NCBI RefSeq assembly: GCF_002803065.1
Contig: NZ_NNBL01000008.1
Span: 62,001-126,000, forward strand
Origin: Streptomyces sp. CB01635
GTDB lineage: Bacteria > Actinomycetota > Actinomycetes > Streptomycetales > Streptomycetaceae
Direction of reading: 5' to 3'
Length of the DNA: 64,000 nt
The stretch's first letter is position 1. Each line of letters opens with the position of its first letter. Shown piece after piece: positions 1 to 64,000 of this stretch. The notes under the pieces were generated by a model. The model searched no databases, was not told the origin of the DNA, and was given only the letters and a program-made list of their open reading frames with translations. Both the position numbers and the translations under genes were made by a program.

Positions 1-63
1 TACGGCATTCACGGCGCATCGGCGGTAGTGATGCTGATGACCAGCATCGGTCTCCTGGTCTGA
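1..63 (+). CDS. 3' end of a membrane protein gene (partial)
   Basis: Frame 1 is open from the first base and ends in TGA at 61-63. The 20 visible residues are hydrophobic (GASAVVMLMTSIGLLV at the end), as in a last transmembrane helix. Too little is present to name a family, and a chance open stretch cannot be excluded. Confidence 0.35.
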   Translation, partial: YGIHGASAVVMLMTSIGLLV

Positions 64-262
64 CCTGGTCTGACTCGCCGTCGAGATCCGTTCCAGACTG
101 CGAGGCTCAGTAGAGCGTGTTCCGCCGAGCTTTCCGGCGGCAGGCTCGCCTGCCCATGTTCTTTCCACGTTGAGTATTTCCGATCTGCGCTCTGGCGAGA
201 GAAGATCTCTCCTGGTGGATGGCGATCAAGGCCAGGACAGCGAGGACGACTCCGGGCAAGCC

Positions 263-1795
263 TTACCCCGCCCCGGGCGCGCCCTTGCCGGGCTCGCCCT
301 CTTCAGCCGGGTCCGCCAATGGCTCCCTGCGCATCCGCCGCACCACCAGCACACCACCCGCCCCCACCACAGCCGCCGCTCCAGCCGTAAGCGTCCATAC
401 CCCCAGACCGCCGGCGTCCGTGTCGGTGTCCGCCGCCGGGGCGGGGCCGGATGCCGTCAGCCGGACCGCAACCTTGTCGTTGGCCGGCCGCGGATCCGGC
501 AGGCGCGTGCGGGCATTGTCATGGATGACTTCCGCCGACACGGCCACGGACCCCGGCCGGCTGTCCTTCCTGACGATCCGCAGCGTGAACTCGAAGAGAT
601 TCTCGCGGCCGACCTTCGTGTTCCCGTCACAGGTGTACGTACGCCCGCCATCGTGGGTCAGACAGTGCTGTTCCCATTCCTCCTCCTCGAGCTCAGGGTC
701 GTAAGGCGCCTGCACCACCTTCGCCCCAGGCGGCACGGTGAACACCGCCCGTACCTTGGCCACATTCGGATCGGCGGGGCCATGGTTGACGTAGCCGATG
801 CTGACCTTGTGCTCCGTGCCGACCTCCCCGCTCAGCGAATCGCCGCGCGCTTCGAAGTCCGCGTCGTTGGTCACCGGGACATCGATGGTGGCCGGGCTGC
901 CCGCATCGGTGGTGAAGAGCCAGTCGCCGCCATCGCCGGGATCCCGTTCCAGGCGCAGCGCCGGACCCTTGCCGCGCTGCGGATCACGTCCCAGGTCGCC
1001 CGGTTTCAGGTCGGCGTTGTACGCAGAGGCCGCATAGCTCAGCCGCGCGTCCACGGCATCCTCGCTCGTCCTGACCCTCGGAAGGGGAGCCACGCGCCAC
1101 GTCTCGCCCGGCGCAATGACGGCGTCGGGGAACAGACACCTGGTCTCGCCGGTGTCGGACAGCCGTGCACAGTTGCGGTGGCCCGCCGCCTGGTGCACGT
1201 CCCCGGCCCCATCGAAGCCCAACGCCACACCGCGCGCGGGCACATCACCGCTGTTCCGGATGAGAACCGGTACGTCGAACGCGTCCCCGGGGCCGTGCCC
1301 CCGCACGTCCTTGCCCTCGTTGACGCGGAGCTCCGGTCGTCCGGCGATCACGGTGATGCTGCCCCGGACAGGGGACACACCCGCGGCGGTCACCGTGTAC
1401 CGCAGAACTCCGGAATCCCCGGCCTTGGCTCCCGTCGCCGGACGCATGACCAGTTCCTTGTGCGACCAGCCCTGCGCCTTGGGGTTCAGGTTCATGTCGC
1501 AGCGGAAGATGCCCTCCCGCGGGGAGCAGCCGTCGCCCGCCTCGCTGATCTGCGCCACGCCCTTGATACCGCCGGCGTCGACGGTGATCCGGCCGGTGCG
1601 CAGGGGCCCGTCGTAATCGACCTCGACGGCCAGCACATTGCTGCTGGGCGGGGCTGTCTCAGGGTGCAGGCTCAGATAGAAGACCGGCCTGCTGATGTCG
1701 TGCGGCCCCGTGCCGGCCGTGGCCCGCCACGCTCCGGTCAACGCCATGATTATGGCCAGGACCGCGGCCAACGCGTAGCTCCGCCAGGAAAACAT
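263..1795 (-). CDS. Secreted, C-terminally membrane-anchored envelope protein with DUF11-like repeats
   Basis: About 510 residues from the ATG at 1795; an in-frame GTG at 1810 adds five. An N-terminal signal segment (MFSWRSYALAAVLAIIMALTG) is followed by several beta-rich extracellular modules of the kind found in DUF11/COG1361 proteins, recognisable by phrases such as PVLIRNSGDVPARGV and VSIGYVNHGPADP. Near the C-terminus an acidic, Ala-rich linker precedes one membrane helix (VWTLTAGAAAVVGAGGVLVV), basic residues RRMRRE and a short cytoplasmic tail. This is the layout of a surface protein held by a C-terminal helix. There is no LPXTG signal. Paired cysteines lie in the repeats. It stands alone, and its upstream side joins abruptly onto the remnant of a DinB gene start behind the VOC gene. 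Function is unknown; an adhesion or envelope-structural role is only a guess. Confidence 0.75.
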   Translation of the reverse strand: MFSWRSYALAAVLAIIMALTGAWRATAGTGPHDISRPVFYLSLHPETAPPSSNVLAVEVDYDGPLRTGRITVDAGGIKGVAQISEAGDGCSPREGIFRCDMNLNPKAQGWSHKELVMRPATGAKAGDSGVLRYTVTAAGVSPVRGSITVIAGRPELRVNEGKDVRGHGPGDAFDVPVLIRNSGDVPARGVALGFDGAGDVHQAAGHRNCARLSDTGETRCLFPDAVIAPGETWRVAPLPRVRTSEDAVDARLSYAASAYNADLKPGDLGRDPQRGKGPALRLERDPGDGGDWLFTTDAGSPATIDVPVTNDADFEARGDSLSGEVGTEHKVSIGYVNHGPADPNVAKVRAVFTVPPGAKVVQAPYDPELEEEEWEQHCLTHDGGRTYTCDGNTKVGRENLFEFTLRIVRKDSRPGSVAVSAEVIHDNARTRLPDPRPANDKVAVRLTASGPAPAADTDTDAGGLGVWTLTAGAAAVVGAGGVLVVRRMRREPLADPAEEGEPGKGAPGAG

Positions 1796-1852
1796 GCCCG
1801 CAGTCTGCACGACATGCCCATGTCCAGGACACCTCGGGGTCCCGCGCCGCAG

Positions 1853-2254
1853 TCACTTGGCGATTTCCCAGATGTGGCCGCCGGGGTCGCGGAAGCTGGC
1901 GGTCCGTATTCCCCAGGGCCGGTCCATGGGGCCATTGAGCAGTGTCACGCCGCGCGCGGCCAGTTCCTTACACTTCGCGTCCACATCGTCTACGGGCAGG
2001 GTGAGTTGGAAGCGGGAGCCGGCGTCAGCCTGGGCAACGCGAGCTGGCTCGATGAGGTCAGGCGCTGCGGTGGTCTTCAGCAGGTTGATGACGGTGTTGC
2101 CGAATTCGAAGACAGCCGAGTTGTCATTCTCGAAGGCCACCGGCAGTCCGAAGACCTCCCGGTAGAACCGTTTTGTGGCGTCCAAGTCCTCGACGAACAA
2201 GGTGATCGCGCTGATGCAAGTGGGCCATGAGGGGGTGCTCGTCGTCTCTGTCAC
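1853..2254 (-). CDS. VOC (glyoxalase/bleomycin resistance) family protein
   Basis: A 133-residue single-domain VOC protein read from the GTG at 2254. It begins with the beta-alpha core phrase ITLFVEDLDATKRFYREVFGLP and ends with the typical FRDPGGHIWEIAK strand. Such proteins bind a divalent metal between paired beta-alpha-beta-beta-beta units and act as lyases, dioxygenases or drug-binding proteins; the substrate cannot be read here. A second copy of the 3' two thirds, nearly identical, lies at 31278-31550 on the other strand. In both copies the stop overlaps the start of a DinB/DUF664 gene (AAGTGA). Here that partner survives only for about ten codons before homology stops near 1830. The start is uncertain because no strong ribosome site is seen. 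Confidence 0.8.
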   Translation of the reverse strand: MTETTSTPSWPTCISAITLFVEDLDATKRFYREVFGLPVAFENDNSAVFEFGNTVINLLKTTAAPDLIEPARVAQADAGSRFQLTLPVDDVDAKCKELAARGVTLLNGPMDRPWGIRTASFRDPGGHIWEIAK

Positions 2255-2326
2255 AGCTACAGAGGATCTACGAGCGGGAGGGCCACGTATAGAGGTCGGA
2301 TCGAGCGATCGCCTCGCGACGGGAAT

Positions 2327-2380
2327 GGGGCTGATGCACGATCGGGTGACATCTGAACCGGCCTGCCCTGTGGGGCGGGT
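2327..2380. repeat. Dispersed 54-bp repeat, copy 1
   Basis: This 54-bp stretch, beginning GGGGCTGATGCACGATCGGG, recurs at 16947-17000 in the same orientation with three differences. Neither copy lies in a recognisable gene. Both abut broken or orphan sequence, so the repeat may be the end of a lost mobile element; no transposase is attached to either copy. Confidence 0.7.
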
Positions 2381-2623
2381 GCGTGCGTGGGTGCCCATGT
2401 ACTGGAGTCCTGCCACGGCGCATTTGCAGGAGATGGCGCGAAGCATCCGGAACTTGCGCTTCGTATCGAGGACTTGGCGTCGATGGTGACCACGTATGTC
2501 CCGGGGGCCGCAAGGAGGCCTGGGAAGTAGCGCAGCGGGGAGGTCGTCCGGCTCAGGGCCTGCTGTGCAGTCGTCGCGTCCGGGCAGAAGCCGGCTCGTG
2601 CTGGTCCCTCGCTGCGCGCAGCC

Positions 2624-3102
2624 GTGCGCGTCGACGGTGTCGTTCAGGCTGTCCGCCGACGCCTCCAAGACCGCGACGTGAAGGCCGCCGCGCGGTACGC
2701 CGTCGCCGACGGTGGTATTGCGCATCGGGGCGGCAGCACCCAAGAACCCCGGATCCTCGGCAACACCGGATCCGTCGAGGTCACCATCCAGCTGCCAGCC
2801 GGCTCCCGCGTCGAGGCAAAATCCGCCGCCGCCGAACTCCGAGGCGCCGGAGGGCTCGGCGATGTCACCTTCGACCGCGCACAGGGACCCGTCAAGATCT
2901 GACGAAGGCGCAAGTGCCCGCCTCACCCTCCTCGACGGTGACATCTTCATCGGCCGCCTGAACGGCCCCGCACAGATCAGCACGCAAAGGGGCGACCTCA
3001 ACTTCGCCGAGGCCACCAGTGGCACCGTCGTGCTGCGCACCGAGTCCGGCGGCGTATCCATCGCCGCCGCCCGCGCCACCTCCGCCACCCTTGACGCCGG
3101 CA
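2624..3102 (+). pseudogene. DUF4097 beta-strand repeat protein, frameshifted fragment (copy 1)
   Basis: The phrases GSVEVTIQLPAGSRVEAK and FDRAQGPVKI are followed in another frame by SARLTLLDGDIFIGRL and GTVVLRTESGGVSIAAA. Together they match the beta-helical DUF4097 family, small proteins built of short repeated strands and often found in actinomycete stress or envelope operons. The reading frame breaks near 2898, where GPVKI runs into TGA while the next frame continues with DEGASARLTLL. The N-terminal quarter is missing or degenerate, and the C-terminus dissolves into a CCCCTGC repeat. Two more damaged copies lie at 7378-7552 and 30850-31212. Not expected to make a working protein. Confidence 0.7.
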
Positions 3103-3151
3103 CCCCTGCCCCCTGCCCCCTGCCCCCTGCCCCCTGCCCCCTGCCCCCTGC
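3103..3151. repeat. Seven perfect tandem copies of CCCCTGC
   Basis: Seven uninterrupted 7-bp units sit at the 3' end of the DUF4097 remnant. Because seven is not a multiple of three, each gain or loss of a unit changes the downstream reading frame. The tract looks prone to slipped-strand change, but the host gene is already broken. Confidence 0.95.
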
Positions 3152-3431
3152 GGCCAGGAAGACCGCAACGGTTCGATCAGTGTCAACAACTCGTCGTCCA
3201 CGATTCCGGCCGAGTCTCGCATCCGCTCGAACGGCCAAGTCGTCACAAACAGTCACGCCGTGCCAGAACGTCCCACACACGTCCTGTGACCGGCTCTACG
3301 GGTAAATAGTCGAGCCTCTTCGGTTCATTGGCGTCCGCTATGGCCCGTGCAGGAGCACGACGCCCTGGCGTAGAGCCCAAATACACGCCGAATCGCCGGC
3401 GAGAGTGAGCAGGCAAGGACGCGCGGGAAAC

Positions 3432-3480
3432 GCAGGCCGGGACCCTGCGGAACGCGAAGGTCCGCAGGGTCCCGGCCTGC
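3432..3480. terminator. Perfect 20-bp hairpin, terminator of the DUF6131 gene
   Basis: Arms 3432-3451 and 3461-3480 are perfect inverted repeats around a 9-base loop. They lie 50 bases beyond the stop of the minus-strand DUF6131 gene. There is no clear T-run, as is usual in actinomycetes. Confidence 0.75.
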
Positions 3481-3530
3481 CCTAAGGGTGCGTGGTGTCG
3501 CGGTCCGCGTGGACACCGATCGACGCTTCC

Positions 3531-3686
3531 CTAGAAGTAGTGCCTACGTCCCCCCACTGTGCGCCCGCTGGCGCCGAGGATCCACAGGACTGCACCGACC
3601 ACGACGAGGACGCCGCCGACCGTCGTCAGCAACGAGATACCGACCAACAGGCCTATTACGAGCAGAATGGCTCCGAGCACAATCAT
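3531..3686 (-). CDS. DUF6131 family small membrane protein (copy 1)
   Basis: A 51-residue protein of two transmembrane helices (MIVLGAILLVIGLLVGI and VGGVLVVVGAVLWILG) ending in the family signature GGRRHYF. The start at 3686 is chosen by alignment with the equally long copy at 28311-28466, which ends GGRRHYW; ATG codons at 3701 and 3746 are in frame but would add unmatched residues. Members are common in Streptomyces, where they sit near general stress genes. The molecular role is unknown; placement in the cytoplasmic membrane follows from the helices. The gene is transcribed alone and followed by a strong hairpin. Confidence 0.85.
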   Translation of the reverse strand: MIVLGAILLVIGLLVGISLLTTVGGVLVVVGAVLWILGASGRTVGGRRHYF

Positions 3687-4120
3687 GGGTGTTCCTCTCA
3701 TCAAGTCTCGTCGGTATGCGTCGGCCTTCTGTCCGCCCGACGGCATCCGCTTCCCGCCGTCTGCATAGCCGGGAACGGGTCAAAAACCCCGCCACCAGCG
3801 AATCTTGCGGGCGCTTGGTCTCTGCCGTGCTTTGTCCGTGTGCCCGTCTCTCTGCGGCCCATGCACCGACAATCCACACTCTTGCCTTCACCGAGGTTGC
3901 TCCGCCTACGTGACAGGGGGAAAAGACTGGTGGAGAACATCTCGACTCCGACGCCCCGCAGCGTCACCACGTTGCTCTTCCTGTCGTCTCTCCGATCGGA
4001 GCCTTACCGCCCGCAAGCCCACGCTTCAGGGACGACGCCGACCTCCTCCTCTGCCCGACCCAGTACCACTGATCAGACAGACACTCCCTCCAACTGATCT
4101 CCGAGCGGAGGGCTCTGCGT
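3687..4120. other. Gene-free stretch
   Basis: No reading frame here has convincing coding character. It should hold the promoters of the DUF6131 gene (leftward) and of the split gene at 4121 (rightward). A ribosome site GGAGGG lies eight bases before the ATG at 4121. Confidence 0.5.
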
Positions 4121-4645
4121 ATGCAGGGATCGCAGCATGAGCAGCCTCCGTCCGAAACTAGACTCATCGTCGTGAACCATGTCGCAGTGCGTCTTGAGCG
4201 CACCACTGATCGAGACATCCACGACGACCTCGTGCTGAGTCTCGGCACATGGCAGCACGTGTCCGACTCGTTCTACTTCGCCAACGATCCCACCACGACG
4301 GCCACCAAGAACGTGCCACAGCAGCTCGCCGGTCTCCTGGAACAATGGGTTGAGCTGGTCCGCGAGCTGACGCCGACGGGCGGCACCGTGTTTCTGCCCT
4401 TCGACTTCTCCGACGAATGCACCGGCTGGCTGCGGGTGAAGTCCCAGGACGGCAGAATTGCCCGGGTGGAAGCGGGATGAAGTCTCATCCAGGGCTGGAG
4501 CTTCAACCCCTCGGACATGACCGACATGGCTCACCGCGTCAGCGACTTCGCACCAGAGGCCGGCGCAGCAGTGGACTGTCTGATCGACGATCTACTCGCC
4601 ACGATCACCATCAATCGAAGCGCGTTCATCGAGAGCAGCAATTGA
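4121..4645 (+). pseudogene. Conserved hypothetical protein split by one in-frame TGA
   Basis: The first part codes for 119 residues from a well-placed ribosome site (GGAGGG, eight-base spacing). It ends in a TGA at 4478-4480. The same frame then stays open for 54 more codons to the TGA at 4643-4645, with normal protein character (SLIQGWSFNPSDMTDMAHRV, then a Leu/Ile-rich helix). This suggests a single 174-codon ancestor carrying one nonsense change, although readthrough or a sequencing error would look the same. I do not recognise a named domain. The protein is soluble and rather acidic. It is followed by the DUF1206 gene in the same direction. Confidence 0.6.
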
Positions 4646-4726
4646 TCCACAGGTCTTGACAATTACTCAGACACGACTCGGGAATGTGCCAGGGGTCGAC
4701 TCCTCCATTGGGGGCAGACGGTGGGT

Positions 4727-5569
4727 ATGACTCCTGGATCAGCAGCGGCACGCGGACGCGGTCAGGCGCGACGCGCCGCGAACAGCACGGCAGTTGCAGC
4801 GGGAGCCCGTGCGGGGTTCGTCGCTCGCGGGATCATCTACGTCCTGATCGGCGTTCTCTCGCTGCGGATCGCCTTCTCCGGCGGAGGTGGCAAGCAGGCG
4901 GACCGGGGCGGTGCCATCGCGGAGATCGCGGGCAAGCCCTTCGGTGCCGCTCTGCTCTGGCTGCTCGGCACAGCCCTGGCAGGTATGGCCCTGTGGAGGC
5001 TGTCCGGGGCTGCGTTCGGCCAGGCAGGGCCCGATGGCAGGAGGGCGAACAAGCGGGCCATGGCCGCAGGCCGTGCTGTCTTCTACGGATTCGTCTCGTA
5101 CTCCGTGCTGTCCTACGCGGCTGGCGACAAGAGCAGCGGAAGCGGATCCACGGACGAGAACTCCCGCGACATTACGGCGAAGGTCCTGGATTGGCCGGCA
5201 GGCCAGTGGATCGTCGCCACCGTCGGCGCCGCGGTGGCCGCGGCCGGTGTATGGATCGCGGTGAGGGCCCTCCGTCGCAAGTTCCAAGAGCACCTGAAGA
5301 TGTCCGGGGTGACGCCGAAGACCCGTCAGATGGTCACTGTGGCCGGGGTGTTCGGCGGTACGGCTCGGGGAGTCGTCTTCGCTGTCGCGGGCGGCTTCGC
5401 CCTCACGGCGGCCGTCCAGCACAAGCCCGGCAAGGCCAAGGGTATGGACGACACTCTGCGCTCCTTCGCCGATACACCTGTCGGTCCCTGGCTTCTGATG
5501 TTCATCGCGGTCGGCCTCATGGCTTACGGGATGTTCTCCTGGGCCAGCGCCCGCTGGCGAAAGCTCTGA
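4727..5569 (+). CDS. DUF1206 domain integral membrane protein
   Basis: A protein of 280 residues made of three repeated DUF1206 units, each a pair of hydrophobic helices. Recognisable phrases are FVARGIIYVLIGVLSLRIAF, a Gly-Arg-rich loop with DRGGAIAEIAGKPFG, and the C-terminal MDDTLRSFADTPVGPWLL. Six membrane helices are visible, with a short basic cytoplasmic N-terminus. GTG at 4721 is an alternative start. The family is widespread in actinobacteria and cyanobacteria without a proven function; in Streptomyces it often accompanies stress proteins, as here with DUF6131 and catalase. A frameshifted paralogue lies at 29961-30767. Confidence 0.88.
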   Translation: MTPGSAAARGRGQARRAANSTAVAAGARAGFVARGIIYVLIGVLSLRIAFSGGGGKQADRGGAIAEIAGKPFGAALLWLLGTALAGMALWRLSGAAFGQAGPDGRRANKRAMAAGRAVFYGFVSYSVLSYAAGDKSSGSGSTDENSRDITAKVLDWPAGQWIVATVGAAVAAAGVWIAVRALRRKFQEHLKMSGVTPKTRQMVTVAGVFGGTARGVVFAVAGGFALTAAVQHKPGKAKGMDDTLRSFADTPVGPWLLMFIAVGLMAYGMFSWASARWRKL

Positions 5570-5645
5570 TGCGTAGCGCTGGCAACGTGCGGTCCATGGA
5601 GCGAGACCGAGAATTGGTCTCAGAGCGGGCCACGAGTTCGAGAGC

Positions 5646-7166
5646 TCAGGCCTTCCTCTGCATGTCGCTCCGGGCAGGGTTTCCCTGCTCCTCCGCCTTG
5701 GGGTCCTTCTCGTCAGCCTTGGCCTGCACGCCCTGCTGGATGCGCTCACCGAGGGACTTGTCGATGTTGGACCAATACTCGAAGGCCCTGGCGAGGACGG
5801 GTTCACTCACCCCGTTGAGCAGGTGCCCGACGACGTTGTCCACGAGACGGTCGCGTGCGGCGTCGTCGAGGACCTCGCGCACCAGCGTGCCCGGCTGACC
5901 CCAGTCGTCGTCATCGGCATGGTCGACGTACGCAGCGCGCGTGATGTCGCCGTCCGCGTGCCAGCTCGGCGGCGCGTAGCGGCCCGTGTCGGCTGCCGGG
6001 CCGCCCTTGGAGTTGGGGGCGTAGACCGGGTCCTCGGTCTTGCGGTATGCCATGGCTCCGTCTTTGGAGTATGTGTTCAGCGGCGCAATGGGAGCGTTGA
6101 CCGGAAGCTGCTGGTAGTTGCCGCCAATGCGGTGACGGTGCGCGTCGGCGTAGGAGAAGAGTCGCGCCAGCAGCATGCGGTCGGGGCTGGGGCCGATGCC
6201 GGGGACGAGGTTGTTGGGCTGGAACGCGGCCTGTTCGATCTCGGCGTGATTGTCCGTGGGGTTGCGGTCGAGGGTCATCCTGCCGACCTCGATCAGCGGG
6301 TAGTCGCTGTGCGGCCACACCTTGGTCAGGTCGAACGGGTTGAAGCGGTAGGTGGCTGCCTCGTCGTACGGCATGACCTGCACATGCAGCGTCCAGCTCG
6401 GGTAGTCGCCGTCCCGGATGTGCTCGAAAAGGTCCCGGGTGTGGTAGTCGGTGTCGACCGCGCACATCTGGTCACCCTCGTCCTGGGTGAAGAACTCGAT
6501 GCCCTGGTCGGTCTTGAAGTGGTACTTCACCCAGAACCGCTCGCCCTGCGCGTTGATCCACATGTACGTGTGCGAGGTGTAGCCGTTCATGTGGCGCCAG
6601 CTGCGCGGGATGCCCCGATCGCCCATGAGCCACGTGACCTGGTGTGCGGACTCGGGTGAGAGGGTCCAGAAGTCCCACTGCATGTCGTGGTCGCGGAGGT
6701 TGTTGTCCGCACGACGTTTCTGGGAGCGGATGAAGTGCTGGAACTTCATCGGATCCTTCACGAAGAAGACCGGGGTGTTGTTCCCCACCATGTCGTAATT
6801 GCCATCGGTGGTGTAGAACTTGACCGCGAATCCGCGCGGGTCACGCCAGGTGTCCGGGCTCCCGCGCTCGCCGGCGACGGTCGAGAACCGGGTCACCAGA
6901 TCGGTACGCGTGCCAGGCTGGAAGACCGCGGCCTTCGTGTAGGCGCTGACGTCCGCGGTGACTTCGAAGTGGCCGAAGGCGCCGCTGCCCTTGGCGTGCG
7001 GCTGCCGCTCAGGAATGCGCTCCCGGTTGAACTGCGCCATCTGCTCGATCAGATAGGAGTCCTGCAGGAGGATCGGGCCACCGGCGCCGACGGTGAGCGA
7101 GTGCTCGTCGCTCTCGACCGGAATCCCGGCATCCGAGGTGGTCGCCTTACCTGTGACGTCGTTCAT
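5646..7166 (-). CDS. katA: Monofunctional haem catalase
   Basis: A 506-residue catalase that converts hydrogen peroxide to water and oxygen in the cytoplasm. The distal histidine is in [16 protein letters not shown] (His57), the distal asparagine in [10 protein letters not shown] (Asn129 or Asn130), and the haem-ligand tyrosine in [17 protein letters not shown] (Tyr339). Its length fits the small-subunit clade. The C-terminus carries a charged tail ([12 protein letters not shown]) and lacks the flavodoxin-like domain of large catalases. ATG at 7166 follows GAAAGGCG at a suitable distance. The gene is monocistronic and convergent with the DUF1206 gene. No OxyR or FurA gene is adjacent. The exact symbol within the several Streptomyces catalases is not certain. 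Confidence 0.96.
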
Positions 7167-7377
7167 GAGCTACGTGCGCCTTTCGATCGGTGTCTTCGTC
7201 ACGCCGCGAGGTCGGGCCCGCCGCTACGGAGGGTGACAGCGGCGGAGCTTCGCGGCTGATCGGCAGATACGTGGGCGTGCTGAGTCACATCCAGCCTGCG
7301 GCTTTTTCGCTCATTCGGCGCTTTTTCCTGCTCGGCCCTCCACCTGTTGGGTGGATCTCTCGGCGGTCGGGGTCCGG

Positions 7378-7552
7378 GCGCCTCGTACGCGACCGTGACC
7401 TGCTCCGCCGCCTTCACGTCCCGCCCTTCCAGCCATCCCCAAGCAGGACCTCGAACGTGGTGTCGGCCCGGTCAGCGGCGATAAACTGGATGCGTCCGGC
7501 GAGAAAGTCGAGGACTGCGGCAATCGGGTCAGGGTGTCGAACTTCTGCGTCG
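7378..7552 (-). pseudogene. DUF4097 protein, N-terminal fragment (copy 2)
   Basis: Read leftward, three frames in turn give the start of a DUF4097 protein: QKFDT, then VLDFLAGRIQFIAADRADTT, then GRDVKAAEQVTVAYEAP. After that the homology stops, so only about the first 60 residues remain, with at least two frameshifts. The fragment is back to back with the Ku remnant that begins at 7622. The same divergent arrangement recurs at 30850-31275. Confidence 0.65.
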
Positions 7553-7621
7553 GGTGCTCCGCCCGCGGGTGGTGTGCGGTCACGCCTGAGGCCAGACCCC
7601 ATGGGGCACCTGGAGGCACTG

Positions 7622-7917
7622 ATGCCCAGTCGTCCGATCCGGAGCGAAGCGATCTCTGTTGGCCTGGTCACGGCGCCTTGCAAGCTCGAGGCAGCCACCG
7701 AAAGCCACAGGCTCAGTCTCCGCCGGATCCACTTCGAGGACAGCGGCCGGATCCGCTACCGCAAGGTCTGCGAGTTGGCCGGCCAGCAGCTGACCTCATA
7801 TCCGCCGATGGTCCAGCAGAAGGCCGCGGCCAAGAAGCGAGGACCTGCGAGGAAGGCAGCGTCGCCCATGAGGACGGCTCCGAAGAAGGAGACCTCCGGC
7901 GCCGGAAGTCCGCCTGA
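7622..7917 (+). pseudogene. ku: Ku (non-homologous end joining) gene remnant with large internal deletion
   Basis: The first 50 codons match bacterial Ku: IRSEAISVGLVTAPCKLE, then HRLSLRRIHFEDSGRIRYRK. The frame then jumps, without the beta-barrel bridge and core, to the Lys/Ala-rich C-terminal extension typical of actinomycete Ku (VQQKAAAKKRGPARKAAS). Near the end a further frameshift separates it from its probable stop at 7915-7917. Intact Ku is about 300 residues, forms a dimeric ring on DNA ends and recruits LigD. This remnant cannot do so. Two other Ku remnants lie at 31225-31275 and 45097-45861, and no intact copy is in the window. Confidence 0.75.
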
Positions 7918-7935
7918 ACGGCGAGGAGAAGCATC

Positions 7936-8229
7936 ATGGCAGCGAAGCAGACCGTCTACCACGTCACACCGTCCGGCGAACGGGCTGCGGACGCGGGGGT
8001 GAAGTGGCAGGTAGAGGGCAGGGAGGGCCGTCGGCTGCTGCACGAGCCGCACCGCACGCAGAAGGACGCGATCGACTCCGCACGTGACCGGGCCAAGGAG
8101 CACACCCCCGCGCAGGTCGTCGTCCACGCCCGCGACGGGCACATCCGCACCGCGTACGCCTACGGCGACGCTTCCGCGGGATCCCCCGACAATCGTGGCC
8201 GCAAGGCAGGGGGCGGGGGCCTCTTCTAG
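7936..8229 (+). CDS. DUF2188 domain protein
   Basis: A 97-residue basic protein starting at ATG 7936 behind a good ribosome site (GGCGAGGAGAAGC). The N-terminal half is the DUF2188 fold: YHVTPSGERAADAGVKWQVE, an Arg/Lys-rich middle with QKDAIDSARDRAKEH, then AQVVVHARDGHIRTAY. A Gly-rich tail follows. Such proteins are short, soluble and of unknown function; they are frequent next to Ku or stress genes in actinomycetes. It follows the Ku remnant by 18 bases and may once have been in its operon. Confidence 0.8.
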   Translation: MAAKQTVYHVTPSGERAADAGVKWQVEGREGRRLLHEPHRTQKDAIDSARDRAKEHTPAQVVVHARDGHIRTAYAYGDASAGSPDNRGRKAGGGGLF

Positions 8230-8743
8230 GACCTCCCATGAGCGTGCGGTCCTGGAACACAGCGCGATGGCCGAGCCGCTGCGCCGCGCGGTCCACCAGC
8301 GCGTGGAGCAGCCCCGCCGGGGTACGCGGGACGCCAGGACCGCATCCACGTCCTGTGACGGACGGGCCGCAGCCGTGCCCGTGCCCCTCGCCACCGACGA
8401 GCAGCTGGCCACCGTGCCGCTTGCCATCGCTATGTCTTCGGGGGACGTATTCAACGACGACCCGGGTCAACGATGGTGAGGAAGCATCCATGGCCTGGCG
8501 ACGGACACGTCTCCGCCGGGGGCACACTGCGCTCTGCGTCAGGCGGTCGCGTACTGCGCTGCCCAGCTCGGCCACGCTCGGCTGAATGGGCCACAGGCAG
8601 GTCATGTCCGTGGGCAGTAAGCGGATGAAGGACAAGGCTGATCGTCGCCGTGCGCACACGCCTTCCAGGTCCTACGCCCGATCACCAGCTGGCAGCTCGT
8701 AGCAAAGCGATCGCCTGGGTGCGGAACCCCTAGTTGGTCCGGG
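8230..8743. other. Gene-free stretch
   Basis: Several long frames overlap here but none shows a family signature or a good ribosome site with consistent codon use. I take it as decayed or non-coding sequence between the DUF2188 gene and the 3' end of the kinase gene. Confidence 0.4.
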
Positions 8744-9994
8744 TCATCCTCCTGGGAGTGAGGGCGCTGGAAGTTCGATACGTACCGTGAGTCCGCCCTT
8801 GGGGTTCGCGCTCGCGGTGGCCGTGCCGTGGTGGGCCGAAGCGATCGAGCGGACGATGGCCAGGCCGAGGCCGTGCCCCGAACGGTCGCTGCTGACCCGG
8901 GACCGGGCCCGGTAGAAGGGTTCGAAGAGCTGGTCCACAACGGCTTTGTCCACGTGCGGGCCGGTGTTCTCGACCTCCATGACCACCGCTGCGTCCCGGT
9001 CCCGGAAGACGGAAAGGCGGACGTCGCCGTTCCAGGAAACGTTGTGGACGAGGGCGTTGTCGAGAAGGTTGAGGACCAACTGCCGCAGCAGGGTGGCGTT
9101 TCCGGCCACCTCGCAGGTCTCGCAGCCCGATTCTGTGTCCACGTCGAGACGGATGCCGCGTGCCGACGCCTGCGCGGAGCGTTCGGCGGCGGCCCGTTCC
9201 GCGAGCTCGGCCAGGTCTACCGGATTCGGGTCGAAGGGGGCGTGGTCAGCGCTTGCCAGGTCGAGCAGCGCGCGTACGACACTGATGTTGCGTTCGTTGG
9301 TCTCCCGCAGCATCGGGGCGAGCTCGGCGAACGCCTCGCCGGTGGAGTCGTCGCCGGCGACCTGGAGCGCGGCCCTGGTGGTGGCCAGCGGGGTGAGCAG
9401 TTCGTGGGAGGCGTTGGCGGCGAACCGCTGGTGCGCGGCGAAGGACTCCTCCAGGCGGGCCAGCATGGTGTCGAAGGTGTCGGCGAGACGTTTGAGCTCG
9501 TCGGCGGGGCCTTCCGCGCGGATACGGTCTTTCAGGTTGCCGTCCGCCGCCTTGGCGGCGGCCTCGCTGATGGAGTGCAGGGGTGCGAGCAGCCGCTTGG
9601 AGAGCAGCCAGCCGGCGCCGAGGCCGATCGTCAGCACCAGGAGCACCCCGCCGACGGAGACCAGCAGGACAGTGTTCCAGACGTCTTCCTTGCTGGAGAT
9701 GTCGCCGAGGTTCTTGGTCTTCGAGCCCGGCTGGATGCCGGAGGGCTGGATGGGAGAGGGCTGTGGTGTGGGGCTCTGGGGCGAGGGGCTGGCCGGTGTC
9801 CCGGGCGATGCCTGGATGAATGAGGAGCCAGGCGGGGCGATCACCGTCGTGCTGAGATCGTATGTCGGCAGGAAGCGCATCCCGGTGTAGATGATCGTGA
9901 CCATCAGCGCCGCGCACACCCCGAGTGCCGCCGCGAATCCGAGGAAGAGGCGGGTGTGGATGCTCAGGCTCCGGATGCGGACCGGCCGCATCAC
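8744..9994 (-). CDS. Sensor histidine kinase (EnvZ/OmpR-type two-component system)
   Basis: A 416-residue membrane kinase. Helix 1 (about residues 14-37) and helix 2 (about 109-131) flank a short extracellular loop rich in Pro and Ser. A HAMP linker (LLAPLHSISEAAAKAADGN) is followed by the HisKA box FAANASHELLTPLATTRAAL, with the phosphate acceptor at His197. The HATPase domain shows the N box LNLLDNALVHN, then ENTGPHVD and the G box SGHGLGLAIVRS. The start at 9994 overlaps the stop of the response regulator gene by four bases, so the two are translationally coupled. The extracellular loop is probably too small for a separate ligand domain. The divergent ABC transporter is the likely target or signal partner. 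The stimulus is unknown. Confidence 0.92.
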   Translation of the reverse strand: MMRPVRIRSLSIHTRLFLGFAAALGVCAALMVTIIYTGMRFLPTYDLSTTVIAPPGSSFIQASPGTPASPSPQSPTPQPSPIQPSGIQPGSKTKNLGDISSKEDVWNTVLLVSVGGVLLVLTIGLGAGWLLSKRLLAPLHSISEAAAKAADGNLKDRIRAEGPADELKRLADTFDTMLARLEESFAAHQRFAANASHELLTPLATTRAALQVAGDDSTGEAFAELAPMLRETNERNISVVRALLDLASADHAPFDPNPVDLAELAERAAAERSAQASARGIRLDVDTESGCETCEVAGNATLLRQLVLNLLDNALVHNVSWNGDVRLSVFRDRDAAVVMEVENTGPHVDKAVVDQLFEPFYRARSRVSSDRSGHGLGLAIVRSIASAHHGTATASANPKGGLTVRIELPAPSLPGG

Positions 9995-10653
9995 TCGGTC
10001 CCCAGGTAGTAGCCGGCGCTGATCGCGGTGTGCACCAGCTGTGGTTCGCCGAGTTTCTTGCGCAGGGTGTGCACGACGAGGCGTACCGCGTTGGTGAGCG
10101 GATCAGTGTGCGCGTCCCAGGCTTTGTCCAGGAGGTACTCGGCGCTCAGCACCCCGCCGTCGGCGCGCATCAGGAGTTCCAGGACGGCGAGTTCCTTCGG
10201 TGTGAGCCTCACCTCGGTGTCTGCCCGGGTGACGAGGCGGCGGTGGGTGTCCAGGCGGACGTCGGCGAAGGTGAGGACGGGAGCGTGGACCATGGGGGTG
10301 CGGCGGTACAGGGCACGCAGGCGGGCGACGAGTTCGGGAAAGTCGAAGGGCTTGGCGAGATAGTCGTCAGCGCCCAGCCCCAGGCCCTCGACCTTGTCTC
10401 CGAGGCGCCCGGCGGCGGTCAGCATCAGGATGCGGCAGCCGAGGTCCATGGCGACGATGCGACGGCACACCTCGTCGCCGTGCACCTCGGGCAGGTCCCG
10501 GTCCAGGACCAGCACGTCGTAGTCGTAGACGGCGACCCGCTCCAGAGCCGCCGCCCCGTCATGCACCACATCGACCGCGATGGCCTCCTTGCGCAGCCCG
10601 ATCTCCAGGACCCGGGCCATGTACTGCTCGTCCTCGACCACCAGCACCCGCAC
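9991..10653 (-). CDS. OmpR/PhoB-family response regulator
   Basis: A 220-residue regulator. The receiver domain begins VRVLVVEDE and has its phosphoryl acceptor in LVLDRDLPEV (Asp51 from the GTG at 10653) and the conserved lysine in DDYLAKPFDFPEL. The winged-helix DNA-binding domain ends with RLVVHTLRKKLGEPQLVHT and a tyrosine-rich wing. The GTG at 10653 has AAGG nine bases upstream; a TTG at 10662 is the in-frame alternative but would sit directly on that site. It is the first gene of the pair with the kinase. Being divergent from the ABC transporter genes, it probably binds the intergenic region and controls both transcripts. Confidence 0.92.
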   Translation of the reverse strand: MRVLVVEDEQYMARVLEIGLRKEAIAVDVVHDGAAALERVAVYDYDVLVLDRDLPEVHGDEVCRRIVAMDLGCRILMLTAAGRLGDKVEGLGLGADDYLAKPFDFPELVARLRALYRRTPMVHAPVLTFADVRLDTHRRLVTRADTEVRLTPKELAVLELLMRADGGVLSAEYLLDKAWDAHTDPLTNAVRLVVHTLRKKLGEPQLVHTAISAGYYLGTE

Positions 10654-10832
10654 GCGCGACAACCTTTTCTTTTCGTGAATTTACCGGGACGGATCCCGGC
10701 ACTACTCCGCGATATCTGATTCATGCCGAATCTGTCTTATCAGACGGCGTATTTGATTCGTGTATGAGCTGTCCGGCAACGGACGGAACTCGCAAACATC
10801 CGTCAAAACCCCGCCCTACTAGCGTGGTTTGC
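10654..10832. promoter_or_regulatory. Divergent control region between two-component and ABC transporter genes
   Basis: This AT-richer 179 bp separates the two operons. A TACTAG hexamer at 10817-10822 lies 10 bases before the GTG at 10833, and no Shine-Dalgarno sequence is seen there. That spacing suggests a -10 element and a leaderless transporter transcript. No operator repeat was defined. Confidence 0.4.
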
Positions 10833-12272
10833 GTGAACCTTTTCAAGAGAGCCTGGTGGCGACTGCGAGGCCATCTGGGCAAAACGGTAATGCTCGTAGG
10901 ACTGTTCTTCGTCATATGCACCCTGGTCCTGTCCGGCTTCCTGATCCGGTCCGCCGCGGCCCGCGCCGCCGACTCGGCCAAGGGGAACGTGGGCGTGGTG
11001 GCGACGATGCAGCTGGACGTGGACGCGTTGATCAACTCGGGCGGGGGGTCGGCCGGCGATGGTGCCCAGCCCGGCCTCATCGGCTCGAAGGGCGATCTGC
11101 ACAGCAAGCTCGTGGACAAGATCTGCAAGTCGTCGGTCGTGGCGCAGTGCAACTACACCGTGGACAGTGGGGCGGCCCCCACCCGCCGGCTGAAGCTTCA
11201 TCAGCCGGTTCCCGCGCCGACCGGGCAGGACACCACAGGTACGGACCTCTTCAAGGCGTCCGGTGTTCGGGACCTGGATTCGGTCAAGGGGTTCCACAAC
11301 GGCGACTCGAAGATCCTCTCCGGCTCCGGGCTCAAGCGGGACAGCAAGAGCGACATGATCGTCATCGAGGAGCGGGTGGCCGAGGACAACCGCCTCAAGG
11401 TCGGCGACAAGATCAAGCTCAGGGTGGGTGAGATCGATCCCGGGAAGGGCGGGATGAGCACCAAGGAGGTCGAGTTCACCGTCGGCGGCATCTACAAGAA
11501 CGACACCGCCGACACGGGCTCGTACGTACCGGCGGTGGCCGACCCCTCGAACCAGATCTACGTCACCCCGGAAGGTGCGACCCGCCTGCAGGGCAAGGAA
11601 CCTGCCGCCGGCGGAGCGGCCCTCCGCGAAGCCACCTTCGCCCTGCGCAACCCCGACGACCTCGGCAAGCTGAAGGACGACGCGAAGGCGGCCGGCGCCG
11701 ACCTCGAGATCTTCCCGATCAGCGTCAACGACAAGCAGTACAAAGCCCTGGTCGGCCCGATCAACAAAACGGCGGACTTCGCCTCTCTCACGGTCTGGCT
11801 GGTCGCGATCGCAGGCACCGTCATCCTCGCCCTGATCATCGCCTCCAACATGCGCGAACGCCGCAAGGAGCTGGGCATTCTGCTCTCGCTGGGTGAGAAG
11901 AAGCCCAAGCTGCTCGGCCAGCACTTGGTGGAGGTGGTCGCCTGCGCGGTCCTGGCGATCGGCTTCGCCGCCACCGGCAGCCAGTTCATCGCCCAGGGCA
12001 TCGGCGACCAGCTGCTCTCCAGCCAGGTCTCCTCCGCCGAGGACTCCGCTGCCGACCAGGGTCCCCAGAAGGACCCGTCCGACCCCAACGGGCTCAAGAA
12101 GCAGGACACCCCGCAGAGCAAGCCCATCGACTCCATGGACATCGAACTCGGCGCGGGCGACATCGGTGCGGTCGGCGCCACCGGCCTGGGCATCGCCGCC
12201 CTGGCCACCATCGTCCCCGGCACGCGCATCCTGCGTCTCGACCCGCGCGACATCCTGACGAAGGGCGACTGA
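10833..12272 (+). CDS. ABC transporter permease, FtsX/MacB type
   Basis: A protein of 479 residues from the GTG at 10833 (VNLFKRAWWRLRGH), chosen because the preceding codons lack any permease character. The first helix (TVMLVGLFFVICTLVLSGFLI) is followed by a large extracellular domain of about 290 residues with MacB-like features (ERVAEDNRLKVGDKIKL, FTVGGIYKN). Then comes the FtsX core, VWLVAIAGTVILALIIASN, the cytoplasmic RRKELGILLSLGEKK coupling motif, and two more helices. An acidic Ser/Asp/Pro-rich loop lies between the last two. The ATPase gene follows after one base. Such systems export peptides or lipids, or sense and relieve envelope attack; the divergent kinase/regulator pair fits an envelope-stress or antimicrobial-peptide module. 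Confidence 0.88.
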   Translation: MNLFKRAWWRLRGHLGKTVMLVGLFFVICTLVLSGFLIRSAAARAADSAKGNVGVVATMQLDVDALINSGGGSAGDGAQPGLIGSKGDLHSKLVDKICKSSVVAQCNYTVDSGAAPTRRLKLHQPVPAPTGQDTTGTDLFKASGVRDLDSVKGFHNGDSKILSGSGLKRDSKSDMIVIEERVAEDNRLKVGDKIKLRVGEIDPGKGGMSTKEVEFTVGGIYKNDTADTGSYVPAVADPSNQIYVTPEGATRLQGKEPAAGGAALREATFALRNPDDLGKLKDDAKAAGADLEIFPISVNDKQYKALVGPINKTADFASLTVWLVAIAGTVILALIIASNMRERRKELGILLSLGEKKPKLLGQHLVEVVACAVLAIGFAATGSQFIAQGIGDQLLSSQVSSAEDSAADQGPQKDPSDPNGLKKQDTPQSKPIDSMDIELGAGDIGAVGATGLGIAALATIVPGTRILRLDPRDILTKGD

Positions 12273-12273
12273 C

Positions 12274-12948
12274 GTGACCACCCCGATCCTCCAGCTGACC
12301 GGCGTCAGCCGCGCCTACCAGTCCGGCAACAGCCGCCGCACCGTCCTCAAGGACGTCAACTACTCATTCGACGCAGGCAGGATGTACTCCGTCATCGGCC
12401 CCTCCGGCAGCGGCAAGACCACCCTCCTGTCTCTGGCCAGCGGCCTCGACTCGCCCACCCAGGGCAGCATCCGCTTCCGCGGCGAGGACGTCGCCGAGAT
12501 CGGCCTCGGGCGCTACCGCAACCGCCACGTGGCGACGGTCTTCCAGTCGCTGAACCTGCTCACCTACATGACAGCGGTGCAGAACATCACCTCCGCCATG
12601 GAAATCACCGGGGTGAAGGGCGGCAACAAGAAGCAGCGCGCCGTCCAACTCCTGGGCCTGCTGGGCGTGGACGAGGACGACCAGCACCGCCGCACGCTTG
12701 AGCTCTCCGGCGGCCAGCAGCAGCGCGTCGCCATCGCCCGCGCCCTGGCATGCGAGGTCGACATCCTCTTCGCCGACGAACCCACCGGCAGCCTCGACCA
12801 GGACACCGCCGACGGGATCATCGAGGTGTTCCGCAAGCTGGCGCACGACGACGGAAGGTGCGTGATCCTGGTGACCCACTCCCGTGAGGTCGCCGACGCC
12901 TCGGACGAAGTGGTCCGACTCAAGCGCGGCAAACTCATGACGATCTGA
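12274..12948 (+). CDS. ABC transporter ATP-binding protein, MacB/LolD type
   Basis: A 224-residue ATPase. Walker A is GPSGSGKTT, the Q loop is FQSLNLL, the signature is LSGGQQQRVAIARAL, Walker B is DILFADEPTGSLD and the H loop is VTHSREV. GTG at 12274 lies one base after the stop of the permease gene, so the two are co-translated. It should form a homodimer under two FtsX-type permeases and work as a mechanotransmitting pump at the cytoplasmic membrane. LolD/MacB-type ATPases of this size are energising subunits without fused membrane parts. Confidence 0.94.
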   Translation: MTTPILQLTGVSRAYQSGNSRRTVLKDVNYSFDAGRMYSVIGPSGSGKTTLLSLASGLDSPTQGSIRFRGEDVAEIGLGRYRNRHVATVFQSLNLLTYMTAVQNITSAMEITGVKGGNKKQRAVQLLGLLGVDEDDQHRRTLELSGGQQQRVAIARALACEVDILFADEPTGSLDQDTADGIIEVFRKLAHDDGRCVILVTHSREVADASDEVVRLKRGKLMTI

Positions 12949-13271
12949 TCCGGCGCACGCGGCATGTGGGAGGGCTCGGGTTCCCCGACCACCAGGGGGC
13001 TTGTGCCCTCCCACGCCGTATCGGCAACACCAGTACGGCGTGAACTCCGGCCGCCAAAAGAACGTTCCATCCCGGTTGGGTAGTTGGGCTCGTGGTTCAA
13101 GTGTTGTGCCGGTCACGCCAGTTCGGAGTGGAGTCGCGAGTGAGTCTGCGGCCATTGGCCAGTCGTGATTGCCCGCTGGCGGCCACTTGACGGGAGTCGT
13201 CCGGCCGCCGGCGGGCGCACTGCGTTGATGGTGCGGGGCGCCTGCCCGACGGCTGCCTCGGGCAGCCGAGG
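12949..13271. other. Intergenic stretch between convergent genes
   Basis: No gene is seen. Near its right end the inverted repeat 13242-13249 / 13258-13265 (CTGCCCGA and its complement, 8-base loop) lies just beyond the stop of the leftward oxidoreductase gene and may be its terminator. Confidence 0.5.
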
Positions 13272-14189
13272 CTACGGCCGGAGAACGATCTTGCCGTGAG
13301 TGTGCTGCCGTTCCAGCTCGCGGAACGCGTCTCGCACCCGCTCGAGCGGGTAGGCGTGGGCGATCGGAACTTTCAGCTCCCCCCGCGCAGCAAGCCGGGC
13401 CAGTTCACCGAGCACGACCGCGCACGCCGCCGCACCTTCTCCGTAGGTCCCTGCTCCGACCTTGGCCGCGGCCTGCCAATTGCTGATCGTGTTGATCCGT
13501 TCGGGCCGCACACCCAACTCCACTGCCAGTTCCACGTAGCCGTCGCCGAACGTGTCGATGAACGCGTCGACGTTCCCTCCGGAAGCCTGCCGGATCCGGT
13601 CCGCCACGCCCTCCCCGTACGCGACCGGGACAACTCCACGATCCCTCAGCCAGGCGTGGTTCCGCTCGCTCGCCAGGCCGATCACCGTGGCGCCACTCCG
13701 CCGCGCGAGCTGCACGGCAAGAGACCCGACGCCGCCCGCCGCACCGGACACCACGACCGTGTCGGCCGGCCCGGGGTCCACCGCGAACACTGTGGCGTAT
13801 GCAGTCGTGCCGGCCACGTACAACGACCCTGCCACGTCCCAGGACAGCCCCTTGGGACGGGAGACCACGTTCACGTCGTCGACCACGACGAACTCCGCAT
13901 GGCTCGCCCTGCGATGGGTGAAGCCCAACACCTCATCGCCCACGGAGAAGCCGCGCACGTGCGGACCGACTTCCACCACGACGCCGGCCAGATCGCTGCC
14001 CTGCCCAGAGGGGAACGCCGCCGGCCAGCGTTCGTGCAGCGCGCCCGTGCGGATATGCGCCTCGCCCGGCTGGATCCCGGCCGCGCGGACCTCGACCAGC
14101 ACCTGCGCGGGCCCGGGTACCGGCCGTTCCACCTCCTCCACCCGCAGCACATCGATCCCGCCGTACTCGTGGAACCGCACCGCCTTCAT
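13272..14189 (-). CDS. NAD(P)-dependent quinone oxidoreductase-like MDR enzyme
   Basis: A 305-residue medium-chain reductase. The GroES-like N-terminal part (MKAVRFHEYGGIDVLRVEEV) lacks the cysteines that bind zinc in alcohol dehydrogenases. The Rossmann part carries VSGAAGGVGSLAVQLARRSG near residues 147-166. This is the zinc-free quinone/enone reductase subgroup, which reduces quinones, enones or aldehydes with NADPH in the cytoplasm. It ends with the family-typical HGKIVLRP. The gene is monocistronic; the substrate cannot be deduced from its neighbours. Confidence 0.9.
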   Translation of the reverse strand: MKAVRFHEYGGIDVLRVEEVERPVPGPAQVLVEVRAAGIQPGEAHIRTGALHERWPAAFPSGQGSDLAGVVVEVGPHVRGFSVGDEVLGFTHRRASHAEFVVVDDVNVVSRPKGLSWDVAGSLYVAGTTAYATVFAVDPGPADTVVVSGAAGGVGSLAVQLARRSGATVIGLASERNHAWLRDRGVVPVAYGEGVADRIRQASGGNVDAFIDTFGDGYVELAVELGVRPERINTISNWQAAAKVGAGTYGEGAAACAVVLGELARLAARGELKVPIAHAYPLERVRDAFRELERQHTHGKIVLRP

Positions 14190-14401
14190 CGCGTGATCAC
14201 CGCTCTCCTCGTTCGTACAAGGCTTGGACGGCCACGCGCCGGATGGCTACACATCGACCGTGCCATCGCACCCAACGGCTGAGCAGCAGAGCGGTATTCC
14301 CCCGGGCGGCGCCGACGACAGGGGCAAAGTCCGCGCCACCGTCGACCTCACCGACATGCTCCAGCCGTAGTTCGTGGTGACCCGTGGGGCAGAGTAAGGG
14401 C

Positions 14402-14905
14402 ATGTCTACGTACGAGACGATGTCGTTCCACCTTCAGACCGAGCGGCTGACACTGCGGCCGTGGGCGGAGTCGGACGCCGCTGAGCTCTGCGCCCTCGTC
14501 TCCGAACGCGGCAAGGGGGCGCCCACGGTTGAGCACACCCGGACGTCCATCGCGGAGCTGCTCACCGCGACGGCGACAACGGGGATCGCCCTGTTGCCCA
14601 TCCAGCGCCGTGCCGAAGGCGACTTCATCGGCTATTGCGGGTTGACCATCGGCCGCTCCACCCTGGAGGAGCCTGAAATCGCGTATGAGTTGTTCCAGCA
14701 CGCGCATGGCCGTGGCTACGCCACCGAGGCGGCCGGCGCAGTGCTCGATGCCGCTGTTGCCACCGGGCGGAAACGGCTCTGGGCGACCGTCGGCGCGTGG
14801 AACGCACCGTCGTTCCGTGTTCTTGAGAAACTCGAGTTCGAGCGGGATCACGTTTCCACGGACGACAGCGGTGAAGTTGTATGGCTCACACGCTCGCTGC
14901 CGTGA
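14402..14905 (+). CDS. GNAT family N-acetyltransferase, RimJ/RimL type
   Basis: A 167-residue acetyltransferase beginning ATG 14402; a GTG six codons upstream is possible. It starts LQTERLTLRPWAESDAAELC, carries the acetyl-CoA pyrophosphate loop in HAHGRGYATEAAGAVLDAA (Q/RxxGxG/A pattern) and ends with NAPSFRVLEKLEFER. This is the subgroup that acetylates ribosomal protein N-termini or small amines. The target is unknown. It is convergent with the SUKH-Lsr2 pseudogene. Confidence 0.88.
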   Translation: MSTYETMSFHLQTERLTLRPWAESDAAELCALVSERGKGAPTVEHTRTSIAELLTATATTGIALLPIQRRAEGDFIGYCGLTIGRSTLEEPEIAYELFQHAHGRGYATEAAGAVLDAAVATGRKRLWATVGAWNAPSFRVLEKLEFERDHVSTDDSGEVVWLTRSLP

Positions 14906-14952
14906 CGGTTCAGCCGGGCCGGGAATGAGCGGTACCCCGGCCGGTAGGTCGG

Positions 14953-15637
14953 TCAGGTGCTGTCGGCTTCCCGCCATGCTGTGATGATCGCGGCTGGAAT
15001 GCGCCCCCGTACGGGTACGTCGTAACCGTGTCACGAGCCCAGGCACGGATGGTGTTGGAGTCCATCGTCCTGCTGGCGCGTGTGGTGATGCGGGTGGGGC
15101 TCTGGCCCGGTCCAACTGGCGGTGAGGGGGTGAACGTAGCGCCTTCCAAGACCAGGCTGTCCGGGAAGAGCGGGGCGTGCAGTCGGCCGCTGAGGACGGC
15201 GACGAGGAAGGCCGTGAGCGAGCCGTCGAAGGTGAACCACTGTGGTCCGCGAGCTTCGTTGACGGTCAGGGTCCACGCGTCGGGCGAGTTCGCAGGGTCT
15301 GTGTGCCAAAAGGCGTACTCGCCGTTGTCGCTCACCGCGATGGGGAACAGGTCCCGGGCCGGATAGGGACGATTCGCTTCCGCTGCCGGTCGCGTTCGAG
15401 TTGTTGTCGGACGACGGCGGTCATCGGGCCGGTGAGAACGATCCAGTCGGTGGCGCCGCGCGTGTGGCGCAGGCTGAGGAAGTCACAGAAGGAGCCGGGC
15501 CCATAGGCAGTGGCGACCTGCTGGTAGTCGTCGGGCAGCGCGAACCCGAGCGTGTCTTGGACCGCGCGCCAGTCAACGGCAGGCGGATTCGCCGGGGGCG
15601 GGCAGAGTTGCCTGAGCTGATCGAAAGGCGTCGTCAC
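14953..15637 (-). pseudogene. SUKH (SMI1/KNR4) domain protein with Lsr2-like DNA-binding tail, two frameshifts
   Basis: From the GTG at 15637, eight bases behind AAGGA, the first frame gives a SUKH N-terminus (TLGFALPDDYQQVATAYGPG, FCDFLSLRHT). At about 15370 the frame moves by one base: AEANRPYPARDLFPIAVSDN continues in the new frame with GEYAFWHTD and WFTFDGSLTAFLVAVLSG. Near 15030 a second shift is needed to reach GYDVPVRGRIPAAIITAW, the end of an Lsr2 C-terminal domain (the helical part that grips AT-rich minor groove through R-G-R). The stop is at 14953-14955. SUKH proteins are immunity partners of polymorphic toxins in many bacteria. The natural fusion to an Lsr2 tail is the notable point; the shifts could also be sequence errors. 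Confidence 0.7.
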
Positions 15638-15816
15638 GGGAGGAGTCCTTGGCGGTGGCACTGCTGTTGGTCATGGGCGGGGTTCGTCATGGGGATGTTC
15701 AGGGAGATGCCTCGGTTTCCGTGGGCGCGCTCGAACAGCAGGCTGCTGACCGACGTCGCGAAGCTCCCTGCGCCGGCGACGGTGAGGCAGAGCTCGGCGT
15801 CACGTCGCCCACGAGC

Positions 15817-16659
15817 TCACGGGTGTTCGCCGAGTTGGAGGAGGCCGGCGAGGGAGAAGCACAGGGCGCCGGTGAGGGTGCCCCAGTTGGCGATGTCGGC
15901 GTTGACGAGGCTTTCGGTGGCGGGGCGCGTGTAGGCAGCGAGCGCGGAGACCATGAAGAGGGCAGAGCCGAGCTGGTTCACGGCGACGATCCACCAGCCG
16001 AGGCTGTCCGGGCGAACCCGGGGCCGGCCATGGCAGATCTCGACCAATCCCAGGTGGCCGGAGACCAGGAAGAGGGAGCAGCCGATCACGTCGGGCGCCC
16101 AGATCAGCCGGTTGACCTGCTGGACGTTCAGGCCCTGCAGGAAGGAGTCCAGCAGGTCGACGGCGAAGACGAGGGTGCCCGCGAACAGGACGAAGGTGCT
16201 CAGCCAGTCCACCCGCATCGGTTCGTAACTCCACCACCGCCAGTGGGGGGTGACCAGTCGGCCTTCGCCGCCGTCTACGTGACGGGGCGCGTTGCTCACC
16301 TGGAGCAGTGAGACGTACCCGCCCGTGTTGAAGAACAGGCCGCCCACGAAGTAGATCGAGGCGGACTCGGTGGCGTCTCCGGAGCCGAACTGGGCGACGG
16401 TCGCGCCGGCGGCGAAGAATGCCCCGCCGATGACGAAGGCGGTCGCTGCGATGGCGTTGAGTCTGCGGAGCCGGGCGATGGCGACGGCGTCCGCACGGTT
16501 GTGCCGAGTGGTCGCCGTGCCGGGGGGACGGACGGCGAGTACTCCGCGCCGGCGCGCGAGCCGGGACTCCCACACAGCGGTGCCACCGCCGGGAGGGTGC
16601 CAGGTGAGCCGGGTGATGAACGGTCCCGCGCCATCGGCGCGCTGCACAGGTTGTCCCAC
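15817..16659 (-). CDS. Multi-pass membrane protein, possibly YrhK-like
   Basis: A 280-residue protein with a soluble N-terminus containing a Trp/Gly-rich stretch (TRLTWHPPGGGTAVWESR), followed by about six hydrophobic helices such as LNAIAATAFVIGGAFFAAGA and WLSTFVLFAGTLVFAVDLLD. The helix-loop pattern with repeated FxxGxxFF phrases resembles YrhK-domain proteins, but I cannot confirm the family. It ends in a short tail (LLQLGEHP). It stands alone. No function is proposed beyond an integral membrane location. Confidence 0.75.
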   Translation of the reverse strand: MGQPVQRADGAGPFITRLTWHPPGGGTAVWESRLARRRGVLAVRPPGTATTRHNRADAVAIARLRRLNAIAATAFVIGGAFFAAGATVAQFGSGDATESASIYFVGGLFFNTGGYVSLLQVSNAPRHVDGGEGRLVTPHWRWWSYEPMRVDWLSTFVLFAGTLVFAVDLLDSFLQGLNVQQVNRLIWAPDVIGCSLFLVSGHLGLVEICHGRPRVRPDSLGWWIVAVNQLGSALFMVSALAAYTRPATESLVNADIANWGTLTGALCFSLAGLLQLGEHP

Positions 16660-16946
16660 AGGCCGAGCTTAGAGATTCAGGAAGGACCGGGAAGCGGGCG
16701 AAACGCCGTCCTGCCGAGCCGCCACTGCAGCCTGCGGGGGTGAAGGATGGTTCCTGGCCGGTCCGGCCTAGGCGGCGGGATGCGGGGCGCGGCTGGTTCA
16801 TGCGGGTGAGACGGCGGCCATAGCGTCATCTTTTCCGGGGCCGATGGGTGGGCGTCCTTTGGCGCCGAGCCGCCACGGCCGGCGGCCGTAGGTGGAGCAC
16901 TTGGACCACCGTCAGACGCACCGACTACGCGAGCCCCATATCCCTC
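16660..16946. other. Gene-free stretch
   Basis: No coding signal is recognised. It should hold the promoter of the leftward membrane-protein gene and borders the second copy of the dispersed 54-bp repeat. Confidence 0.4.
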
Positions 16947-17000
16947 GGGGCTGATGCACGATCGGGTGACATCTGAACTCGCTTGCCCTGTGGGGCGGGT
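16947..17000. repeat. Dispersed 54-bp repeat, copy 2
   Basis: It matches 2327-2380 at 51 of 54 positions, in the same orientation and starting GGGGCTGATGCACGATCGGG. On the minus strand it directly follows the broken reading frame at 17001-17135, as expected if the repeat marks the edge of an insertion or recombination event. Confidence 0.7.
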
Positions 17001-17135
17001 GTCTTCAGCCTGCTGCAAAAGAATGGCCGACCACTTGCGCGAGCTGGTACTCGGCCGAAACCTGAAATCCTCGTAGAAGCGGTCCCAGACCCGTCGGTAC
17101 TCGACCTCTGGCAGCGCGACCACGGGATACTCCAT
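17001..17135 (-). pseudogene. N-terminal fragment of an unidentified protein
   Basis: From ATG 17135 about 45 codons read as an ordinary acidic-basic protein start (MEYPVVALPEVEYRRVWDRF, then a Phe/Arg-rich stretch). The frame then runs into the dispersed repeat. I do not recognise the family. The 218 bases upstream to 17353 hold no gene. Confidence 0.4.
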
Positions 17136-17353
17136 CGTGTCGGGATCCTATCGAGTCGCCTGAGTGGGGATCGGAGATAGAACGTTCACGAAAATCCGGA
17201 CAGAACCCTGAAAGCGACCACCCGCCGCTCGGGGTGACCCCACACATGCTCGATGGATCTCCCCAGCCGTGGGCGGTCTGATCCGCGACCGGATGCGGAT
17301 GCCGTCGGTCGCGAGGTCGCCCATCGGACCGGCCTCGCCGTTCACACTCTCAG

Positions 17354-18340
17354 TCAGCGCAGCAGGGATCGAGGCCGCGACGCCAGGATTGCCTCGGCCT
17401 CGTCACTGATCGTCCGGACCACGTCCGCAGCGGGGCGGACGGCGTCGACGAAGGTCGCGGACTGACCGTAGAGGATCTCGCTCGTGTCGGGGTCAGGTGG
17501 GGCCTCGAAGGGGTTGATGTCTTCCGCGGGCGCGAACTCCTCTTTGCGGTCCCGCAGCATTGCCTCACGTCCTGACCACTCATCGGTGAACCGATTTCGG
17601 CGGACGCGTGTGCCGATGGTCGCCGGCCAGGGCAGTCCCGAGGCGATGTCGTAGGCCCGCGTCCATACGGTGTCGCCGCCATCGCTGTCGACGATCAGGC
17701 GCTTGTGGACGTCGTGTACCTCGACCGCCTCGGGCGTGGCGAGAAACGCCGTGCCCAGCCAGGCGCCGTCCGCACCGGCGGTGAGGACCGCCGCGAGTGT
17801 TCGGCCGTCGCCAATGCCCCCTGCGGCCAGTACCGGTACACCGGGATAACGCCTTACGATCCCGGCCAGGAACGGCAGCAGGCCCATCGTCCCGGTGTGG
17901 CCACCGGCCTCGGTGCCCTGCGCCACGAGGACATCGGTGCCCGCGGCGACGGCCGTCTCCGCGTCATCGTAGGTCTGGACTTGGCACATCACTCGGGCTC
18001 CCGCGTCCTTGGCGCGAGCAAGCCACGGCTGGGGGTTGGCGAACGACAGCGCGATGATCTCTGGTCGCTCCTCCAGTGCGGCGTCGAAATGCGGCTCGCT
18101 GAAGGGGAGGAACGGCGTGATGAAGCCGACCCCGAACGGTCGGTCCATCGTGGCTCGAATGGTCGCGATCTGCTCACGGATCCAGTCAGGTCCCTTCCAG
18201 GGATGCGTACCCCCGAAGGAGCCGAGCCCGCCGGCGGCGGAAACCGCGGCGGCGAGTGTCCCGCCGCTGTGCAAGCTCATGGGAGCCGCCATCACCGGAT
18301 ACCTGAGGCCGAACATTTCAGTAAATCTCGTATTCAACAT
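17354..18340 (-). CDS. Nitronate monooxygenase-type NAD(P)H:flavin oxidoreductase
   Basis: A 328-residue TIM-barrel flavoprotein. FMN-site phrases are YPVMAAPMS at the start, the loop LVAQGTEAGGHTG, and VLAAGGIGDGRTLAAVLTAGADGAWLG in its usual place, here split as GGIGDGRTLAAVL and GADGAWLGTAFLATPE. The histidine in EAGGHTG is the expected catalytic base of class I/II nitronate monooxygenases. Such enzymes oxidise alkyl nitronates with oxygen or act as enoyl reductases. The C-terminal 90 residues resemble the longer actinobacterial subgroup. Start ATG 18340. It is divergent from the broken aldolase gene and has no operon partner. Confidence 0.9.
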   Translation of the reverse strand: MLNTRFTEMFGLRYPVMAAPMSLHSGGTLAAAVSAAGGLGSFGGTHPWKGPDWIREQIATIRATMDRPFGVGFITPFLPFSEPHFDAALEERPEIIALSFANPQPWLARAKDAGARVMCQVQTYDDAETAVAAGTDVLVAQGTEAGGHTGTMGLLPFLAGIVRRYPGVPVLAAGGIGDGRTLAAVLTAGADGAWLGTAFLATPEAVEVHDVHKRLIVDSDGGDTVWTRAYDIASGLPWPATIGTRVRRNRFTDEWSGREAMLRDRKEEFAPAEDINPFEAPPDPDTSEILYGQSATFVDAVRPAADVVRTISDEAEAILASRPRSLLR

Positions 18341-18465
18341 GGGCTTAAAGTAGCGAAAACACCGAACCCGACCAACTACTCAACTTGAATTCGTGATGTC
18401 CGGGTGCCGCACCGCACCTCCTCCATGTCGGCCTGACTGTCCCGTTTGTGTGCTGTTGCGGCCAG

Positions 18466-18955
18466 GCTCCGTGGACGTGATGGAACGCAACATCAGCGGG
18501 CTGACAGCCGCGGCCGGTGCCTGCGGTTTTGCGGTGCGTCCCCACGCGAAGCCGCACAAGTGTCGGAAGATCGCCGACAGACAGATCGGCGCTGGAGCAG
18601 TGGGCCTGACGGTGGCTACGGTTGGCGAGGCTGAGGTATTCGCCCGTGATGGCGCCACCGATCTGTTCATCGCCTCCCCGCTGTGGGTCGACGACAGCAA
18701 GGCTCGGCGGCTGCGTCGACTCGCAGAGACCGCACGCCTGCGCGTCGGGGCCGACTCCGTCGAGAGCGTCCAGCGTCTCGGGCATGCAGTTCGGGGGACC
18801 GCGCGCCCGGTCGAAGTGGTGATCGAGGTCGACAGCGGCGTCGGCCGGGAGGGCCCCGGTGCACTCCGGTGAACCTGGCCGATGAACTGGTCATTGTGCA
18901 GGGTGGGCAGATCGTGGACCGCTGGGCGGTGGCGGCCCGAGGGGCCAATGCCTGA
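18466..18955 (+). pseudogene. D-threonine aldolase/D-serine deaminase-like gene with internal deletion
   Basis: The 5' part reads VDVMERNISGLTAAAGACG and FAVRPHAKPHKCRKIADRQ; the latter contains the lysine region that holds pyridoxal phosphate in the alanine-racemase-like barrel of this family. After VVIEVDSGVGREGPG near 18860 the frame changes and only the far C-terminus remains (NLADELVIVQGGQIVDRW, ending at 18953-18955). Roughly 200 residues of the middle are gone, and the first few residues are also missing. Intact members are about 380 residues and cleave or deaminate D-3-hydroxyamino acids. Confidence 0.7.
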
Positions 18956-19289
18956 CGGACACGCGAGGGCACGGGCCATGCGTGGTCGCGCGCCCGGCCC
19001 GTGCGACCGACCGCCGTGAGGGTCCGGAGCGTCAGGGGGTGTGCTCGTCTGCACCGGCTACGAGGCCGGGGGAAAGCGCGCCACTGCGACGAAGCTCTGC
19101 TGAAGGCGTGCGGTCGACCCGTGACCAGCATCGGCCCCGAGAGAATCGCCGACGCGACGAGTAGGCACGTGCGACGCGATACACGCGTGGGCAGGTGCGT
19201 GGTTCGGGATGACCGGTTCCTCGCACGGTGCCCCGCAGCCCGGCAGGTTGGACGGGCTGCGGTGGCGCACCACGAGGGCTCGCGGGGGG
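18956..19289. other. Gene-free stretch ending in a run of nine G
   Basis: No gene is recognised. At its right edge a G9 run marks the point where the enoyl-CoA hydratase remnant loses its normal C-terminus. Confidence 0.4.
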
Positions 19290-19592
19290 GGGCGTAGCGG
19301 TCAGCGGCCTTCGGTGGGCGCTTTTCGGCGAAGGCGTGGGCTCCTTCCTGCACGTCGTGGGACGCGAGAACCGGTGCGACGAGCCGGTCCTGCTGGCGGA
19401 AGGCGTCCTGGTCGCCGTATGCGGTCCGCTCGTTGACCGCGCGTTTGACGGCCGCGAGGGGCAGCGGGGCGTTGCGCGCGATGCGGTGGGCCACTTCCAC
19501 GGCTTTGGTGAGCGTCTCGCCGGGTGGGGTGAGGTGGTTGACGAGGCCGAGCTGATGAGCCTGTTCGGCGGACAGGGGGTTTCCTGCGAGGA
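19290..19592 (-). pseudogene. Enoyl-CoA hydratase, 3' fragment
   Basis: Read leftward it gives GNPLSAEQAHQLGLVNHLTP, then ETLTKAVEVAHRIARNAPL, and AFRQQDRLVAPVLASHDVQE ending near PPKAADR. These are the last 100 residues of a crotonase-family enzyme. The oxyanion-hole half is missing: upstream, at about 19593, the frame continues without interruption into an IS5-type transposase remnant. The true stop is also lost. Confidence 0.75.
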
Positions 19593-19830
19593 GGAGGACC
19601 CCGAGGAGGAGTCCGACGGTGTCGATGACGATGCTGCGCTTGCGTCCGACGATCTTCTTGCCGACGCCGATGCCCTACTCAAAGGCAGGCACGTTGGTGG
19701 AGGTCTTGTTGCTCTGGGAGTCGATGACACACGCGGTCGGTTCCTCCCCCCGGCCTTCCTGCCGGGGGACTTGGCGGCGGAGGAGACTTCGGACGGCGGT
19801 CGCGATCGACCGGACAGACCTGGCCGTGTC
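19593..19830 (-). mobile_element. IS5-type transposase fragment
   Basis: Read leftward, GRGEEPTACVIDSQSNKTST contains the first Asp of the DDE triad (VIDSQS). An in-frame TAG follows, then GIGVGKKIVGRKRSIVIDTV, the next conserved block. The element is then fused in frame to the enoyl-CoA hydratase remnant. The 5' part and the second half of the transposase are absent, so this is a dead remnant. Confidence 0.75.
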
Positions 19831-19862
19831 CTGTGACGGCCGCGGACCGCGCATCCGACCGC

Positions 19863-20480
19863 TCACGAGGGCGGGTCCGTCCCGGCCTGCTCGCTCACCA
19901 GGTACCGCGCGTACCAGTCCGGCCAGTCGGGGTCCTCCGCACCCATGCGCGCCTCGTGCTCACCGTGCGCCGCCGCGGCCCGCCGCAGGGCGCCCGCCAG
20001 GTCCTCGGCCGAGGCGAACGACGTGGTCGCGGGATCCAGCCGTCCCGGAAGCCTTGCGGTGACCTCCTGCAGGAGCCAACCGTTGCCGTCCGGGTCGCTG
20101 AACGACAGGAAGGAGCCATAACTGCCGCGTTGTGGGTCAGGACCGGACACCCGGGCGTCAGCGCCGGCGTGGTGGAAGAGGCCGCCTGCGTCGTGAAACA
20201 CCTCGCTCGGGTCGGCGCCGCGTCGTATCAGCTCGTCATGGGCGGCCTCGATGTCGTCGACGACCAGGTGCAAGCCTCGAGCCGAGCCGGGGGCCTGATC
20301 GGTGACCGATCTGCCGAAGATGACCGACGCCGGGGAACCCGGAGGGGTCACCTGCACCACCCGGAAGTCCCCGTCAGGGGCGATGTCCGCGTCGAGCCTC
20401 CAGCCCAGCGCCGTGTAGAAGTCCTTGGCCCGGTCGACGTCGGACACCGGCACCACGACGACCTCGAGTTTCATGTCCAT
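19863..20480 (-). CDS. VOC family protein
   Basis: A 205-residue protein starting at ATG 20480, six bases behind GGGAGG. It opens KLEVVVVPVSDVDRAKDFYT and LGWRLDADIAPDGDFRVVQV, and closes its VOC fold with YGSFLSFSDPDGNGWLLQEV. A further 55 residues form an extra helical, acidic tail (DLAGALRRAAAAHGEHEARM, DPDWPDWYARYLV). This is the well-known actinobacterial long form. Metal ligands are expected at the His of LHLVVDDI and the Glu of LLQEV. The catalytic role is unknown. Confidence 0.9.
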   Translation of the reverse strand: MDMKLEVVVVPVSDVDRAKDFYTALGWRLDADIAPDGDFRVVQVTPPGSPASVIFGRSVTDQAPGSARGLHLVVDDIEAAHDELIRRGADPSEVFHDAGGLFHHAGADARVSGPDPQRGSYGSFLSFSDPDGNGWLLQEVTARLPGRLDPATTSFASAEDLAGALRRAAAAHGEHEARMGAEDPDWPDWYARYLVSEQAGTDPPS

Positions 20481-20799
20481 GGCTTGCGCCTCCCGTCTCG
20501 GAGGGGATATCGGCGACGACCGGATCCGCGGTGGCGCCGGGCTTGGAGGACGCATCCCACGGCACTCGAAACGCGTTGCGAGCGCCCCGTCTCACGCCCG
20601 GCCCGGCAGCGCCCTGACGCCCTGTCGAACGGGCTGTGTCGTGTTCCAGCGTAGACACGCGTTTGATCAGGCCGCATGTGGACGCTCTCCCACTTCGCCG
20701 GCAGTGGATCACGAAAGGCGCCGGACGAGGTGGTGCTGCCTGTGGGAGCGCGCGAGCTCGACGGCCGACTGCGGCCTGGGCCGAGGGCAGTGCCCGGCC

Positions 20800-21088
20800 A
20801 GTGTGCGACGAGCTGCTGGCCGCCGTCGATGTCGTACGTGGCCGCCAGTGAGGGCGCCGTTGGCCATGATGTGCAGTGCGAGGGCGCCGACATCCGCCGG
20901 TCCGACTACCCGGCCAATTGGCAGTGTCTTCCTCAACTCCTCGCGCCGCGCCTCGAGTTGGTCACCGAGGAGGGAGGCCGACAGCGGTGTGTCCACGAAC
21001 CCGGCCGCGATGAGGTTGACCCGGACAGGGGCGACCTCCAGTGCCAGGTTGGCGGTCAGCGCCGGCAGCGCCGCGCTGAGGGGTCCCG
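20800..21088 (-). pseudogene. Short-chain dehydrogenase/reductase, 3' fragment
   Basis: From an ATG at about 21088 it reads MTGPLSAALPALTANLALEV, then RVNLIAAGFVDTPLSASLLG and LPIGRVVGPADVGALALHIM. This is the substrate-loop and C-terminal part of an SDR. A frameshift near GGHV is needed to reach YDIDGGQQLV, the usual end. The glycine-rich nucleotide site and the Tyr-Lys catalytic pair are missing. Its right border touches the broken FemX-like gene on the opposite strand. Confidence 0.7.
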
Positions 21089-21091
21089 TCA

Positions 21092-21954
21092 TCGACTGGT
21101 ACGACGAGGACCTCGGCCGGTGGCTGCAGCCGCTGCTGGCGCATCTCAAGTCGCAGGGCGCGTTCACGGTGAAGATGGGAACGCCCGTCGTCGCGCGCCG
21201 CTGGGATGCGACCATGGTCAAGGACGCGATCGCCGACCCGCAGACCCACCGGCTCGGCGAGGCTGGGCCCACCGCCCAGGACCCCTGGGCCTTTGAGCTC
21301 ATGGATCGGCTGCGGGGCCTGGGCTGGCAACAGTCCGGTGGCGGCAGCGAGGAGGGCTTCGCGGCCGGTCAGCCTCGCTACGTCTTCCAGCTCTCCCTCG
21401 CCGACCGCTCGCCGGACGAGATCCAGCGCGGCCTCAACCGGTTGTGACGACGCAACGTCAGGAAGGCCGAGAAGGCGGGCGTCAAGGTCATCAGAGGGCT
21501 ACGACGACTGGCCACCGTCTGCACGCTCTACGCCGCGACCGCCGTCCGCGATCCATTCATCGCCCGCCCGCTGGCGTACTTCCAGCGCATGTGGAAGGCC
21601 CGACCGGATGCGGCTCTACCGTGCCGAACACGACGGAGAGGTGCTGGCCGCCGCTACCATGCTCACCGTCGGCCAGCACGTCTCGTACTCCTACAGCCTC
21701 CACCAGCCGCAAGCGCGAAGTGCAGCCCAACGAAGCCATCCAGTGGCAGATGATCCGCGACGCCCATGCCCTGGGCGCGAGTGTCTACCACTTCCGCGGC
21801 ACGACCGACACCCTGGACGAGAACAACCAGCTGCTCGGGCTCCTCCACCGAGATCGGCACCGGCGGACAGGCAGCCGAGTACGTCGGCAAGTGGGACTTC
21901 CCGCTCAACAAACTGCTGCACAAAGCCCTCGACCTCTACACGGCACGGTATTGA
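21092..21954 (+). pseudogene. FemX-type peptidoglycan bridge aminoacyltransferase, multiply frameshifted
   Basis: The first frame to 21447 covers the middle of the first GNAT-like lobe (LGRWLQPLLAHLKSQGAFTV, LRGLGWQQSG, RYVFQLSLADRSPDEIQRGL). Other frames then supply RNVRKAEKAGVKV, AYFQRMWKARPD and HDGEVLAAATMLTVGQHV, ending with AAEYVGKWDFPLNKLLHKAL and the TGA at 21952-21954. At least three shifts are present and the N-terminus is gone. Intact members use aminoacyl-tRNA to add bridge residues to lipid II in the cytoplasm. Confidence 0.7.
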
Positions 21955-22103
21955 CTACACTTCGACTACGGCCACGACACCAACTGACGACCCCGATCCC
22001 GTGCGTCCGCCGACCTGACGGGCGGCGGACCACATCGACGCCGTCTGGCCCCGCGCGCCAGGTGCAGAGAAGCATCTTCGCCTCCTGCGGGCAGGACGGT
22101 TCC

Positions 22104-22295
22104 GGGTTCTGACGGAGCGTGAGAAGAACAACGGCGTCGCTATCGCCTCGACCGAGAGTTTCAGCGGCTGGACCAGGACTTTCACCGATCCGCGGCTCTG
22201 CGCGGCCATGGTCGATCGGCTCACCTTCGGCGGCAGCCTGATCCAGACCGGCACCGAACCCTGCCGTCTCACCATCGCCCAGGCCCGCCGCAGCC
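22104..22295 (+). mobile_element. IS21-type IstB helper ATPase, C-terminal fragment
   Basis: LTEREKNNGVAIASTESFSG, then WTRTFTDPRLCAAMVDRLTF and GGSLIQTGTEPCRL match the end of IstB-like AAA+ proteins, the helper of IS21 transposases. Walker motifs and IstA are absent. Flanking sequence is decayed, and no terminal repeats were identified. Confidence 0.65.
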
Positions 22296-22334
22296 CAGGA
22301 CGCCACCGCGGGATGACGCTGTCCCGGAGTAATG

Positions 22335-23309
22335 TCAGGGTCGGGAGCGCTTCAGGCGGCGGCCCAGGAGGACGGCTCCTGTGCCGGCGATCAACGAGGC
22401 GGCGGCTATGCCGGTGAGTACGGTCTCGGCCCGGGCGTCATGAGTGGTTCCGGTGGCGGCCAGAGCAGGCCGGGCGGAATCGGCCGCCGTGGCGGCTTGG
22501 AGGACGAGGTCGGTGACCGCGTCGGGGTGGGAGATCATGGCCACGTGGGAGGAGTCGATCTCCACCATGTGTGAACCCGCGCGTTTCGCCTCGAAGCGTT
22601 CCTGGTCGGGATTGATGGTCTTGTCCTGCTTCGCGACGAGGAACCACGACGGGATGTGCTTCCAGGCGGCCACCTTGGCCGTCTCCGAGAACGCAGTCGT
22701 TGCCGCGGGCCGTTGGGTGACCGCCATGACCCTCGTGGTGCTTTCCGGCAGGTCGGCGGCGAAGACCGGATGGATCCTGTCGGGCTTGAGGTACAGGTCT
22801 GTCCCGCTGACGCCGCCGGCCCGGTAGGGAACGGACTTCGTGGCGGTGCCGAGTTCGCTCGGGAACTTGGCCCCCAGGGTCATTCCGCTCTCGCCCACGT
22901 CGGGCATCAGCGCCGATACGTACACCAGGGACTTCACCTGGGGGTTGCCCTCGGCGGCCGTGCTGATCAACGCGCCGCCGTATGAGTGGCCCGCCAGCAC
23001 GATCGGGCCCTTGATGCTGTCCAGCACGGAGGCGATGTAGGCGGAGTCGCTGTACAGCCCGCGCAGCGGGTTGGCGGGAGCGATGACGGAGTAGCCACGG
23101 CGCTGGAGCCGTTCGACTACGCCATTCCAGCTGGAGGCGTCCGCGAAAGCCCCGTGCACCAGCACGATGGTGGGTTTGGCCGTGGTCGTGCCACCGTCCG
23201 CGGCGACAGGGGCCGCCACGCCCGTGCACAGGGCCACGGCGCACCCGGCTGCCATGACGTGTGCGCGACGTATTCGGCGCCGTGAACCGGGGACCGGAAA
23301 TGCTGCCAT
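22335..23309 (-). CDS. Secreted, membrane-tethered alpha/beta hydrolase
   Basis: A 324-residue protein from ATG 23309, behind GGAAAGCGAG. Twin arginines (SRRRIRRAHVMAAGCAVALC) precede a signal segment that probably ends near APVAADGG. The hydrolase fold follows: TIVLVHGAFADASSWNGVVE supplies the oxyanion region, the nucleophile is Ser109 in LAGHSYGGALI, and the catalytic histidine is probably the one in IDSSHVAMISHP. A C-terminal helix (TVLTGIAAASLIAGTGAVLL) ending in GRRLKRSRP should hold the enzyme on the outer face of the membrane. The family includes esterases and many unassigned salicylate esterase-like proteins. Monocistronic. Confidence 0.9.
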   Translation of the reverse strand: MAAFPVPGSRRRIRRAHVMAAGCAVALCTGVAAPVAADGGTTTAKPTIVLVHGAFADASSWNGVVERLQRRGYSVIAPANPLRGLYSDSAYIASVLDSIKGPIVLAGHSYGGALISTAAEGNPQVKSLVYVSALMPDVGESGMTLGAKFPSELGTATKSVPYRAGGVSGTDLYLKPDRIHPVFAADLPESTTRVMAVTQRPAATTAFSETAKVAAWKHIPSWFLVAKQDKTINPDQERFEAKRAGSHMVEIDSSHVAMISHPDAVTDLVLQAATAADSARPALAATGTTHDARAETVLTGIAAASLIAGTGAVLLGRRLKRSRP

Positions 23310-24064
23310 GTTGTTCTCGCTTTCCGTGAGACCTACGGCATCTGAGAGTTCACCCATCCGCACCGGCCGGCGCAGCCATGCACTCCAACCGGGTGACAGA
23401 AGTGGGCCATGGGAGTGGATGTCGGAAGCAAAGGGTTTCGAAACCTACGTCGTACCCTTGTGCGCAGTCCCATGACCGCGCAGCGCCGTGCGCAGAGCAC
23501 TGGCTCGACTGGCTTTCCGTCGCAGAAAGCGTGCCACTGCGCGAACTTCCGTTCGACTCGCGGAGTAAACGGCCGGCTCGCCCTCCCGCACCGTTCTGAA
23601 GCGGTTCCCCGCCGGTCACCCCCTCGGCTCCTGGCCCGCCGAGAAAGGGGCAATCCGGGCTGCGGACCGGAGGCAGCCGGAAGATGCCCGCCGCTCCCCC
23701 ACCGTGCCGCCCGGCACGACCGCTGCTTCCCCTTCCCGCCGTCAGGCTCTCCGTCCCCAAATCGCCGCGCTCCCGCGCTCAGGCGGGCGGCCGGGTTCTC
23801 CGGAGCTGTCCTGCGGCTTGGTGTGGTCGGCCACCGGAGGACATGTCGGCGGTGAGGTGACTGTGTCGTGGGCGTGGCCGTCGGTGGGGTGCTGGCCGTG
23901 GACGTACGGCGTCGACAGTGGCGGGCGGCCGGGGTGCGCACCGCTACCCGGCGATCTCCGCTGCCCCAGCGCCCTGGTGCGTACCTGGTGTCTTTCGGCC
24001 GGCCTCGCCTGGTCGTCGATGCGGTGCGGTGCCAACACGGGCCGGGCTCAGGGCTGATGCGTTC
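23310..24064. other. Long gene-free stretch
   Basis: About 755 bases without a convincing gene. Frames overlap freely on both strands but show no conserved motif, and none has a clear ribosome site. It separates the hydrolase promoter from an ISAs1 remnant and is probably decayed DNA. Confidence 0.45.
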
Positions 24065-24297
24065 TCAGACTGCGAGATCGGGAAGTGCGGTGGCGTGGTC
24101 GGGACGTGACCGATAGTGGCCTGTTGCGGCGGCGATGTTGGTCCAGCCAGACGGGCGGATGAGCCCTAGGGTCAGATTGCGCAGGGTGACCATGGCGCCG
24201 GGGGCGGTGCCGATGCGAACGCGGGAGGGGTCCTCGCGAACGGTGACGTCTCACACGTGGCGCAGGGCCTCAACCGACCAGTGGTCCTGCACGGGTT
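24065..24297 (-). mobile_element. ISAs1-family transposase, C-terminal fragment
   Basis: Read leftward it gives EPVQDHWSVEALRHV, an in-frame TGA, then [40 protein letters not shown] and HYRSRPDHA, ending at the TGA 24065-24067. This is the characteristic end of ISAs1 transposases, which carries the last acidic residue of the catalytic triad. The rest of the element is gone. Confidence 0.75.
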
Positions 24298-24477
24298 CGG
24301 CGAGGAGCGGGCGAAGGCCGGGTCCGAAGGCTGGCAAGACGGTCAAGGTCCCGCCACGGCTGAGGTCCGCAAGCGCCCCACTGCGGTGTCGACCTCCGCG
24401 CGGATTCCGCGGCAGCATCTCGAAGTTCGCCGACAGTATCCGAGTAAAGCCGTTGAACGGCCCGCCCTGCTCGAGGC

Positions 24478-25053
24478 ATGATCAACTCTGTGGACACCTA
24501 CCTGGAGACCGAGCGCCTGACCCTGCGTCGCTTCACCACCGACGACGCGGACTTGCTGATCGAGTTGGACAGCGACGCCGCGGTGATGCGCTATCTGACC
24601 GGGGGTAATCCGACCGCCCCGGAGATTGTCCGTGAGCGCCACCTGCCAAACATCATCGGCGGCTACGAGAGGTGGCGCGGCGATCTTGGACTGTTCGCCG
24701 CGCACGAGAAGGACGGCGGCGCGTTCATCGGCTGGTTCTGTCTGCGTCCCGAGCCGCAGGGCCCGCTGGACGAGGTCGAACTCGGCTACCGGCTGCGGCA
24801 GGCGGCTTGGGGTAAGGGTTATGCCACCGAAGGCTCGCGGGCTCTGCTGGGCAAGGCGTTCGCAGGGCTCGGTGTGCGCATGGTCTGGGCTGAGACGATG
24901 GCCGTGAACCACGGCTCGCGCAACATCATGGAGAAGCTCGAAATGACGCTCGCTGACACCATCCCCACTCCCCCGGACATGGAGATGATCGAGGGCTCCG
25001 AGCACGGGGGCGTGCGGTACGAGATCACCAAGGAACAGTGGGAGCAGCAGTAG
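24478..25053 (+). CDS. GNAT family N-acetyltransferase
   Basis: A 191-residue acetyltransferase. It begins DTYLETERLTLRRFTTDDAD, has the acetyl-CoA loop in RQAAWGKGYATEGSRALLGK and ends with MAVNHGSRNIMEKLEMTLAD plus a short acidic tail. It belongs to the RimJ/RimL-like group and probably modifies an amine or a protein N-terminus. It is distinct from the GNAT at 14402 and has no operon partner. Confidence 0.9.
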   Translation: MINSVDTYLETERLTLRRFTTDDADLLIELDSDAAVMRYLTGGNPTAPEIVRERHLPNIIGGYERWRGDLGLFAAHEKDGGAFIGWFCLRPEPQGPLDEVELGYRLRQAAWGKGYATEGSRALLGKAFAGLGVRMVWAETMAVNHGSRNIMEKLEMTLADTIPTPPDMEMIEGSEHGGVRYEITKEQWEQQ

Positions 25054-25568
25054 CCACTGTGCGAACGCCCGCTCTGCATCCACAGGGCGAGCAGCGACCC
25101 CATCCGGTAGCGGCGGCCTCACGCCCGTCGTGGATCGGCAAGCCGGTCCAACACCTCGCACAGCGCGGCAAGTTCGGACAGCTCTGCAGACTGGTGCAGC
25201 AGTTCGGCGTCCCCACGGCGGCGCTTGAGAACGTCGATCAGGGACGATGGCATGCAAACGCGACCTCCTGGTTCGTGATCAACGACTTCGGCAACCTTGA
25301 TCATCAAGGGTCGCCTCCGTCGGAACCAAGCACGGCCAAGCAGGCCATCAGAAAACGTCCGCCTGCGAGTTGCTCATCTCGCCGCGTGAGGACGCACGCG
25401 CCCTGATACAGGACGCGATGCGTGTCGTAGCTGTGGGCCTGGACTTCCCTCAACATGTGCGCTTCCGGGAACTGCTGCCCTCCATATGGAATGGCGATGA
25501 GGACAGAGGTCTTCTCGGCAACGTGAGGTTGCGGTGTGTGACGGGGGGGGTGGGTGCCCGCTCGCGGC
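25054..25568. other. Stretch without a recognised gene
   Basis: A leftward frame at 25119-25307 could code for 62 residues (Leu/Glu-rich, ending LDRLADPRRA), but it has no family match that I recognise. The rest looks non-coding. A run of eight G lies near 25544. Confidence 0.35.
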
Positions 25569-25964
25569 CTAGTTCTGCGGAGCCAGGGTGCGTAGGACGT
25601 CGAACTCGTTGCCCTCGGGGTCTGCCATGACCACCCAGTTCCGTTCCGAGCCTTGGCCCACATCCGTCTTGGTGGCGCCGAGGCCGAGCAATCTGGTCAC
25701 CTCGTCCTCGGTGCTGCCGTCGATCGGGCTGACGTCAAGGTGAAGCCGGTTCTTCACGGCTTTGCCCTCGGGCACCTGGATGAACAGCAGGGTGGGCGGC
25801 ATCTGGCGGGCCCGAACATCCTCAACGGACGGCACCCAGGAGCCGATCTCGACCTTGCCCTCGCTCCGGTCGATCACCTTGAAGTCCAGGACCTCGCACC
25901 AGAAGGACGCGAGCCTCTCCGGATCATGGCAGTCGACGGCCAACTCAGTGAACCTACTTGTCAC
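25569..25964 (-). CDS. VOC family protein
   Basis: A 131-residue single-domain protein: RFTELAVDCHDPERLASFWC at the start, VKNRLHLDVSPIDGSTEDEV in the middle and WVVMADPEGNEFDVLRTLAP at the end. These are the strands of the glyoxalase-like group (DUF of the VOC clan) common in actinobacteria. The His of RLHLDV and the Glu of GNEFDV are in metal-ligand positions. Substrate unknown; monocistronic. Confidence 0.92.
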   Translation of the reverse strand: MTSRFTELAVDCHDPERLASFWCEVLDFKVIDRSEGKVEIGSWVPSVEDVRARQMPPTLLFIQVPEGKAVKNRLHLDVSPIDGSTEDEVTRLLGLGATKTDVGQGSERNWVVMADPEGNEFDVLRTLAPQN

Positions 25965-26145
25965 GACTCTCCCAGATAGTGTGGACGGGACTCAGAGTAT
26001 TGGCTCGTGTCGCCCGTCAGACAGATCCGGGATCTTCTTGACCATGGACATCAGTCGAACCTGACCCGACATCAGATACACGTCAAGCCCCGGTGAGGAA
26101 CAGGTCTGCAATGAACAGGTTCCAGGCACCGAGGGGCTGCACGCG

Positions 26146-26744
26146 TTGACCGGCATCAACCACACCGGCGTGCTCGATGTCGGCACGGCCACCGCCGAGA
26201 CCCTCGCGAAGCTGCTGGACGAACACCGTGAACGGCTCGGCACCCGCAAGGCCACCCGTGCGCTCGGCCCCTTCAAGCAGGGCGTGTTGGTCCTGCGCAG
26301 GTTCCTGGACGAGACCCGGCTGGCCCAGCTCGCCCGCGACAACCACATCTCCCTGCCCACGGCTTACCGCCACCTACACGAAGGGCTGAACGCGCTGGCC
26401 GACCACGCGGCTGAACTGTCCACCGCCCCGGAACGCGGCACGGCGGCCGGCTACACATACCTCAACCTCGACGGCATCGTCATCCGAACCGACCCCGTCG
26501 CCGCCCCCGGCCCCCCGATGACGCCGACCTGTGGTGGTCCGGCAAGCACAGCACCACGGCGGGAACATCCAGGTCGTCTCCGCCCCCGACGGCCGGCCGA
26601 TTTAGGCTTCCCCAGTCCGTCCCGGCCACGAGCACGACACCACCTGCGCTCGCACCCACGGCCTGGTCACCGACCTGACGGACTCGCCACCACCCTGGAT
26701 GTCCCCACCCTGACCGACCTCGGCTACGAAAACGCAGGCGACGT
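26146..26744 (+). pseudogene. DDE transposase (IS5-like, HTH-leading type), frameshifted
   Basis: From a TTG it reads LTGINHTGVLDVGTATAETL, then an HTH region (LAQLARDNHISLPTAYRHLH) and the first catalytic block YTYLNLDGIVIRTDPVA. Further frames give DLWWSGKHS and PTLTDLGYENAGD. The family's KHHGGNIQV and HDTTCAR blocks are only partly readable, so several indels are present. At about 26745 the sequence changes into a fragment of mnhD. No inverted repeats were identified. Confidence 0.65.
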
Positions 26745-26895
26745 CTTCCTCTCGACGGCCCTGACTGTCGGTGGCGCCTGGGCTGCCTTGCGCAGACCCG
26801 TGGACACCGAGCCCGCGCGCTGGGTGGCCCCTCTGTTCCGCCTGCAGTCCGGCCACGTGGGCGACGACGTCACCTTCACGCTGTCTGGGGCGCCC
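26745..26895 (+). pseudogene. mnhD/NuoN-like antiporter subunit, C-terminal fragment
   Basis: LTVGGAWAALRRPVDTEPAR and WVAPLFRLQSGHVGDDVTFT align with the last 50 residues of the intact MnhD at 34871-36682 (AVRRPATDEPARWAAPLHRL, QSGHLGDYVAFT). The fragment is in frame with the preceding transposase remnant and loses similarity before the end of the protein. It is clearly not a copy of the exact local gene, because many residues differ; it comes from a related Mnh locus. Confidence 0.6.
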
Positions 26896-27144
26896 TGCCG
26901 GCTGCAACGGGCACGGGACGTCACCGCTGCCACGCGTGCGCCGGCTCTGATTCTGCACCGGATCCCGCACCTGGTGCCGGATCAGGCAACGTTCGCCCTG
27001 TTCGCGACCTCGCGACGCTGCTTGAACCCCGCCTGACACAACACATCTAGCGGGAGGTGTCACGGACGACACCGCATGTATCGCTCACATTAAGAGACAA
27101 AGCTAAAATGGGCGTAATTAGCGCATAGAGGGAGGTTCATCCTC

Positions 27145-27705
27145 ATGTCGACCGGGACACTTCTGGCGATCATCATCCCCGTCGTGGTGGTGCTTGCGCT
27201 GATCGCAGTGGCGGGCTTTCTGCTTGCGCGCCGTCGCCGTCTGCGCGAGCGTTTCGGTCCGGAGTACGAGCGAACGATCGAGGGTGCCGACAGTCGCAGG
27301 GCCGGCGAAGGCGAGCTCAGAGCGCGCGAGAAGCACCACGACTCGCTGGACATCAAGCCCTTGGACAGTGGCGCCCGAGACCGATACAGCCGGGACTGGA
27401 CCAATGTCCAACAAGAGTTCGTGGACCGGCCCGAGGGCGCGGTGCATGATGCGGACCATCTGGTGACTTCCCTGATGCGTGAGCGCGGCTATCCCACCGA
27501 GAACTTCGACCAACAGCTCAAGGATCTCTCGGTCGAACACGGGCGCACGTTGGAGCACTACCGGGCAGCCCATGAAGTCGACGCGCAAAGCACTGAGCAC
27601 AGGGCGACCACCGAGCAGCTACGGGGCGCCATGGTGCACTACCGCGCCCTGTTCGACGAGTTGCTCTCCAACGGCGGCGGCCAAGCCCGCCACGCCCGTA
27701 CCTGA
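27145..27705 (+). CDS. Single-pass membrane protein with a conserved helical domain
   Basis: A 186-residue protein at ATG 27145, behind GAGGGAGG. One N-terminal helix (LLAIIIPVVVVLALIAVAGF) and a basic stop signal (LLARRRRLRERFG) put the rest in the cytoplasm. The C-terminal domain of about 100 residues (WTNVQQEFVDRPEGAVHDAD ... LRGAMVHYRALFDELL) is shared with the next gene. I know of similar proteins in actinomycetes but not of an established function. It is 55 bases upstream of its soluble paralogue and probably co-transcribed. The pair sits next to DUF6131. Confidence 0.8.
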   Translation: MSTGTLLAIIIPVVVVLALIAVAGFLLARRRRLRERFGPEYERTIEGADSRRAGEGELRAREKHHDSLDIKPLDSGARDRYSRDWTNVQQEFVDRPEGAVHDADHLVTSLMRERGYPTENFDQQLKDLSVEHGRTLEHYRAAHEVDAQSTEHRATTEQLRGAMVHYRALFDELLSNGGGQARHART

Positions 27706-27759
27706 GCGACCTCACCCTCGTGAGATGCGGCCATCCACGCGGCCAGGGACGGAGGAGAC

Positions 27760-28242
27760 ATGCAGAGCGACGGCAAATCTGACCGATCGAGCGGACTGTC
27801 AACGGAGGACCTCGCCCAGACCCCGGACCGTACCGACCGACCACAGGACGAAGCCGTAGAAGTGCGGAACGAGGCCCCAACCTTCCCCGGCGAGAGCACT
27901 GCCGTTCCGTCGGCCGAACCCTCCGAGACCGAGGGCGAGCAGACGGAAACGGACGTACCGGCCGAGGAGGAAGCCACCCAGCTCCTCAGTGCGGAGGACG
28001 AGGAAGGCTTCCGCTCACGCTGGCAAGAGGTCCAGAGCAAGTTCGTGGACGATCCGCGTGACGCCGTGCATTCCGCTGACGCGTTGGTCGCGGAGGTCAT
28101 GCAGACCCTGGCCGCGACGTTTGCCGAGCGCAAACAGGAGCTCGAAGAGCAGTGGAGCCGGGGCGAGCGGGCGGACACCGAAGACCTGCGCATGGCCCTG
28201 CGCCACTATCGGTCGTTCTTCAACCGTCTGCTCACTGCCTGA
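27760..28242 (+). CDS. Soluble paralogue of the upstream membrane protein
   Basis: A 160-residue acidic protein at ATG 27760, five bases behind GGAGGAG. The first 75 residues are a disordered Glu/Thr/Pro-rich segment. The C-terminal half (WQEVQSKFVDDPRDAVHSAD ... LRMALRHYRSFFNRLL) matches the cytoplasmic domain of the previous gene residue by residue at the Trp, FVD-P, HxAD and HYR positions. The two may form a hetero-oligomer, one membrane-bound and one free. Function unknown. Confidence 0.8.
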   Translation: MQSDGKSDRSSGLSTEDLAQTPDRTDRPQDEAVEVRNEAPTFPGESTAVPSAEPSETEGEQTETDVPAEEEATQLLSAEDEEGFRSRWQEVQSKFVDDPRDAVHSADALVAEVMQTLAATFAERKQELEEQWSRGERADTEDLRMALRHYRSFFNRLLTA

Positions 28243-28310
28243 ACAGCGGCGGAGCCCGACTGGGCGGGACCAGCCTGAAGAGGAATCGGAAGCGGCCAAG
28301 GGGCGTGACC

Positions 28311-28466
28311 ATGATCATCCTGGGCGTTATCTTGCTCATCATCGGCTTCGTCGCGAACATCGCGATCTTGTGGACGATCGGCATCATCCTCGTCGCGATC
28401 GGCGCCATCTTCTTCCTTCTTGGTGCCCTGGGACACGGGGTCGGAGGTCGGCGACATTACTGGTAG
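28311..28466 (+). CDS. DUF6131 family small membrane protein (copy 2)
   Basis: A 51-residue protein starting at ATG 28311, with AAGGGG seven to eight bases upstream. Two helices (MIILGVILLIIGFVANI and GIILVAIGAIFFLLGALG) and the end GGRRHYW match copy 1 at 3531-3686. It follows the paralogous pair by 68 bases and is likely in the same transcript. Cytoplasmic membrane; role unknown. Confidence 0.88.
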   Translation: MIILGVILLIIGFVANIAILWTIGIILVAIGAIFFLLGALGHGVGGRRHYW

Positions 28467-28499
28467 GCCAGGCAAGATTCGCTCTGCCGCGATGCATCG

Positions 28500-28601
28500 C
28501 TCGATTGCTACGCCGGGCGGGTCGCCCACACCCACGCTGACCTGGCCGGCGCCGCTCTGCACATGATGGAGCGGAACGTGAGCGCGAACATCACGTTCAC
28601 C
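28500..28601 (+). pseudogene. Isochorismatase-like hydrolase, C-terminal fragment
   Basis: GRVAHTHADLAGAALHMMER and NVSANITF match the last 30 residues of the cysteine hydrolase at 32023-32559 (VAHIYPDLAEAALRLMERNM). All catalytic residues are missing. It runs directly into a HAD-hydrolase remnant. Confidence 0.55.
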
Positions 28602-28631
28602 GATCGGCCTCAGCTCGAACGGACTCCTGGA

Positions 28632-28907
28632 TCAATCTGCTCGACGCGGAGCGCGACCGGGACGAGATACGCAGTGCCGCCCACACCGCGCTCTACGGCG
28701 CGTACTTCGACCGGCTGCCCCGCCTTGACGGATCCCGGGATCTGCGGAGGGAGCTCGCCCGCCGTGGCTGGCGCTCGTCCTGGCCGCCTCGGCCGGTGGA
28801 TCCGAGGTGAAGGCACCGCGCAGAGCCATCGATGCCGACGACGTCATGGCGGGAGTGGCGAGCGCGGACGATGTGGCCGAGGGCAGACCGGCCCCCGATC
28901 CCGTTAG
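28632..28907 (+). pseudogene. HAD-superfamily hydrolase fragment (copy A), frameshifted
   Basis: SWINLLDAERDRDEIRSAAH and TALYGAYFDRLPRLDGSRDL are in one frame. After about 28765 the next frame continues with LALVLAASAGGSEV and DDVMAGVASADDVAEGRPAP. Together they form the cap and middle of a phosphoglycolate-phosphatase-like HAD protein, lacking the N-terminal DxD motif. The last part, APDPV, is joined in frame to a cation-efflux gene. Other HAD copies are at 36824-37320 and 38419-39123. Confidence 0.65.
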
Positions 28908-29064
28908 CGGAGCCAAGGTGGTCGCCGGGTTCCTCTCCGGCTCGCCCGCGCTGCTGTCGGAGGTGGCCCATTTTGTGGCCGACAGCATGAACGAGGCCTT
29001 CGTGCTCGCCGCTCTGCGCCGCAGCAGACGCCTGGCCGACCCGCAACACCTGTTCGGCTACGGC
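28908..29064 (+). pseudogene. Cation diffusion facilitator, N-terminal fragment fused to HAD remnant
   Basis: AKVVAGFLSGSPALLSEVAH, then FVADSMNEAFVLAALRRSRR and HLFGYGKD are the first transmembrane part of a CDF transporter; the HxxxD metal site is seen in SEVAHFVADS. Homology stops after FGYGKD. The open frame runs from the HAD remnant through this junction, so a hybrid of about 100 residues could in principle be translated from 28807. Confidence 0.6.
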
Positions 29065-29128
29065 AAGGACCTACGCCTGGTCACCGGACAGGCGGTCTGG
29101 GAGGCATCGGCCTCACAAGGGTCGAACC

Positions 29129-29971
29129 TCATCTGCGCCGTTTCAGTGCATGGGCCACGCGGGGGAGCTCATCTTGAAGGCAACGACCGGCCAGCGCGCC
29201 ACCGAACACGACGACGCCGACGCCGACCAGCCAGGACTGGATGACCAGGACGGTTCCGATCGGGCCGTAGGTGACGGCGCTCGATGCGATCAGCGGTGAG
29301 AAAACGAGCCGGGAGAAGACTCGGAGGCCGAGCTGCCCGGCCATGGTGGTCACCGCCCCGGGCAACAAGGCGACCCAGGAGACACGGCCGCCGAGCAGCA
29401 TCCGCTGGGACCACCAGAAGAACAAAGTGCCACTCAGCGCCGTGATCACCCCGCGGGCCGGAGCCGCCTGCCACAGCGGTGTGATCGCAGACAGGAAGAG
29501 GAATCCGATGAGGACAGCGAGCCACACCACGTGCCGCCACCTGGCCCACCAGCGGGCCGGGGGCAGATCCCAGACCTTCTCGTAGCCGCTCTGCACCGCC
29601 GCCCCGAACGACAGACCGAACACGGCGAGCACGGCAAGGCCGAACGCCGTCGTGGTCCGCAATGTCTGGCCCGGCAGAGCGAACAACCGCTCGATGTCCC
29701 CCCTGGCGGCCTCCGTTACGCCGAGCCCGTCCCCCAGCCACTTCGCGAACCCCCGCCCGCTCGCCGGATCCGCCGCGGACACGACGATCAACAGGGGCAC
29801 CAGTGTCAGGAACCCGAGCGCGGCGAATCCCAGCGAACGCTGCCACAGGTCGAGGTTGCCGACGTGAACCCACCGGCGCCCGGCCCGCACACGGCGCATC
29901 GCGCGCCGTAGCCGCCCGAAAGGAGACGAACGGCCCACGCCACCGAACGAGTTCCCCTTGCTAGGGCGCAC
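29129..29971 (-). CDS. YihY/BrkB (formerly RNase BN) family membrane protein
   Basis: A 280-residue protein with a basic N-terminus (RRAMRRVRAGRRWVHVGNLD) and six to seven hydrophobic helices, including LGFAALGFLTLVPLLIVVSA and WWARWRHVVWLAVLIGFLFL. The conserved YGPIGTVLVIQSWLVGVGVV helix near the C-terminus is the best family mark. YihY proteins were once called ribonuclease BN but are integral membrane proteins of unproven, possibly lipid-related, role. Start ATG 29971. The gene overlaps the end of the broken DUF1206 gene upstream, suggesting a former operon. Confidence 0.88.
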   Translation of the reverse strand: MRPSKGNSFGGVGRSSPFGRLRRAMRRVRAGRRWVHVGNLDLWQRSLGFAALGFLTLVPLLIVVSAADPASGRGFAKWLGDGLGVTEAARGDIERLFALPGQTLRTTTAFGLAVLAVFGLSFGAAVQSGYEKVWDLPPARWWARWRHVVWLAVLIGFLFLSAITPLWQAAPARGVITALSGTLFFWWSQRMLLGGRVSWVALLPGAVTTMAGQLGLRVFSRLVFSPLIASSAVTYGPIGTVLVIQSWLVGVGVVVFGGALAGRCLQDELPRVAHALKRRR

Positions 29972-30767
29972 TGGCCCGTGTCCCCGAGCCCGCAGCCTCG
30001 GTCGGCTGTTCTGCCGGAGTCCCGTGCTCAGCGGCTCTGCGCCAGTGGGCTTCGCAGAACGAGTACAGGCCGAACAGTACGAGGCCCACCGCCGCGGCCA
30101 TCAGCAGTACGGGCCCGGCAGGCGTGGTGGCGAACGAACGCAACGTCTCGTCCGGGCCCTTGGCCTGGCTGGGGTCGAACCGCACCGCGGCCAGCAGGAC
30201 GAACAGGCCAGTCACCGCCGCGACGACCCGCCGCGCTGCCGGGCTCATCTCCCCCGCCCGGAGATTCTTCTCGAACTTGCGCATCAGACTGCGCACCAGT
30301 GTCACCACGCCCACGATGACCAGGACGCCTCCAAAGGCGCCGACAAGTACCCGCCCGGCCAGTCCAGCACTCTCGCGGTGTACTCCTTCGACGTCTCGTC
30401 GCCGGGGCGACTGCCGGAGGAACCACCGGCCAGCGCTGTCTGCACCACACCGATACAGATCACCATGTAGAGCACCGCCCATCCCAAAGAGCCCAAACGG
30501 CGAGTCCGCTTCTCCGCATCCTGCCACCGTCTGTCCGAACACGGCCTCGGACAGACGCCACAACGCCATCGTCACCAGCGCCCACAGCAGCACCCGGCCG
30601 AGCGGCTGCTCGCCGAGAGACCCCACCGCGCCGGACCGGTCGGCCTCCTTGCCTCTGTCACGGCCGAACCCGATCTGCATGGCCAGAAGCCCCCACCAGC
30701 TCGTAGATCACTCCCGGGCGCAGAGCCCGACCCTGGAGGCGACTTCCACGGCGCGGCTGTCAGCCAC
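29961..30767 (-). pseudogene. DUF1206 membrane protein, frameshifted copy
   Basis: Read leftward from a GTG at 30767 (VADSRAVEVASRVG), the frame breaks twice before GLLAMQIGFGRDRGKEADRS, once at a run of five G. It breaks again around 30400, where the right sequence (EYTARVLDWPGG) lies in another frame. The end is intact: LVRSLMRKFEKNL, GPDETLRSFATTPAGPVLLM, then a 25-residue tail. The intact relative at 4727-5569 shows the same blocks. At least three indels make a working protein unlikely. Confidence 0.75.
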
Positions 30768-30849
30768 ATGTTTCCCCTTGGATTTGGGCTGGTCGGCGCC
30801 GCCTTTCCTGATCTCCATCCCTGGCACCTACGTGTGCTGGATCAAACGG

Positions 30850-31212
30850 GATGGTGAGGCGCACGCTCGCGGTCTCGTCGAGGTTGACCGGGCCATGCGC
30901 GTTCCCGAAAGCGACGCCGCCGAGCCCGACGCCTTCGCCTCGACGCGGGAGCCGGCGGGCAGCTGGACGGTCACCTCGACGGATCCGGAAGCGCCGAAGG
31001 CCTGATTCTTCGCCGAGGTCTCGATCCGCAGGACGTCGTCGGCGTACGCGACCGTGACCTGCTCCGCCGCCTTCACGTCCCGCCCTTCCAGGCATCCCCA
31101 AGCAGGACCTCGAACGTGGTGTCGGCCCGGTCGGCAGCGATAAACTGGATGCGTCCGGCGAAGATGTCGAGGACGGCGGCATTCGGGGCGGGGTGTCGAA
31201 CTTCTGCGTCGG
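30850..31212 (-). pseudogene. DUF4097 protein, frameshifted fragment (copy 3)
   Basis: Starting near 31212 with KFDT and FAGRIQFIAADRADTT, other frames give GRDVKAAEQVTVAYADDVLR, GSVEVTVQLPAGSRVEAKAS and GPVNLDETASVRLTI. The copy is longer than copy 2 but has at least three shifts and lacks the last third. It is divergent from the Ku start at 31225. The common upstream sequence is shared with copy 2 apart from a deletion of roughly 57 bp. Confidence 0.65.
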
Positions 31213-31224
31213 GTGCCGGTACTG

Positions 31225-31275
31225 ATGCCCAGTCGTCCGATCCGGAGCGGAGCGATCTCTTTTGGCCTGGTCACG
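31225..31275 (+). pseudogene. ku: Ku gene, 5' fragment joined to a VOC gene
   Basis: Seventeen codons (MPSRPIRSGAISFGLVT) are the canonical Ku start and match the remnant at 7622 almost base for base. At 31275-31280 the sequence switches to the interior of the VOC gene. Confidence 0.7.
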
Positions 31276-31277
31276 AT

Positions 31278-31550
31278 GACAACTCGGCTGTCTTCGAATT
31301 CGGCAACACCATTATCAACCTGCTGAAGACCACCGCAGCGCCTGACCTCATCGAACCAGCTCGCGTTGCCCAGGCTGACGCCGGCTCCCGCCTCCAACTC
31401 ACCCTGCCCGTGGACGATGTGGACGCGATGTGTTGGGAACTGGCCGCGCGCGGCGTGACACTGCTCAATGGCCCCACGGACCGGCCCTGGGGAATACGGA
31501 CCGCCAGCTTCCGCGACCCCGGCGGCCACATCTGGGAAATCGCCAAGTGA
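31278..31550 (+). pseudogene. VOC family protein, 3' two thirds (second copy)
   Basis: DNSAVFEFGNTIINLLKTTA through DPGGHIWEIAK is almost identical to the VOC protein at 1853-2254, differing at only a few residues. The first 35 residues are replaced by the Ku start, out of frame with it. Its stop overlaps the DinB gene start. Confidence 0.8.
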
Positions 31551-31796
31551 ACGCGGCGCCGGACCCCGAGATCCGGACGCTCCTGTCATTCCTGCACGGA
31601 CAGCGCCGCCACGCCCTCGGCATGCTCGACGGACTCGACGGACTCGACGCGGGTGCCTTACGCCAGCCCGTGCTGCCATCGGGATGTACCCGCCTCGGCC
31701 TCGCATCTCGCCCTCGACGTTGAGCAGTTCTGGTTCCGTGCGGTGGTAGCCGGCGAGGAAGGTGTCATCAAGTCTCTGGGCGACGACGGCCTGTGA
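31546..31796 (+). pseudogene. DinB/DUF664 family protein, truncated and frameshifted
   Basis: GTG 31546 overlaps the VOC stop (GTGA). It reads VNAAPDPEIRTLLSFLHGQR and LDGLDAGALRQPVLPSGCTR. After about 31710 one shift restores HLALDVEQFWFRAVVAGEEG before a TGA at 31794-31796. The four-helix DinB bundle would need about 170 residues, so the C-terminal half is missing. DinB_2/DUF664 proteins are metal-binding, often thiol-dependent transferases. Confidence 0.65.
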
Positions 31797-32022
31797 AGTG
31801 CGCATGGCAGGCGTGCACAGTCCATCGGGCTGCGGCAGGACCGGACGACAGCGGCCACGAAGATCAGAACTCCGCTGCACGTAGGAAGTCCGTGCGCGAC
31901 GGCATTCGATGATGCCCGGCACCATCGCCACATGACGAGCACCAGGAAGACCTCATGGCGCCCACCTTGTGCGGTGCGCCTTTCTCGCCGGTCTCCCCCA
32001 TGTCCGATGAGTGGGCGCGATG

Positions 32023-32559
32023 TCAGAAGGACACCTCGTCGACCTTGCGGATGTCCGCCGACATGTTTCGCTCCATCAGGCGCAGGGCCGCTTCGGCCAG
32101 ATCAGGGTAGATGTGAGCGACGGCGTCGTGGACCACCGTCACCCGCAGATGACGAATGTGCGCGTCCAGTGCGGAGTAGAGCACGCACTGCTCTGTGACC
32201 TGCCCGCACAGGACCACGCGATCGACGCCCAGCTGGCTGAGGAGGTAGCCGAGGGGCGTCTCGAAGAAGATGGAATGCCGGGCTTTCACGATGAAGAGCG
32301 AGTCGTCGTCCGGACGGATCGGATCGACGAGGTCGGCGTGTGGTCCCGCGAGTGCCGTCTCGAGGATCTCCCCGTGATGGGAGCGCCACTCACCGAAGTT
32401 GTCGTTGACGTAGATCACGGGGATGTCCTCCTCCCGCGCGTTCCTGATCAGCCGGACGACGGCCGGCAGCGCGTCGCGGGCCGAGGACACGAGCAGCTCG
32501 GCGTCGGCATGATCGTAGGAGTTGATCATGTCGATGACGATGAGAGCGGTCTTTCCCAT
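32023..32559 (-). CDS. Cysteine hydrolase of the isochorismatase family
   Basis: A 178-residue enzyme starting at ATG 32559. The catalytic triad of the family is visible: Asp10 in ALIVIDMINSY, Lys92 in FIVKARHSIFF and the nucleophile Cys125 in VTEQCVLYSALDAH. A cis-peptide region lies just before it (LCGQV). Members hydrolyse nicotinamide, ureidoacrylate, N-carbamoyl compounds or isochorismate; the closest guess from the Cys context is an amidase. It is divergent from the Mnh operon. A fragment of a paralogue lies at 28500-28601. Confidence 0.9.
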   Translation of the reverse strand: MGKTALIVIDMINSYDHADAELLVSSARDALPAVVRLIRNAREEDIPVIYVNDNFGEWRSHHGEILETALAGPHADLVDPIRPDDDSLFIVKARHSIFFETPLGYLLSQLGVDRVVLCGQVTEQCVLYSALDAHIRHLRVTVVHDAVAHIYPDLAEAALRLMERNMSADIRKVDEVSF

Positions 32560-32768
32560 GCTTGACAGGTACCACATGCCGAACGGTCAGACCTGGCGGC
32601 CGGAAGCCCACAGCCCTTCGCGGCGGGCAGACACCTCGTGAAGACCTGGCGGGACGGCCGCAGCGCACTGCGCACACCGCTCGAACCGGCACCGGCGAGG
32701 TTGACGCGACGTCAAGCGACGGCATGAGAGCCTCACAGCCGGGCACCCGGTTTTCGGGAGGTGGGCTG

Positions 32769-32975
32769 ATGGCTCGTACGTTCGCGGGCTCTGCGAGGGT
32801 TCGTGCCACCGCCGAAGTGGTCGGCTGGTGGGCGGTGTTGACGGGTCTCTGGCTCGTCCTGATCTCCCGCGTCGACCTGCTGGAGTGGGTCGTCGGATCG
32901 TGCGCCTCCCTGCTCGCCGCCTTCGGCGCCCGCGCCGCGCGCCTGGCCGCGACGGGGCGGAACGGATCCGCATGA
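32769..32975 (+). CDS. Short MnhE-like subunit of Mrp-type cation antiporter
   Basis: A 68-residue membrane protein, ATG 32769 behind GGGAGG. The single clear helical hairpin VVGWWAVLTGLWLVLISRVD, then LEWVVGSCASLLAAFG is the core of MnhE/MrpE, whose usual length is about 160 residues; the C-terminal cytosolic part is missing or naturally reduced. It opens the operon E, FG, MbhD, B, C, D, all overlapping. Its stop overlaps the next ATG (ATGA). Confidence 0.7.
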   Translation: MARTFAGSARVRATAEVVGWWAVLTGLWLVLISRVDLLEWVVGSCASLLAAFGARAARLAATGRNGSA

Positions 32976-33031
32976 CGCCGCACATCGTCCTTGCCTCGCC
33001 CCCTGGTCACGATCTGGGACCGGCCCAGTGA
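32972..33031 (+). CDS. 19-codon reading frame bridging two operon genes
   Basis: It starts in the ATGA that ends the MnhE gene and ends in the GTGA that starts the FG gene (MTPHIVLASPPGHDLGPAQ). No family match is possible at this size. It may be the relic of a deleted subunit or a translational-coupling leader. Confidence 0.35.
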   Translation: MTPHIVLASPPGHDLGPAQ

Positions 33032-33498
33032 ACGGCTGGCTCCTCGCGGCCGCAGTGGTGCTGGCAGTCGGCGTTGCCCCGGCCCTCTGGGGCGCGACCA
33101 CCGGCCCTCTCCGGCGCCGGGTCGTCGCACAGAACCTCGCGACCCTCCTCGTGTGCCTGGTCATGCTGCTGCTCGCCCAGGGCTACGCCCGCCCCTCGTA
33201 CATCGACCTCGGCCTGGTCCTGGCGGTCCTGGGTCCGGCCGGCACGCTCGTCTACGCTCGTCTGCTCGCCGACGAACTGGCGGCCGATCCGCCCACCGCC
33301 CGGGTGACAAGCGCCATGACGGTCCTGTCGGCGGCGGCCCCGCCGCTCGTCGTCCTGCCGCTCTGCGTGGCGACAGGCCCGGAACGGTCCCTCGTGAAAC
33401 TGCTGGTCATCGGGGCGCTGCTGACTGCTGGAAACACGATCTCCGGCCGGGCGGTGTCGGGCAAGTCGTCCCTCCCACGGGAGGCACATGATGGCTGA
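33028..33498 (+). CDS. MnhF-MnhG fused subunit of Mrp-type antiporter
   Basis: A 156-residue protein with five to six helices. The N-terminal part (RVVAQNLATLLVCLVMLLLA, IDLGLVLAVLGPAGTLVYAR) corresponds to MnhF/MrpF. The C-terminal part (TSAMTVLSAAAPPLVVLPLC, then LVKLLVIGALLTAGNTISGR) has the order of MnhG. In most Mrp systems these are separate genes of about 90 and 110 residues. GTG 33028 overlaps the preceding stop, and its own stop overlaps the next ATG, so the genes are coupled. Cytoplasmic membrane. Confidence 0.75.
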   Translation: MNGWLLAAAVVLAVGVAPALWGATTGPLRRRVVAQNLATLLVCLVMLLLAQGYARPSYIDLGLVLAVLGPAGTLVYARLLADELAADPPTARVTSAMTVLSAAAPPLVVLPLCVATGPERSLVKLLVIGALLTAGNTISGRAVSGKSSLPREAHDG

Positions 33499-33760
33499 TC
33501 TGCTGGTCGTCCTGACCCTCGCGCTCGTCGTCGCCGCCGCGACCGCCGCCGTCCTCACCCGGGACCCGGCCCGTCAGGCACTCGTGCTGGCTCTACTCGG
33601 GCTCGCGCTCGCCGTCCTGTTCACCGTACTGCAGTCTCCGGATGTGGCCCTCTCGCAGCTGGCGGTCGGCTCCGCGCTGACGCCGCTGATGCTCCTGCTC
33701 GCCGTCCGCAAAGTGCGTGGCCGTGGCCGTCGCGGCGGGCGGAAGAGGGGGCCCACGTGA
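33491..33760 (+). CDS. DUF4040/MbhD-like subunit of Mrp-type antiporter
   Basis: An 89-residue protein of three helices, ADLLVVLTLALVVAAATAAV, then ARQALVLALLGLALAVLFTV and LSQLAVGSALTPLMLLLAVR. The phrase SPDVALSQLAVGSAL is typical of the DUF4040/MbhD domain that forms the C-terminal part of MrpA. Start at the second ATG (33491), six bases after GGGAGG; the first, at 33488, is too close. It ends in a basic tail, and its stop overlaps the next GTG. Confidence 0.8.
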   Translation: MADLLVVLTLALVVAAATAAVLTRDPARQALVLALLGLALAVLFTVLQSPDVALSQLAVGSALTPLMLLLAVRKVRGRGRRGGRKRGPT

Positions 33761-34530
33761 GCAGGAAGGCACGGCTGTGGCTGTTGACGGTGGGGAGCAT
33801 CGGCGTGGCCGTCCTCCTCGCCTGCGCAGCTTTCGACCTGCCCGGCTTCGGCGGCACTTCGCACCCGTACGGCGAGCGCGCGGTCCGAAGTGCCCTTGCC
33901 CGGCACACCGCCAACGTCATCTCCTCCGTCAACTTCGACCAGCGTGCCTTCGACACCCTTGGCGAGGAGTCCATCCTGTTCGCCGCCGTCCTCGGCACCG
34001 TCGTCCTGCTCCGCGAAACCCGCGACGAGCACAGCGAACCGCCCGAGACGGTCCAGGTCGATCCACACGTACGTCGCTACGCGCTGATCGCCCTGCCCGT
34101 CACTCTGCTCATCGGCCTCTACGTCATCGCGCACGGCCAGCTCAGCCCCGGCGGCGGCTTCCAGGGCGGCGTCATCGTGGCGACCGCGCTGCACCTCCTC
34201 TACATCGCCATCGACTACAAGGCACTCGAGCGCATCAGACCGGCCGCCGCGTACGCGATCGCGGACGCCGCGGGCGAGGCCGCGTACGTTCTCCTCGGCA
34301 CGGCAGGACTCCTCGCCGGGTCGGCGTTCCTCGCCAACTTCCTGCCGTACGGGACGTTCAACACCCTCTCCTCCGGCGGCACCGTCCCCCTCCTCAACGC
34401 CGCGATCGGCGTGGAGGTGGCCAGCGCGATCGTCGTGCTGCTCGCCCGGTTCCTTGACCAGGCCCTGGAGATCGAGGGCGGCGGGGCGGGCGAGACGGGG
34501 TCACAGGACGAGGAGGCGAAACGGTCATGA
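33757..34530 (+). CDS. MbhE-MnhB subunit of Mrp-type antiporter
   Basis: A 257-residue protein from GTG 33757. The N-terminal 90 residues (WLLTVGSIGVAVLLACAAFD, NFDQRAFDTLGEESILFAAV) match the MbhE part of MrpA. The rest is MnhB, with LLIGLYVIAHGQLSPGGGFQ and GGVIVATALHLLY as marks. About six helices. The gene combines what is the tail of MrpA and MrpB elsewhere. An acidic C-terminus overlaps the start of mnhC (ATGA). Confidence 0.85.
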   Translation: MSRKARLWLLTVGSIGVAVLLACAAFDLPGFGGTSHPYGERAVRSALARHTANVISSVNFDQRAFDTLGEESILFAAVLGTVVLLRETRDEHSEPPETVQVDPHVRRYALIALPVTLLIGLYVIAHGQLSPGGGFQGGVIVATALHLLYIAIDYKALERIRPAAAYAIADAAGEAAYVLLGTAGLLAGSAFLANFLPYGTFNTLSSGGTVPLLNAAIGVEVASAIVVLLARFLDQALEIEGGGAGETGSQDEEAKRS

Positions 34531-34874
34531 GCGTGCTTCCGTATCTGGCCGCCGGATGGATCTTCCTCGTCGGCTGCTACGGGCTGGCCACGAGCCGCAA
34601 TCTGATCCACGCGGTGGGCTGCCTGTCCGTGTGCCAGAGCTCGACGTACGTGCTGCTGCTCGCCGTGGGCTACCGCCGGGGCGGAACCGCCCCTGTCTTC
34701 TCCGACATCACCCCTGGCTCCCGCCCCGTCGTCGACCCGGTCGTCCAGGCTCTCGCCCTCACCGACGTCGTCGTGGGCGCCACGGTCACCGCACTGCTGC
34801 TCGCCCTCGTCATCCAGACCGCCAAACGGCACGGCACCGTCGACCCGGACGAACTGTCGGAGCTCCGAGGGTGA
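34527..34874 (+). CDS. mnhC: MnhC (NuoK-like) subunit of Mrp-type antiporter
   Basis: A 115-residue protein of three helices. The first is LPYLAAGWIFLVGCYGLATS. NLIHAVGCLSVCQSSTYVLL follows, and DPVVQALALTDVVVGATVTA carries the D-P-Q-A-L-x-L-T signature shared by MnhC and NuoK. These small subunits provide proton-path glutamates or lysines in the membrane arm. The start overlaps the MnhB stop and the stop overlaps the MnhD GTG. Confidence 0.9.
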   Translation: MSVLPYLAAGWIFLVGCYGLATSRNLIHAVGCLSVCQSSTYVLLLAVGYRRGGTAPVFSDITPGSRPVVDPVVQALALTDVVVGATVTALLLALVIQTAKRHGTVDPDELSELRG

Positions 34875-36682
34875 CAGCCGCGCAGCTCCTGCCCCTGATC
34901 GTGGCCACCCCGCTCCTCGGCGCGGCACTTCTGGTCGCGGCGGGCCGACGGCTGCCCAGGTTCGCCGCCGAGGTTCTGGGCTTCGTCTTCTCCACGGGTG
35001 CCGCCGTGTGGGCCGTCACCCTCCTCGTACTGTCGCCGTCGGCGGGCTCACGTGCCGTCGAGTGGATGGGCGGATGGCGGCCCCGCGACGGCGTGAGCGT
35101 GGGGATCGTGCTCGTCGGCGACCGGGTCGGCGTCGGACTCGCCGCTCTCACCTCCGTCCTGGTAGTTGCCGCACTCGCCTACTCCTGGCGGTACTTCGAC
35201 GAACCACCGCACCAGCACGCGGGCTCGTTCCCCGCCCTCATCCTGCTGTTCCAGGCCGGCATGTGCGGCTTCACCCTCACCGGTGACCTCTTCAATGCGT
35301 TCGTCTTCTTCGAACTCATGGGCGTCGTCGCCTACGCCCTCACCGGCTACCGGGTGGAGGAAGCCCGGGCGGTTCAGGGCGCGTTGACGTTCGGCATCAT
35401 CAATTCACTGGGCGGCTACACCACACTGTTCGGCATCGTCCTGCTCTACGCACGCACCGGTGAGCTCGGCCTCGCGCAGATCGGCGGACGTCTCGACACG
35501 CACCCGCACGACGGACGCCCTGACGTGCTGGTCCTGGCCGCCTTCGTCCTGGTCCTCACCGGTCTCCTCGTCAAGGCGGCGGCCGTCCCGTTCCACTTCT
35601 GGCTTCCCGACGCGCATGCCGTCGCCCCGACGCCCGTCTGCATCCTGCTGTCGGGAGTCATGGTAGAGCTCGGCGTCTACGGCACGGCACGTGTCTACTG
35701 GACCGCGTTCGCCGGCCCCGGCGGCATCCCGGGGCCCGACGTGCACCGCGCCCTGCTCACCCTCGGCGTGCTCACCGCCCTCGTGGGTGCCGTGATGTGC
35801 TGGCAGCAACGCCACCTGAAGCGGCTGCTCGCGTTCTCCAGCGTCTCCCACACGGGCCTCTTCCTCATCGGCGTCTCGGTCCTCAGCCCGGAAGGCCTCG
35901 GCGGCACCGTCCTCTACGTCCTCGCCCACGCAGGAGCGAAAGCCGCGCTCTTCGCCTGCGCGGGCATCCTCCTGGACCGATTCAGCAGCGTCGACGAACA
36001 CGAACTCCACGGCCGGGCACGTCAACTCCCCCTGGTCGGCGCGCTTTTCGCGGCGGGCGGGCTGGCTCTCGCCGGGCTGCCGCCCTTCGGTACGGGCCTG
36101 GGCAAAGCCGTGTCCGAGGAGGCCGCAGGGTGGTGGCCGACCGCCGTCTTCGTGGCCGCCTCGGCACTCACAGGAGGAGCCGTCCTACGTGCCTCCGCGC
36201 GGATCTTCCTGGGCTGGGGCCCCCGTCCCTCCGGCAACGTGGAGACCACGACAGGCAAGGACGAGGAGCCGGAGACACGCGGCCCGCTGAGGCGCATCCC
36301 CGACACGATGCTCGCCGTACCCGTAGCGCTCATGGCAGGCGCGCTGGCGGTGGGGGTGGTGCCAGAACTGTGGCCGGCCGTGGGCCAAGCGGCCGACGCA
36401 TTCACCGATCACGCCGGATACACGGCCGCTGTACTCGGGACGGCAAGAACGACACCGCCCCCGGTCTCACCCGCACCCCACTGGACGGGAGTCGGGGTCA
36501 CCCTGGGCCTTCTCTCCTCGGCCCTGGCGCTCGCCCTCGCCTGGACAGCGGTGCGCCGGCCCGCCACGGACGAACCGGCGCGCTGGGCCGCGCCCCTCCA
36601 CCGTCTCCAGTCGGGCCACCTCGGCGACTACGTCGCGTTCACACTGGCGGGCATCGCGCTGCTGACGGCGCTCCTCTGGTAG
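34871..36682 (+). CDS. mnhD: MnhD (NuoN/NuoL-like proton-translocating) subunit
   Basis: A 603-residue membrane protein of about 14 helices, starting at GTG 34871 inside the mnhC stop. The Proton_antipo_M core shows AGMCGFTLTGDLFNAFVFFE, the lysine-containing KAAAVPFHFWLPDAHAVAPT and WQQRHLKRLLAFSSVSHTGL, the ion-pair and lateral-channel marks of the complex I antiporter subunits. The C-terminus reads RLQSGHLGDYVAFTLAG. This is the only large antiporter-type subunit in the operon; the NuoL-like half of MrpA is not encoded. Mrp complexes exchange Na+ for H+ and give salt and alkali tolerance. Two fragments of related genes lie at 26745-26895 and 37448-37560. Confidence 0.92.
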   Translation: MTAAQLLPLIVATPLLGAALLVAAGRRLPRFAAEVLGFVFSTGAAVWAVTLLVLSPSAGSRAVEWMGGWRPRDGVSVGIVLVGDRVGVGLAALTSVLVVAALAYSWRYFDEPPHQHAGSFPALILLFQAGMCGFTLTGDLFNAFVFFELMGVVAYALTGYRVEEARAVQGALTFGIINSLGGYTTLFGIVLLYARTGELGLAQIGGRLDTHPHDGRPDVLVLAAFVLVLTGLLVKAAAVPFHFWLPDAHAVAPTPVCILLSGVMVELGVYGTARVYWTAFAGPGGIPGPDVHRALLTLGVLTALVGAVMCWQQRHLKRLLAFSSVSHTGLFLIGVSVLSPEGLGGTVLYVLAHAGAKAALFACAGILLDRFSSVDEHELHGRARQLPLVGALFAAGGLALAGLPPFGTGLGKAVSEEAAGWWPTAVFVAASALTGGAVLRASARIFLGWGPRPSGNVETTTGKDEEPETRGPLRRIPDTMLAVPVALMAGALAVGVVPELWPAVGQAADAFTDHAGYTAAVLGTARTTPPPVSPAPHWTGVGVTLGLLSSALALALAWTAVRRPATDEPARWAAPLHRLQSGHLGDYVAFTLAGIALLTALLW

Positions 36683-36823
36683 ATATACGGGCTTGGCCCT
36701 GCCAACCGCTCAACCGGCGGACGGGGTGGAGATCTACGCCCTGCTCGGTGACCTGACGGCACGACTGGCCCAGCCCCCTGTCGCAGGGGCACCGCACACA
36801 ATTCCGGCAGGACTGCGCATGCG

Positions 36824-37320
36824 TCACCACGACGTGCGTTCCATCCGGGCGAGGACGCTCGCGCCCAGCCCGGCAGGGAGGTCCGCAGGACCGTCGTAGG
36901 CTCCCGCAGCGCCCGCCGCTTCGAGGTCGGTACGCGGGATGCGGCCGCACGGCACGGCGACGGCACGGCCCTTGCCCTGGCGTCCGCCTTCATGTCCCAG
37001 GCCGTGTCCCCCACGGACACCGCGTCACAAGCATCGGTCTCCGCCGGCTCCAGCGCCCGGTGAACCGGATCGGGGGCGAGCTTGTCCTGAGCCACGTCGT
37101 CCGCGCTCGCCACCCCCCTAATCAAGTCGTCCGGGCCGATGGCACAGCGCAGCCCGTTCAGCTCGGTCCCCCGGCCGACGTGGCAAGGATGATGCGCCAA
37201 CCCCGGCCGGCCAGCTCCCTCAACAGATCCTGGGCTTCTTCCAACAGCGGCGAGTACGTTCCGTACAACGCGGTGTGCAGCAGGGCTTCTTCGGCTTCCA
37301 CCGCACCGAAGTACTACCCC
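36824..37320 (-). pseudogene. HAD-superfamily hydrolase (copy B), frameshifted
   Basis: Read leftward it gives TALYGTYSPLLEEAQDLLRE, GRGWRIILATSAGG, then in the next frame ELNGLRCAIGPDDLIRGVAS, KLAPDPVHRALEPAE and VSVGDTAWDMKADARA (motif III lysine and the acidic motif IV). A last shift leads to AYDGPADLPAGLGASVLARM and the TGA at 36824-36826. The N-terminal nucleophile motif is absent. It shares blocks with copy A at 28632. Confidence 0.7.
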
Positions 37321-37447
37321 CCGCTCGGGAGCAGCTGAGACTGCTGCACAGCAGCGCTGCTCAGTCTCTGCAGACGAAGCCGACGACGTTCCCTCACATG
37401 TGAGCACGTCCAGCACGTCCCTTCGAATGACGAACTGCACGGGAGGA

Positions 37448-37560
37448 GGTGAACTCCCGTTCGTCGGCGTCCTGTTCACGCTCGCCGGGCTGACTCTCAC
37501 CGGTCTGCCGCCCTTCGGTGCCGCACCGGGGAAGGCAGTCGTCAAGGAAAGCGCAGGCAC
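37448..37560 (+). pseudogene. mnhD-like fragment
   Basis: ELPFVGVLFTLAGLTLTGLP and PFGAAPGKAVVKESAGT correspond to QLPLVGALFAAGGLALAGLP and PFGTGLGKAVSEEAAG of the intact MnhD. Only about 38 residues remain. The difference from the local gene shows that it derives from another Mnh copy. Confidence 0.6.
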
Positions 37561-37691
37561 CTGTTTCCGCAAGAACCTCTCCCGCCTGGGTACAGACGCG
37601 GAATCACATTGCACGAGACATGACCATCAGTGAAGAGAATCAACTTTCGCAACAGACCCGAGTGCGCCGGCGCCGGGCCCACATGTCTTCC

Positions 37692-38417
37692 TCAACGTGC
37701 GGGACGGCGCGCAGCCAGAAGATCGGGGCTGGGGGCGTGCACGACTTGCAGGCCCTGTGCCTCGAGTTCTGCGCCGATCTGAGAAGCGCTGGCCGGCCAC
37801 AGTTCGAATGTCTCCCGCTGCTGGCGCAATACCCGTCCGTCTCGTTCGACGTGATAGGTGAAGACCATCCGCACGATCCCCCCTTCGGATTCTCGGGTGA
37901 TGTCCGCGCCATAGAGGTCCGGGCCCACCCGGACCGGCCCGAGTCGTCCCACCTTCTCGCGCCCGGTCGGCAGTTCGGTGGGCGGAGGGTCGAAGAGCAG
38001 TAGCCCGCCGGGCAGGAGCGCGCGGCTGACGGCCTCCCAGGTGGAGCGTCGGGTGGCGGGGTCGAGGCAGGCGATGATGTTGGAGGCGATGGCCAGGTCT
38101 GCTACCTCCTCGAGTCCGGCTCTCTCGATGGGCTCCGGGTGAAGGGTGACGCGGGCACGCTGGTCAGCGCCCAGACCAGCCAGTCGGGACAGCAGGGCCG
38201 CGCGCATCGGGGCCGCCGGCTCGACAGCGTGGATGGGCGCGGCGGAGGCGGTCAGCAGGGTCTCGGTGACGATCCCGGTACCCGCTCCGACATCAAGGAT
38301 CCCGTGCCGGGCGTGGCGGGCCGCCTCGGCGAAGCGCCGTTTTGCCAAACGGCGATCGGTTTCGGCCTGGAGCAGATCGTAGAACTCGACAGAGACCGTG
38401 TAATCGGCGCCGGACAT
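37692..38417 (-). CDS. Class I SAM-dependent methyltransferase
   Basis: A 241-residue protein from ATG 38417; GTG 38426 is an alternative. Motif I is GILDVGAGTGIVTETLL, motif II includes IHAVEPAAPMRAALL, and the later LLPGGLLLFDPPP is motif IV/post-IV. The beta-rich C-terminus (RMVFTYHVERDGRVLRQQRE) resembles the small-molecule methyltransferases. The start follows the stop of the HAD-like gene by one base, so the two are probably co-translated. Substrate unknown. Confidence 0.9.
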   Translation of the reverse strand: MSGADYTVSVEFYDLLQAETDRRLAKRRFAEAARHARHGILDVGAGTGIVTETLLTASAAPIHAVEPAAPMRAALLSRLAGLGADQRARVTLHPEPIERAGLEEVADLAIASNIIACLDPATRRSTWEAVSRALLPGGLLLFDPPPTELPTGREKVGRLGPVRVGPDLYGADITRESEGGIVRMVFTYHVERDGRVLRQQRETFELWPASASQIGAELEAQGLQVVHAPSPDLLAARRPAR

Positions 38418-38418
38418 C

Positions 38419-39123
38419 TCACTCACGGCACTGCGGCCAAACGGATTCGGGCGCGTAGCGGGCAGGGGCCGCGAGCGCGCCGCCGTTGAGACAGGCGAGG
38501 AATTCGGCAACACCGACGTGGCCTTCCAGGCGCCGGCCGCGCACAGGGCCCGCTCCTCGAGTCCGCGGGACGGCACGGCGGCAAACGGCGCCTTGGCCCG
38601 GGCCGCAGCCTGCACGTCCTGTGGGGCTGTCGTCGGCGAACAGCGCTCGGGCCGGCCCCACGCCCGCCTTCTTCAGAGCAACAGGCCTGCGTTCGGGGGC
38701 GGGCTTGCCAGTGTTCTCACCCTCCGCGCTGGTATCGGCGTCGAGCACGTCATCCGCATCCATGACACCGCACATCACCGCAAGGTCCCTCGCCGAGGCA
38801 GAGAAGGCGAGGGCGAACGTCCAGGCGCGCCTCTTCAGCGTCCGCGGCAGCCCGGACGCGCTGCCAAGGGGCCGCATGCGGGGCCAGAGCCGGGCGAACA
38901 ACGTCTGATTCGCCGTTCTGACCGCCCCGGCCCCGCCACGGTCCGCACTATTGGCGGGCACGTTGTCCAGCAACTGGTCACCGCACCTGCCGCTCACTCC
39001 GTGGTTGCGCGCCATCGCCCGACTGCGGCCGAACTGGGCAAGCGCCTCGGTCCCGGCGACCGGGTGCCAGTAGCTCATGACGAGCGGAGGCCCATCGGCA
39101 TGGAGCAGCGTCACGACCGTCAT
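38419..39123 (-). CDS. Degenerate HAD-like protein lacking the nucleophile motif
   Basis: A 234-residue frame from ATG 39123, eight bases behind GGGAGG. Its middle (ASGLPRTLKRRAWTFALAFS, ASARDLAVMCGVMDADDVLD, KPAPERRPVALKKAGVGPAR) is a HAD phosphatase body. Where the DxDGT motif should stand it reads LLHADGPPLVMS, so the first Asp is His. Motif IV (FADDSPTG) keeps two aspartates. The C-terminal 50 residues look out of frame. It may be a decaying enzyme or a non-catalytic relative. It is directly upstream of the methyltransferase gene. Confidence 0.5.
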   Translation of the reverse strand: MTVVTLLHADGPPLVMSYWHPVAGTEALAQFGRSRAMARNHGVSGRCGDQLLDNVPANSADRGGAGAVRTANQTLFARLWPRMRPLGSASGLPRTLKRRAWTFALAFSASARDLAVMCGVMDADDVLDADTSAEGENTGKPAPERRPVALKKAGVGPARALFADDSPTGRAGCGPGQGAVCRRAVPRTRGAGPVRGRRLEGHVGVAEFLACLNGGALAAPARYAPESVWPQCRE

Positions 39124-39238
39124 CAGCTGCCTCCCTCGCTCGAGCCTCGTCTGCCTGTTCTCGACCCTACGATCAGCCCACCCCGACGGCGCGGTCCCAC
39201 GGCCGTTTGTCGGCGTTGATCAGGGAAACCCGCACCGT

Positions 39239-39454
39239 ATGACACATCACGCAGGCGCTTGCCGCACGGTGGTGACCACCGGCACCAGCAGTGGCATTGG
39301 GCGGGCGCGCGCTGCTGCGTTCGCCGCCGGTAGCAACCGGCTCGCGCTGATCGCCCGCGGCCGGATTGGCCTGGACGGAGCGGTGCGCGAGGCCGCGAGC
39401 CGGCGCCGCGAAAGTGATCCTCATGGAAACTCGAACACAACCTTGGCCCGGTAG
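39239..39454 (+). pseudogene. Short-chain dehydrogenase, N-terminal fragment
   Basis: ACRTVVTTGTSSGIGRARAA holds the TGxxxGIG nucleotide site, followed by AFAAGSNRLALIARGRIGLD. Homology stops after about 55 residues (EAASRRRESD), then 12 unrelated codons to the stop. It cannot form a Rossmann enzyme. Confidence 0.65.
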
Positions 39455-39465
39455 GAGCCGTGATC

Positions 39466-39726
39466 ATGGGAACTGTGCCTGTACCAACCGACCCCGACGT
39501 CGCCCCCGTGCCGCCGCCCGAACCCCGGCCACGCCCAGAGCCCCCAGACCCCGGTGAACCACCCGATGGGCCGAAACCCGTCGAGCCGCCAGGCCCACCG
39601 GATCCCCCGACGCCGCCCGGCTCACCCGTCCCGCCACCTGAGCCGCCCGCGCCCCCCAGCCCGGATGAGCCCGACCCTCCGGAGCCGAAGCCAGGCCGGC
39701 CTCACCCAATGGAGCCGCCGGACTGA
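39466..39726 (+). CDS. Proline-rich small protein
   Basis: An 86-residue protein with a good ribosome site (TAGGAG, eight bases before ATG 39466). After MGTVPVPTDPDVAPVPPPEP it is almost only Pro, Glu, Asp, Gly and Lys in PxP/PEPP repeats. Such chains are extended and may act as spacers or wall-associated polymers, but no signal peptide is present. GC-driven chance coding is possible; the ribosome site and the lack of hydrophobic runs favour a gene. Confidence 0.5.
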   Translation: MGTVPVPTDPDVAPVPPPEPRPRPEPPDPGEPPDGPKPVEPPGPPDPPTPPGSPVPPPEPPAPPSPDEPDPPEPKPGRPHPMEPPD

Positions 39727-39920
39727 CGGACCCAGCGGGTGACGGCATTGGGCACCCCGCTGCCGACCGACCGGCACCTCCACCGAACGTGCCCACCCGC
39801 ACGCGGCGGCCGGTCCACGGAGTTCCTTGCCCGACCGGCGAAGTTCCCGTGCCCGTCCCAGGCTCGCCACGATTCGTCGCATGCTGGACTGAGGCACCCT
39901 TCGTGGCGTGCAGCGGTCGG

Positions 39921-40457
39921 CTACTCGCCAGTGACGCCATCGATGGCCTCGCGGAGGAGATCCGCATGGCCGACGTGGCGGGCGTACTCCTCGATCACGT
40001 GCTCAAGGACGAACCGCACATCGGTGTCTCCGAATTCCGGGTTCGGCACGATGCACGCGATGTCGGCGGTCACCTTCGCGAATACCTGCCGCGACTCCTC
40101 GCAGGCCTTCAGGTAGTCCTCGTAGACGTCCCTGGCCGGCGTAGCGTCCGACTCGTCGAACCACTCGCCACCGTCAGCGGTGACGTAGGTCCGATAGGGA
40201 AAGAAGCGAGGCGTCGTGCCGGCCAACGTCCGCTGGAACCAGGCACGCTCAACCCCCTGCAGATGGCGCATGAGCCCCAGCAGGGTCAACGCCGACGACC
40301 GCACAGGACGTAGCCGCAGTTGTGCATCCGAGAGGCCCTCGCACTTCCACAAGAAGGTCGCTCGATGGTGATCGAGATTCGAGGCGATCACCTCCAGCCA
40401 CGGGCCCGCTACTGCGCGCTCGGGCCGGAGGATCTTCTGGACCACGATGTCGCTCAC
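39921..40457 (-). CDS. DinB/DUF664 family protein
   Basis: A 178-residue protein from GTG 40457, eight bases behind AAGGAG. Marks of the DUF664 group are SNLDHHRATFLWKCEGLSDA, RLRPVRSSALTLLGLMRHLQ with the first metal histidine, and the C-terminal RFVLEHVIEEYARHVGHADL with the second and third. The metal site (three His) lies in a four-helix bundle; relatives include mycothiol- and bacillithiol-dependent enzymes. Convergent with the proline-rich gene. It is not one of the VOC-linked DinB copies. Confidence 0.9.
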   Translation of the reverse strand: MSDIVVQKILRPERAVAGPWLEVIASNLDHHRATFLWKCEGLSDAQLRLRPVRSSALTLLGLMRHLQGVERAWFQRTLAGTTPRFFPYRTYVTADGGEWFDESDATPARDVYEDYLKACEESRQVFAKVTADIACIVPNPEFGDTDVRFVLEHVIEEYARHVGHADLLREAIDGVTGE

Positions 40458-40799
40458 GCTGGAGTCTCCTTGCCGGTCATCAAGCTTGGTCGAGTCCGTA
40501 CGTGCCCACGATCCGAGGACTGGGTGGCGCCTCTCCTGGCACCTCACGAGCACGTCCGCCCAGGAAGACCTCTCTTCGTATCGGAACTCATCGCTCGATG
40601 CTGCCTCGGGAGTGGCCATCAACGGCTGCGAACGGCCAGCTATCGCTGCGAGTCACAGGCGGCCTGAACGCAACCCGGCGACCTATGCGGTCACAGCACC
40701 AGCTGCGCACTGACGGAACTGCCGTCCCCCACTGCGTGTCACAGGCAGTGAAGTCAACGGCCACGGAATCGGTCTGTGCGCATCGGATGGGGCCTCGGG
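40458..40799. other. Gene-free stretch
   Basis: No gene is recognised between the DinB start and the phosphatase stop. It should contain the DinB promoter and the phosphatase terminator. Confidence 0.4.
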
Positions 40800-42890
40800 T
40801 CAGGTGGGGTCGGGTGGGCAGACCACGGATGTGGCTTGCGCGATGAGGAGGGCAACGTCGTCGTGGTCGTCCGGGTCGCGCAGGGCGTCAAGGAGCCACC
40901 GGCAGGTTTCGTCGAGTGGTCTGCGGGGTTCGTCCAGAGTGTGCAGGAGAGCGTTCAGGCGCTCGTCGATGGGTTGGTGGCGGGTTTCGACGAGGCCGTC
41001 GGTGTAGAGGACGAGCCGGTCGCCGAGGTTCAGGTCGAACGCGGTGGTGTGGAAGGGGACACCGCCGACACCGAGGGGTGCCCCAGGGGGCAGCTCGAGG
41101 AGTTGAGGGTGCCGTCCGGGTGAGGCGAGGACGGGCGGGAGGTGTCCGGCGTTCGCGATGTGACACCGGTGGGTGTGCGGGTCGTAGGTGGCGTAGAGGC
41201 AGGTGGCGATGTAGTGCTCGACCCCGCAGGTGATCTTGTCGAGGTGCCGCAGGACCTCGGTGGGAGCCAGGTCGAGGTCGGCGAACGCAGATGTGGCGGT
41301 GCGTAGGCGGCCCATGGTGGCGGCGGCGTCGATGCCGTTGCCCATGACGTCACCGATCACCAGAGCGGTCTTGTCGCCCGCGAGGGGGATGACGTCGTAC
41401 CAGTCGCCTCCGACCTCGCTGTATGCCTGTGCGGGTTGGTAGAGGGAGGCGACGTTCAGGCCGGTGGGCTGTGGGAGTTCGCCGGGCAGGAGGCTTCGCT
41501 GGAGGGTTTCGGCGGTGTTGCGGACGCTCTGGTACAAGCGGGCGTTGTCGATGGCGACGCCGGCGCGGGCGGCCAGCTCTATGGCAAGCAGGACGTCGTC
41601 TTCGTCGAAAGGGAGCTGGTTGCGGGCCCTCATCAGGGCAAATGCGCCGAGGACCTCGTTGCGGGCGATCAGCGGGACCGCGAGGTAGGAGTGCATGCCG
41701 GCTTGGGCGAGGATTGCCGCGTTGTCGGTGCCGAGGGCGATGCGCTCCAGGTCCTTCTGTCCGGCGTGGGTGACGACGACGGGCTGTCCGGTGTGAACGC
41801 ATTGGGTGATCAGCCGCTCCGCGCCGTACGGGGCGCGGTCGACGGTCTGCAGGGCACCCGCGGCTGGAGTGGCATAAGCCGAGGCCACGGCAAGCGAGTG
41901 AAACAGCTCCGGGCCCTCGGAGGGAGAGGAGCGGCGCAGGTCCAGAGCGGCGTCAAGGACATCGACCGACGCCACGTCGGCCAGGTCCGGCACCGCTACC
42001 CCCACCAGTTCCTGGGCGATGTGTTCACTCTCCAGGGTCGTGCCTACACGGGCGGACGCGTCGGCGATCATGGTCAGGCGGCGCCGGGCCCGGTCCGCCT
42101 CGGCGGCTGCCTGGTGGCGTTCGCTGACGTCGATGACCGAGTTCGCCACACCGATCACCCGCCCGCTGGCGTCTTCGAGCCGGTAGTGCGACACCGACCA
42201 AGCGTGATCATGGTCCGGATCGGCGCGGGTGCGGCCGACGGTGTGCTGGTCGATCAGGGGAGCGCCGGTGAGCAGCGCCCGGCGCATCGCGGACTCGAGC
42301 GAGTCGACGTCGAGGGACGTGAGGATGTCATGCGGGCGCCGGCCGAAGTGATCGGCCGCCGGTAGGCCATTGATGCGCTCCAGCTCCGGGTTGACCAGCA
42401 CATAGCGCAGGTCCGTGTCCAGCAGGGCGATGCCGATGGGAGCCTGCGAGATCAGGCGCTGCGACAGGGCCAGGTCCGTCTCCATCCGCTGCAAGGTGCT
42501 CTGATCGGCAGCGATGCCCAAGGCGTAGATGTCGCCGAGGTCGTCCACCAGGCGCATGTTGCGGAACTCCACCAGGCGCGTACTGCCGTCCTTGTACCGG
42601 ATCGGGAACGCGCCGGCCCAGCTCTCGCCGGTCCCCATCACCTCGGCGAACAGCCTGACCACCAGGTCCCGCTGCTCCTCGTGGACCAGCAGCCTCGCCG
42701 CGTACTGGCCCAGAGCCTCCTCAGCCGTGTACCCGAACACCTCATCGGCCTGCGGGCTCCAGAAGACGATCCGCCCACTGGCGTCCAGAACGACCGCAGC
42801 CACGCTGAGCAGATCGAGCAACCCTCCCGGCGGCGTCGGCCCCGCCCCGCCGTCCCCCTCCCGCTCCGGGCGTGGCTCATGGACATCCAT
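40800..42890 (-). CDS. PAS-PAS-GAF-SpoIIE (PP2C) serine/threonine phosphatase
   Basis: A 696-residue protein starting at ATG 42890, behind GGGAGCTCTCCAGG. Domain order: a first PAS (about 25-130, SVAAVVLDASGRIVFWSPQA), a second PAS (about 150-265, LISQAPIGIALLDTDLRYVL), a GAF (about 280-445, AILAQAGMHSYLAVPLIARN) and a SpoIIE-type PP2C domain (about 465-690). Metal ligands are in YSEVGGDWYDVIPL, VIGDVMGNGIDAA and DHDDVALL; NAGHLPPVL and LVLYTDGLVE complete the signature. Such proteins dephosphorylate anti-anti-sigma factors in response to signals felt by PAS/GAF, releasing stress sigma factors in Streptomyces. No HATPase or STAS domain is attached, and no partner is nearby. Confidence 0.95.
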   Translation of the reverse strand: MDVHEPRPEREGDGGAGPTPPGGLLDLLSVAAVVLDASGRIVFWSPQADEVFGYTAEEALGQYAARLLVHEEQRDLVVRLFAEVMGTGESWAGAFPIRYKDGSTRLVEFRNMRLVDDLGDIYALGIAADQSTLQRMETDLALSQRLISQAPIGIALLDTDLRYVLVNPELERINGLPAADHFGRRPHDILTSLDVDSLESAMRRALLTGAPLIDQHTVGRTRADPDHDHAWSVSHYRLEDASGRVIGVANSVIDVSERHQAAAEADRARRRLTMIADASARVGTTLESEHIAQELVGVAVPDLADVASVDVLDAALDLRRSSPSEGPELFHSLAVASAYATPAAGALQTVDRAPYGAERLITQCVHTGQPVVVTHAGQKDLERIALGTDNAAILAQAGMHSYLAVPLIARNEVLGAFALMRARNQLPFDEDDVLLAIELAARAGVAIDNARLYQSVRNTAETLQRSLLPGELPQPTGLNVASLYQPAQAYSEVGGDWYDVIPLAGDKTALVIGDVMGNGIDAAATMGRLRTATSAFADLDLAPTEVLRHLDKITCGVEHYIATCLYATYDPHTHRCHIANAGHLPPVLASPGRHPQLLELPPGAPLGVGGVPFHTTAFDLNLGDRLVLYTDGLVETRHQPIDERLNALLHTLDEPRRPLDETCRWLLDALRDPDDHDDVALLIAQATSVVCPPDPT

Positions 42891-43304
42891 CCTGGAGAGC
42901 TCCCTCCTCAGCGCAAGCCCACTCAGGACGCGTGCTGGTTGAGGCCTTCCCTTCCATGCTGCTCCCGCAACCCCGTGTCCACGATCCGACAGCATCGCGC
43001 GGCACCGCGACACCCATACGTCTCCAAGCGCCGCGATCAGGGGCGCGTGGCCAAAGGGGCGCTCGGACGGCCACCGTGAGGAGGCCGCGGCCGGGAAGGG
43101 GGGTGGCCGCAACCAGGGACGGAGCCAGTGTCCCAGCGGGTCGTGGTGAGGGTCGCTCCGGTGCGGGCGGCGAGGCCCTCCAGAGGAAGGCCGCTCCGGT
43201 GAGGGGATCGGCCTCCGGGATTGGATGGATGGTGCTGATGAGGCGAGCCCGTCATCCTCAAGCTGCGGGAACGTCTGAGCGTTGCCCTGCTGATACGGAT
43301 TGTT
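42891..43304. other. Gene-free stretch upstream of the phosphatase gene
   Basis: The phosphatase frame stays open upstream on the minus strand but the translated sequence is without domain character, so I treat it as leader/promoter DNA. Confidence 0.4.
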
Positions 43305-43595
43305 GTGCAGGGCGCCCCAGGAGGAGGGACTACGGGCGGTTCGAGCGACGCCGGCGGCCGCATCCAGGTCATGCGCCGTAAGGCCCATGACCTGGATCAA
43401 GCAGTTGATCGAGCCACCGACACGGAGCAGCGGGCGCGGCTGAAGGCCAAAGCTCAGCGGCTCAGAGACCAGATCGACCAAGCGGGCATGCAGGCCACCA
43501 ACTCGGTGGCCTGCATGCACAGCCGGTCTGTGGCCCGGCCCTTTTCCGTGAGGGCGCCGGGCCACACGACTGCCCGGGCCAGCCCCGCGCGGTGA
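43305..43595 (+). CDS. Small hydrophilic protein, DUF6381-like
   Basis: The clear part is RIQVMRRKAHDLDQAVDRAT, then EQRARLKAKAQRLRDQIDQA, an all-helical segment typical of small Streptomyces proteins with alternating charged heptads. A start at GTG 43305 gives 96 residues, but AGGAGG lies inside this frame at about 43319, so the real start may be further in. After MQ the frame enters two perfect hairpins, which suggests that the natural C-terminus has been lost or ends there. Function unknown. Confidence 0.5.
   Translation: MQGAPGGGTTGGSSDAGGRIQVMRRKAHDLDQAVDRATDTEQRARLKAKAQRLRDQIDQAGMQATNSVACMHSRSVARPFSVRAPGHTTARASPAR
43486..43518. terminator. Perfect 14-bp hairpin
   Basis: Arms GCATGCAGGCCACC and its exact complement surround the loop AACTC. 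It is at the 3' end of the small hydrophilic gene. Confidence 0.6.
43529..43566. terminator. 11-bp hairpin, probably bidirectional terminator
   Basis: Arms TGTGGCCCGGC (43529-43539) and its complement (43556-43566) enclose a 16-base loop with TTTT. It lies between two converging genes. Confidence 0.6.
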
Positions 43596-43598
43596 GCG

Positions 43599-43793
43599 TC
43601 AGGACTGCACGGCGAGGACCTGCCCGGGCTTCGTCTCGACGATGCGGACCTACGTGGACCCGGCCGCCTCGGGTTCGGTCTGACGCTGCTCGGCGCTGGC
43701 CTTGTAGCTGACCACGGAAGCGCGGGGAACGGGGTCCGCGTCGGTCCAGGTCAGACCGAAGTTCTGCCTCTTGATCGCCGTGTGCCTCATCAT
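43599..43793 (-). pseudogene. Small conserved-looking protein broken by one TAG
   Basis: From ATG 43793 it reads MRHTAIKRQNFGLTWTDADP, VPRASVVSYKASAEQRQTEP and EAAGST, meets TAG at 43650-43652, and continues in the same frame with VRIVETKPGQVLAVQS to the TGA at 43599-43601. One base change from AAG to TAG would explain this. I do not know the family; the 64-residue frame ends in a beta-strand-like tail. Confidence 0.45.
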
Positions 43794-43897
43794 CGCTGCC
43801 GGAGCGGAACCCGCGTGGACAAGCCTCTGGGTGTGTGACCCGCTCGATAGCGCCGTGCGGCCGATGACCTTTCCCAGGCCCCGGTCGGACGGTCGGA

Positions 43898-44731
43898 TCA
43901 ACGCAGTCCGGCGAAGAGATCGTTCTCGGGTACGGCCGCCCCGGTGGCGTCCTGGACACGTACGAAGGTCTCCATGCCCATCAACTCGCCGAACCTCTCC
44001 TTGCCCATCTTGAGAAAGAATATGTTCTCGCCCTGACTGGCATGCGCGGCCAGCGCATCGAACTTCTGACCGCTGAATGCGGTGGTGTCCACCCACGTGG
44101 TGATCTCATCGTCGGGCAGGCCGATCTCGGCCATCGCGGCGGCCTCCGCAGGATCCGGCTCCGGCATGTCCTCGTGAAGCTCGCGCACGGTCTCCCCGAA
44201 CCGCTGCATCATCGAGCGGGGCATCGTCGTCCAGTACACCTTCGGTGTCAGCGCGGTCATCTCCAGCGCCGCCATCGTGATGCGGTGGGCCTGGATGTGG
44301 TCGGGGTGGCCGTAGAAGCCGTTCTCGTCGTAGGTGACGACCACATCGGGCCGGTAGTGCCGCATGAGTTCCGCGAGTCGGGCGGCGCCTTCCTCCACGG
44401 GGGTCTGCCAGAAGGATCCGGGGGCGTCGTTGCTCGGCCAGCCCATCATCCCGGAGTCGGCAAAGTCCAGCATCTCCAGATCGCTGACCTTCAGGACGTC
44501 ACAGCTCGCCTCAAGTTCTTGACGGCGCATCAGGGCGACGGCCGCCGGATCGTGCCCGGGATCGCCCGGCTTGACACCCCCCGGTCCGTCACCGCAACCA
44601 CCGTCAGTACACGTCACGAGAACCGTGCGGATGCCTTCCGCCGCATACCGCGCGAGGACCCCTCCGGTTCCGGTGGCCTCGTCGTCGGGGTGGGCGTGCA
44701 CTGCCATGAGCGTCAAGGGCCGGTCAGTCAT
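43898..44731 (-). CDS. PIG-L family deacetylase, Mca/MshB-like
   Basis: A 277-residue zinc enzyme from ATG 44731, behind a strong AGGAGGAA. The metal motif AVHAHPDDEATGTGG is at residues 10-24 and the second site is in YDENGFYGHPDHIQAHRI. TCTDGGCGDGPGGVKPGDPG and DSGMMGWPSNDAPGSFWQTP are blocks of mycothiol S-conjugate amidase and MshB. Mca cleaves mycothiol conjugates of electrophiles for export as mercapturic acids; MshB deacetylates GlcNAc-inositol in mycothiol synthesis. The block GMMGWPSND favours the Mca side, but this is not proven. Actinomycete-specific thiol metabolism fits the host. Confidence 0.85.
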   Translation of the reverse strand: MTDRPLTLMAVHAHPDDEATGTGGVLARYAAEGIRTVLVTCTDGGCGDGPGGVKPGDPGHDPAAVALMRRQELEASCDVLKVSDLEMLDFADSGMMGWPSNDAPGSFWQTPVEEGAARLAELMRHYRPDVVVTYDENGFYGHPDHIQAHRITMAALEMTALTPKVYWTTMPRSMMQRFGETVRELHEDMPEPDPAEAAAMAEIGLPDDEITTWVDTTAFSGQKFDALAAHASQGENIFFLKMGKERFGELMGMETFVRVQDATGAAVPENDLFAGLR

Positions 44732-45096
44732 GAAACATTCCTCCTGCAGAAATACGTCTTGGTCCGAGCGCGCGGCGGGCGTACCGCGATCCCGGGGGCC
44801 CGGATCCTGTCGGGGCGGATGACCTTGTTCCCACCCGTGCGACGCCGGTCCCTCGGTCGATGCAACAGCGCCGCCCGGACCGGCTGTTCCCGGCGAGGCC
44901 GCTCGGCCTTCCCAAGCGTCGGCGCGAGAACGCGAACACGGTACAGGCGCGGCCTGCATGTCTCAGCGCCACGCAGGATCCGACTTCTCTCCGGCACCAG
45001 CCGTGAGACTCCGATTCTCTCGGCACCAGCCGTGAGACTCCGACACGAAATTTGAGACCCTGCAGGAGGTCCCGGGGCACGTATCGGAGGTCCCTC
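44732..45096. other. Intergenic stretch with tandem duplication
   Basis: No gene. The right half contains the 30-base tandem repeat described separately, directly before the broken Ku gene. A ribosome site (GGAGGT) lies near 45088. Confidence 0.45.
44985..45043. repeat. Two tandem copies of a 30-base unit
   Basis: TTCTCTCCGGCACCAGCCGT... at 44985-45014 is repeated at 45015-45043 with one base less. It ends 53 bases before the Ku start. Confidence 0.85.
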
Positions 45097-45861
45097 ATGC
45101 CGCACGCTGTCCGGTCCGGCGCCATCGGCTTTGGCCTGGTCACGATCCTGATCAACACGATCATCGCGATCGCTGACGAGGACCTCGCCGACCTGCTCCT
45201 ACCCACGGCGAAGGCGATCGAGATCGTCTCTTTCGTGCCGTACCGCGACATCGACCCCATCCGGATCGGCGAGGGCCACTACCTCGAACCCGGCAGCCAG
45301 GTAGCCGTCAAGCCGTTCACGCCCCCTCGGCGGGCCCTCGAGCGAAACAGTAAGGCGGCCGTGGCCAGGTTCGCGTAGCGCGCGCAGGAGCAACTCGGCC
45401 TGCTCCGCATCAGGGGAACCGCGATAGTGCCGCATTCGATGCGGTGGCCCCACGAGAGCCGCTGCTCCGAGACGCTGGCCCCGTCGACGGTCGACACCCC
45501 CACTTACGAGATCAAGCGCGCGCTCGCGGTGATGGACGTCATGGCCGGCGACGACCTCCCTGAGGACGCAGCGACGGACCAGTACACCGATGCGATCTCC
45601 GACCTGATCGTTGCCAAGCAGAAGGGCATGGAGCCGCCGCACGCGGCCGAGGCTGAGGCCCCTGCCGCGGCAGTCCTCGACCTCATGGCCGCTCTTCAGG
45701 AGTCCATGCAGAAGGCCAAGGCGTCCCGCGGTGAGGGCGAGCACGCGACCGTCCGCGCCGTGCCGAAGGAGAAGACCGCGGCCAAGACGACGGCGAAGAA
45801 GGCCACTGGCAAGGGGGCACCCGTAACGAAGTCTCGCAAAGACAGCGCCCAGTTGACTTGG
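45097..45861 (+). pseudogene. ku: Ku gene with internal deletion and amber codon
   Basis: The start HAVRSGAIGFGLVTILINT is Ku; about 50 residues are then skipped in frame to ADEDLADLLLPTAKAIEIVS, YLEPGSQVAVKPFTPPRRAL and NSKAAVARFA. A TAG at 45376-45378 follows, probably from the Trp codon usual here. The same frame continues RAQEQLGLLRIRGTAIVPHS, EIKRALAVMDVMAGDDL and a long Lys/Ala tail (KEKTAAKTTAKKATGKG), without a stop of its own. Apart from the gap and the amber it is nearly a whole actinomycete Ku. Confidence 0.8.
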
Positions 45862-45950
45862 TCTTCCGCCCCATCGGTCTACGGCGGGGGTTCCGCGTCG
45901 TGGTGGGGGTCCTCGTCGACCCGCCGCGCGGAACGTGACAGAGTGCGGGT

Positions 45951-46160
45951 ATGGCCGACCAGAAGCGCTACCGGCTCACCCTCACGAGCGCGGGCGCTGT
46001 CGTCATGCAGGGCTGGTGGCCCGATCTCGCGAGCGCCGAGCGGAAATTCACCTCGTGGATCGGCAACTACAGTGCCATAGCCGAGGCGAAGATCGTCCTC
46101 TCGGAACGAGGCGGCGACAACTATGAGGCTATGAAGCAGTGGCCCGACGACCAGGCGTAG
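45951..46160 (+). CDS. Small hypothetical protein
   Basis: A 69-residue protein from ATG 45951: YRLTLTSAGAVVMQGWWPDL, ERKFTSWIGNYSAIAEAKIV, ending EAMKQWPDDQA. It has a balanced composition and a compact alpha/beta look. I do not recognise the family. It ends just before the TnpB fragment. Confidence 0.6.
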   Translation: MADQKRYRLTLTSAGAVVMQGWWPDLASAERKFTSWIGNYSAIAEAKIVLSERGGDNYEAMKQWPDDQA

Positions 46161-46161
46161 C

Positions 46162-46511
46162 CACTGGAAGACCTGACGGGCATCCGCGAGCGGGCACGGC
46201 TGAAAAAGCCCCAACGCACCACGTTGTACTCCTGGTCGTTCCACCAGCTCAGCACTTTTATTGCCTACAAGGCGAAACGGGCCGGAGTCCCGGTGGTGCA
46301 TATCGATCCGGCGTACACCAGCCGGGAATGCTCGCACGGCAACCATGTCGAGAAAGCCAACCGGCCCACCCAGGCCGTCTTCACCTGCCGGTCGTGCGGC
46401 TTCGCTGAGCACGCAGACCGCAACGCGTCCCACAACATCAGCCACCGAGGCTGGTACCAGTGGGTCCGCGGGGCAGAGTCGCATGCCCCTGCCCTCACCC
46501 TCATCACCTGA
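46162..46511 (+). mobile_element. tnpB: TnpB (IS200/IS605) C-terminal fragment
   Basis: About 115 codons: LEDLTGIRERARLKKPQRTT, SWSFHQLSTFIAYKAKRAGV, then the four-cysteine zinc ribbon region (TSRECSHG ... FTCRSCGF, with the first knuckle reduced to one Cys) and the RuvC-III block EHADRNASHNISHRG. The N-terminal wedge, REC and RuvC-I/II parts are missing, so no nuclease can form. The first zinc knuckle is also damaged (normally CSxCG). Confidence 0.8.
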
Positions 46512-46612
46512 CCCGCGACACCACCAGAGTGAGAGCTGGACGCAGCCGGGACTACCGAAGCCATCGGTGAACCCGAGCAGCAAGCCCAGGACTTCAGCCC
46601 CCGGGTAGTCGA
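46512..46612 (+). ncRNA. Possible remnant of IS605-type right end / omega-RNA 3' part
   Basis: Behind the TnpB stop, AAGCCCAGGACTTCAGCCCC (46582-46601) is followed by CGGGTAGTCGAC. This resembles the last hairpin of TnpB guide RNAs and the right end of the element. The pairing is imperfect, as in a decayed copy. Confidence 0.4.
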
Positions 46613-46773
46613 CGCGCCATGGACACACGTGCGTCGTCCATCACGGCCGCCCGTCGCCGGCGAGGGCCGGGGGCTCGGCCGTGTGGGTTCATCAGCGGCT
46701 CAGGGCGGTAGGCGTCACAGCACGAGCAGGTGAATCCGAGATCACTGGTCAAGACGTGGAGGCTATTGATCGT

Positions 46774-46807
46774 CTTCGGCGCCTCCGGCCGGCCGGAGGC
46801 GCCGAAG
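46774..46807. terminator. Perfect 34-bp palindrome behind a methyltransferase gene
   Basis: Arms CTTCGGCGCCTCCGGCC and its complement meet without a spacer. It lies four bases beyond the leftward gene's stop and is the likely terminator. Confidence 0.7.
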
Positions 46808-46811
46808 GCCC

Positions 46812-47642
46812 TCAGACCGTGCGGGGTCGGGACCGGTACAGCTGGGTGTGGTACCGGCCCGCGGTCTCCAGCCCGTTCGGGTCGTGACCCGCGAGACGAA
46901 CCTGCTCGATGGCGTAGCGCTGTTCCGCCGGACCGGTGAACAGGCGCTGCGGATAGGTCTGCGCCGGGTCCGTCTCGGTGACCAGGCCGAAGGCGCTCAG
47001 AGCGGCAGCCACCGGGTCATACAGCACGGTCCGCAGGGCGAAGGCGTACACCCAGACCGGGACCTCGGCACACTCCAGAAGCGCCTCGAAGGTGCTCCTG
47101 GTGATGTAGCCGATGCCTCCGGTGACCGTGATCAGCCCGCAACGCCCGACGGCGCGCTGCAGACCTGGTCCGGGCGGAGCCTGCTCCAGGTTTTCGCCAT
47201 AACCCTCGTCGAGCAGGCCGACGTCGAGGGCATATCGGACGGCCTGGTCCGCCGCGTCGAGTCCGACGACCGGTGTCGCGTCCGGACGGCGCCGTGAGAC
47301 GTAGAACTCCTTGTCCACCTCGATGAGTTCAGCAGTGGTGAGGGATTCTGCCTCGGGGCCGGTGTAGTGCTCGTACAGCTCGGCGAGCGTGAGGTCGTGA
47401 TTGAGCAAAGCGGCGTTGATGCCGTAGGAACAGCACAGGTCAAGCACCGTGACGGGGCCGTCCGTGCCGTGGACGGCTGCCCGGTCGGCCCGGGCGCGAC
47501 GGAATACTTCCTGGCCATGGTGCGGGATCTCGTACTCCAGTGGTCCGAGCCTGTGGAAGTAGGCGCGCGGATCCGGCTGATTGTAGATGTCGTCGAACCG
47601 GGTCTTGCCGGGTGTGGTGGTACTCGGCCGTCCTGAGCTCAT
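46812..47642 (-). CDS. SAM-dependent methyltransferase-like protein
   Basis: A 276-residue protein starting at ATG 47642, behind GGGAGGTG. Motif I is GPVTVLDLCCSYGINAALL near residue 60, an unusual Cys-Cys-Ser version of the SAM-binding loop. VVGLDAADQAVRYALDVGLL follows as motif II and CGLITVTGGIGYITRSTFEA as motif IV. The N-terminus (RFDDIYNQPDPRAYFHRLGP) is family-specific. Similar proteins occur across actinobacteria with no known substrate. A strong palindrome follows the gene. Confidence 0.82.
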   Translation of the reverse strand: MSSGRPSTTTPGKTRFDDIYNQPDPRAYFHRLGPLEYEIPHHGQEVFRRARADRAAVHGTDGPVTVLDLCCSYGINAALLNHDLTLAELYEHYTGPEAESLTTAELIEVDKEFYVSRRRPDATPVVGLDAADQAVRYALDVGLLDEGYGENLEQAPPGPGLQRAVGRCGLITVTGGIGYITRSTFEALLECAEVPVWVYAFALRTVLYDPVAAALSAFGLVTETDPAQTYPQRLFTGPAEQRYAIEQVRLAGHDPNGLETAGRYHTQLYRSRPRTV

Positions 47643-48223
47643 GCGGCACACCTCCCGCGGTGGGGGGAAAGGCTGGCGCTACGCGGATCAACGTCTGTCG
47701 GACCCGTGGTGGGGGCCGGTAAGCGCGGGGGCGAAACCGGCCATGTGCCCGACCTCACCCGGCATCGCCGACGTGCGCTCCGGCCGGTGGGTTTCGGGGC
47801 CCACCGTGAACGCACGGCCGCGTGACGTCGTCAGACACGGCAGGCCATCGCGCCGACCGAGGAGGTCTGCTGGACGATCCATCATCGCACTGCCGCTGCC
47901 GCCACGCTCGTCGGCGTCCTGTCGTTCGTGCTCACCGTCGCGGCCGCCGTCGCCGCCTCGGCGCGCCCGCCGCCCCCGTCAGCCGGGTCGCACTGTTGCT
48001 CCCAGGGAGTACAGCGGGCGTCTGCGGCCTGCCGAGCCGCCCTCGCCGTCAACGGCGGGGGACATGGGAAGAACCTGCGTGTCGCCGATGTCCCACTGCA
48101 CTGACCAGCGCTTCGAGGGTGTGACACAGCTTCCGAGCAACCCGCAGTCACCAACGAGCACCGCCCTGCATCAGCCACCGGCGACCGCCGGGGGCTCCCT
48201 CGTGCTGCCCGGAGGAGACCACC
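47643..48223. other. Stretch without a confident gene
   Basis: A rightward frame near 47880-48104 would give a signal-peptide-like helix (LVGVLSFVLTVAAAVAASA) and three cysteines, but no start with a ribosome site is seen. I list it only as a possible secreted-peptide relic. Confidence 0.3.
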
Positions 48224-48304
48224 GTGCCGACCTTCGAGACCCTCCCCCGCACCTCCGCCACTTCGATGGCCACGAGGGACACCCCGTGGCAACCGAGGCC
48301 GTGA
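48224..48304 (+). CDS. 26-residue peptide with strong ribosome site
   Basis: GTG 48224 follows GGAGGAG by six bases, one of the best ribosome sites in this window. The product is VPTFETLPRTSATSM followed by ATRDTPWQPRP, a Thr/Pro-rich peptide with one Trp. Its 3' end overlaps the start of the next frame, as for a leader or a precursor peptide. No known precursor family was recognised. Confidence 0.4.
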   Translation: MPTFETLPRTSATSMATRDTPWQPRP

Positions 48305-48504
48305 CCGCGTCGGAGCACCTGAAGAGTTTGATCACCAGCGCCGCGTCGGCGCTGTGGGAGGACAAGGAGGCACTGGGCACGTTCCTCGAGGTCGTCCGGC
48401 ACAGCGAGACGTTCGCCGCGCTCGCCGACAGCATGGAGCAGTCCGAGGTCCGCCCCGCGAAGCCCACGTTCTACGGCGTGAAGAGCATGGAATTCCAGGA
48501 ATGA
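48286..48504 (+). CDS. Small helical hypothetical protein
   Basis: A 72-residue protein from GTG 48286: SEHLKSLITSAASALWEDKE, TFLEVVRHSETFAALADSME, ending TFYGVKSMEFQE. Amphipathic helices dominate. It overlaps the 26-residue peptide gene by 19 bases in another frame, so translation may be coupled. Family not recognised. Confidence 0.5.
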   Translation: MATEAVTASEHLKSLITSAASALWEDKEALGTFLEVVRHSETFAALADSMEQSEVRPAKPTFYGVKSMEFQE

Positions 48505-48873
48505 CCGAAGGGCCGCCCAAGAAGGCCACGTGGTCGCCGCGCTCATTCCCTTGTCCGGAACGGAGGTGTCGGCCGCCGGCCAAGCTGCGGCTGGCTTCGT
48601 CCACTTCAAGTATCAGCGTTTGTCTGCCGGTTCGGGCAGCAGCCGACGATCGCTGGTTTGTGGATGTTCACGAGAAATGGCGGCAGTGCATCGGCGCGCC
48701 AGTTCGCTCATCGCCGCAATGGCAGCCGCCATCACCCCACTTGGGCGCGTCACCGTCATCGCCCCTCAAGACGACGCGGCAGCCGCGTTGCCTTGGCCCC
48801 GAGACCCGTCGCAGCGCTGCTCGGTCAGGCGGAGAGTCGGGCTTCGGGGCGATGCGGCGGCCAGGCCTCGCTG
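48505..48873. other. Intergenic stretch between convergent genes
   Basis: No gene is seen; it should hold the terminators of the small gene and of the MFS gene. Confidence 0.4.
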
Positions 48874-50268
48874 TCAGGCGGAAGCGGGTTTGGGATCGGC
48901 CGCCGCCGAGGCGCCGGCTGCCGAGTCCACCGCCCCGCCTCCTACGCTGTCGTTCCTGCCACCGCCTCGTACGAGAAGGACACTGAGTGCGGCCAGGATT
49001 CCGACCACGGTCAGGCCGACCAGGCCCCCCTTGGTGGAACCCGTCGTGGTCTCCAGGATGCCGAAGGCGGTCGGGGCAACGAAGCCGCCCAGGTTGCCGA
49101 TGGAGTTGATGAGCGCGATGCCCGGGGCAGCGGCGCGGGCGTCCAGGTAGTTCTGCGGAATGGTCCAGAAGATGGGAGAAGCGGGCTTGAAGCCGACCGC
49201 GGCGATGCAGAGGGCGCCGAGGCCGAGCCACGGCGAGACGTAGACGGCGAGGAGTGTGCCGAGGCTGCCGATGAGCAGCAGCGTGATCAGCAGGGGACGG
49301 CGCTTGCCCATGCGGTCGGAGATCCGGCCGGAGACCCAGACGGCGGCGATCGCGAACAGCCAGGGGACGGAGGTGAGGAGGCCGACCTGGAACTCGGAGA
49401 GGTCGCCGACGTCGTCGACGATCGAGGGGAGCCAGAACGTCACCGCGTACAGGGCGACGTTGATCGCGAAGTAGATCCAGAGGAAGAGCAGCATCTGGGG
49501 GTCGGCGAGGAGCTTCCAGCGGGAGACCTTCGCGGTGCCGCGTTTGCTTTCGCGGGCGGCCTGTTCGGCGTCGATCGTGGCTACGAGGCCCTGCTTCTCC
49601 TCGTCGGTGAGCCAGTCGGCGCTCTCGATGCTGTTGTCCAGGAAGCGGTAGACGACGAATCCGAGAGCGACCGAGAAGAGGCCCTCGATGAAGAACATCC
49701 ACTGCCAGCCGGCGTGACCGAGGAGGCCGTGCATCTCCATGAGCGCGCCGGAGATCGGGCCCACGATGACGGTCGCCGTGCCGGAGCCCATGAGGAAGAT
49801 GGAGGTGGCGCGGCCGCGGTGGGAGTCGGGGAGCCAGCGGGAGAAGTAGTAGATGACTGCGGGGAAGAAGCCCGCTTCCGCGACGCCGAGGAGGAAGCGC
49901 AGCGCGTAGAACATCTCGGCACTGTTCACGAAGGCCATGGCGGTGGCCACGACCCCCCAGCTGATCATGATCCGGGTGAGCCAGATCCGCGCACCGAATC
50001 GCTCCATGAGGATGTTGGAGGGCACTTCGAAGATCGCGTAAGCGATGAAGAAGATGCCCGCACCGACACCGAACGCGGCCGCCGACAGACCGGTGTCGGC
50101 GCTCAGTTCGTCCTTGGCGAAGCCGATGTTGACCCGGTCCATGTAGTTCACGACGAACATGATGAAGAACAGCGGTATGACGCGCTTGAAGATCTTCTTG
50201 ATGGCGGACTCGACGGCCGGGGGGTGCTGCACGGCGCCGTTGACGGCGCTCTGGGGTACTGCGGACAC
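48874..50268 (-). CDS. MFS transporter of the ACS family, probably D-glucarate/galactarate permease
   Basis: A 464-residue carrier with 12 helices. Marks of the anion:cation symporter family are FVVNYMDRVNIGFA in helix 1 and the loop motif in ILMERFGARIWLTRI; helix 5 carries RFLLGVAEAGFFPAVIYYFS. The helix 8-9 loop has RISDRMGKRRPLL. GudP and tartrate/phthalate carriers belong here. The gene follows gudD and kdgD in the same direction, which supports import of a hexarate with protons. A hairpin lies between it and gudD, so it may be partly separately expressed. Ala/Asp-rich C-terminal tail. Confidence 0.9.
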   Translation of the reverse strand: MSAVPQSAVNGAVQHPPAVESAIKKIFKRVIPLFFIMFVVNYMDRVNIGFAKDELSADTGLSAAAFGVGAGIFFIAYAIFEVPSNILMERFGARIWLTRIMISWGVVATAMAFVNSAEMFYALRFLLGVAEAGFFPAVIYYFSRWLPDSHRGRATSIFLMGSGTATVIVGPISGALMEMHGLLGHAGWQWMFFIEGLFSVALGFVVYRFLDNSIESADWLTDEEKQGLVATIDAEQAARESKRGTAKVSRWKLLADPQMLLFLWIYFAINVALYAVTFWLPSIVDDVGDLSEFQVGLLTSVPWLFAIAAVWVSGRISDRMGKRRPLLITLLLIGSLGTLLAVYVSPWLGLGALCIAAVGFKPASPIFWTIPQNYLDARAAAPGIALINSIGNLGGFVAPTAFGILETTTGSTKGGLVGLTVVGILAALSVLLVRGGGRNDSVGGGAVDSAAGASAAADPKPASA

Positions 50269-50359
50269 GAGCGGCTCCGATCGTGAATGCGGGGTACGGC
50301 AGGGCGGGAGTCGCCGGGGCCGGGAAGGGGACTCCCGGCGGACAACTCCCGCAACCAGA

Positions 50360-50390
50360 GCCGGGAGTCGGGGACGTGCGAACTCCCGGC
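50360..50390. terminator. Hairpin between gudD and the MFS gene
   Basis: GCCGGGAGT (50360-50368) pairs with ACTCCCGGC (50382-50390) over a 13-base loop. It lies 20 bases beyond the gudD stop and may attenuate transcription into the transporter gene; similar CTCCCGGC units are repeated nearby. Confidence 0.5.
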
Positions 50391-50409
50391 TCCCGTCAGG
50401 AAGTTGGTG

Positions 50410-51702
50410 TCACCAGCGGGGGAAGGCCGGGGTTTCCCAGGCCGGGGCGGCGACGCGCATCGCGGCCGCGTCGTCGCGTTCGCGCATCGTGCCGTCGTCG
50501 TCAAGCCAGCGCTGGTGCAGGACGGCGAGCCTGTCGCGGTCGAGGGTGACGCCGAGGCCCGGGGCGTCGGAGACGGTCACCTTGCCGTCCGTGAAGGTGA
50601 TCCGTTCGTTCAGCACGTCCTCGGACTGCCAGGGGTAGTGCGAGTCGCAGGCGTGGTGCAGGTTCGGGACGGTGGACGCCACGTGTGTCATCGCGGCGAG
50701 CGAGATGCCCAGGTGGGTGTTGGAGTGCATCGACACTCCGACGCCGAAGGTGCGGCAGATGGCGGCGAGTTCGCGGGTGTTGCGCAGGCCGCCCCAGTAA
50801 TGGTGGTCGGACAGGACGACCTGGACGGCGTCGCATGTGAACGCCTCCTTGACCTCGTCGAAGGTCGTCACACACATGTTGGTGGCGAGCGGCACGCCGG
50901 TACGGGCGGCGACGGCGGCCATGTTGGGCGTACCGAGAGTGGGGTCCTCCATGTACTCCAGGACGTCCTGCAACGCCTCGATGACCTTGACGGAGGTCTC
51001 GACGGACCAGGCGCCGTTGGGATCGAGTCGCAGCGGGCTTCCGGGGAACGCCTCGGCGAGGGCACGTATCGCCGCGATCTCCTGCTCGGGCGCGAATACG
51101 CCGCCCTTGAGCTTGAAGGAGCGGAAGCCGTAGCGCTCGGTGAACTTGCGTGCCTGGTCGACGATGCCGGCCGGGTCGACGGCCTCGCCCCAGTCGTCCA
51201 CCTCGGAGTCGACGCCCTTCGGGTGCTCGCCCCACTTGTAGAAGAGGTAGCCGCTGTACTCGACGGTGTCGCGCACCTTGCCGCCGAGCAGGGCGTGAAC
51301 CGGCAGGCCCTGCGCCTTGCCGAGTGCGTCCAGGCAGGCGACCTCGAAGCCGCAGACGACGGACAGCCGCAGCTTGTCGGCGGTCTGGACGCCTCGCAGG
51401 CCACCCACGTCCACCTGGCCCGTCACCCGCTCCTCGGCCACCGCGACCTCGTCCGCGAGGGTGAACAGGCCGTTGAGGTCTGCGACGGACCGGCCGACCA
51501 GCTTCTCGGCGTACGGGCGGGCCAGTTCCAAGTACTTGGTGTCGCCGTAGGTCTCGCCGAGGCCGGTGATCCCGTCCGCTGTCGTGACCTCGATGATCAG
51601 GCGGGGGGTGTACGGCTGGTGCACCCCCTGGGCGTTGAGCAGCGGCGGGTCGGCGACGAGGATCGGGGTCAGCCGGACGTCGGAGATCGTCAGGTCGTTC
51701 AT
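50410..51702 (-). CDS. gudD: Glucarate dehydratase
   Basis: A 430-residue enolase-superfamily enzyme that dehydrates D-glucarate (and L-idarate) to 5-dehydro-4-deoxy-D-glucarate. The capping domain includes GLGETYGDTKYLELARPYAE. Catalytic lysines are in FRSFKLKGG (Lys197, Lys199), metal ligands follow in LRLDPNGAW (Asp227, Asn229) and EYMEDP (Glu252), and the second base is in SMHSNTHLGIS (His330). Length and motifs match GudD throughout. The stop of kdgD does not separate the genes: gudD starts after a four-base overlap with it, in the order kdgD, gudD, transporter. Confidence 0.95.
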   Translation of the reverse strand: MNDLTISDVRLTPILVADPPLLNAQGVHQPYTPRLIIEVTTADGITGLGETYGDTKYLELARPYAEKLVGRSVADLNGLFTLADEVAVAEERVTGQVDVGGLRGVQTADKLRLSVVCGFEVACLDALGKAQGLPVHALLGGKVRDTVEYSGYLFYKWGEHPKGVDSEVDDWGEAVDPAGIVDQARKFTERYGFRSFKLKGGVFAPEQEIAAIRALAEAFPGSPLRLDPNGAWSVETSVKVIEALQDVLEYMEDPTLGTPNMAAVAARTGVPLATNMCVTTFDEVKEAFTCDAVQVVLSDHHYWGGLRNTRELAAICRTFGVGVSMHSNTHLGISLAAMTHVASTVPNLHHACDSHYPWQSEDVLNERITFTDGKVTVSDAPGLGVTLDRDRLAVLHQRWLDDDGTMRERDDAAAMRVAAPAWETPAFPRW

Positions 51703-52646
51703 CGGGCGGCTCCAACGAGGTTCAGGCCGGTGGTGAGCAGTGTTTCGAGGTCGGCGAGGTCTGAGGGGGTCGGGTCGGTGAGGGGCGCACGGACCGGTCC
51801 GACCGGGCGGCCGCGCAGCCGGGCCGCCGCCTTGACCAGGGACACCGCATACCCGGGCCGCCGGTCGCGCAGCTCCACGAAGGGCACGTAGAAGTCGGCG
51901 AGCAGCGTGTCGACGCGGCTGTCGTCACCTGCCGACAGGGCCTGGAAGAAGGCGTTGGCGATCTCCGGGGCGAAGGCGTGGACAGCCGAGGAGTACGCAG
52001 GGATGCCGACCGTCGCATAGGCGCGGGCCTGGAGCTCGGCTGTCGGGGCGCCGTTGAAGAAGAGGAAGCCGTCGGGGGCGGCGAGGGTGCTGCGCTGGAG
52101 CCGGTCGAGGTCGCTGTGTCCGTCCTTGAGGCCGATGACGCCGGGGATCGCGGCGATCCGGCGCACGGTCTCCGCGTCGTACGTCACGTGGTCACGCTGG
52201 TAGGCGATGAGTGGCAGCCGGGTGCGGTCGGCGATCCGGTGGAGTTGCTCGACCAGCCCGTCCTGCGGGGCCTTGTTGAGGTAGTGCGGCAGGACGAGGA
52301 GCGCGTCGGCTCCGGCGTCCTCGGCGATACGGGCGAAGCGCAGTGCCTGGGCGTAGCCGTAGCCGGTACCGGCCACGACCGGGACGCGGCCCGCCGTCAC
52401 CTCCACGGCGGTCGCGACGACCTGGCCGTACTCGTCCTCGTCGAGCGCGCTGAACTCCCCCGTGCCGCAGGCCGGAAAGAGCGCGCCGGGGTTCGTCTCC
52501 AGTTGCCCGGCGAGATAGCTGCGAAAGCCGTCGAGGTCGAGCGATCCGTCGGCCTGGAAGCTGGTGAGCGGGAACGACAGCACGCCCTGGGCCATGCCGT
52601 CGCGCAGCCGCGCCGCAGTGCCGGCGAGGGGGGTCCGAGTCACCAT
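51699..52646 (-). CDS. kdgD: 5-dehydro-4-deoxyglucarate dehydratase
   Basis: A 315-residue member of the DHDPS/NAL class I aldolase family. The Schiff-base lysine is in GVIGLKDGHSDL (Lys174), the active-site tyrosine in PLIAYQRDHV (Tyr149) and the carboxylate-binding loop is ACGTGEFSAL. It dehydrates and decarboxylates the GudD product to 2-oxoglutarate semialdehyde. ATG 52646 follows GGAGA; upstream codons lack family similarity. It is first in the operon, facing the IclR gene. The 2-oxoglutarate semialdehyde dehydrogenase that completes the route is not in the window. Confidence 0.94.
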   Translation of the reverse strand: MVTRTPLAGTAARLRDGMAQGVLSFPLTSFQADGSLDLDGFRSYLAGQLETNPGALFPACGTGEFSALDEDEYGQVVATAVEVTAGRVPVVAGTGYGYAQALRFARIAEDAGADALLVLPHYLNKAPQDGLVEQLHRIADRTRLPLIAYQRDHVTYDAETVRRIAAIPGVIGLKDGHSDLDRLQRSTLAAPDGFLFFNGAPTAELQARAYATVGIPAYSSAVHAFAPEIANAFFQALSAGDDSRVDTLLADFYVPFVELRDRRPGYAVSLVKAAARLRGRPVGPVRAPLTDPTPSDLADLETLLTTGLNLVGAAR

Positions 52647-52789
52647 GCTGTCTCCGTATGTAGATGACGTTCGCACATGGGGATGGACAGTAGGCTCGGG
52701 AAACCACCCCGTCAATGGGTTCGAGCAAGGGATTCGGCATCAAGTGCAGGCGGGGACACGCAGGTCGGGACGGTACGTACGATCGACCC
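52647..52789. promoter_or_regulatory. Divergent promoter region of the glucarate operon and its IclR regulator
   Basis: The 143 bases between kdgD and the regulator gene. TACGAT lies a few bases before the regulator ATG, which has no ribosome site, so this transcript may be leaderless. An IclR operator is expected here but I could not define one. Confidence 0.45.
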
Positions 52790-53611
52790 ATGTCCGAATC
52801 TGTTGAGCCCGTGGCCCGGCCGTCCGAGTCCGGCGTGCGCGAGGTGAAGTCGGCCGCTCGCACGGTCGAACTGCTCGAACTCCTCGCCGACCGCGGCGAC
52901 CGGCCCGCCCGGCTGCAGGAACTCGCCGCCGAGTTGGGCGTCCCGCGCAGCTCCATGTACGCGCTGCTGCAGACCCTGATCGCACGCGGCTGGGTGCGCA
53001 CCGACGCCACCGGATCGCTCTACGGAATCGGCCTGCGCACATTGCTCACCGGCACCACCTATCTGGACACGGACCCCGTGGTCCGCGTGGTGCGCCCGTA
53101 CCTGGACGACGCCTCGGAGCAACTCGGCGAGACCATCCATCTGGCCCGCCTCGACGGCATGGACATCGCCTATCTCGCGACCCGCGAGTCGCACGAGTAT
53201 CTGCGCACCATCAGCCGAGTGGGGCGCTGGCTTCCCGCTCACGCGGGCGCACTCGGCAAGGCGCTACTGGCCGAACACCCGGACGCGGCGCTGCCCGACG
53301 CGCCGTACGAGGCACTGACGCCACGCACCCACACCACCCTGGCCGCGCTCGTCGCCGACCTCGCACAGGTCCGTGCCCGCGGCTACTCGATCGACCGTGA
53401 GGAGGGCGTCACCGGCATCGTCGGATTCGGCTTCGCGCTGCGCGTGAACGGCGAAGCGCCGGCGCACGACGCGATCAGCTGCTCGGTGCCGGTGGCACGG
53501 CTCACCGAGGAGCGCGAGCGGCGGATTGTGACCGTGATGCAGAAGGTGCGCGAGGAGATCGAGGCAAGACTGGCTCAGGGCACGGGCGCGGGCGGGGTCG
53601 ACTGGCGCTGA
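52790..53611 (+). CDS. IclR-family regulator of glucarate catabolism
   Basis: A 273-residue regulator from ATG 52790. The N-terminal winged helix contains RTVELLELLADRGDRPARLQ and AAELGVPRSSMYALLQTLIA; the effector domain shows ETIHLARLDGMDIAYLATRE, HAGALGKALLAEHP and EEGVTGIVGFGFALR. The family's DNA helix usually reads GLPKSTVHRLL, close to what is seen. Divergence from kdgD suggests that it represses or activates the hexarate operon in response to a pathway intermediate. Confidence 0.93.
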   Translation: MSESVEPVARPSESGVREVKSAARTVELLELLADRGDRPARLQELAAELGVPRSSMYALLQTLIARGWVRTDATGSLYGIGLRTLLTGTTYLDTDPVVRVVRPYLDDASEQLGETIHLARLDGMDIAYLATRESHEYLRTISRVGRWLPAHAGALGKALLAEHPDAALPDAPYEALTPRTHTTLAALVADLAQVRARGYSIDREEGVTGIVGFGFALRVNGEAPAHDAISCSVPVARLTEERERRIVTVMQKVREEIEARLAQGTGAGGVDWR

Positions 53612-54097
53612 GCCCCCGGTCTCGACGAGCGCTTCGGAGGTTCGCGGGCTGTTCTTCACCGTCGCCCGATTTCACTCGCCCGGCCCGCCCGCTGGGAGCA
53701 GGCTGCGGCCGCGTCACCAATCCGCCCCGCAGTCCGCGTTCAGCCCGGGGACCTCCTCCCCCGAGCGGCCGGAATGGCCTCGTCCTCGTCCCCGCTCGCC
53801 CGCGACGCGCAGCGGGTAGCCGAACCCGAGACCGTGTCCGACCGGGAAGCACCCTGATGTTCACCGGCGATTCGATCACCGACTACCCGCGGCTGGAGAG
53901 CGGGCCATGGTGTCGGTGGCATATCAGAGATTGTCGGTCCGATGTCGGTGGGAGCCGGCACCTTTCGAGAGGTCCAGCCGGGGGCCGTCCATCCGGCTGA
54001 CCCACACCCGTGTCTACGAGGGACTGCGTCCCCGGGCAACCTCCTGCCCAAATGCCTTTCCCACGCAGGCTGTTGCCTCCGATTGCCCTGTGCGAGG
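53612..54097. other. Stretch with a hydrolase relic
   Basis: No intact gene. At 53857-53910 the phrase MFTGDSITDYPRLESGPW is the start of an SGNH/GDSL hydrolase (GDSIT block with its serine); the rest of that gene is missing. Confidence 0.5.
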
Positions 54098-55153
54098 ATG
54101 ATCGCTTCTTTCACGGGGCGGCCGAAGGGGCGGAAGTTGAAGCGGAGATCGCTGTTGCGAGCAGTGGTGACCACTGGACTGACGGCGGCAAGCGGCGCGG
54201 CCACAGTGCGGTCAGCGGCCGCCGCCACGGACTACCTGATCGTTGTCGTCGAACAGGCCGCCAACCAGATCCAGCGCTTCAGCAACGGCACGACCGACTG
54301 GAACGGCTCCCCCGAGTGGTACTGGAGCGCGCCGAGCACGGATACCTGGAAGTATCTGGCCGACGCCAAACGCCGGCTCACGGCCAACTGGGACGACGTC
54401 CTGGTGTGCTGCGCGAACGGCACAGCGAGTACGGGTGGACGCGCCGCCATGGTCCGCGAGAGTGACAAGGCAGTCGTCTGGACGGCGGTCGTGCCGGGCA
54501 ATCCTCACTCGGTCGAGCGGATCGACGGACACGGCGCGATCGTCACCGCCTCCGCCAAGCAGAGGGCCACCGGCGACAACTACGAGGCTGGCGGCGGCAT
54601 CAACCTTTTCGTACCCACCAGTCACGGCGGCCTGCCGCCGACCTCGTTCGCCGACACCATCAGCACCGGTTTCCCCGGTGCCCACGGCGTGCTGTGGGAC
54701 GACGCCAACGAATGCCTGCTGGCAATCGGCGACAACGAGCTGCGCGCCTACCGCCTGGTGACGAACAGCAGCGGCATCATCACCGGCCTCTCACAGGTGT
54801 CGACGCTGGCCTTCAGCGGCACGGGGCACGACCTGCAGCCGGACTACGCCTCCTCCGACATCCTGTACACCGTGGGCGGCGACGCCGGCAATCCCGACCA
54901 CGGGATATGGAAGACCCGTCTCATATACAACAACGCCACCGGTACGTGGTCCTTCGCCGCTCCGGCCAGGCTGTACGACTGGTACTTCACGAAGTCCTTC
55001 AGCAGGCTCCCCGACGGGACGGAATTCTGGGTCGACGCCACCAGCGCGGCGACCTGGTGGAACGACACGGTCGGCTTCTCCGGCCGGGCCGATTCGGTCC
55101 GATCCGGAGCAAAGTTCTACAAGGCTCGCTTCTGGTCCCACGTCCTCTCTTGA
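54098..55153 (+). CDS. Tat-exported protein, possibly DUF6528 beta-propeller
   Basis: About 351 residues from ATG 54098; a TTG at 54137 just before the twin arginines is an alternative. The signal is KRRSLLRAVVTTGLTAASGA followed by AAAATDY, a twin-arginine type. The mature part is rich in Trp, Gly, Asp and Asn in repeated strands (QAANQIQRFSNGTTDWNGSP, DDVLVCCANGTASTGGRAAM, FPGAHGVLWDDANECLLAIG, TGHDLQPDYASSDILYTVGG). This resembles a beta-propeller of the DUF6528 type. Secreted, soluble, cysteine-poor. A role in extracellular binding or polymer handling is only inferred from its form. Confidence 0.75.
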   Translation: MIASFTGRPKGRKLKRRSLLRAVVTTGLTAASGAATVRSAAAATDYLIVVVEQAANQIQRFSNGTTDWNGSPEWYWSAPSTDTWKYLADAKRRLTANWDDVLVCCANGTASTGGRAAMVRESDKAVVWTAVVPGNPHSVERIDGHGAIVTASAKQRATGDNYEAGGGINLFVPTSHGGLPPTSFADTISTGFPGAHGVLWDDANECLLAIGDNELRAYRLVTNSSGIITGLSQVSTLAFSGTGHDLQPDYASSDILYTVGGDAGNPDHGIWKTRLIYNNATGTWSFAAPARLYDWYFTKSFSRLPDGTEFWVDATSAATWWNDTVGFSGRADSVRSGAKFYKARFWSHVLS

Positions 55154-55469
55154 ACCGAACCGTCTGCAGCGGTTCTTGAACCGTCTGCAACGGTGAACTC
55201 GACGGCCAAGAGAACGCCGCGCTCGCCCTTTCGCTCCTTTTCACGTGCGGGTACACGGATGCCCCGGGCGCTCGATCGGCCCGAGCCGGCGCACGCGTCC
55301 TCGCCGCTCGTCGCCATGTCGGCCTGGCAGGGCGCCATCTCCAGTACGCAGGCGCACAGGAGATGTTCACGAGTACGAAGGGCGCACCATGTTCTGGCAG
55401 CCCCAGCGGGCTACCTCAACCACGCCTTCCTTTCGGATCACTCTTCCGAGCGCGCCACAGGTTCCCGCG
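55154..55469. other. Gene-free stretch
   Basis: It contains a direct repeat GAACCGTCTGCA...GAACCGTCTGCA just after the previous stop (near 55155-55190) and otherwise no recognisable gene. Confidence 0.4.
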
Positions 55470-55625
55470 ATGACTGAACTCGGCGCCGTCGCCTGGCCAC
55501 CTGTCCCGATCAGGACCGAACGGCTCGTGCTCCGCGAGTCCGAGGCCCGGGGCCGTGCGGCGTTCATCGTGCTGTTCACCTCGCCGGAAGGTGGGCACCT
55601 ACCTGGGCGGCCCTCGACCGCGTGA
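55470..55625 (+). pseudogene. GNAT acetyltransferase, N-terminal fragment
   Basis: WPPVPIRTERLVLRESEARG and RAAFIVLFTSPE are the first strand and helix of a RimJ/RimL-type GNAT. One frame further, VGTYLGGPRPRD would continue it, so a shift lies near 55595. The acetyl-CoA site is missing. Confidence 0.6.
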
Positions 55626-55669
55626 TGTTCCGGGTCCGTCACGCACCTGCGTGACGGACCCGGAACATC
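55624..55669. terminator. Perfect 22-bp inverted repeat with 2-base loop
   Basis: Arms 55624-55645 and 55648-55669 are exact complements (GATGTTCCGGGTCCGTCACG... and reverse). It closes the preceding region and insulates the permease promoter. Confidence 0.75.
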
Positions 55670-55802
55670 CCCCATCGTCATGCCGGCCTACAGCACCTGA
55701 CAGAACGCGACTTCCCGCCTATGAGCGGCATCCCGCCACGGAGAGGAGTCACTAACGGAGCGGACACGGCGGTGACACCCGGCAGAAACGGGTGGTCCCT
55801 AA

Positions 55803-55822
55803 TTTCTGTCGCACGACAGGAA
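55803..55822. promoter_or_regulatory. Probable TetR operator at the permease gene
   Basis: TTTCTGTCGCACGACAGGAA, with arms around a central CA, matches the perfect palindrome at 58255-58274 at all but one outer position. It lies 36 bases before the permease ATG. Confidence 0.75.
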
Positions 55823-55858
55823 CTCCGCAGGATCACGCCTCCGCGACAGGGGACCGCC

Positions 55859-57430
55859 ATGACCGTGACCACCGACTCCACCACACCACCTCCCCCTCCG
55901 TCGGCCGGCGTCACGGACGACGGCACGCTGGCCACCTTCGGCTACCGCCAGGAGCTGCGGCGGCAGATGGGGCGGTACGCGTCCTTCGCCGCCGGGTTCT
56001 CCTTCATCTCCGTCCTGACCACGGTCTTCCAGTTCTTCTCCCTGGGCTACTCCTTCGGCGGGCCGCTGTTCCTGTGGACCTGGCCCGCCGTGCTCATCGG
56101 CCAACTGCTGGTCGCCGCGTGCTTCGCCGAACTCGCCGCCCGTTACCCCATCTCCGGGGCGATCTTCCAGTGGTCGACCCGGCTGAGCCGCCCGGCCTTC
56201 GGCTGGTTCACAGGCTGGATCATGGTGATCGGTCAGGTGGTCGTGGTCGCCGCCGCGGCACTCGCACTGCAGGTCGTTCTGCCCCCGATCTGGTCCGGAT
56301 TCCAGCTCGTCGGCGGCGACCCGGCGCCCACCACAGCGACCGGGGCGGCCAACGCCGCCCTTCTGGCTCTCGTCCTGCTGGCGCTGACCACGGCCGTCAA
56401 CGTGCTCGACAACCGCGTCATGTCGGCCGTCAACCGGATCGGCGTCACCGCCGAGATCATCGGCGCGATCCTCATCGTCGTACTGCTGTTCACCCACGTC
56501 GAGCGCGGTGCCGGAGTGGCCCTGAAGACGGGCGGCCAGGACGGCACGGTGGCGGCGCTGCTGGTGGGCTCGTTCACCGCGGCATACGTCCTCATCGGCT
56601 TCGACAGTGCGGGCGAGATGAGTGAGGAGACCCGTAACCCACGTCGCACCGCTCCCCGCACCATCCTCAGCGCCCTCGCCACGGCGGGTGCCCTGGGCGG
56701 CCTGCTGCTGCTCGGCGGTCTCCTCGCAGCACCCAGCCTCTCCGACGGCCACCTCGCCACCGAGGGGTTGAGCTACGTACTCACCAGCAGTCTGGGCGAC
56801 GGGGTGGGCAAGGTCCTTCTCGCGGACGTGGCGGTGGCCGTCTCCGTGGCCACGCTCGCCATCCAGACCGCCGGAAGCCGGATGCTCTTCTCGATGGCGC
56901 GCGACGGGATGCTTCCCTTCTCCGCACGGCTGGCGAAGGTGTCGCCGCGCACGGGCATGCCCTTCGTCCCGGCGCTGGTGGTGGGCGGGCTGGCCGCGGC
57001 GCTCGCGCTGCTCAACCTTGCCTCCCCGGAGGCGTTCGTGGCCATCGGCACCACGTGCATCGCGATGCTGTATCTCGCGTACCTCGGGGTGACTGCGCCG
57101 ATGCTGCTCCGCCGGCTCAAGGGCCAGTGGCCCACGACGGATTCCGGGGACCGTGACGAGCTGGGCAGGCCACTGTTCTCCCTCGGCCGCTGGGGTCTGC
57201 CCGTCAACGCGCTCGCGGTCGTCTACGGGCTGTTCATGACGGTCAATCTGTCCTGGCCTCGCGCGCAGGTGTACGACCCGGCAGGGGGCCACTGGTACTT
57301 CCAGTGGTTCACCGTCCTGTTCGTCGGCGCCACAGTGGCCGCCGGTGCGGTGTACCGGAGCCGCGCAGGAGTTGCCCCAGCGGCCAAGGGTCCTGGACGC
57401 AAGGAGCCGGCCGAGGCCGTACGTATCTGA
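55859..57430 (+). CDS. APC-superfamily permease of the urea/guanidine locus
   Basis: A 523-residue permease from ATG 55859 with 12 helices. Marks are the N-terminal LATFGYRQELRRQMGRYASF, the unwound first helix region FAAGFSFISVLTTVFQFFSL, and the loop AARYPISGAIFQWSTRLSRP, plus FDSAGEMSEETRNPRRTAPR in the conserved E-T-x-N-P-R position. This is the amino-acid/choline transporter subgroup that accompanies urea-carboxylase genes and in other bacteria imports guanidine or related cations. The TetR operator in front couples it to the catabolic genes across the divergently placed regulator gene. Confidence 0.9.
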   Translation: MTVTTDSTTPPPPPSAGVTDDGTLATFGYRQELRRQMGRYASFAAGFSFISVLTTVFQFFSLGYSFGGPLFLWTWPAVLIGQLLVAACFAELAARYPISGAIFQWSTRLSRPAFGWFTGWIMVIGQVVVVAAAALALQVVLPPIWSGFQLVGGDPAPTTATGAANAALLALVLLALTTAVNVLDNRVMSAVNRIGVTAEIIGAILIVVLLFTHVERGAGVALKTGGQDGTVAALLVGSFTAAYVLIGFDSAGEMSEETRNPRRTAPRTILSALATAGALGGLLLLGGLLAAPSLSDGHLATEGLSYVLTSSLGDGVGKVLLADVAVAVSVATLAIQTAGSRMLFSMARDGMLPFSARLAKVSPRTGMPFVPALVVGGLAAALALLNLASPEAFVAIGTTCIAMLYLAYLGVTAPMLLRRLKGQWPTTDSGDRDELGRPLFSLGRWGLPVNALAVVYGLFMTVNLSWPRAQVYDPAGGHWYFQWFTVLFVGATVAAGAVYRSRAGVAPAAKGPGRKEPAEAVRI

Positions 57431-57457
57431 GCGGTCACACGCCCGGCCGCGTCGTCA

Positions 57458-58141
57458 TCACTGCGCCGCGAGGAGCTGTTGCCCCTCGCGGCGCAGCCGT
57501 GCCAGGGAGCGCTGCGGCACCCCCGCAATCCGCAGTGCCGCGTCGGCCGTCGCCACTGCGAGGGCCGACGCGTCGCGGGCGGGGTCGGCACGCCGGATGA
57601 GGATCACGCTTTCGGTGAGGCCGAAGAGGAGGTCTGTTCGGAGCGCCAGCTCCTCGACGCCGAGCGCCGCGCCGGGCTCCGTGCCCGACAGCAACTCCCC
57701 GTAGGACGCCTTCAGTTCGGTTCGTACCTGGTGGAAGACGCCAAATCGTTCCGTCTGCACCTCGGGCTGAAGGTACAGGGCCCCGAGGTTGTGCGGGCCA
57801 CGGCACAGCAGCGTGACGTCGGAGTGGCACAGGGCCCACAGCCTCGCCTCGGCGGCTGTTCCTGTACGGGCCACCAGGTCGCGGGCGATTTCCAGCGAGG
57901 GGCGGACGGTCCCTTCGAGCAGTGCCGCGAGGATCGCTTCCTTGCCGTCGAAGTAGTGGTAGAGCGACGCCTGTCGCAGGCCGGCCCGCTCGGCGACCGC
58001 CCGGGTGGAGGTCGCGGTGTAGCCGTGCGTGGTGAACAGCTCGGCCGCGGCGGCCAGAACCTCTTCGCGCGGCTCCAGCCCGCTGGCGGGACGCTCCTGG
58101 GCGCGCGGGCGGCCGACTTTTCTGGTGGTGGGCGGGCTCAC
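57458..58141 (-). CDS. TetR/AcrR-family regulator
   Basis: A 227-residue regulator. The N-terminal HTH is EEVLAAAAELFTTHGYTATS and TRAVAERAGLRQASLYHYFD, followed by KEAILAALLEGTV. The C-terminal helices (ALYLQPEVQTERFGVFHQVR, TDLLFGLTESVILI) form the ligand and dimer domain. GTG 58141 is the only start available and lies directly on GGAG. It sits between the permease and the DUF1989 gene on the opposite strand. The two shared palindromes flank its gene, so it probably represses both flanking operons and itself until the nitrogen compound or a derivative is present. Confidence 0.92.
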   Translation of the reverse strand: MSPPTTRKVGRPRAQERPASGLEPREEVLAAAAELFTTHGYTATSTRAVAERAGLRQASLYHYFDGKEAILAALLEGTVRPSLEIARDLVARTGTAAEARLWALCHSDVTLLCRGPHNLGALYLQPEVQTERFGVFHQVRTELKASYGELLSGTEPGAALGVEELALRTDLLFGLTESVILIRRADPARDASALAVATADAALRIAGVPQRSLARLRREGQQLLAAQ

Positions 58142-58254
58142 TCCGTGATCCTCGCACAGGCCCGCGAGATCCCCGCGGGCCGAGCTGCCGAAGTGAGATG
58201 CCGGTTACCGCGCCGAAATGCCCGGGCAATGGCCCCGACTTGGCCTGAGCCTAA

Positions 58255-58274
58255 TTTCTGTCGCACGACAGAAA
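58255..58274. promoter_or_regulatory. Perfect palindromic operator of the carboxylase operon
   Basis: TTTCTGTCGCACGACAGAAA consists of 9-base arms around CA. It lies between the TetR GTG (58141) and the DUF1989 GTG (58299), 24 bases before the latter, and can serve both promoters. Confidence 0.82.
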
Positions 58275-58298
58275 TAGCGTCGAGCCGGAGGTTCAACC

Positions 58299-59141
58299 GT
58301 GGCGACAGCTTCAGAGACAGCGTCGGCCTATGGTGCCCGCGATCACGCCCGCGCCCAGGACGGCACACAGTGCGACACCATGCCCGTACTCCCGGCGAGC
58401 AGTTGGCCGACGCCCCCCGAGGGCATCGCCGCCGAGGATCTCGTGTGGGCCGAGACCGTGGCAGGCGGCAACTACACCCATAAGGTCCTGGCCCGTGGCA
58501 CCGAGTTGCGCCTGACCGACCTCACCGGCGACGCGTGTGCACACGTCCTGCTGTACAGCGCCGACCGCCCCTGGGAGCGGCTGAACGCGGCCGACACGGT
58601 CAAGGTGTTCTGGAACGCCTACCTCGGCGAGGGACATCTGCTCCTGTCCGACCAGGGCCGGGTTCTCGCCTCCGTCACCGAGGACGCCTCCGGCCGGCAC
58701 GACGCCCTCAGCGGCACCTCCGCCCTCGTCCGCAACACCGAACGGTACGGGGACGGAACTCCCCAATCGGCCACCCCGGCCGGACGTGAGCTGTTCAAAC
58801 TCGCCGCCCTCAAGAACGGCCTCGGCCCGCGGGACATCCCGCCGTCCGTCTCCTTCTTCCAGGGCGTACGGGTCAGCGAGGACGGCACCGCCTGCTTCAC
58901 CGGCTCCGCGGGAGCCGGCACGTCCGTCACGCTGCGCGCCGAGCAACCGCTGACCGTACTCATCGCCAACGTCCCCCACCCACTGGACCCGCGGCCCGCG
59001 TACATCTGCGGACCGCTTGAGGTCCTCGCGTACCGGGCCGCACCGACCGCCCCCGGCGACGCACTGTGGGACGCCACGCCGGAGGGCCGCCGTGCCTTCC
59101 TCAACACCGCCGAGCACCTCAACGCCAGGGGGATCGCATGA
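58299..59141 (+). CDS. DUF1989 protein, urea-carboxylase-associated protein 1 (carboxyguanidine deiminase subunit-like)
   Basis: A 280-residue protein from GTG 58299 behind GGAGG. The DUF1989 body is seen in GTELRLTDLTGDACAHVLLY, VFWNAYLGEGHLLLSDQGRV, PPSVSFFQGVRVSEDG and CGPLEVLAYRA. These proteins were first named from their neighbourhood to urea carboxylase (UAAP1). In guanidine-degrading bacteria the two DUF1989 subunits form carboxyguanidine deiminase, which releases ammonia to give allophanate. Its stop overlaps the next ATG, so subunits 1 and 2 are made together. The His-Cys metal pattern in RHDALSG and ICGPLEV fits the family. Confidence 0.92.
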   Translation: MATASETASAYGARDHARAQDGTQCDTMPVLPASSWPTPPEGIAAEDLVWAETVAGGNYTHKVLARGTELRLTDLTGDACAHVLLYSADRPWERLNAADTVKVFWNAYLGEGHLLLSDQGRVLASVTEDASGRHDALSGTSALVRNTERYGDGTPQSATPAGRELFKLAALKNGLGPRDIPPSVSFFQGVRVSEDGTACFTGSAGAGTSVTLRAEQPLTVLIANVPHPLDPRPAYICGPLEVLAYRAAPTAPGDALWDATPEGRRAFLNTAEHLNARGIA

Positions 59142-59776
59142 CCGTCACCACCGCCCCTGCGGGCCACGTCGTCTGCGACCGGACCGTCCCCGCCTGCTCC
59201 GCCTGGTCCGCCGTCGTACGCACGGGTCAGCTGCTGACCATCACCGACCTGTACGGGAACCAGGCCGCGGACTTCCTCGTCTACGACGCCCATGACACCT
59301 CCGTGCGCTACAGCGCCCCCGACACCATCCAGGCCCAGGGCAACATCTTCCTGACCACCGGCTCGTTGCTGCTGTCCAACGAGCACACCCCGCTGATGAC
59401 CGTCGTCGAGGACACCTGCGGTCGGCACGACACCGTGGGCGGCGCCTGCTCCAAGGAGTCCAACACCCTCCGCTACGGACACCACACCTGGTCTCAGCAC
59501 GCCTGCGTGGAGAACTTCCTCGCCGAGGGCAGCAAGCACGGACTGGACAAGCGCGATCTGGTCTCCAACATCAACTGGTACATGAACGTGCCGGTCGAGA
59601 CGGACGGCACCCTCGGCATCGTCGACGGCATCTCGGCCCCGGGCCTCAAAGTCGTACTACGCGCCGAGACCGACGTCATCGCGCTGCTGTCCAACTGCCC
59701 GCAGATCAACAACCCCTGCAACGGATTCCACCCGAGCGCCCTGCAGACGACGATCACCGAGCCGGACGAGAGCTGA
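59138..59776 (+). CDS. DUF1989 protein, urea-carboxylase-associated protein 2 (carboxyguanidine deiminase subunit-like)
   Basis: A 212-residue partner of the preceding protein. Blocks are LLTITDLYGNQAADFLVYDA, RYSAPDTIQAQGNIFLTTGS, VVEDTCGRHDTVGGACSKES and NINWYMNVPVETDGTLGIVD, ending with CPQINNPCNGFHPSALQTTI. The cysteines in TCGRHD and GGACS and the terminal NPCN block are the metal/catalytic marks. ATG 59138 overlaps the previous stop. Six bases separate it from the carboxylase gene. Confidence 0.93.
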   Translation: MTVTTAPAGHVVCDRTVPACSAWSAVVRTGQLLTITDLYGNQAADFLVYDAHDTSVRYSAPDTIQAQGNIFLTTGSLLLSNEHTPLMTVVEDTCGRHDTVGGACSKESNTLRYGHHTWSQHACVENFLAEGSKHGLDKRDLVSNINWYMNVPVETDGTLGIVDGISAPGLKVVLRAETDVIALLSNCPQINNPCNGFHPSALQTTITEPDES

Positions 59777-59781
59777 AACCC

Positions 59782-62700
59782 ATGACGTTCGACACCCTTC
59801 TGGTCGCCAACCGTGGCGAGATCGCGTCGCGCATCATCCGCACCGCTCGCCGGATCGGTCTGCGCACCGTCGCGGTCTACTCCGACCCGGACCGCGGCGC
59901 CGAGCACGTTCGGCTGGCCGACGAGGCCGTACGGCTCGGCCCGGCCCCTGCCAAGGACTCGTACCTCGACGCCGCTTTGATCCTGAAGGCCGCCAAGGAC
60001 ACCGGAGCCGGCGCCGTCCACCCCGGCTACGGATTCCTGTCCGAGGACGCCGGCTTCGCCCGCAGCTGCGCCGAAGCGGGTCTGGTCTTCGTCGGCCCCA
60101 CCCCCGTACAGCTGGAGCTGTTCGGCGCCAAGCACACCGCGCGCGCCGCCGCTCATGCGGCGGGTGTGCCGCTCGCCCCGGGCACCGGGCTGCTGCCCGA
60201 CTTGGACACCGCCCTCGCGGCGGCCGAGGGAATCGGCTACCCGGTCATGCTCAAGGCGACCGGCGGGGGCGGCGGTATCGGCATGCAGGGGTGCCACGAC
60301 GCGGACGCCCTCGAAGACGCCTGGGAGCGGGTGCAGCGCGTGGCCGCCGCCTCCTTCTCCTCCGCCGGCGTCTTCCTGGAACGGCTCGTCGAGCGCGCCC
60401 GCCACGTCGAGGTGCAGGTCTTCGGCGACGGCGAGGGCCGCGTCGTCACCCTCGGCGACCGCGACTGCTCGCTGCAGCGCCGCAACCAGAAGGTCCTGGA
60501 GGAGGCCCCCGCCCCGGATCTCCCGGACGCGGTACGCAAGCAATTGACCTCCTCGGCACGGGACTTGTGCGCGTCCGTGAACTACCGGTCCGCCGGCACG
60601 GTCGAGTTCGTGTACGACGCCGCCCGCGAGGAGGCGTACTTCCTCGAGGTCAACACCCGCCTCCAGGTCGAACATCCGGTCACCGAGGAGATCTACGGCG
60701 TCGACCTCGTGGAGTGGATGCTGCGCCTCGCGCAGGGCGACACCACGGTCGCCGGCGTGCCTTTGACACCGAGGGGCCACGCCGTCGAGGCACGCATCTA
60801 CGCCGAGGACCCCTCCCGCGACCACCGGCCGAGCGCGGGCCTGCTGACCCGCGTCGCCTTCCCCGAGGGCGTCCGCGTCGACACCTGGGTGGAGACCGGC
60901 ACCGAGGTCACCACCTCCTACGACCCGATGCTCGCCAAGGTCGTCGCGCACGGCAGCGACCGCGCCGAGGCGCTCGACAGGCTGGACGCAGCCCTCGCCG
61001 CGACCCGCCTCGACGGCATCGAGACCAACCTCGGCCTGGTGCGCGCCGCGCTCCAGGACGCCGACGTGCGCCAAGCGGCCCACTCCACCGCTTCGCTCGC
61101 CACCATCAGCGACCCGACGCCGCGCATCGAGATCGTCACTCCCGGCACCTTGACCACCGTGCAGGACTGGCCCGGACGCACCGGCCACTGGCAGGTCGGC
61201 GTCCCCCCGTGCGGACCGATGGACGACCTCTCCTTCCGGCTCGGCAACACCGCGCTCGGCAACACCGAGGGCGCACCCGGCCTCGAGTGCACCCTGCAGG
61301 GCCCGTCCCTCCGCTTCACCCACCCGACGACGGTGTGCGTCACCGGCGCCCCCGCACCGGTGACGATCGACGGCATCGCCGTACCGCAGTGGGAACCGGT
61401 CACCGTCGAAGCCGGGCAGACCCTGGCCGTCGGGTCACCCGACGAGCACGGCCTGCGCACCTACGTGCTGTTCGCCGGCGGCCTGGACATACCGGAGTTC
61501 CTGGGCAGCTCGGCCACCTTCGCCCTCGGCCGGTTCGGCGGACACGGCGGCCGCGCCCTGCGCGCGGGCGACGTCCTGCACGGCGGCGAGCAGCGCCCGG
61601 ATACCTCCGTCGTGGCCCTCGACCGGCGCCCGGCCTTCGCCGGCGCGTGGTACATCGGCGCGGTCGAAGGCCCGCACGCCGCCCCCGAGTTCTTCACCGA
61701 CGACGACATCCGCGACTTCTACGCCGCGGACTGGAAGGTGCACTTCAACTCGGCGCGCACCGGTGTGCGCCTCGTCGGCCCCAGGCCGCGGTGGGCGCGC
61801 ACGGACGGTGGCGAGGCGGGCCTGCACCCGTCCAACATCCACGACACCCCGTACTCCGTCGGCGCCGTCGACTACACCGGCGACATGCCCGTCCTGCTCG
61901 GCCCCGACGGGCCCTCCCTGGGCGGCTTCGTCTGCCCGGCGACGATCGTGACCGGACAGCGCTGGAAACTCGGCCAGCTCCGTCCGGGCGATACAGTCCG
62001 CTTCGTCCCGGTGACCACCGAGGCCGCCGCCGGGCTGCGGCGGAACCCGGCAGCGGCCCCGCGCGCCGATCGGGAGGCCGTCGTCGACGGCGGCATCCTC
62101 GCCCGCCTGCCACGGACCGAAACCCGCCCGTCGGTCACCTACCGGCGCAGCGGCGACGACAACCTCCTCATCGAATACGGACCGATGCAGCTCGACCTGG
62201 CCCTGCGCATGCGGATCCACGCACTCGCGCAGGCGCTGGCCGGGCAGCGGCTCGACGGCGTCGAGGACCTGACTCCGGGCATCCGCTCCCTCCAGGTCCG
62301 GACAGATCCCGACGTCCTGCCTCAGGAGAAGCTCCTCGACATCGCCCGGCGTGTTGAGGAGGAACTCCCCGCCCCCGACGAGCTGGTGGTTCCCAGCCGA
62401 ATCGTCCACCTGCCGCTGTCCTGGGACGACCCGGCGACCCGCGAGGCCATCGCCCGCTACATGGCGGGCGTGCGCGACGACGCCCCGTGGTGTCCCTGGA
62501 ACATCGAGTTCATCCGCCGCGTCAACGGCCTGGAGACCGTGGAGGACGTGTACCGCACCGTCTTCGATGCCGAGTACCTGGTGATGGGGCTGGGAGACGT
62601 GTACCTGGGCGCACCCGTCGCCACCCCCCTGGACCCGCGGCACCGGCTGGTCACGACCAAGTACAACCCGGCCCGTACCTGGACCGCGGAGAACTCGGTC

Positions 62701-63369
62701 GGCATCGGCGGCGCCTACCTGTGCGTCTACGGCATGGAGGGCCCGGGCGGCTACCAGTTCGTCGGCCGCACCACACAGGTGTGGTCGGGCTGGCAGCAGC
62801 GCGGCGCCTTCGAGCCGGGCAGGCCCTGGCTGCTGCGCTTCTTCGACCGGATCAGGTGGTACCCGGTCGAGGCGGAGGAACTCCTGGAACTGCGCGCGGA
62901 CATCACGTCCGGCCGGTTCGTACCGAGAGTCGAGGAGGGTTCCTTCTCACTCGCCGAGTACCAGCGGTTCCTCGCCGAGAACGCGGAGTCGATCGCCGAG
63001 TTCCGGGCCGGGCAGAGCGCGGCGTTCCGCGCGGAGCGCGACGCCTGGGAAGCGGCCGGCGAGTTCACCCGCGAGCAGGCGGCCACCGAGGCCGCCCCAC
63101 AGCCCACCGACGTCAGTGTCCCCGAGGGCGGCCACCTGGTCGAAGCCGAGTTCACCGCCTCCGTCTGGCAGGTCAACGTCGAGGTCGGCGACCGTGTGTC
63201 GGCCGGGCAGCCGCTCCTCGCGCTGGAAGCGATGAAAATGGAGTCCCGGGTGCCGGCCCCCGCCGACGGTATCGTCACGAAGATCCTGACCAAGCCGGGC
63301 AGCCAGGTCGAGGCGGGCACCGCCCTCGTCGTCCTCGCTCCCGTCGAAACCGTGGAGGCAGCCGCGTGA
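59782..63369 (+). CDS. Biotin-dependent urea/guanidine carboxylase
   Basis: A single-chain carboxylase of 1195 residues. Order of domains: biotin carboxylase (about 1-445) with LLVANRGEIASRIIRTARRI, the ATP-binding loop KATGGGGGIGMQGC and EVNTRLQVEHPVTEEIYGVD; an AHS2/KipA-like part (about 450-750, TPGTLTTVQDWPGRTGHWQV); an AHS1/KipI-like part (about 800-1010, YGPMQLDLALRMRIHALAQA, then PLSWDDPATREAIARYMAGV); the substrate block HRLVTTKYNPARTWTAENSV and GGAYLCVYGMEGPGGYQFVG; and a C-terminal biotin carrier with LLALEAMKMESRV. It carboxylates urea to allophanate or guanidine to carboxyguanidine. The two DUF1989 genes upstream favour guanidine. Confidence 0.95.
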   Translation: MTFDTLLVANRGEIASRIIRTARRIGLRTVAVYSDPDRGAEHVRLADEAVRLGPAPAKDSYLDAALILKAAKDTGAGAVHPGYGFLSEDAGFARSCAEAGLVFVGPTPVQLELFGAKHTARAAAHAAGVPLAPGTGLLPDLDTALAAAEGIGYPVMLKATGGGGGIGMQGCHDADALEDAWERVQRVAAASFSSAGVFLERLVERARHVEVQVFGDGEGRVVTLGDRDCSLQRRNQKVLEEAPAPDLPDAVRKQLTSSARDLCASVNYRSAGTVEFVYDAAREEAYFLEVNTRLQVEHPVTEEIYGVDLVEWMLRLAQGDTTVAGVPLTPRGHAVEARIYAEDPSRDHRPSAGLLTRVAFPEGVRVDTWVETGTEVTTSYDPMLAKVVAHGSDRAEALDRLDAALAATRLDGIETNLGLVRAALQDADVRQAAHSTASLATISDPTPRIEIVTPGTLTTVQDWPGRTGHWQVGVPPCGPMDDLSFRLGNTALGNTEGAPGLECTLQGPSLRFTHPTTVCVTGAPAPVTIDGIAVPQWEPVTVEAGQTLAVGSPDEHGLRTYVLFAGGLDIPEFLGSSATFALGRFGGHGGRALRAGDVLHGGEQRPDTSVVALDRRPAFAGAWYIGAVEGPHAAPEFFTDDDIRDFYAADWKVHFNSARTGVRLVGPRPRWARTDGGEAGLHPSNIHDTPYSVGAVDYTGDMPVLLGPDGPSLGGFVCPATIVTGQRWKLGQLRPGDTVRFVPVTTEAAAGLRRNPAAAPRADREAVVDGGILARLPRTETRPSVTYRRSGDDNLLIEYGPMQLDLALRMRIHALAQALAGQRLDGVEDLTPGIRSLQVRTDPDVLPQEKLLDIARRVEEELPAPDELVVPSRIVHLPLSWDDPATREAIARYMAGVRDDAPWCPWNIEFIRRVNGLETVEDVYRTVFDAEYLVMGLGDVYLGAPVATPLDPRHRLVTTKYNPARTWTAENSVGIGGAYLCVYGMEGPGGYQFVGRTTQVWSGWQQRGAFEPGRPWLLRFFDRIRWYPVEAEELLELRADITSGRFVPRVEEGSFSLAEYQRFLAENAESIAEFRAGQSAAFRAERDAWEAAGEFTREQAATEAAPQPTDVSVPEGGHLVEAEFTASVWQVNVEVGDRVSAGQPLLALEAMKMESRVPAPADGIVTKILTKPGSQVEAGTALVVLAPVETVEAAA

Positions 63370-64000
63370 TCACCGCAGTGGAACGGGTACGGGCGGCCTA
63401 CACACGCATCGCGCAGGTGGACCGGCCCGAGGTGTGGATCGGCCTGCGCCCGCAGGCCGATACGGAGTCGGACGCCGCCGCGGTCGACGCGAAGGTCGCC
63501 GCCGGTGACCGGCTGCCGCTGGCCGGGACGGTGCTCGCGGTCAAGGGCAACATCGACGTGGCCGGACTGCCGACCACCGCCGGCTGTCCCGCCTACGCCT
63601 ACGAGCCCGACACCGATGCGCCGGCCGTGGCCCGTCTGAAAGCTGCGGGCGCCGTGGTCCTCGGCACCACGAACCTCGACCAGTTCGCGACCGGCCTGGT
63701 CGGCACCCGCAGCCCGTACGGCGCGGTCCGCAACGCCCTCGCCCCGGAACACGTATCCGGCGGTTCCTCGTCCGGCTCGGCGGTCGCTGTCGCGCTCGGC
63801 ATCGCCGACATCGCGCTCGGCACGGACACCGCGGGCTCGGGCCGTGTCCCGGCGGCGTTCAACGGCATCGTCGGTCTCAAGCCGACCTTCGGACTGATCC
63901 CGACCGAGGGCCTCGTCCCGGCCTGTGCCTCGCTCGACTGCGTCACGGTCTTCGGCCGCACGCTCCCGGAAGCCGAGCAGGCGCTGTCCCTCATGTCAGC
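63366..64000 (+). CDS. Allophanate hydrolase, amidase domain (partial at window end)
   Basis: GTG 63366 overlaps the carboxylase stop. The 211 visible residues are the first half of an amidase-signature domain: LAVKGNIDVAGLPTTAGCPA with the catalytic lysine, HVSGGSSSGSAVAVALGIAD with the cis-serine, and DTAGSGRVPAAFNGIVGLKP with the nucleophilic serine region. Allophanate hydrolase (AtzF/DUR2 type) cleaves allophanate to two ammonia and two carbon dioxide and closes the pathway. The gene runs off the window, so the small C-terminal domain cannot be judged. Confidence 0.94.
   Translation, partial: MITAVERVRAAYTRIAQVDRPEVWIGLRPQADTESDAAAVDAKVAAGDRLPLAGTVLAVKGNIDVAGLPTTAGCPAYAYEPDTDAPAVARLKAAGAVVLGTTNLDQFATGLVGTRSPYGAVRNALAPEHVSGGSSSGSAVAVALGIADIALGTDTAGSGRVPAAFNGIVGLKPTFGLIPTEGLVPACASLDCVTVFGRTLPEAEQALSLMS

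Follow-up and report, generated by a model that had tools for sequence, protein, structure and literature searches.

The DNA analysed here, a 64,000-nucleotide stretch of the Streptomyces sp. CB01635 genome referred to below as the window, almost certainly carries a two-operator AmtR regulon in which a permease gene and a carboxylase operon would be controlled by one repressor. We propose that this operon serves the degradation of guanidine, and we put the probability of the regulon and the guanidine pathway, taken together, at roughly 0.85. A sequence-only reading had already connected one TetR protein and two operators with the permease gene and the carboxylase operon. This connection was strongly supported, as both sites were found to be kept in Streptomyces and the operator core across Actinomycetes. 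The same reading proposed that a protein senses the nitrogen compound, and the likely compound can be narrowed to guanidine or a product of it; assignment of the regulator to the AmtR family, the GlnR boxes and the guanidine pathway go beyond that reading. The regulatory device itself is of a known kind. New here are the assignment of the pathway in this setting, a definition of how operators and promoters are built, and the effector hypothesis.

A pattern search located an exact copy of TTTCTGTCGCACGACAGAAA at positions 58255–58274 and a copy with one mismatch, TTTCTGTCGCACGACAGGAA, at 55803–55822, where shuffled sequences gave an expectation of 0.00 in the window. The distances to the start codons were confirmed, with 24 bases between the perfect copy and the GTG codon of the UAAP1 gene (58299) and 36 bases between the weaker copy and the ATG codon of the permease gene (55859). 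The TetR gene (57458–58141, minus strand) is flanked by the two copies, each of them upstream of a start codon. The palindrome is built of two 9-base arms around a 2-base centre, the arms of the perfect copy extending to 10 bases, and the weaker copy is marked by a G at position 18 (GGAA right arm). When the whole genome (10,064,235 bases) was scanned for TTTCTGTCGNNCGACAGAAA, just two places matched with at most one mismatch; the next-best matches were two sites with three mismatches each, near the control count of one. Further targets of the regulator were sought across the same genome and none was found above chance. A separate near-perfect inverted repeat with arms of about 22 bases (GATGTTCCGGGTCCGTCACGCA...) lies at 55624–55669, upstream of the permease promoter, and is probably a terminator.

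Conservation of the two predicted operators was read from 46 operon-bearing loci in a sample of 199 Streptomyces genomes, about 60 of which encode relatives of the TetR protein (at least 57% identity) and 52 of which encode UAAP1 above the family cut-off. The operator before UAAP1 was present in 46/46 loci with 15 of its 20 positions invariant; variation is confined to positions 6, 9, 10, 11 and 15, with no constraint on the two central bases. Ahead of the permease gene, the weaker copy was found in 31 loci, mostly as TTTCTGTCRNNCGACAGGAA and with G at position 18 in nearly all, and it was retained even where the permease gene sits 6–9 kb from the regulator gene. Retention of the palindrome in orthologous loci that keep the regulator, a check named along with the sequence-only reading, was hence observed. 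The accompanying expectation that the palindrome should lie near the TetR gene held for the window, where the perfect copy stands 114 bases upstream of that gene, but the linkage is not general: the distance grows to about 560 bases in one locus (L113) and to about 1,030 bases in another (L117). The conserved partners of the operators are UAAP1 and the permease gene, rather than the TetR gene. Five genomes showed another gene order, with permease, UAAP1, UAAP2, carboxylase, hydrolase and TetR genes all on one strand and a TetR protein about 40–43% identical to that of the window in whole-protein comparison. These loci hold a single operator, close to TACCTGTCRNNYGACAGGTA, before the permease gene and none before UAAP1, which indicates that operator number tracks transcript number. 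When six operon-bearing genomes were scanned with at most one mismatch allowed, the system's own two sites were the only matches; ten Streptomyces genomes that do not have the system gave no site with fewer than two mismatches.

The 114-base spacing, together with the autoregulation of M. smegmatis AmtR (PMC4222082), could also be read as the sign of a purely autoregulatory site, the permease copy being a decayed duplicate. We regard this as barely credible, since the permease copy has a typical asymmetry of its own that is kept in 31 loci, and where the permease gene is relocated the copy goes with it. In one genome (G370), moreover, the only close copy of the regulator gene lies about 1.15 Mb from the operon, beside a helicase gene, with the two operators intact, which implies that the regulator can act in trans. 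Thirteen Streptomyces genomes (L065–L077; for example G012 and G085) encode a close AmtR relative, 59–65% identical, and have neither the guanidine operon nor an exact palindrome; the AmtR protein can therefore have another role, and the palindrome was rejected as a general trait of AmtR relatives. We had considered these regulators as paralogues, an option that was dropped when they were found to nest within the Streptomyces AmtR group in the tree. Where their surroundings were inspected, the genes of these regulators often adjoined helicase and tatC genes. The sole close AmtR copy of G370 adjoins the same kind of helicase gene with the operon kept, and on the basis of this case and the tree nesting they are better termed relocated or orphan AmtR proteins.

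Sequence, fold and tree agree in placing the 227-residue TetR protein of the window in the AmtR family. Its only Pfam match is PF00440, the helix-turn-helix (HTH) domain. Its best sequence relative in the PDB is M. smegmatis AmtR (5e57; E-value 2e-38 over residues 21–208), to which it is 47% identical; the top PDB matches are all AmtR proteins, from M. smegmatis or C. glutamicum, and the next family follows at an E-value of 3.5e-12. An AlphaFold model of the protein (pLDDT 92.7) was submitted to Foldseek, and ranks 1–14 were all AmtR chains, with query-normalised TM-scores of 0.70–0.83 and the next match at an E-value of 3e-6. Four TetR proteins adjoining UAAP1 in one group of loci, family f4 (L183, L197, L201 and L208), are 68–74% identical to M. 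smegmatis AmtR. C. glutamicum AmtR contacts its DNA through the HTH residues Thr42, Gln53, Ser55, Tyr57 and His59 (PMC2723105). After mapping of this numbering in our analysis, the Thr, Gln and Tyr contacts were invariant and the third contact was either Ser or Thr; the HTH segment reads RQASLYHYF in the window protein and RQASLYHHF in M. smegmatis AmtR. The operator has a matching layout: the C. glutamicum AmtR box is tttCTATN6AtAGat/aA (PMC2723105), and the general form CTRT-N6-AYAG appears in Streptomyces as CTGT-N6-ACAG and in other actinomycetes as mixed forms, including CTAT/ACAG, plus one CTAT-N6-ATAG. In the ligand domain, residues D108, N118, Y123 and E177 are strictly conserved and E127 nearly so; as a guess from this conservation, these five are candidate effector-site residues, and the orphan relatives too keep most of them.

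The genes under the two operators point to guanidine. The carboxylase operon, encoded on the plus strand, opens with two DUF1989 genes, UAAP1 (58299–59141; TIGR03425, 307 bits with a cut-off of 206) and UAAP2 (59138–59776; TIGR03424, 318 bits with a cut-off of 285). Their products are the predicted subunits of a two-subunit carboxyguanidine deiminase, a function assigned to UAAP1 from its family and from PMC11410670. There follow a gene annotated as urea carboxylase (59782–63369; TIGR02712, 1858 bits), which we assign to a biotin-dependent guanidine carboxylase, and an allophanate hydrolase gene (63366–64000; TIGR02713 on the in-window part), whose full open reading frame of 559 amino acids continues past the window edge and ends at 65045 on the contig. 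The APC-family permease gene (55859–57430, plus strand; PF13520) scored 643.8 bits with TIGR03428, a family named ‘permease, urea carboxylase system’, which is below the cut-off of 740; its product is a probable guanidine importer.

Guanidine carboxylases differ from urea carboxylases by an Asp where the K. lactis enzyme has Asn1330, together with Asp1584 (PMC11410670); the Asn at K. lactis position 1330 was read from the alignment made in this analysis. In the window carboxylase, Asp697 aligns to Asn1330 and Asp939 to Asp1584. For calibration, Asp was found in all of six plasmid operons that combine guanidine-I riboswitches with UAAP genes, and Asn in a Klebsiella carboxylase adjoining urea transporters, without UAAP genes. 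The Asp/Asp signature was found in 70/70 readable AmtR-type loci. The Asp/Asn rule is not universal, as the discriminating position is occupied by Met in four actinomycete carboxylases without AmtR (L184, L185, L187 and L198), three of them under guanidine-I riboswitches. The family names and the M. smegmatis literature would instead make this a urea operon, with urea as both substrate and repressor signal. We consider that very improbable, given that the discriminating residue is Asp and not Asn, that UAAP1 and UAAP2, which occur alongside guanidine riboswitches, are required for guanidine and not for urea, and that urea at 0.5–5 mM failed to release M. smegmatis AmtR (PMC4222082). Guanidine degradation is the pathway that the operon is very likely to serve, judging from its gene content and the signature residues, and for the 70 actinomycete loci in which the two signature residues are readable, guanidine carboxylase would replace the name ‘urea carboxylase’.

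Two variants of these gene sets were noted on the way. Most carboxylases of family f4 (L183, L186, L192, L194, L197, L201, L202, L206 and L208) align only from about residue 443, and their biotin-carboxylase half seems to be detached or to come from another gene; at L208, a separate stretch resembling a biotin carboxylase lies close by. Two loci (L191 and L199, in genomes G304 and G380) hold UAAP1, UAAP2 and allophanate hydrolase genes without an adjoining carboxylase, AmtR operator or guanidine-I riboswitch, and perhaps represent another route to carboxyguanidine-like substrates.

In both promoters, GlnR-type boxes stand in tandem upstream of the operator, with fixed spacing. GlnR binds gTnAc-n6-GaAAc in 11-bp repeats, with t/gTAAC-n6-Gc/aAAC as the M. 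smegmatis form (PMC10704036). Tandem GlnR-like boxes with 11-bp repeats are present on the plus strand of the window in the permease promoter (GACAC-n6-GACAC-n6-GAAAC, 55763–55789) and in the UAAP1 promoter (GTTAC-n6-GAAAT-n6-GCAAT-n6-GACTT, 58204–58241). A -10-like TAATTT overlaps each operator on the same strand, at 55800–55805 for the permease gene, with TAA kept in at least 97% of loci, and at 58252–58257 for UAAP1, with TAA invariant in 46/46 loci. A box of the strict form GNNAC-n6-GNAAY was found at exactly -51 from the operator start in 45 of the 46 UAAP1 promoters and another at -40 in 33, and a search with this pattern of the same 46 promoters gave zero boxes at offsets other than -51 and -40. 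Looser GNNAY-n6-GNNAY boxes stand at -40 and -29 from the operator in 30 of 31 permease promoters. Overall, the GlnR-type boxes of UAAP1 promoters keep a phase of -51/-40/-29/-18 relative to the operator, and those of permease promoters one of -40/-29/-18. This arrangement of boxes, operator and -10 element suggests an activator upstream and a repressor on the start region, and the control logic is likely to be GlnR activation under nitrogen limitation plus AmtR repression.

A different function for the repressor is suggested by C. glutamicum, where GlnK-driven release, not small-molecule release, is the established AmtR mechanism (PMC4617892). The window protein, as a member of the AmtR family, could likewise report general nitrogen status, with modified PII protein GlnK stripping AmtR from its operators and no pathway compound being sensed. 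We judge this unlikely. The regulon here is local, with two sites in 10 Mb, and not global, and the GlnR boxes already feed nitrogen status into both promoters, so that an AmtR reporting status only would be redundant. M. smegmatis does not need PII to respond to nitrogen at the level of transcription (PMC4617892), and the amtR gene of that species is autoregulated independently of nitrogen (PMC4222082).

We then compared the AmtR-type loci with guanidine-sensing RNAs. A guanidine riboswitch ahead of the operon was searched for as an alternative sensor and was absent: no guanidine aptamer of any Rfam class was detected upstream of the operon within 54000–64000 even at an E-value of 10, and no Rfam family came near its threshold in that interval. 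Guanidine-I riboswitches were found in 0/199 sampled Streptomyces genomes under strict filters, and guanidine-III was above its cut-off in 84/101. The window's own genome has a guanidine-III riboswitch directly before an SMR exporter gene (L305:1699–1759; G000:C34:106198–106258), from which it follows that guanidine is a compound this cell meets. For export, the cell is thus expected to sense guanidine through RNA; for use, we propose that it does so through AmtR.

Beyond Streptomyces, a sample of 346 Actinomycetes genomes yielded 25 non-Streptomyces loci in which UAAP1 and UAAP2 occur with the carboxylase. Of the 25, 20 encode AmtR on the spot and carry a core operator at the promoter of the operon or of amtR; 18 of these core operators have at most one mismatch and two have two, compared with 13 of 10,000 shuffled windows in the control. 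In one further locus the permease gene is preceded by a one-mismatch core, and an AmtR relative is encoded elsewhere in that genome; three are adjoined by a guanidine-I riboswitch, and one, on a short contig, has neither AmtR nor riboswitch. In the last four, no operator was found at the operon, nor was a close AmtR relative encoded in the genome. Two additional loci with UAAP genes and hydrolase but without carboxylase showed no site within one mismatch. AmtR with its operator and the guanidine-I riboswitch never occurred together at one operon in this sample, a mutual exclusion that is clear but based on three riboswitch loci.

These results can be set against known systems. Jessberger et al. 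(2013) describe, for ten actinobacteria with S. avermitilis among them, amtR together with this gene set, and they report binding of M. smegmatis AmtR to the msmeg_2184 upstream region with repression of the genes; GlnR was required for nitrogen control of the orthologous M. smegmatis genes, and urea and amino acids gave no release when tried as effectors (PMC4222082). The M. smegmatis system is like ours in the AmtR family (MSMEG_4300, PDB 5e57; the 47% identity given above), in a small repressed regulon, msmeg_2184–2189, comprising permease, urf1, urf2, carboxylase and amidase genes, and in GlnR as activator (PMC4222082). It differs in that amtR is unlinked, the pathway was taken as urea and the effector was not found; the Streptomyces system as described here adds the two operators, the GlnR-box phase and the defined conservation. 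Guanidine is absent from the effectors reported as tried on M. smegmatis AmtR (PMC4222082). The S. avermitilis cluster sav6697–sav6709, given there as a co-occurrence of amtR (sav6701, in the opposite direction) with a urea-carboxylase cluster, is evidently the same system, with the permease gene further away than here; the available part of PMC4222082 gives no operator or ligand for Streptomyces. C. glutamicum AmtR resembles the window protein in family, fold, N6 half-site spacing, T-rich flank and HTH contacts (Thr, Gln, Ser, Tyr), but recognises CTAT half-sites where Streptomyces has CTGT and controls at least 35 genes compared with a local, two-site regulon; GlnK input is a feature of the C. 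glutamicum protein. Operons under guanidine-I/II riboswitches in Pantoea, Rhizobium, Burkholderia, Acinetobacter and Niallia share UAAP1–UAAP2–carboxylase, the Asp/Asp signature and, mostly, an adjoining allophanate hydrolase, and they use an RNA sensor and in several cases ABC importers, whereas the window has the AmtR protein, DNA operators and an APC permease. A literature search, to which subscription papers were mostly inaccessible, returned no paper linking AmtR with guanidine.

Combining these observations, we envisage that a dimer of the AmtR-family protein would occupy the two palindromic operators overlapping the -10 regions and block both promoters, one leading to the APC permease gene and the other to UAAP1–UAAP2–carboxylase–allophanate hydrolase. 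When nitrogen is short, GlnR bound to the tandem boxes just upstream would activate both. Accumulation of guanidine or a product of it, such as carboxyguanidine or allophanate, would release AmtR, allowing import of guanidine and its breakdown to ammonia, and the perfect operator at the enzyme genes compared with the weaker, asymmetric one at the permease gene could cause the permease to be de-repressed first or more easily. Computation shows the two sites and how they are conserved, the family of the regulator, the phased GlnR-type boxes and the residues of the guanidine-carboxylase signature; binding in this species, the action of GlnR, the effector and the order of de-repression are the steps that we infer. 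For the effector being guanidine or a product of it, we see about even odds. The reading of the operon as a guanidine operon would explain the failure of urea as an effector of M. smegmatis AmtR (PMC4222082) and points to candidate compounds.

The results suggest that, in the soil bacteria studied here, a protein exerts the control that falls to a guanidine-sensing RNA in most other bacteria. The wider proposal, for which the chances appear evenly balanced, is that the AmtR proteins of guanidine operons are guanidine-, carboxyguanidine- or allophanate-sensing transcription factors, the protein counterpart of the guanidine riboswitch, and that the two interchange across Actinomycetes ahead of one and the same catabolic pathway. 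If true, guanidine would be the effector of mycobacterial AmtR, and corynebacterial AmtR would have been recruited to its global nitrogen role later. This is a possible case of a single ligand problem with an RNA solution in some lineages and a protein solution in others. Elsewhere in the window, positions 48877–53608 encode an MFS transporter, an enolase-superfamily dehydratase related to glucarate dehydratase, a DapA-type-aldolase-like protein (51699–52715) and an IclR regulator, a cluster that probably specifies a sugar-acid pathway.
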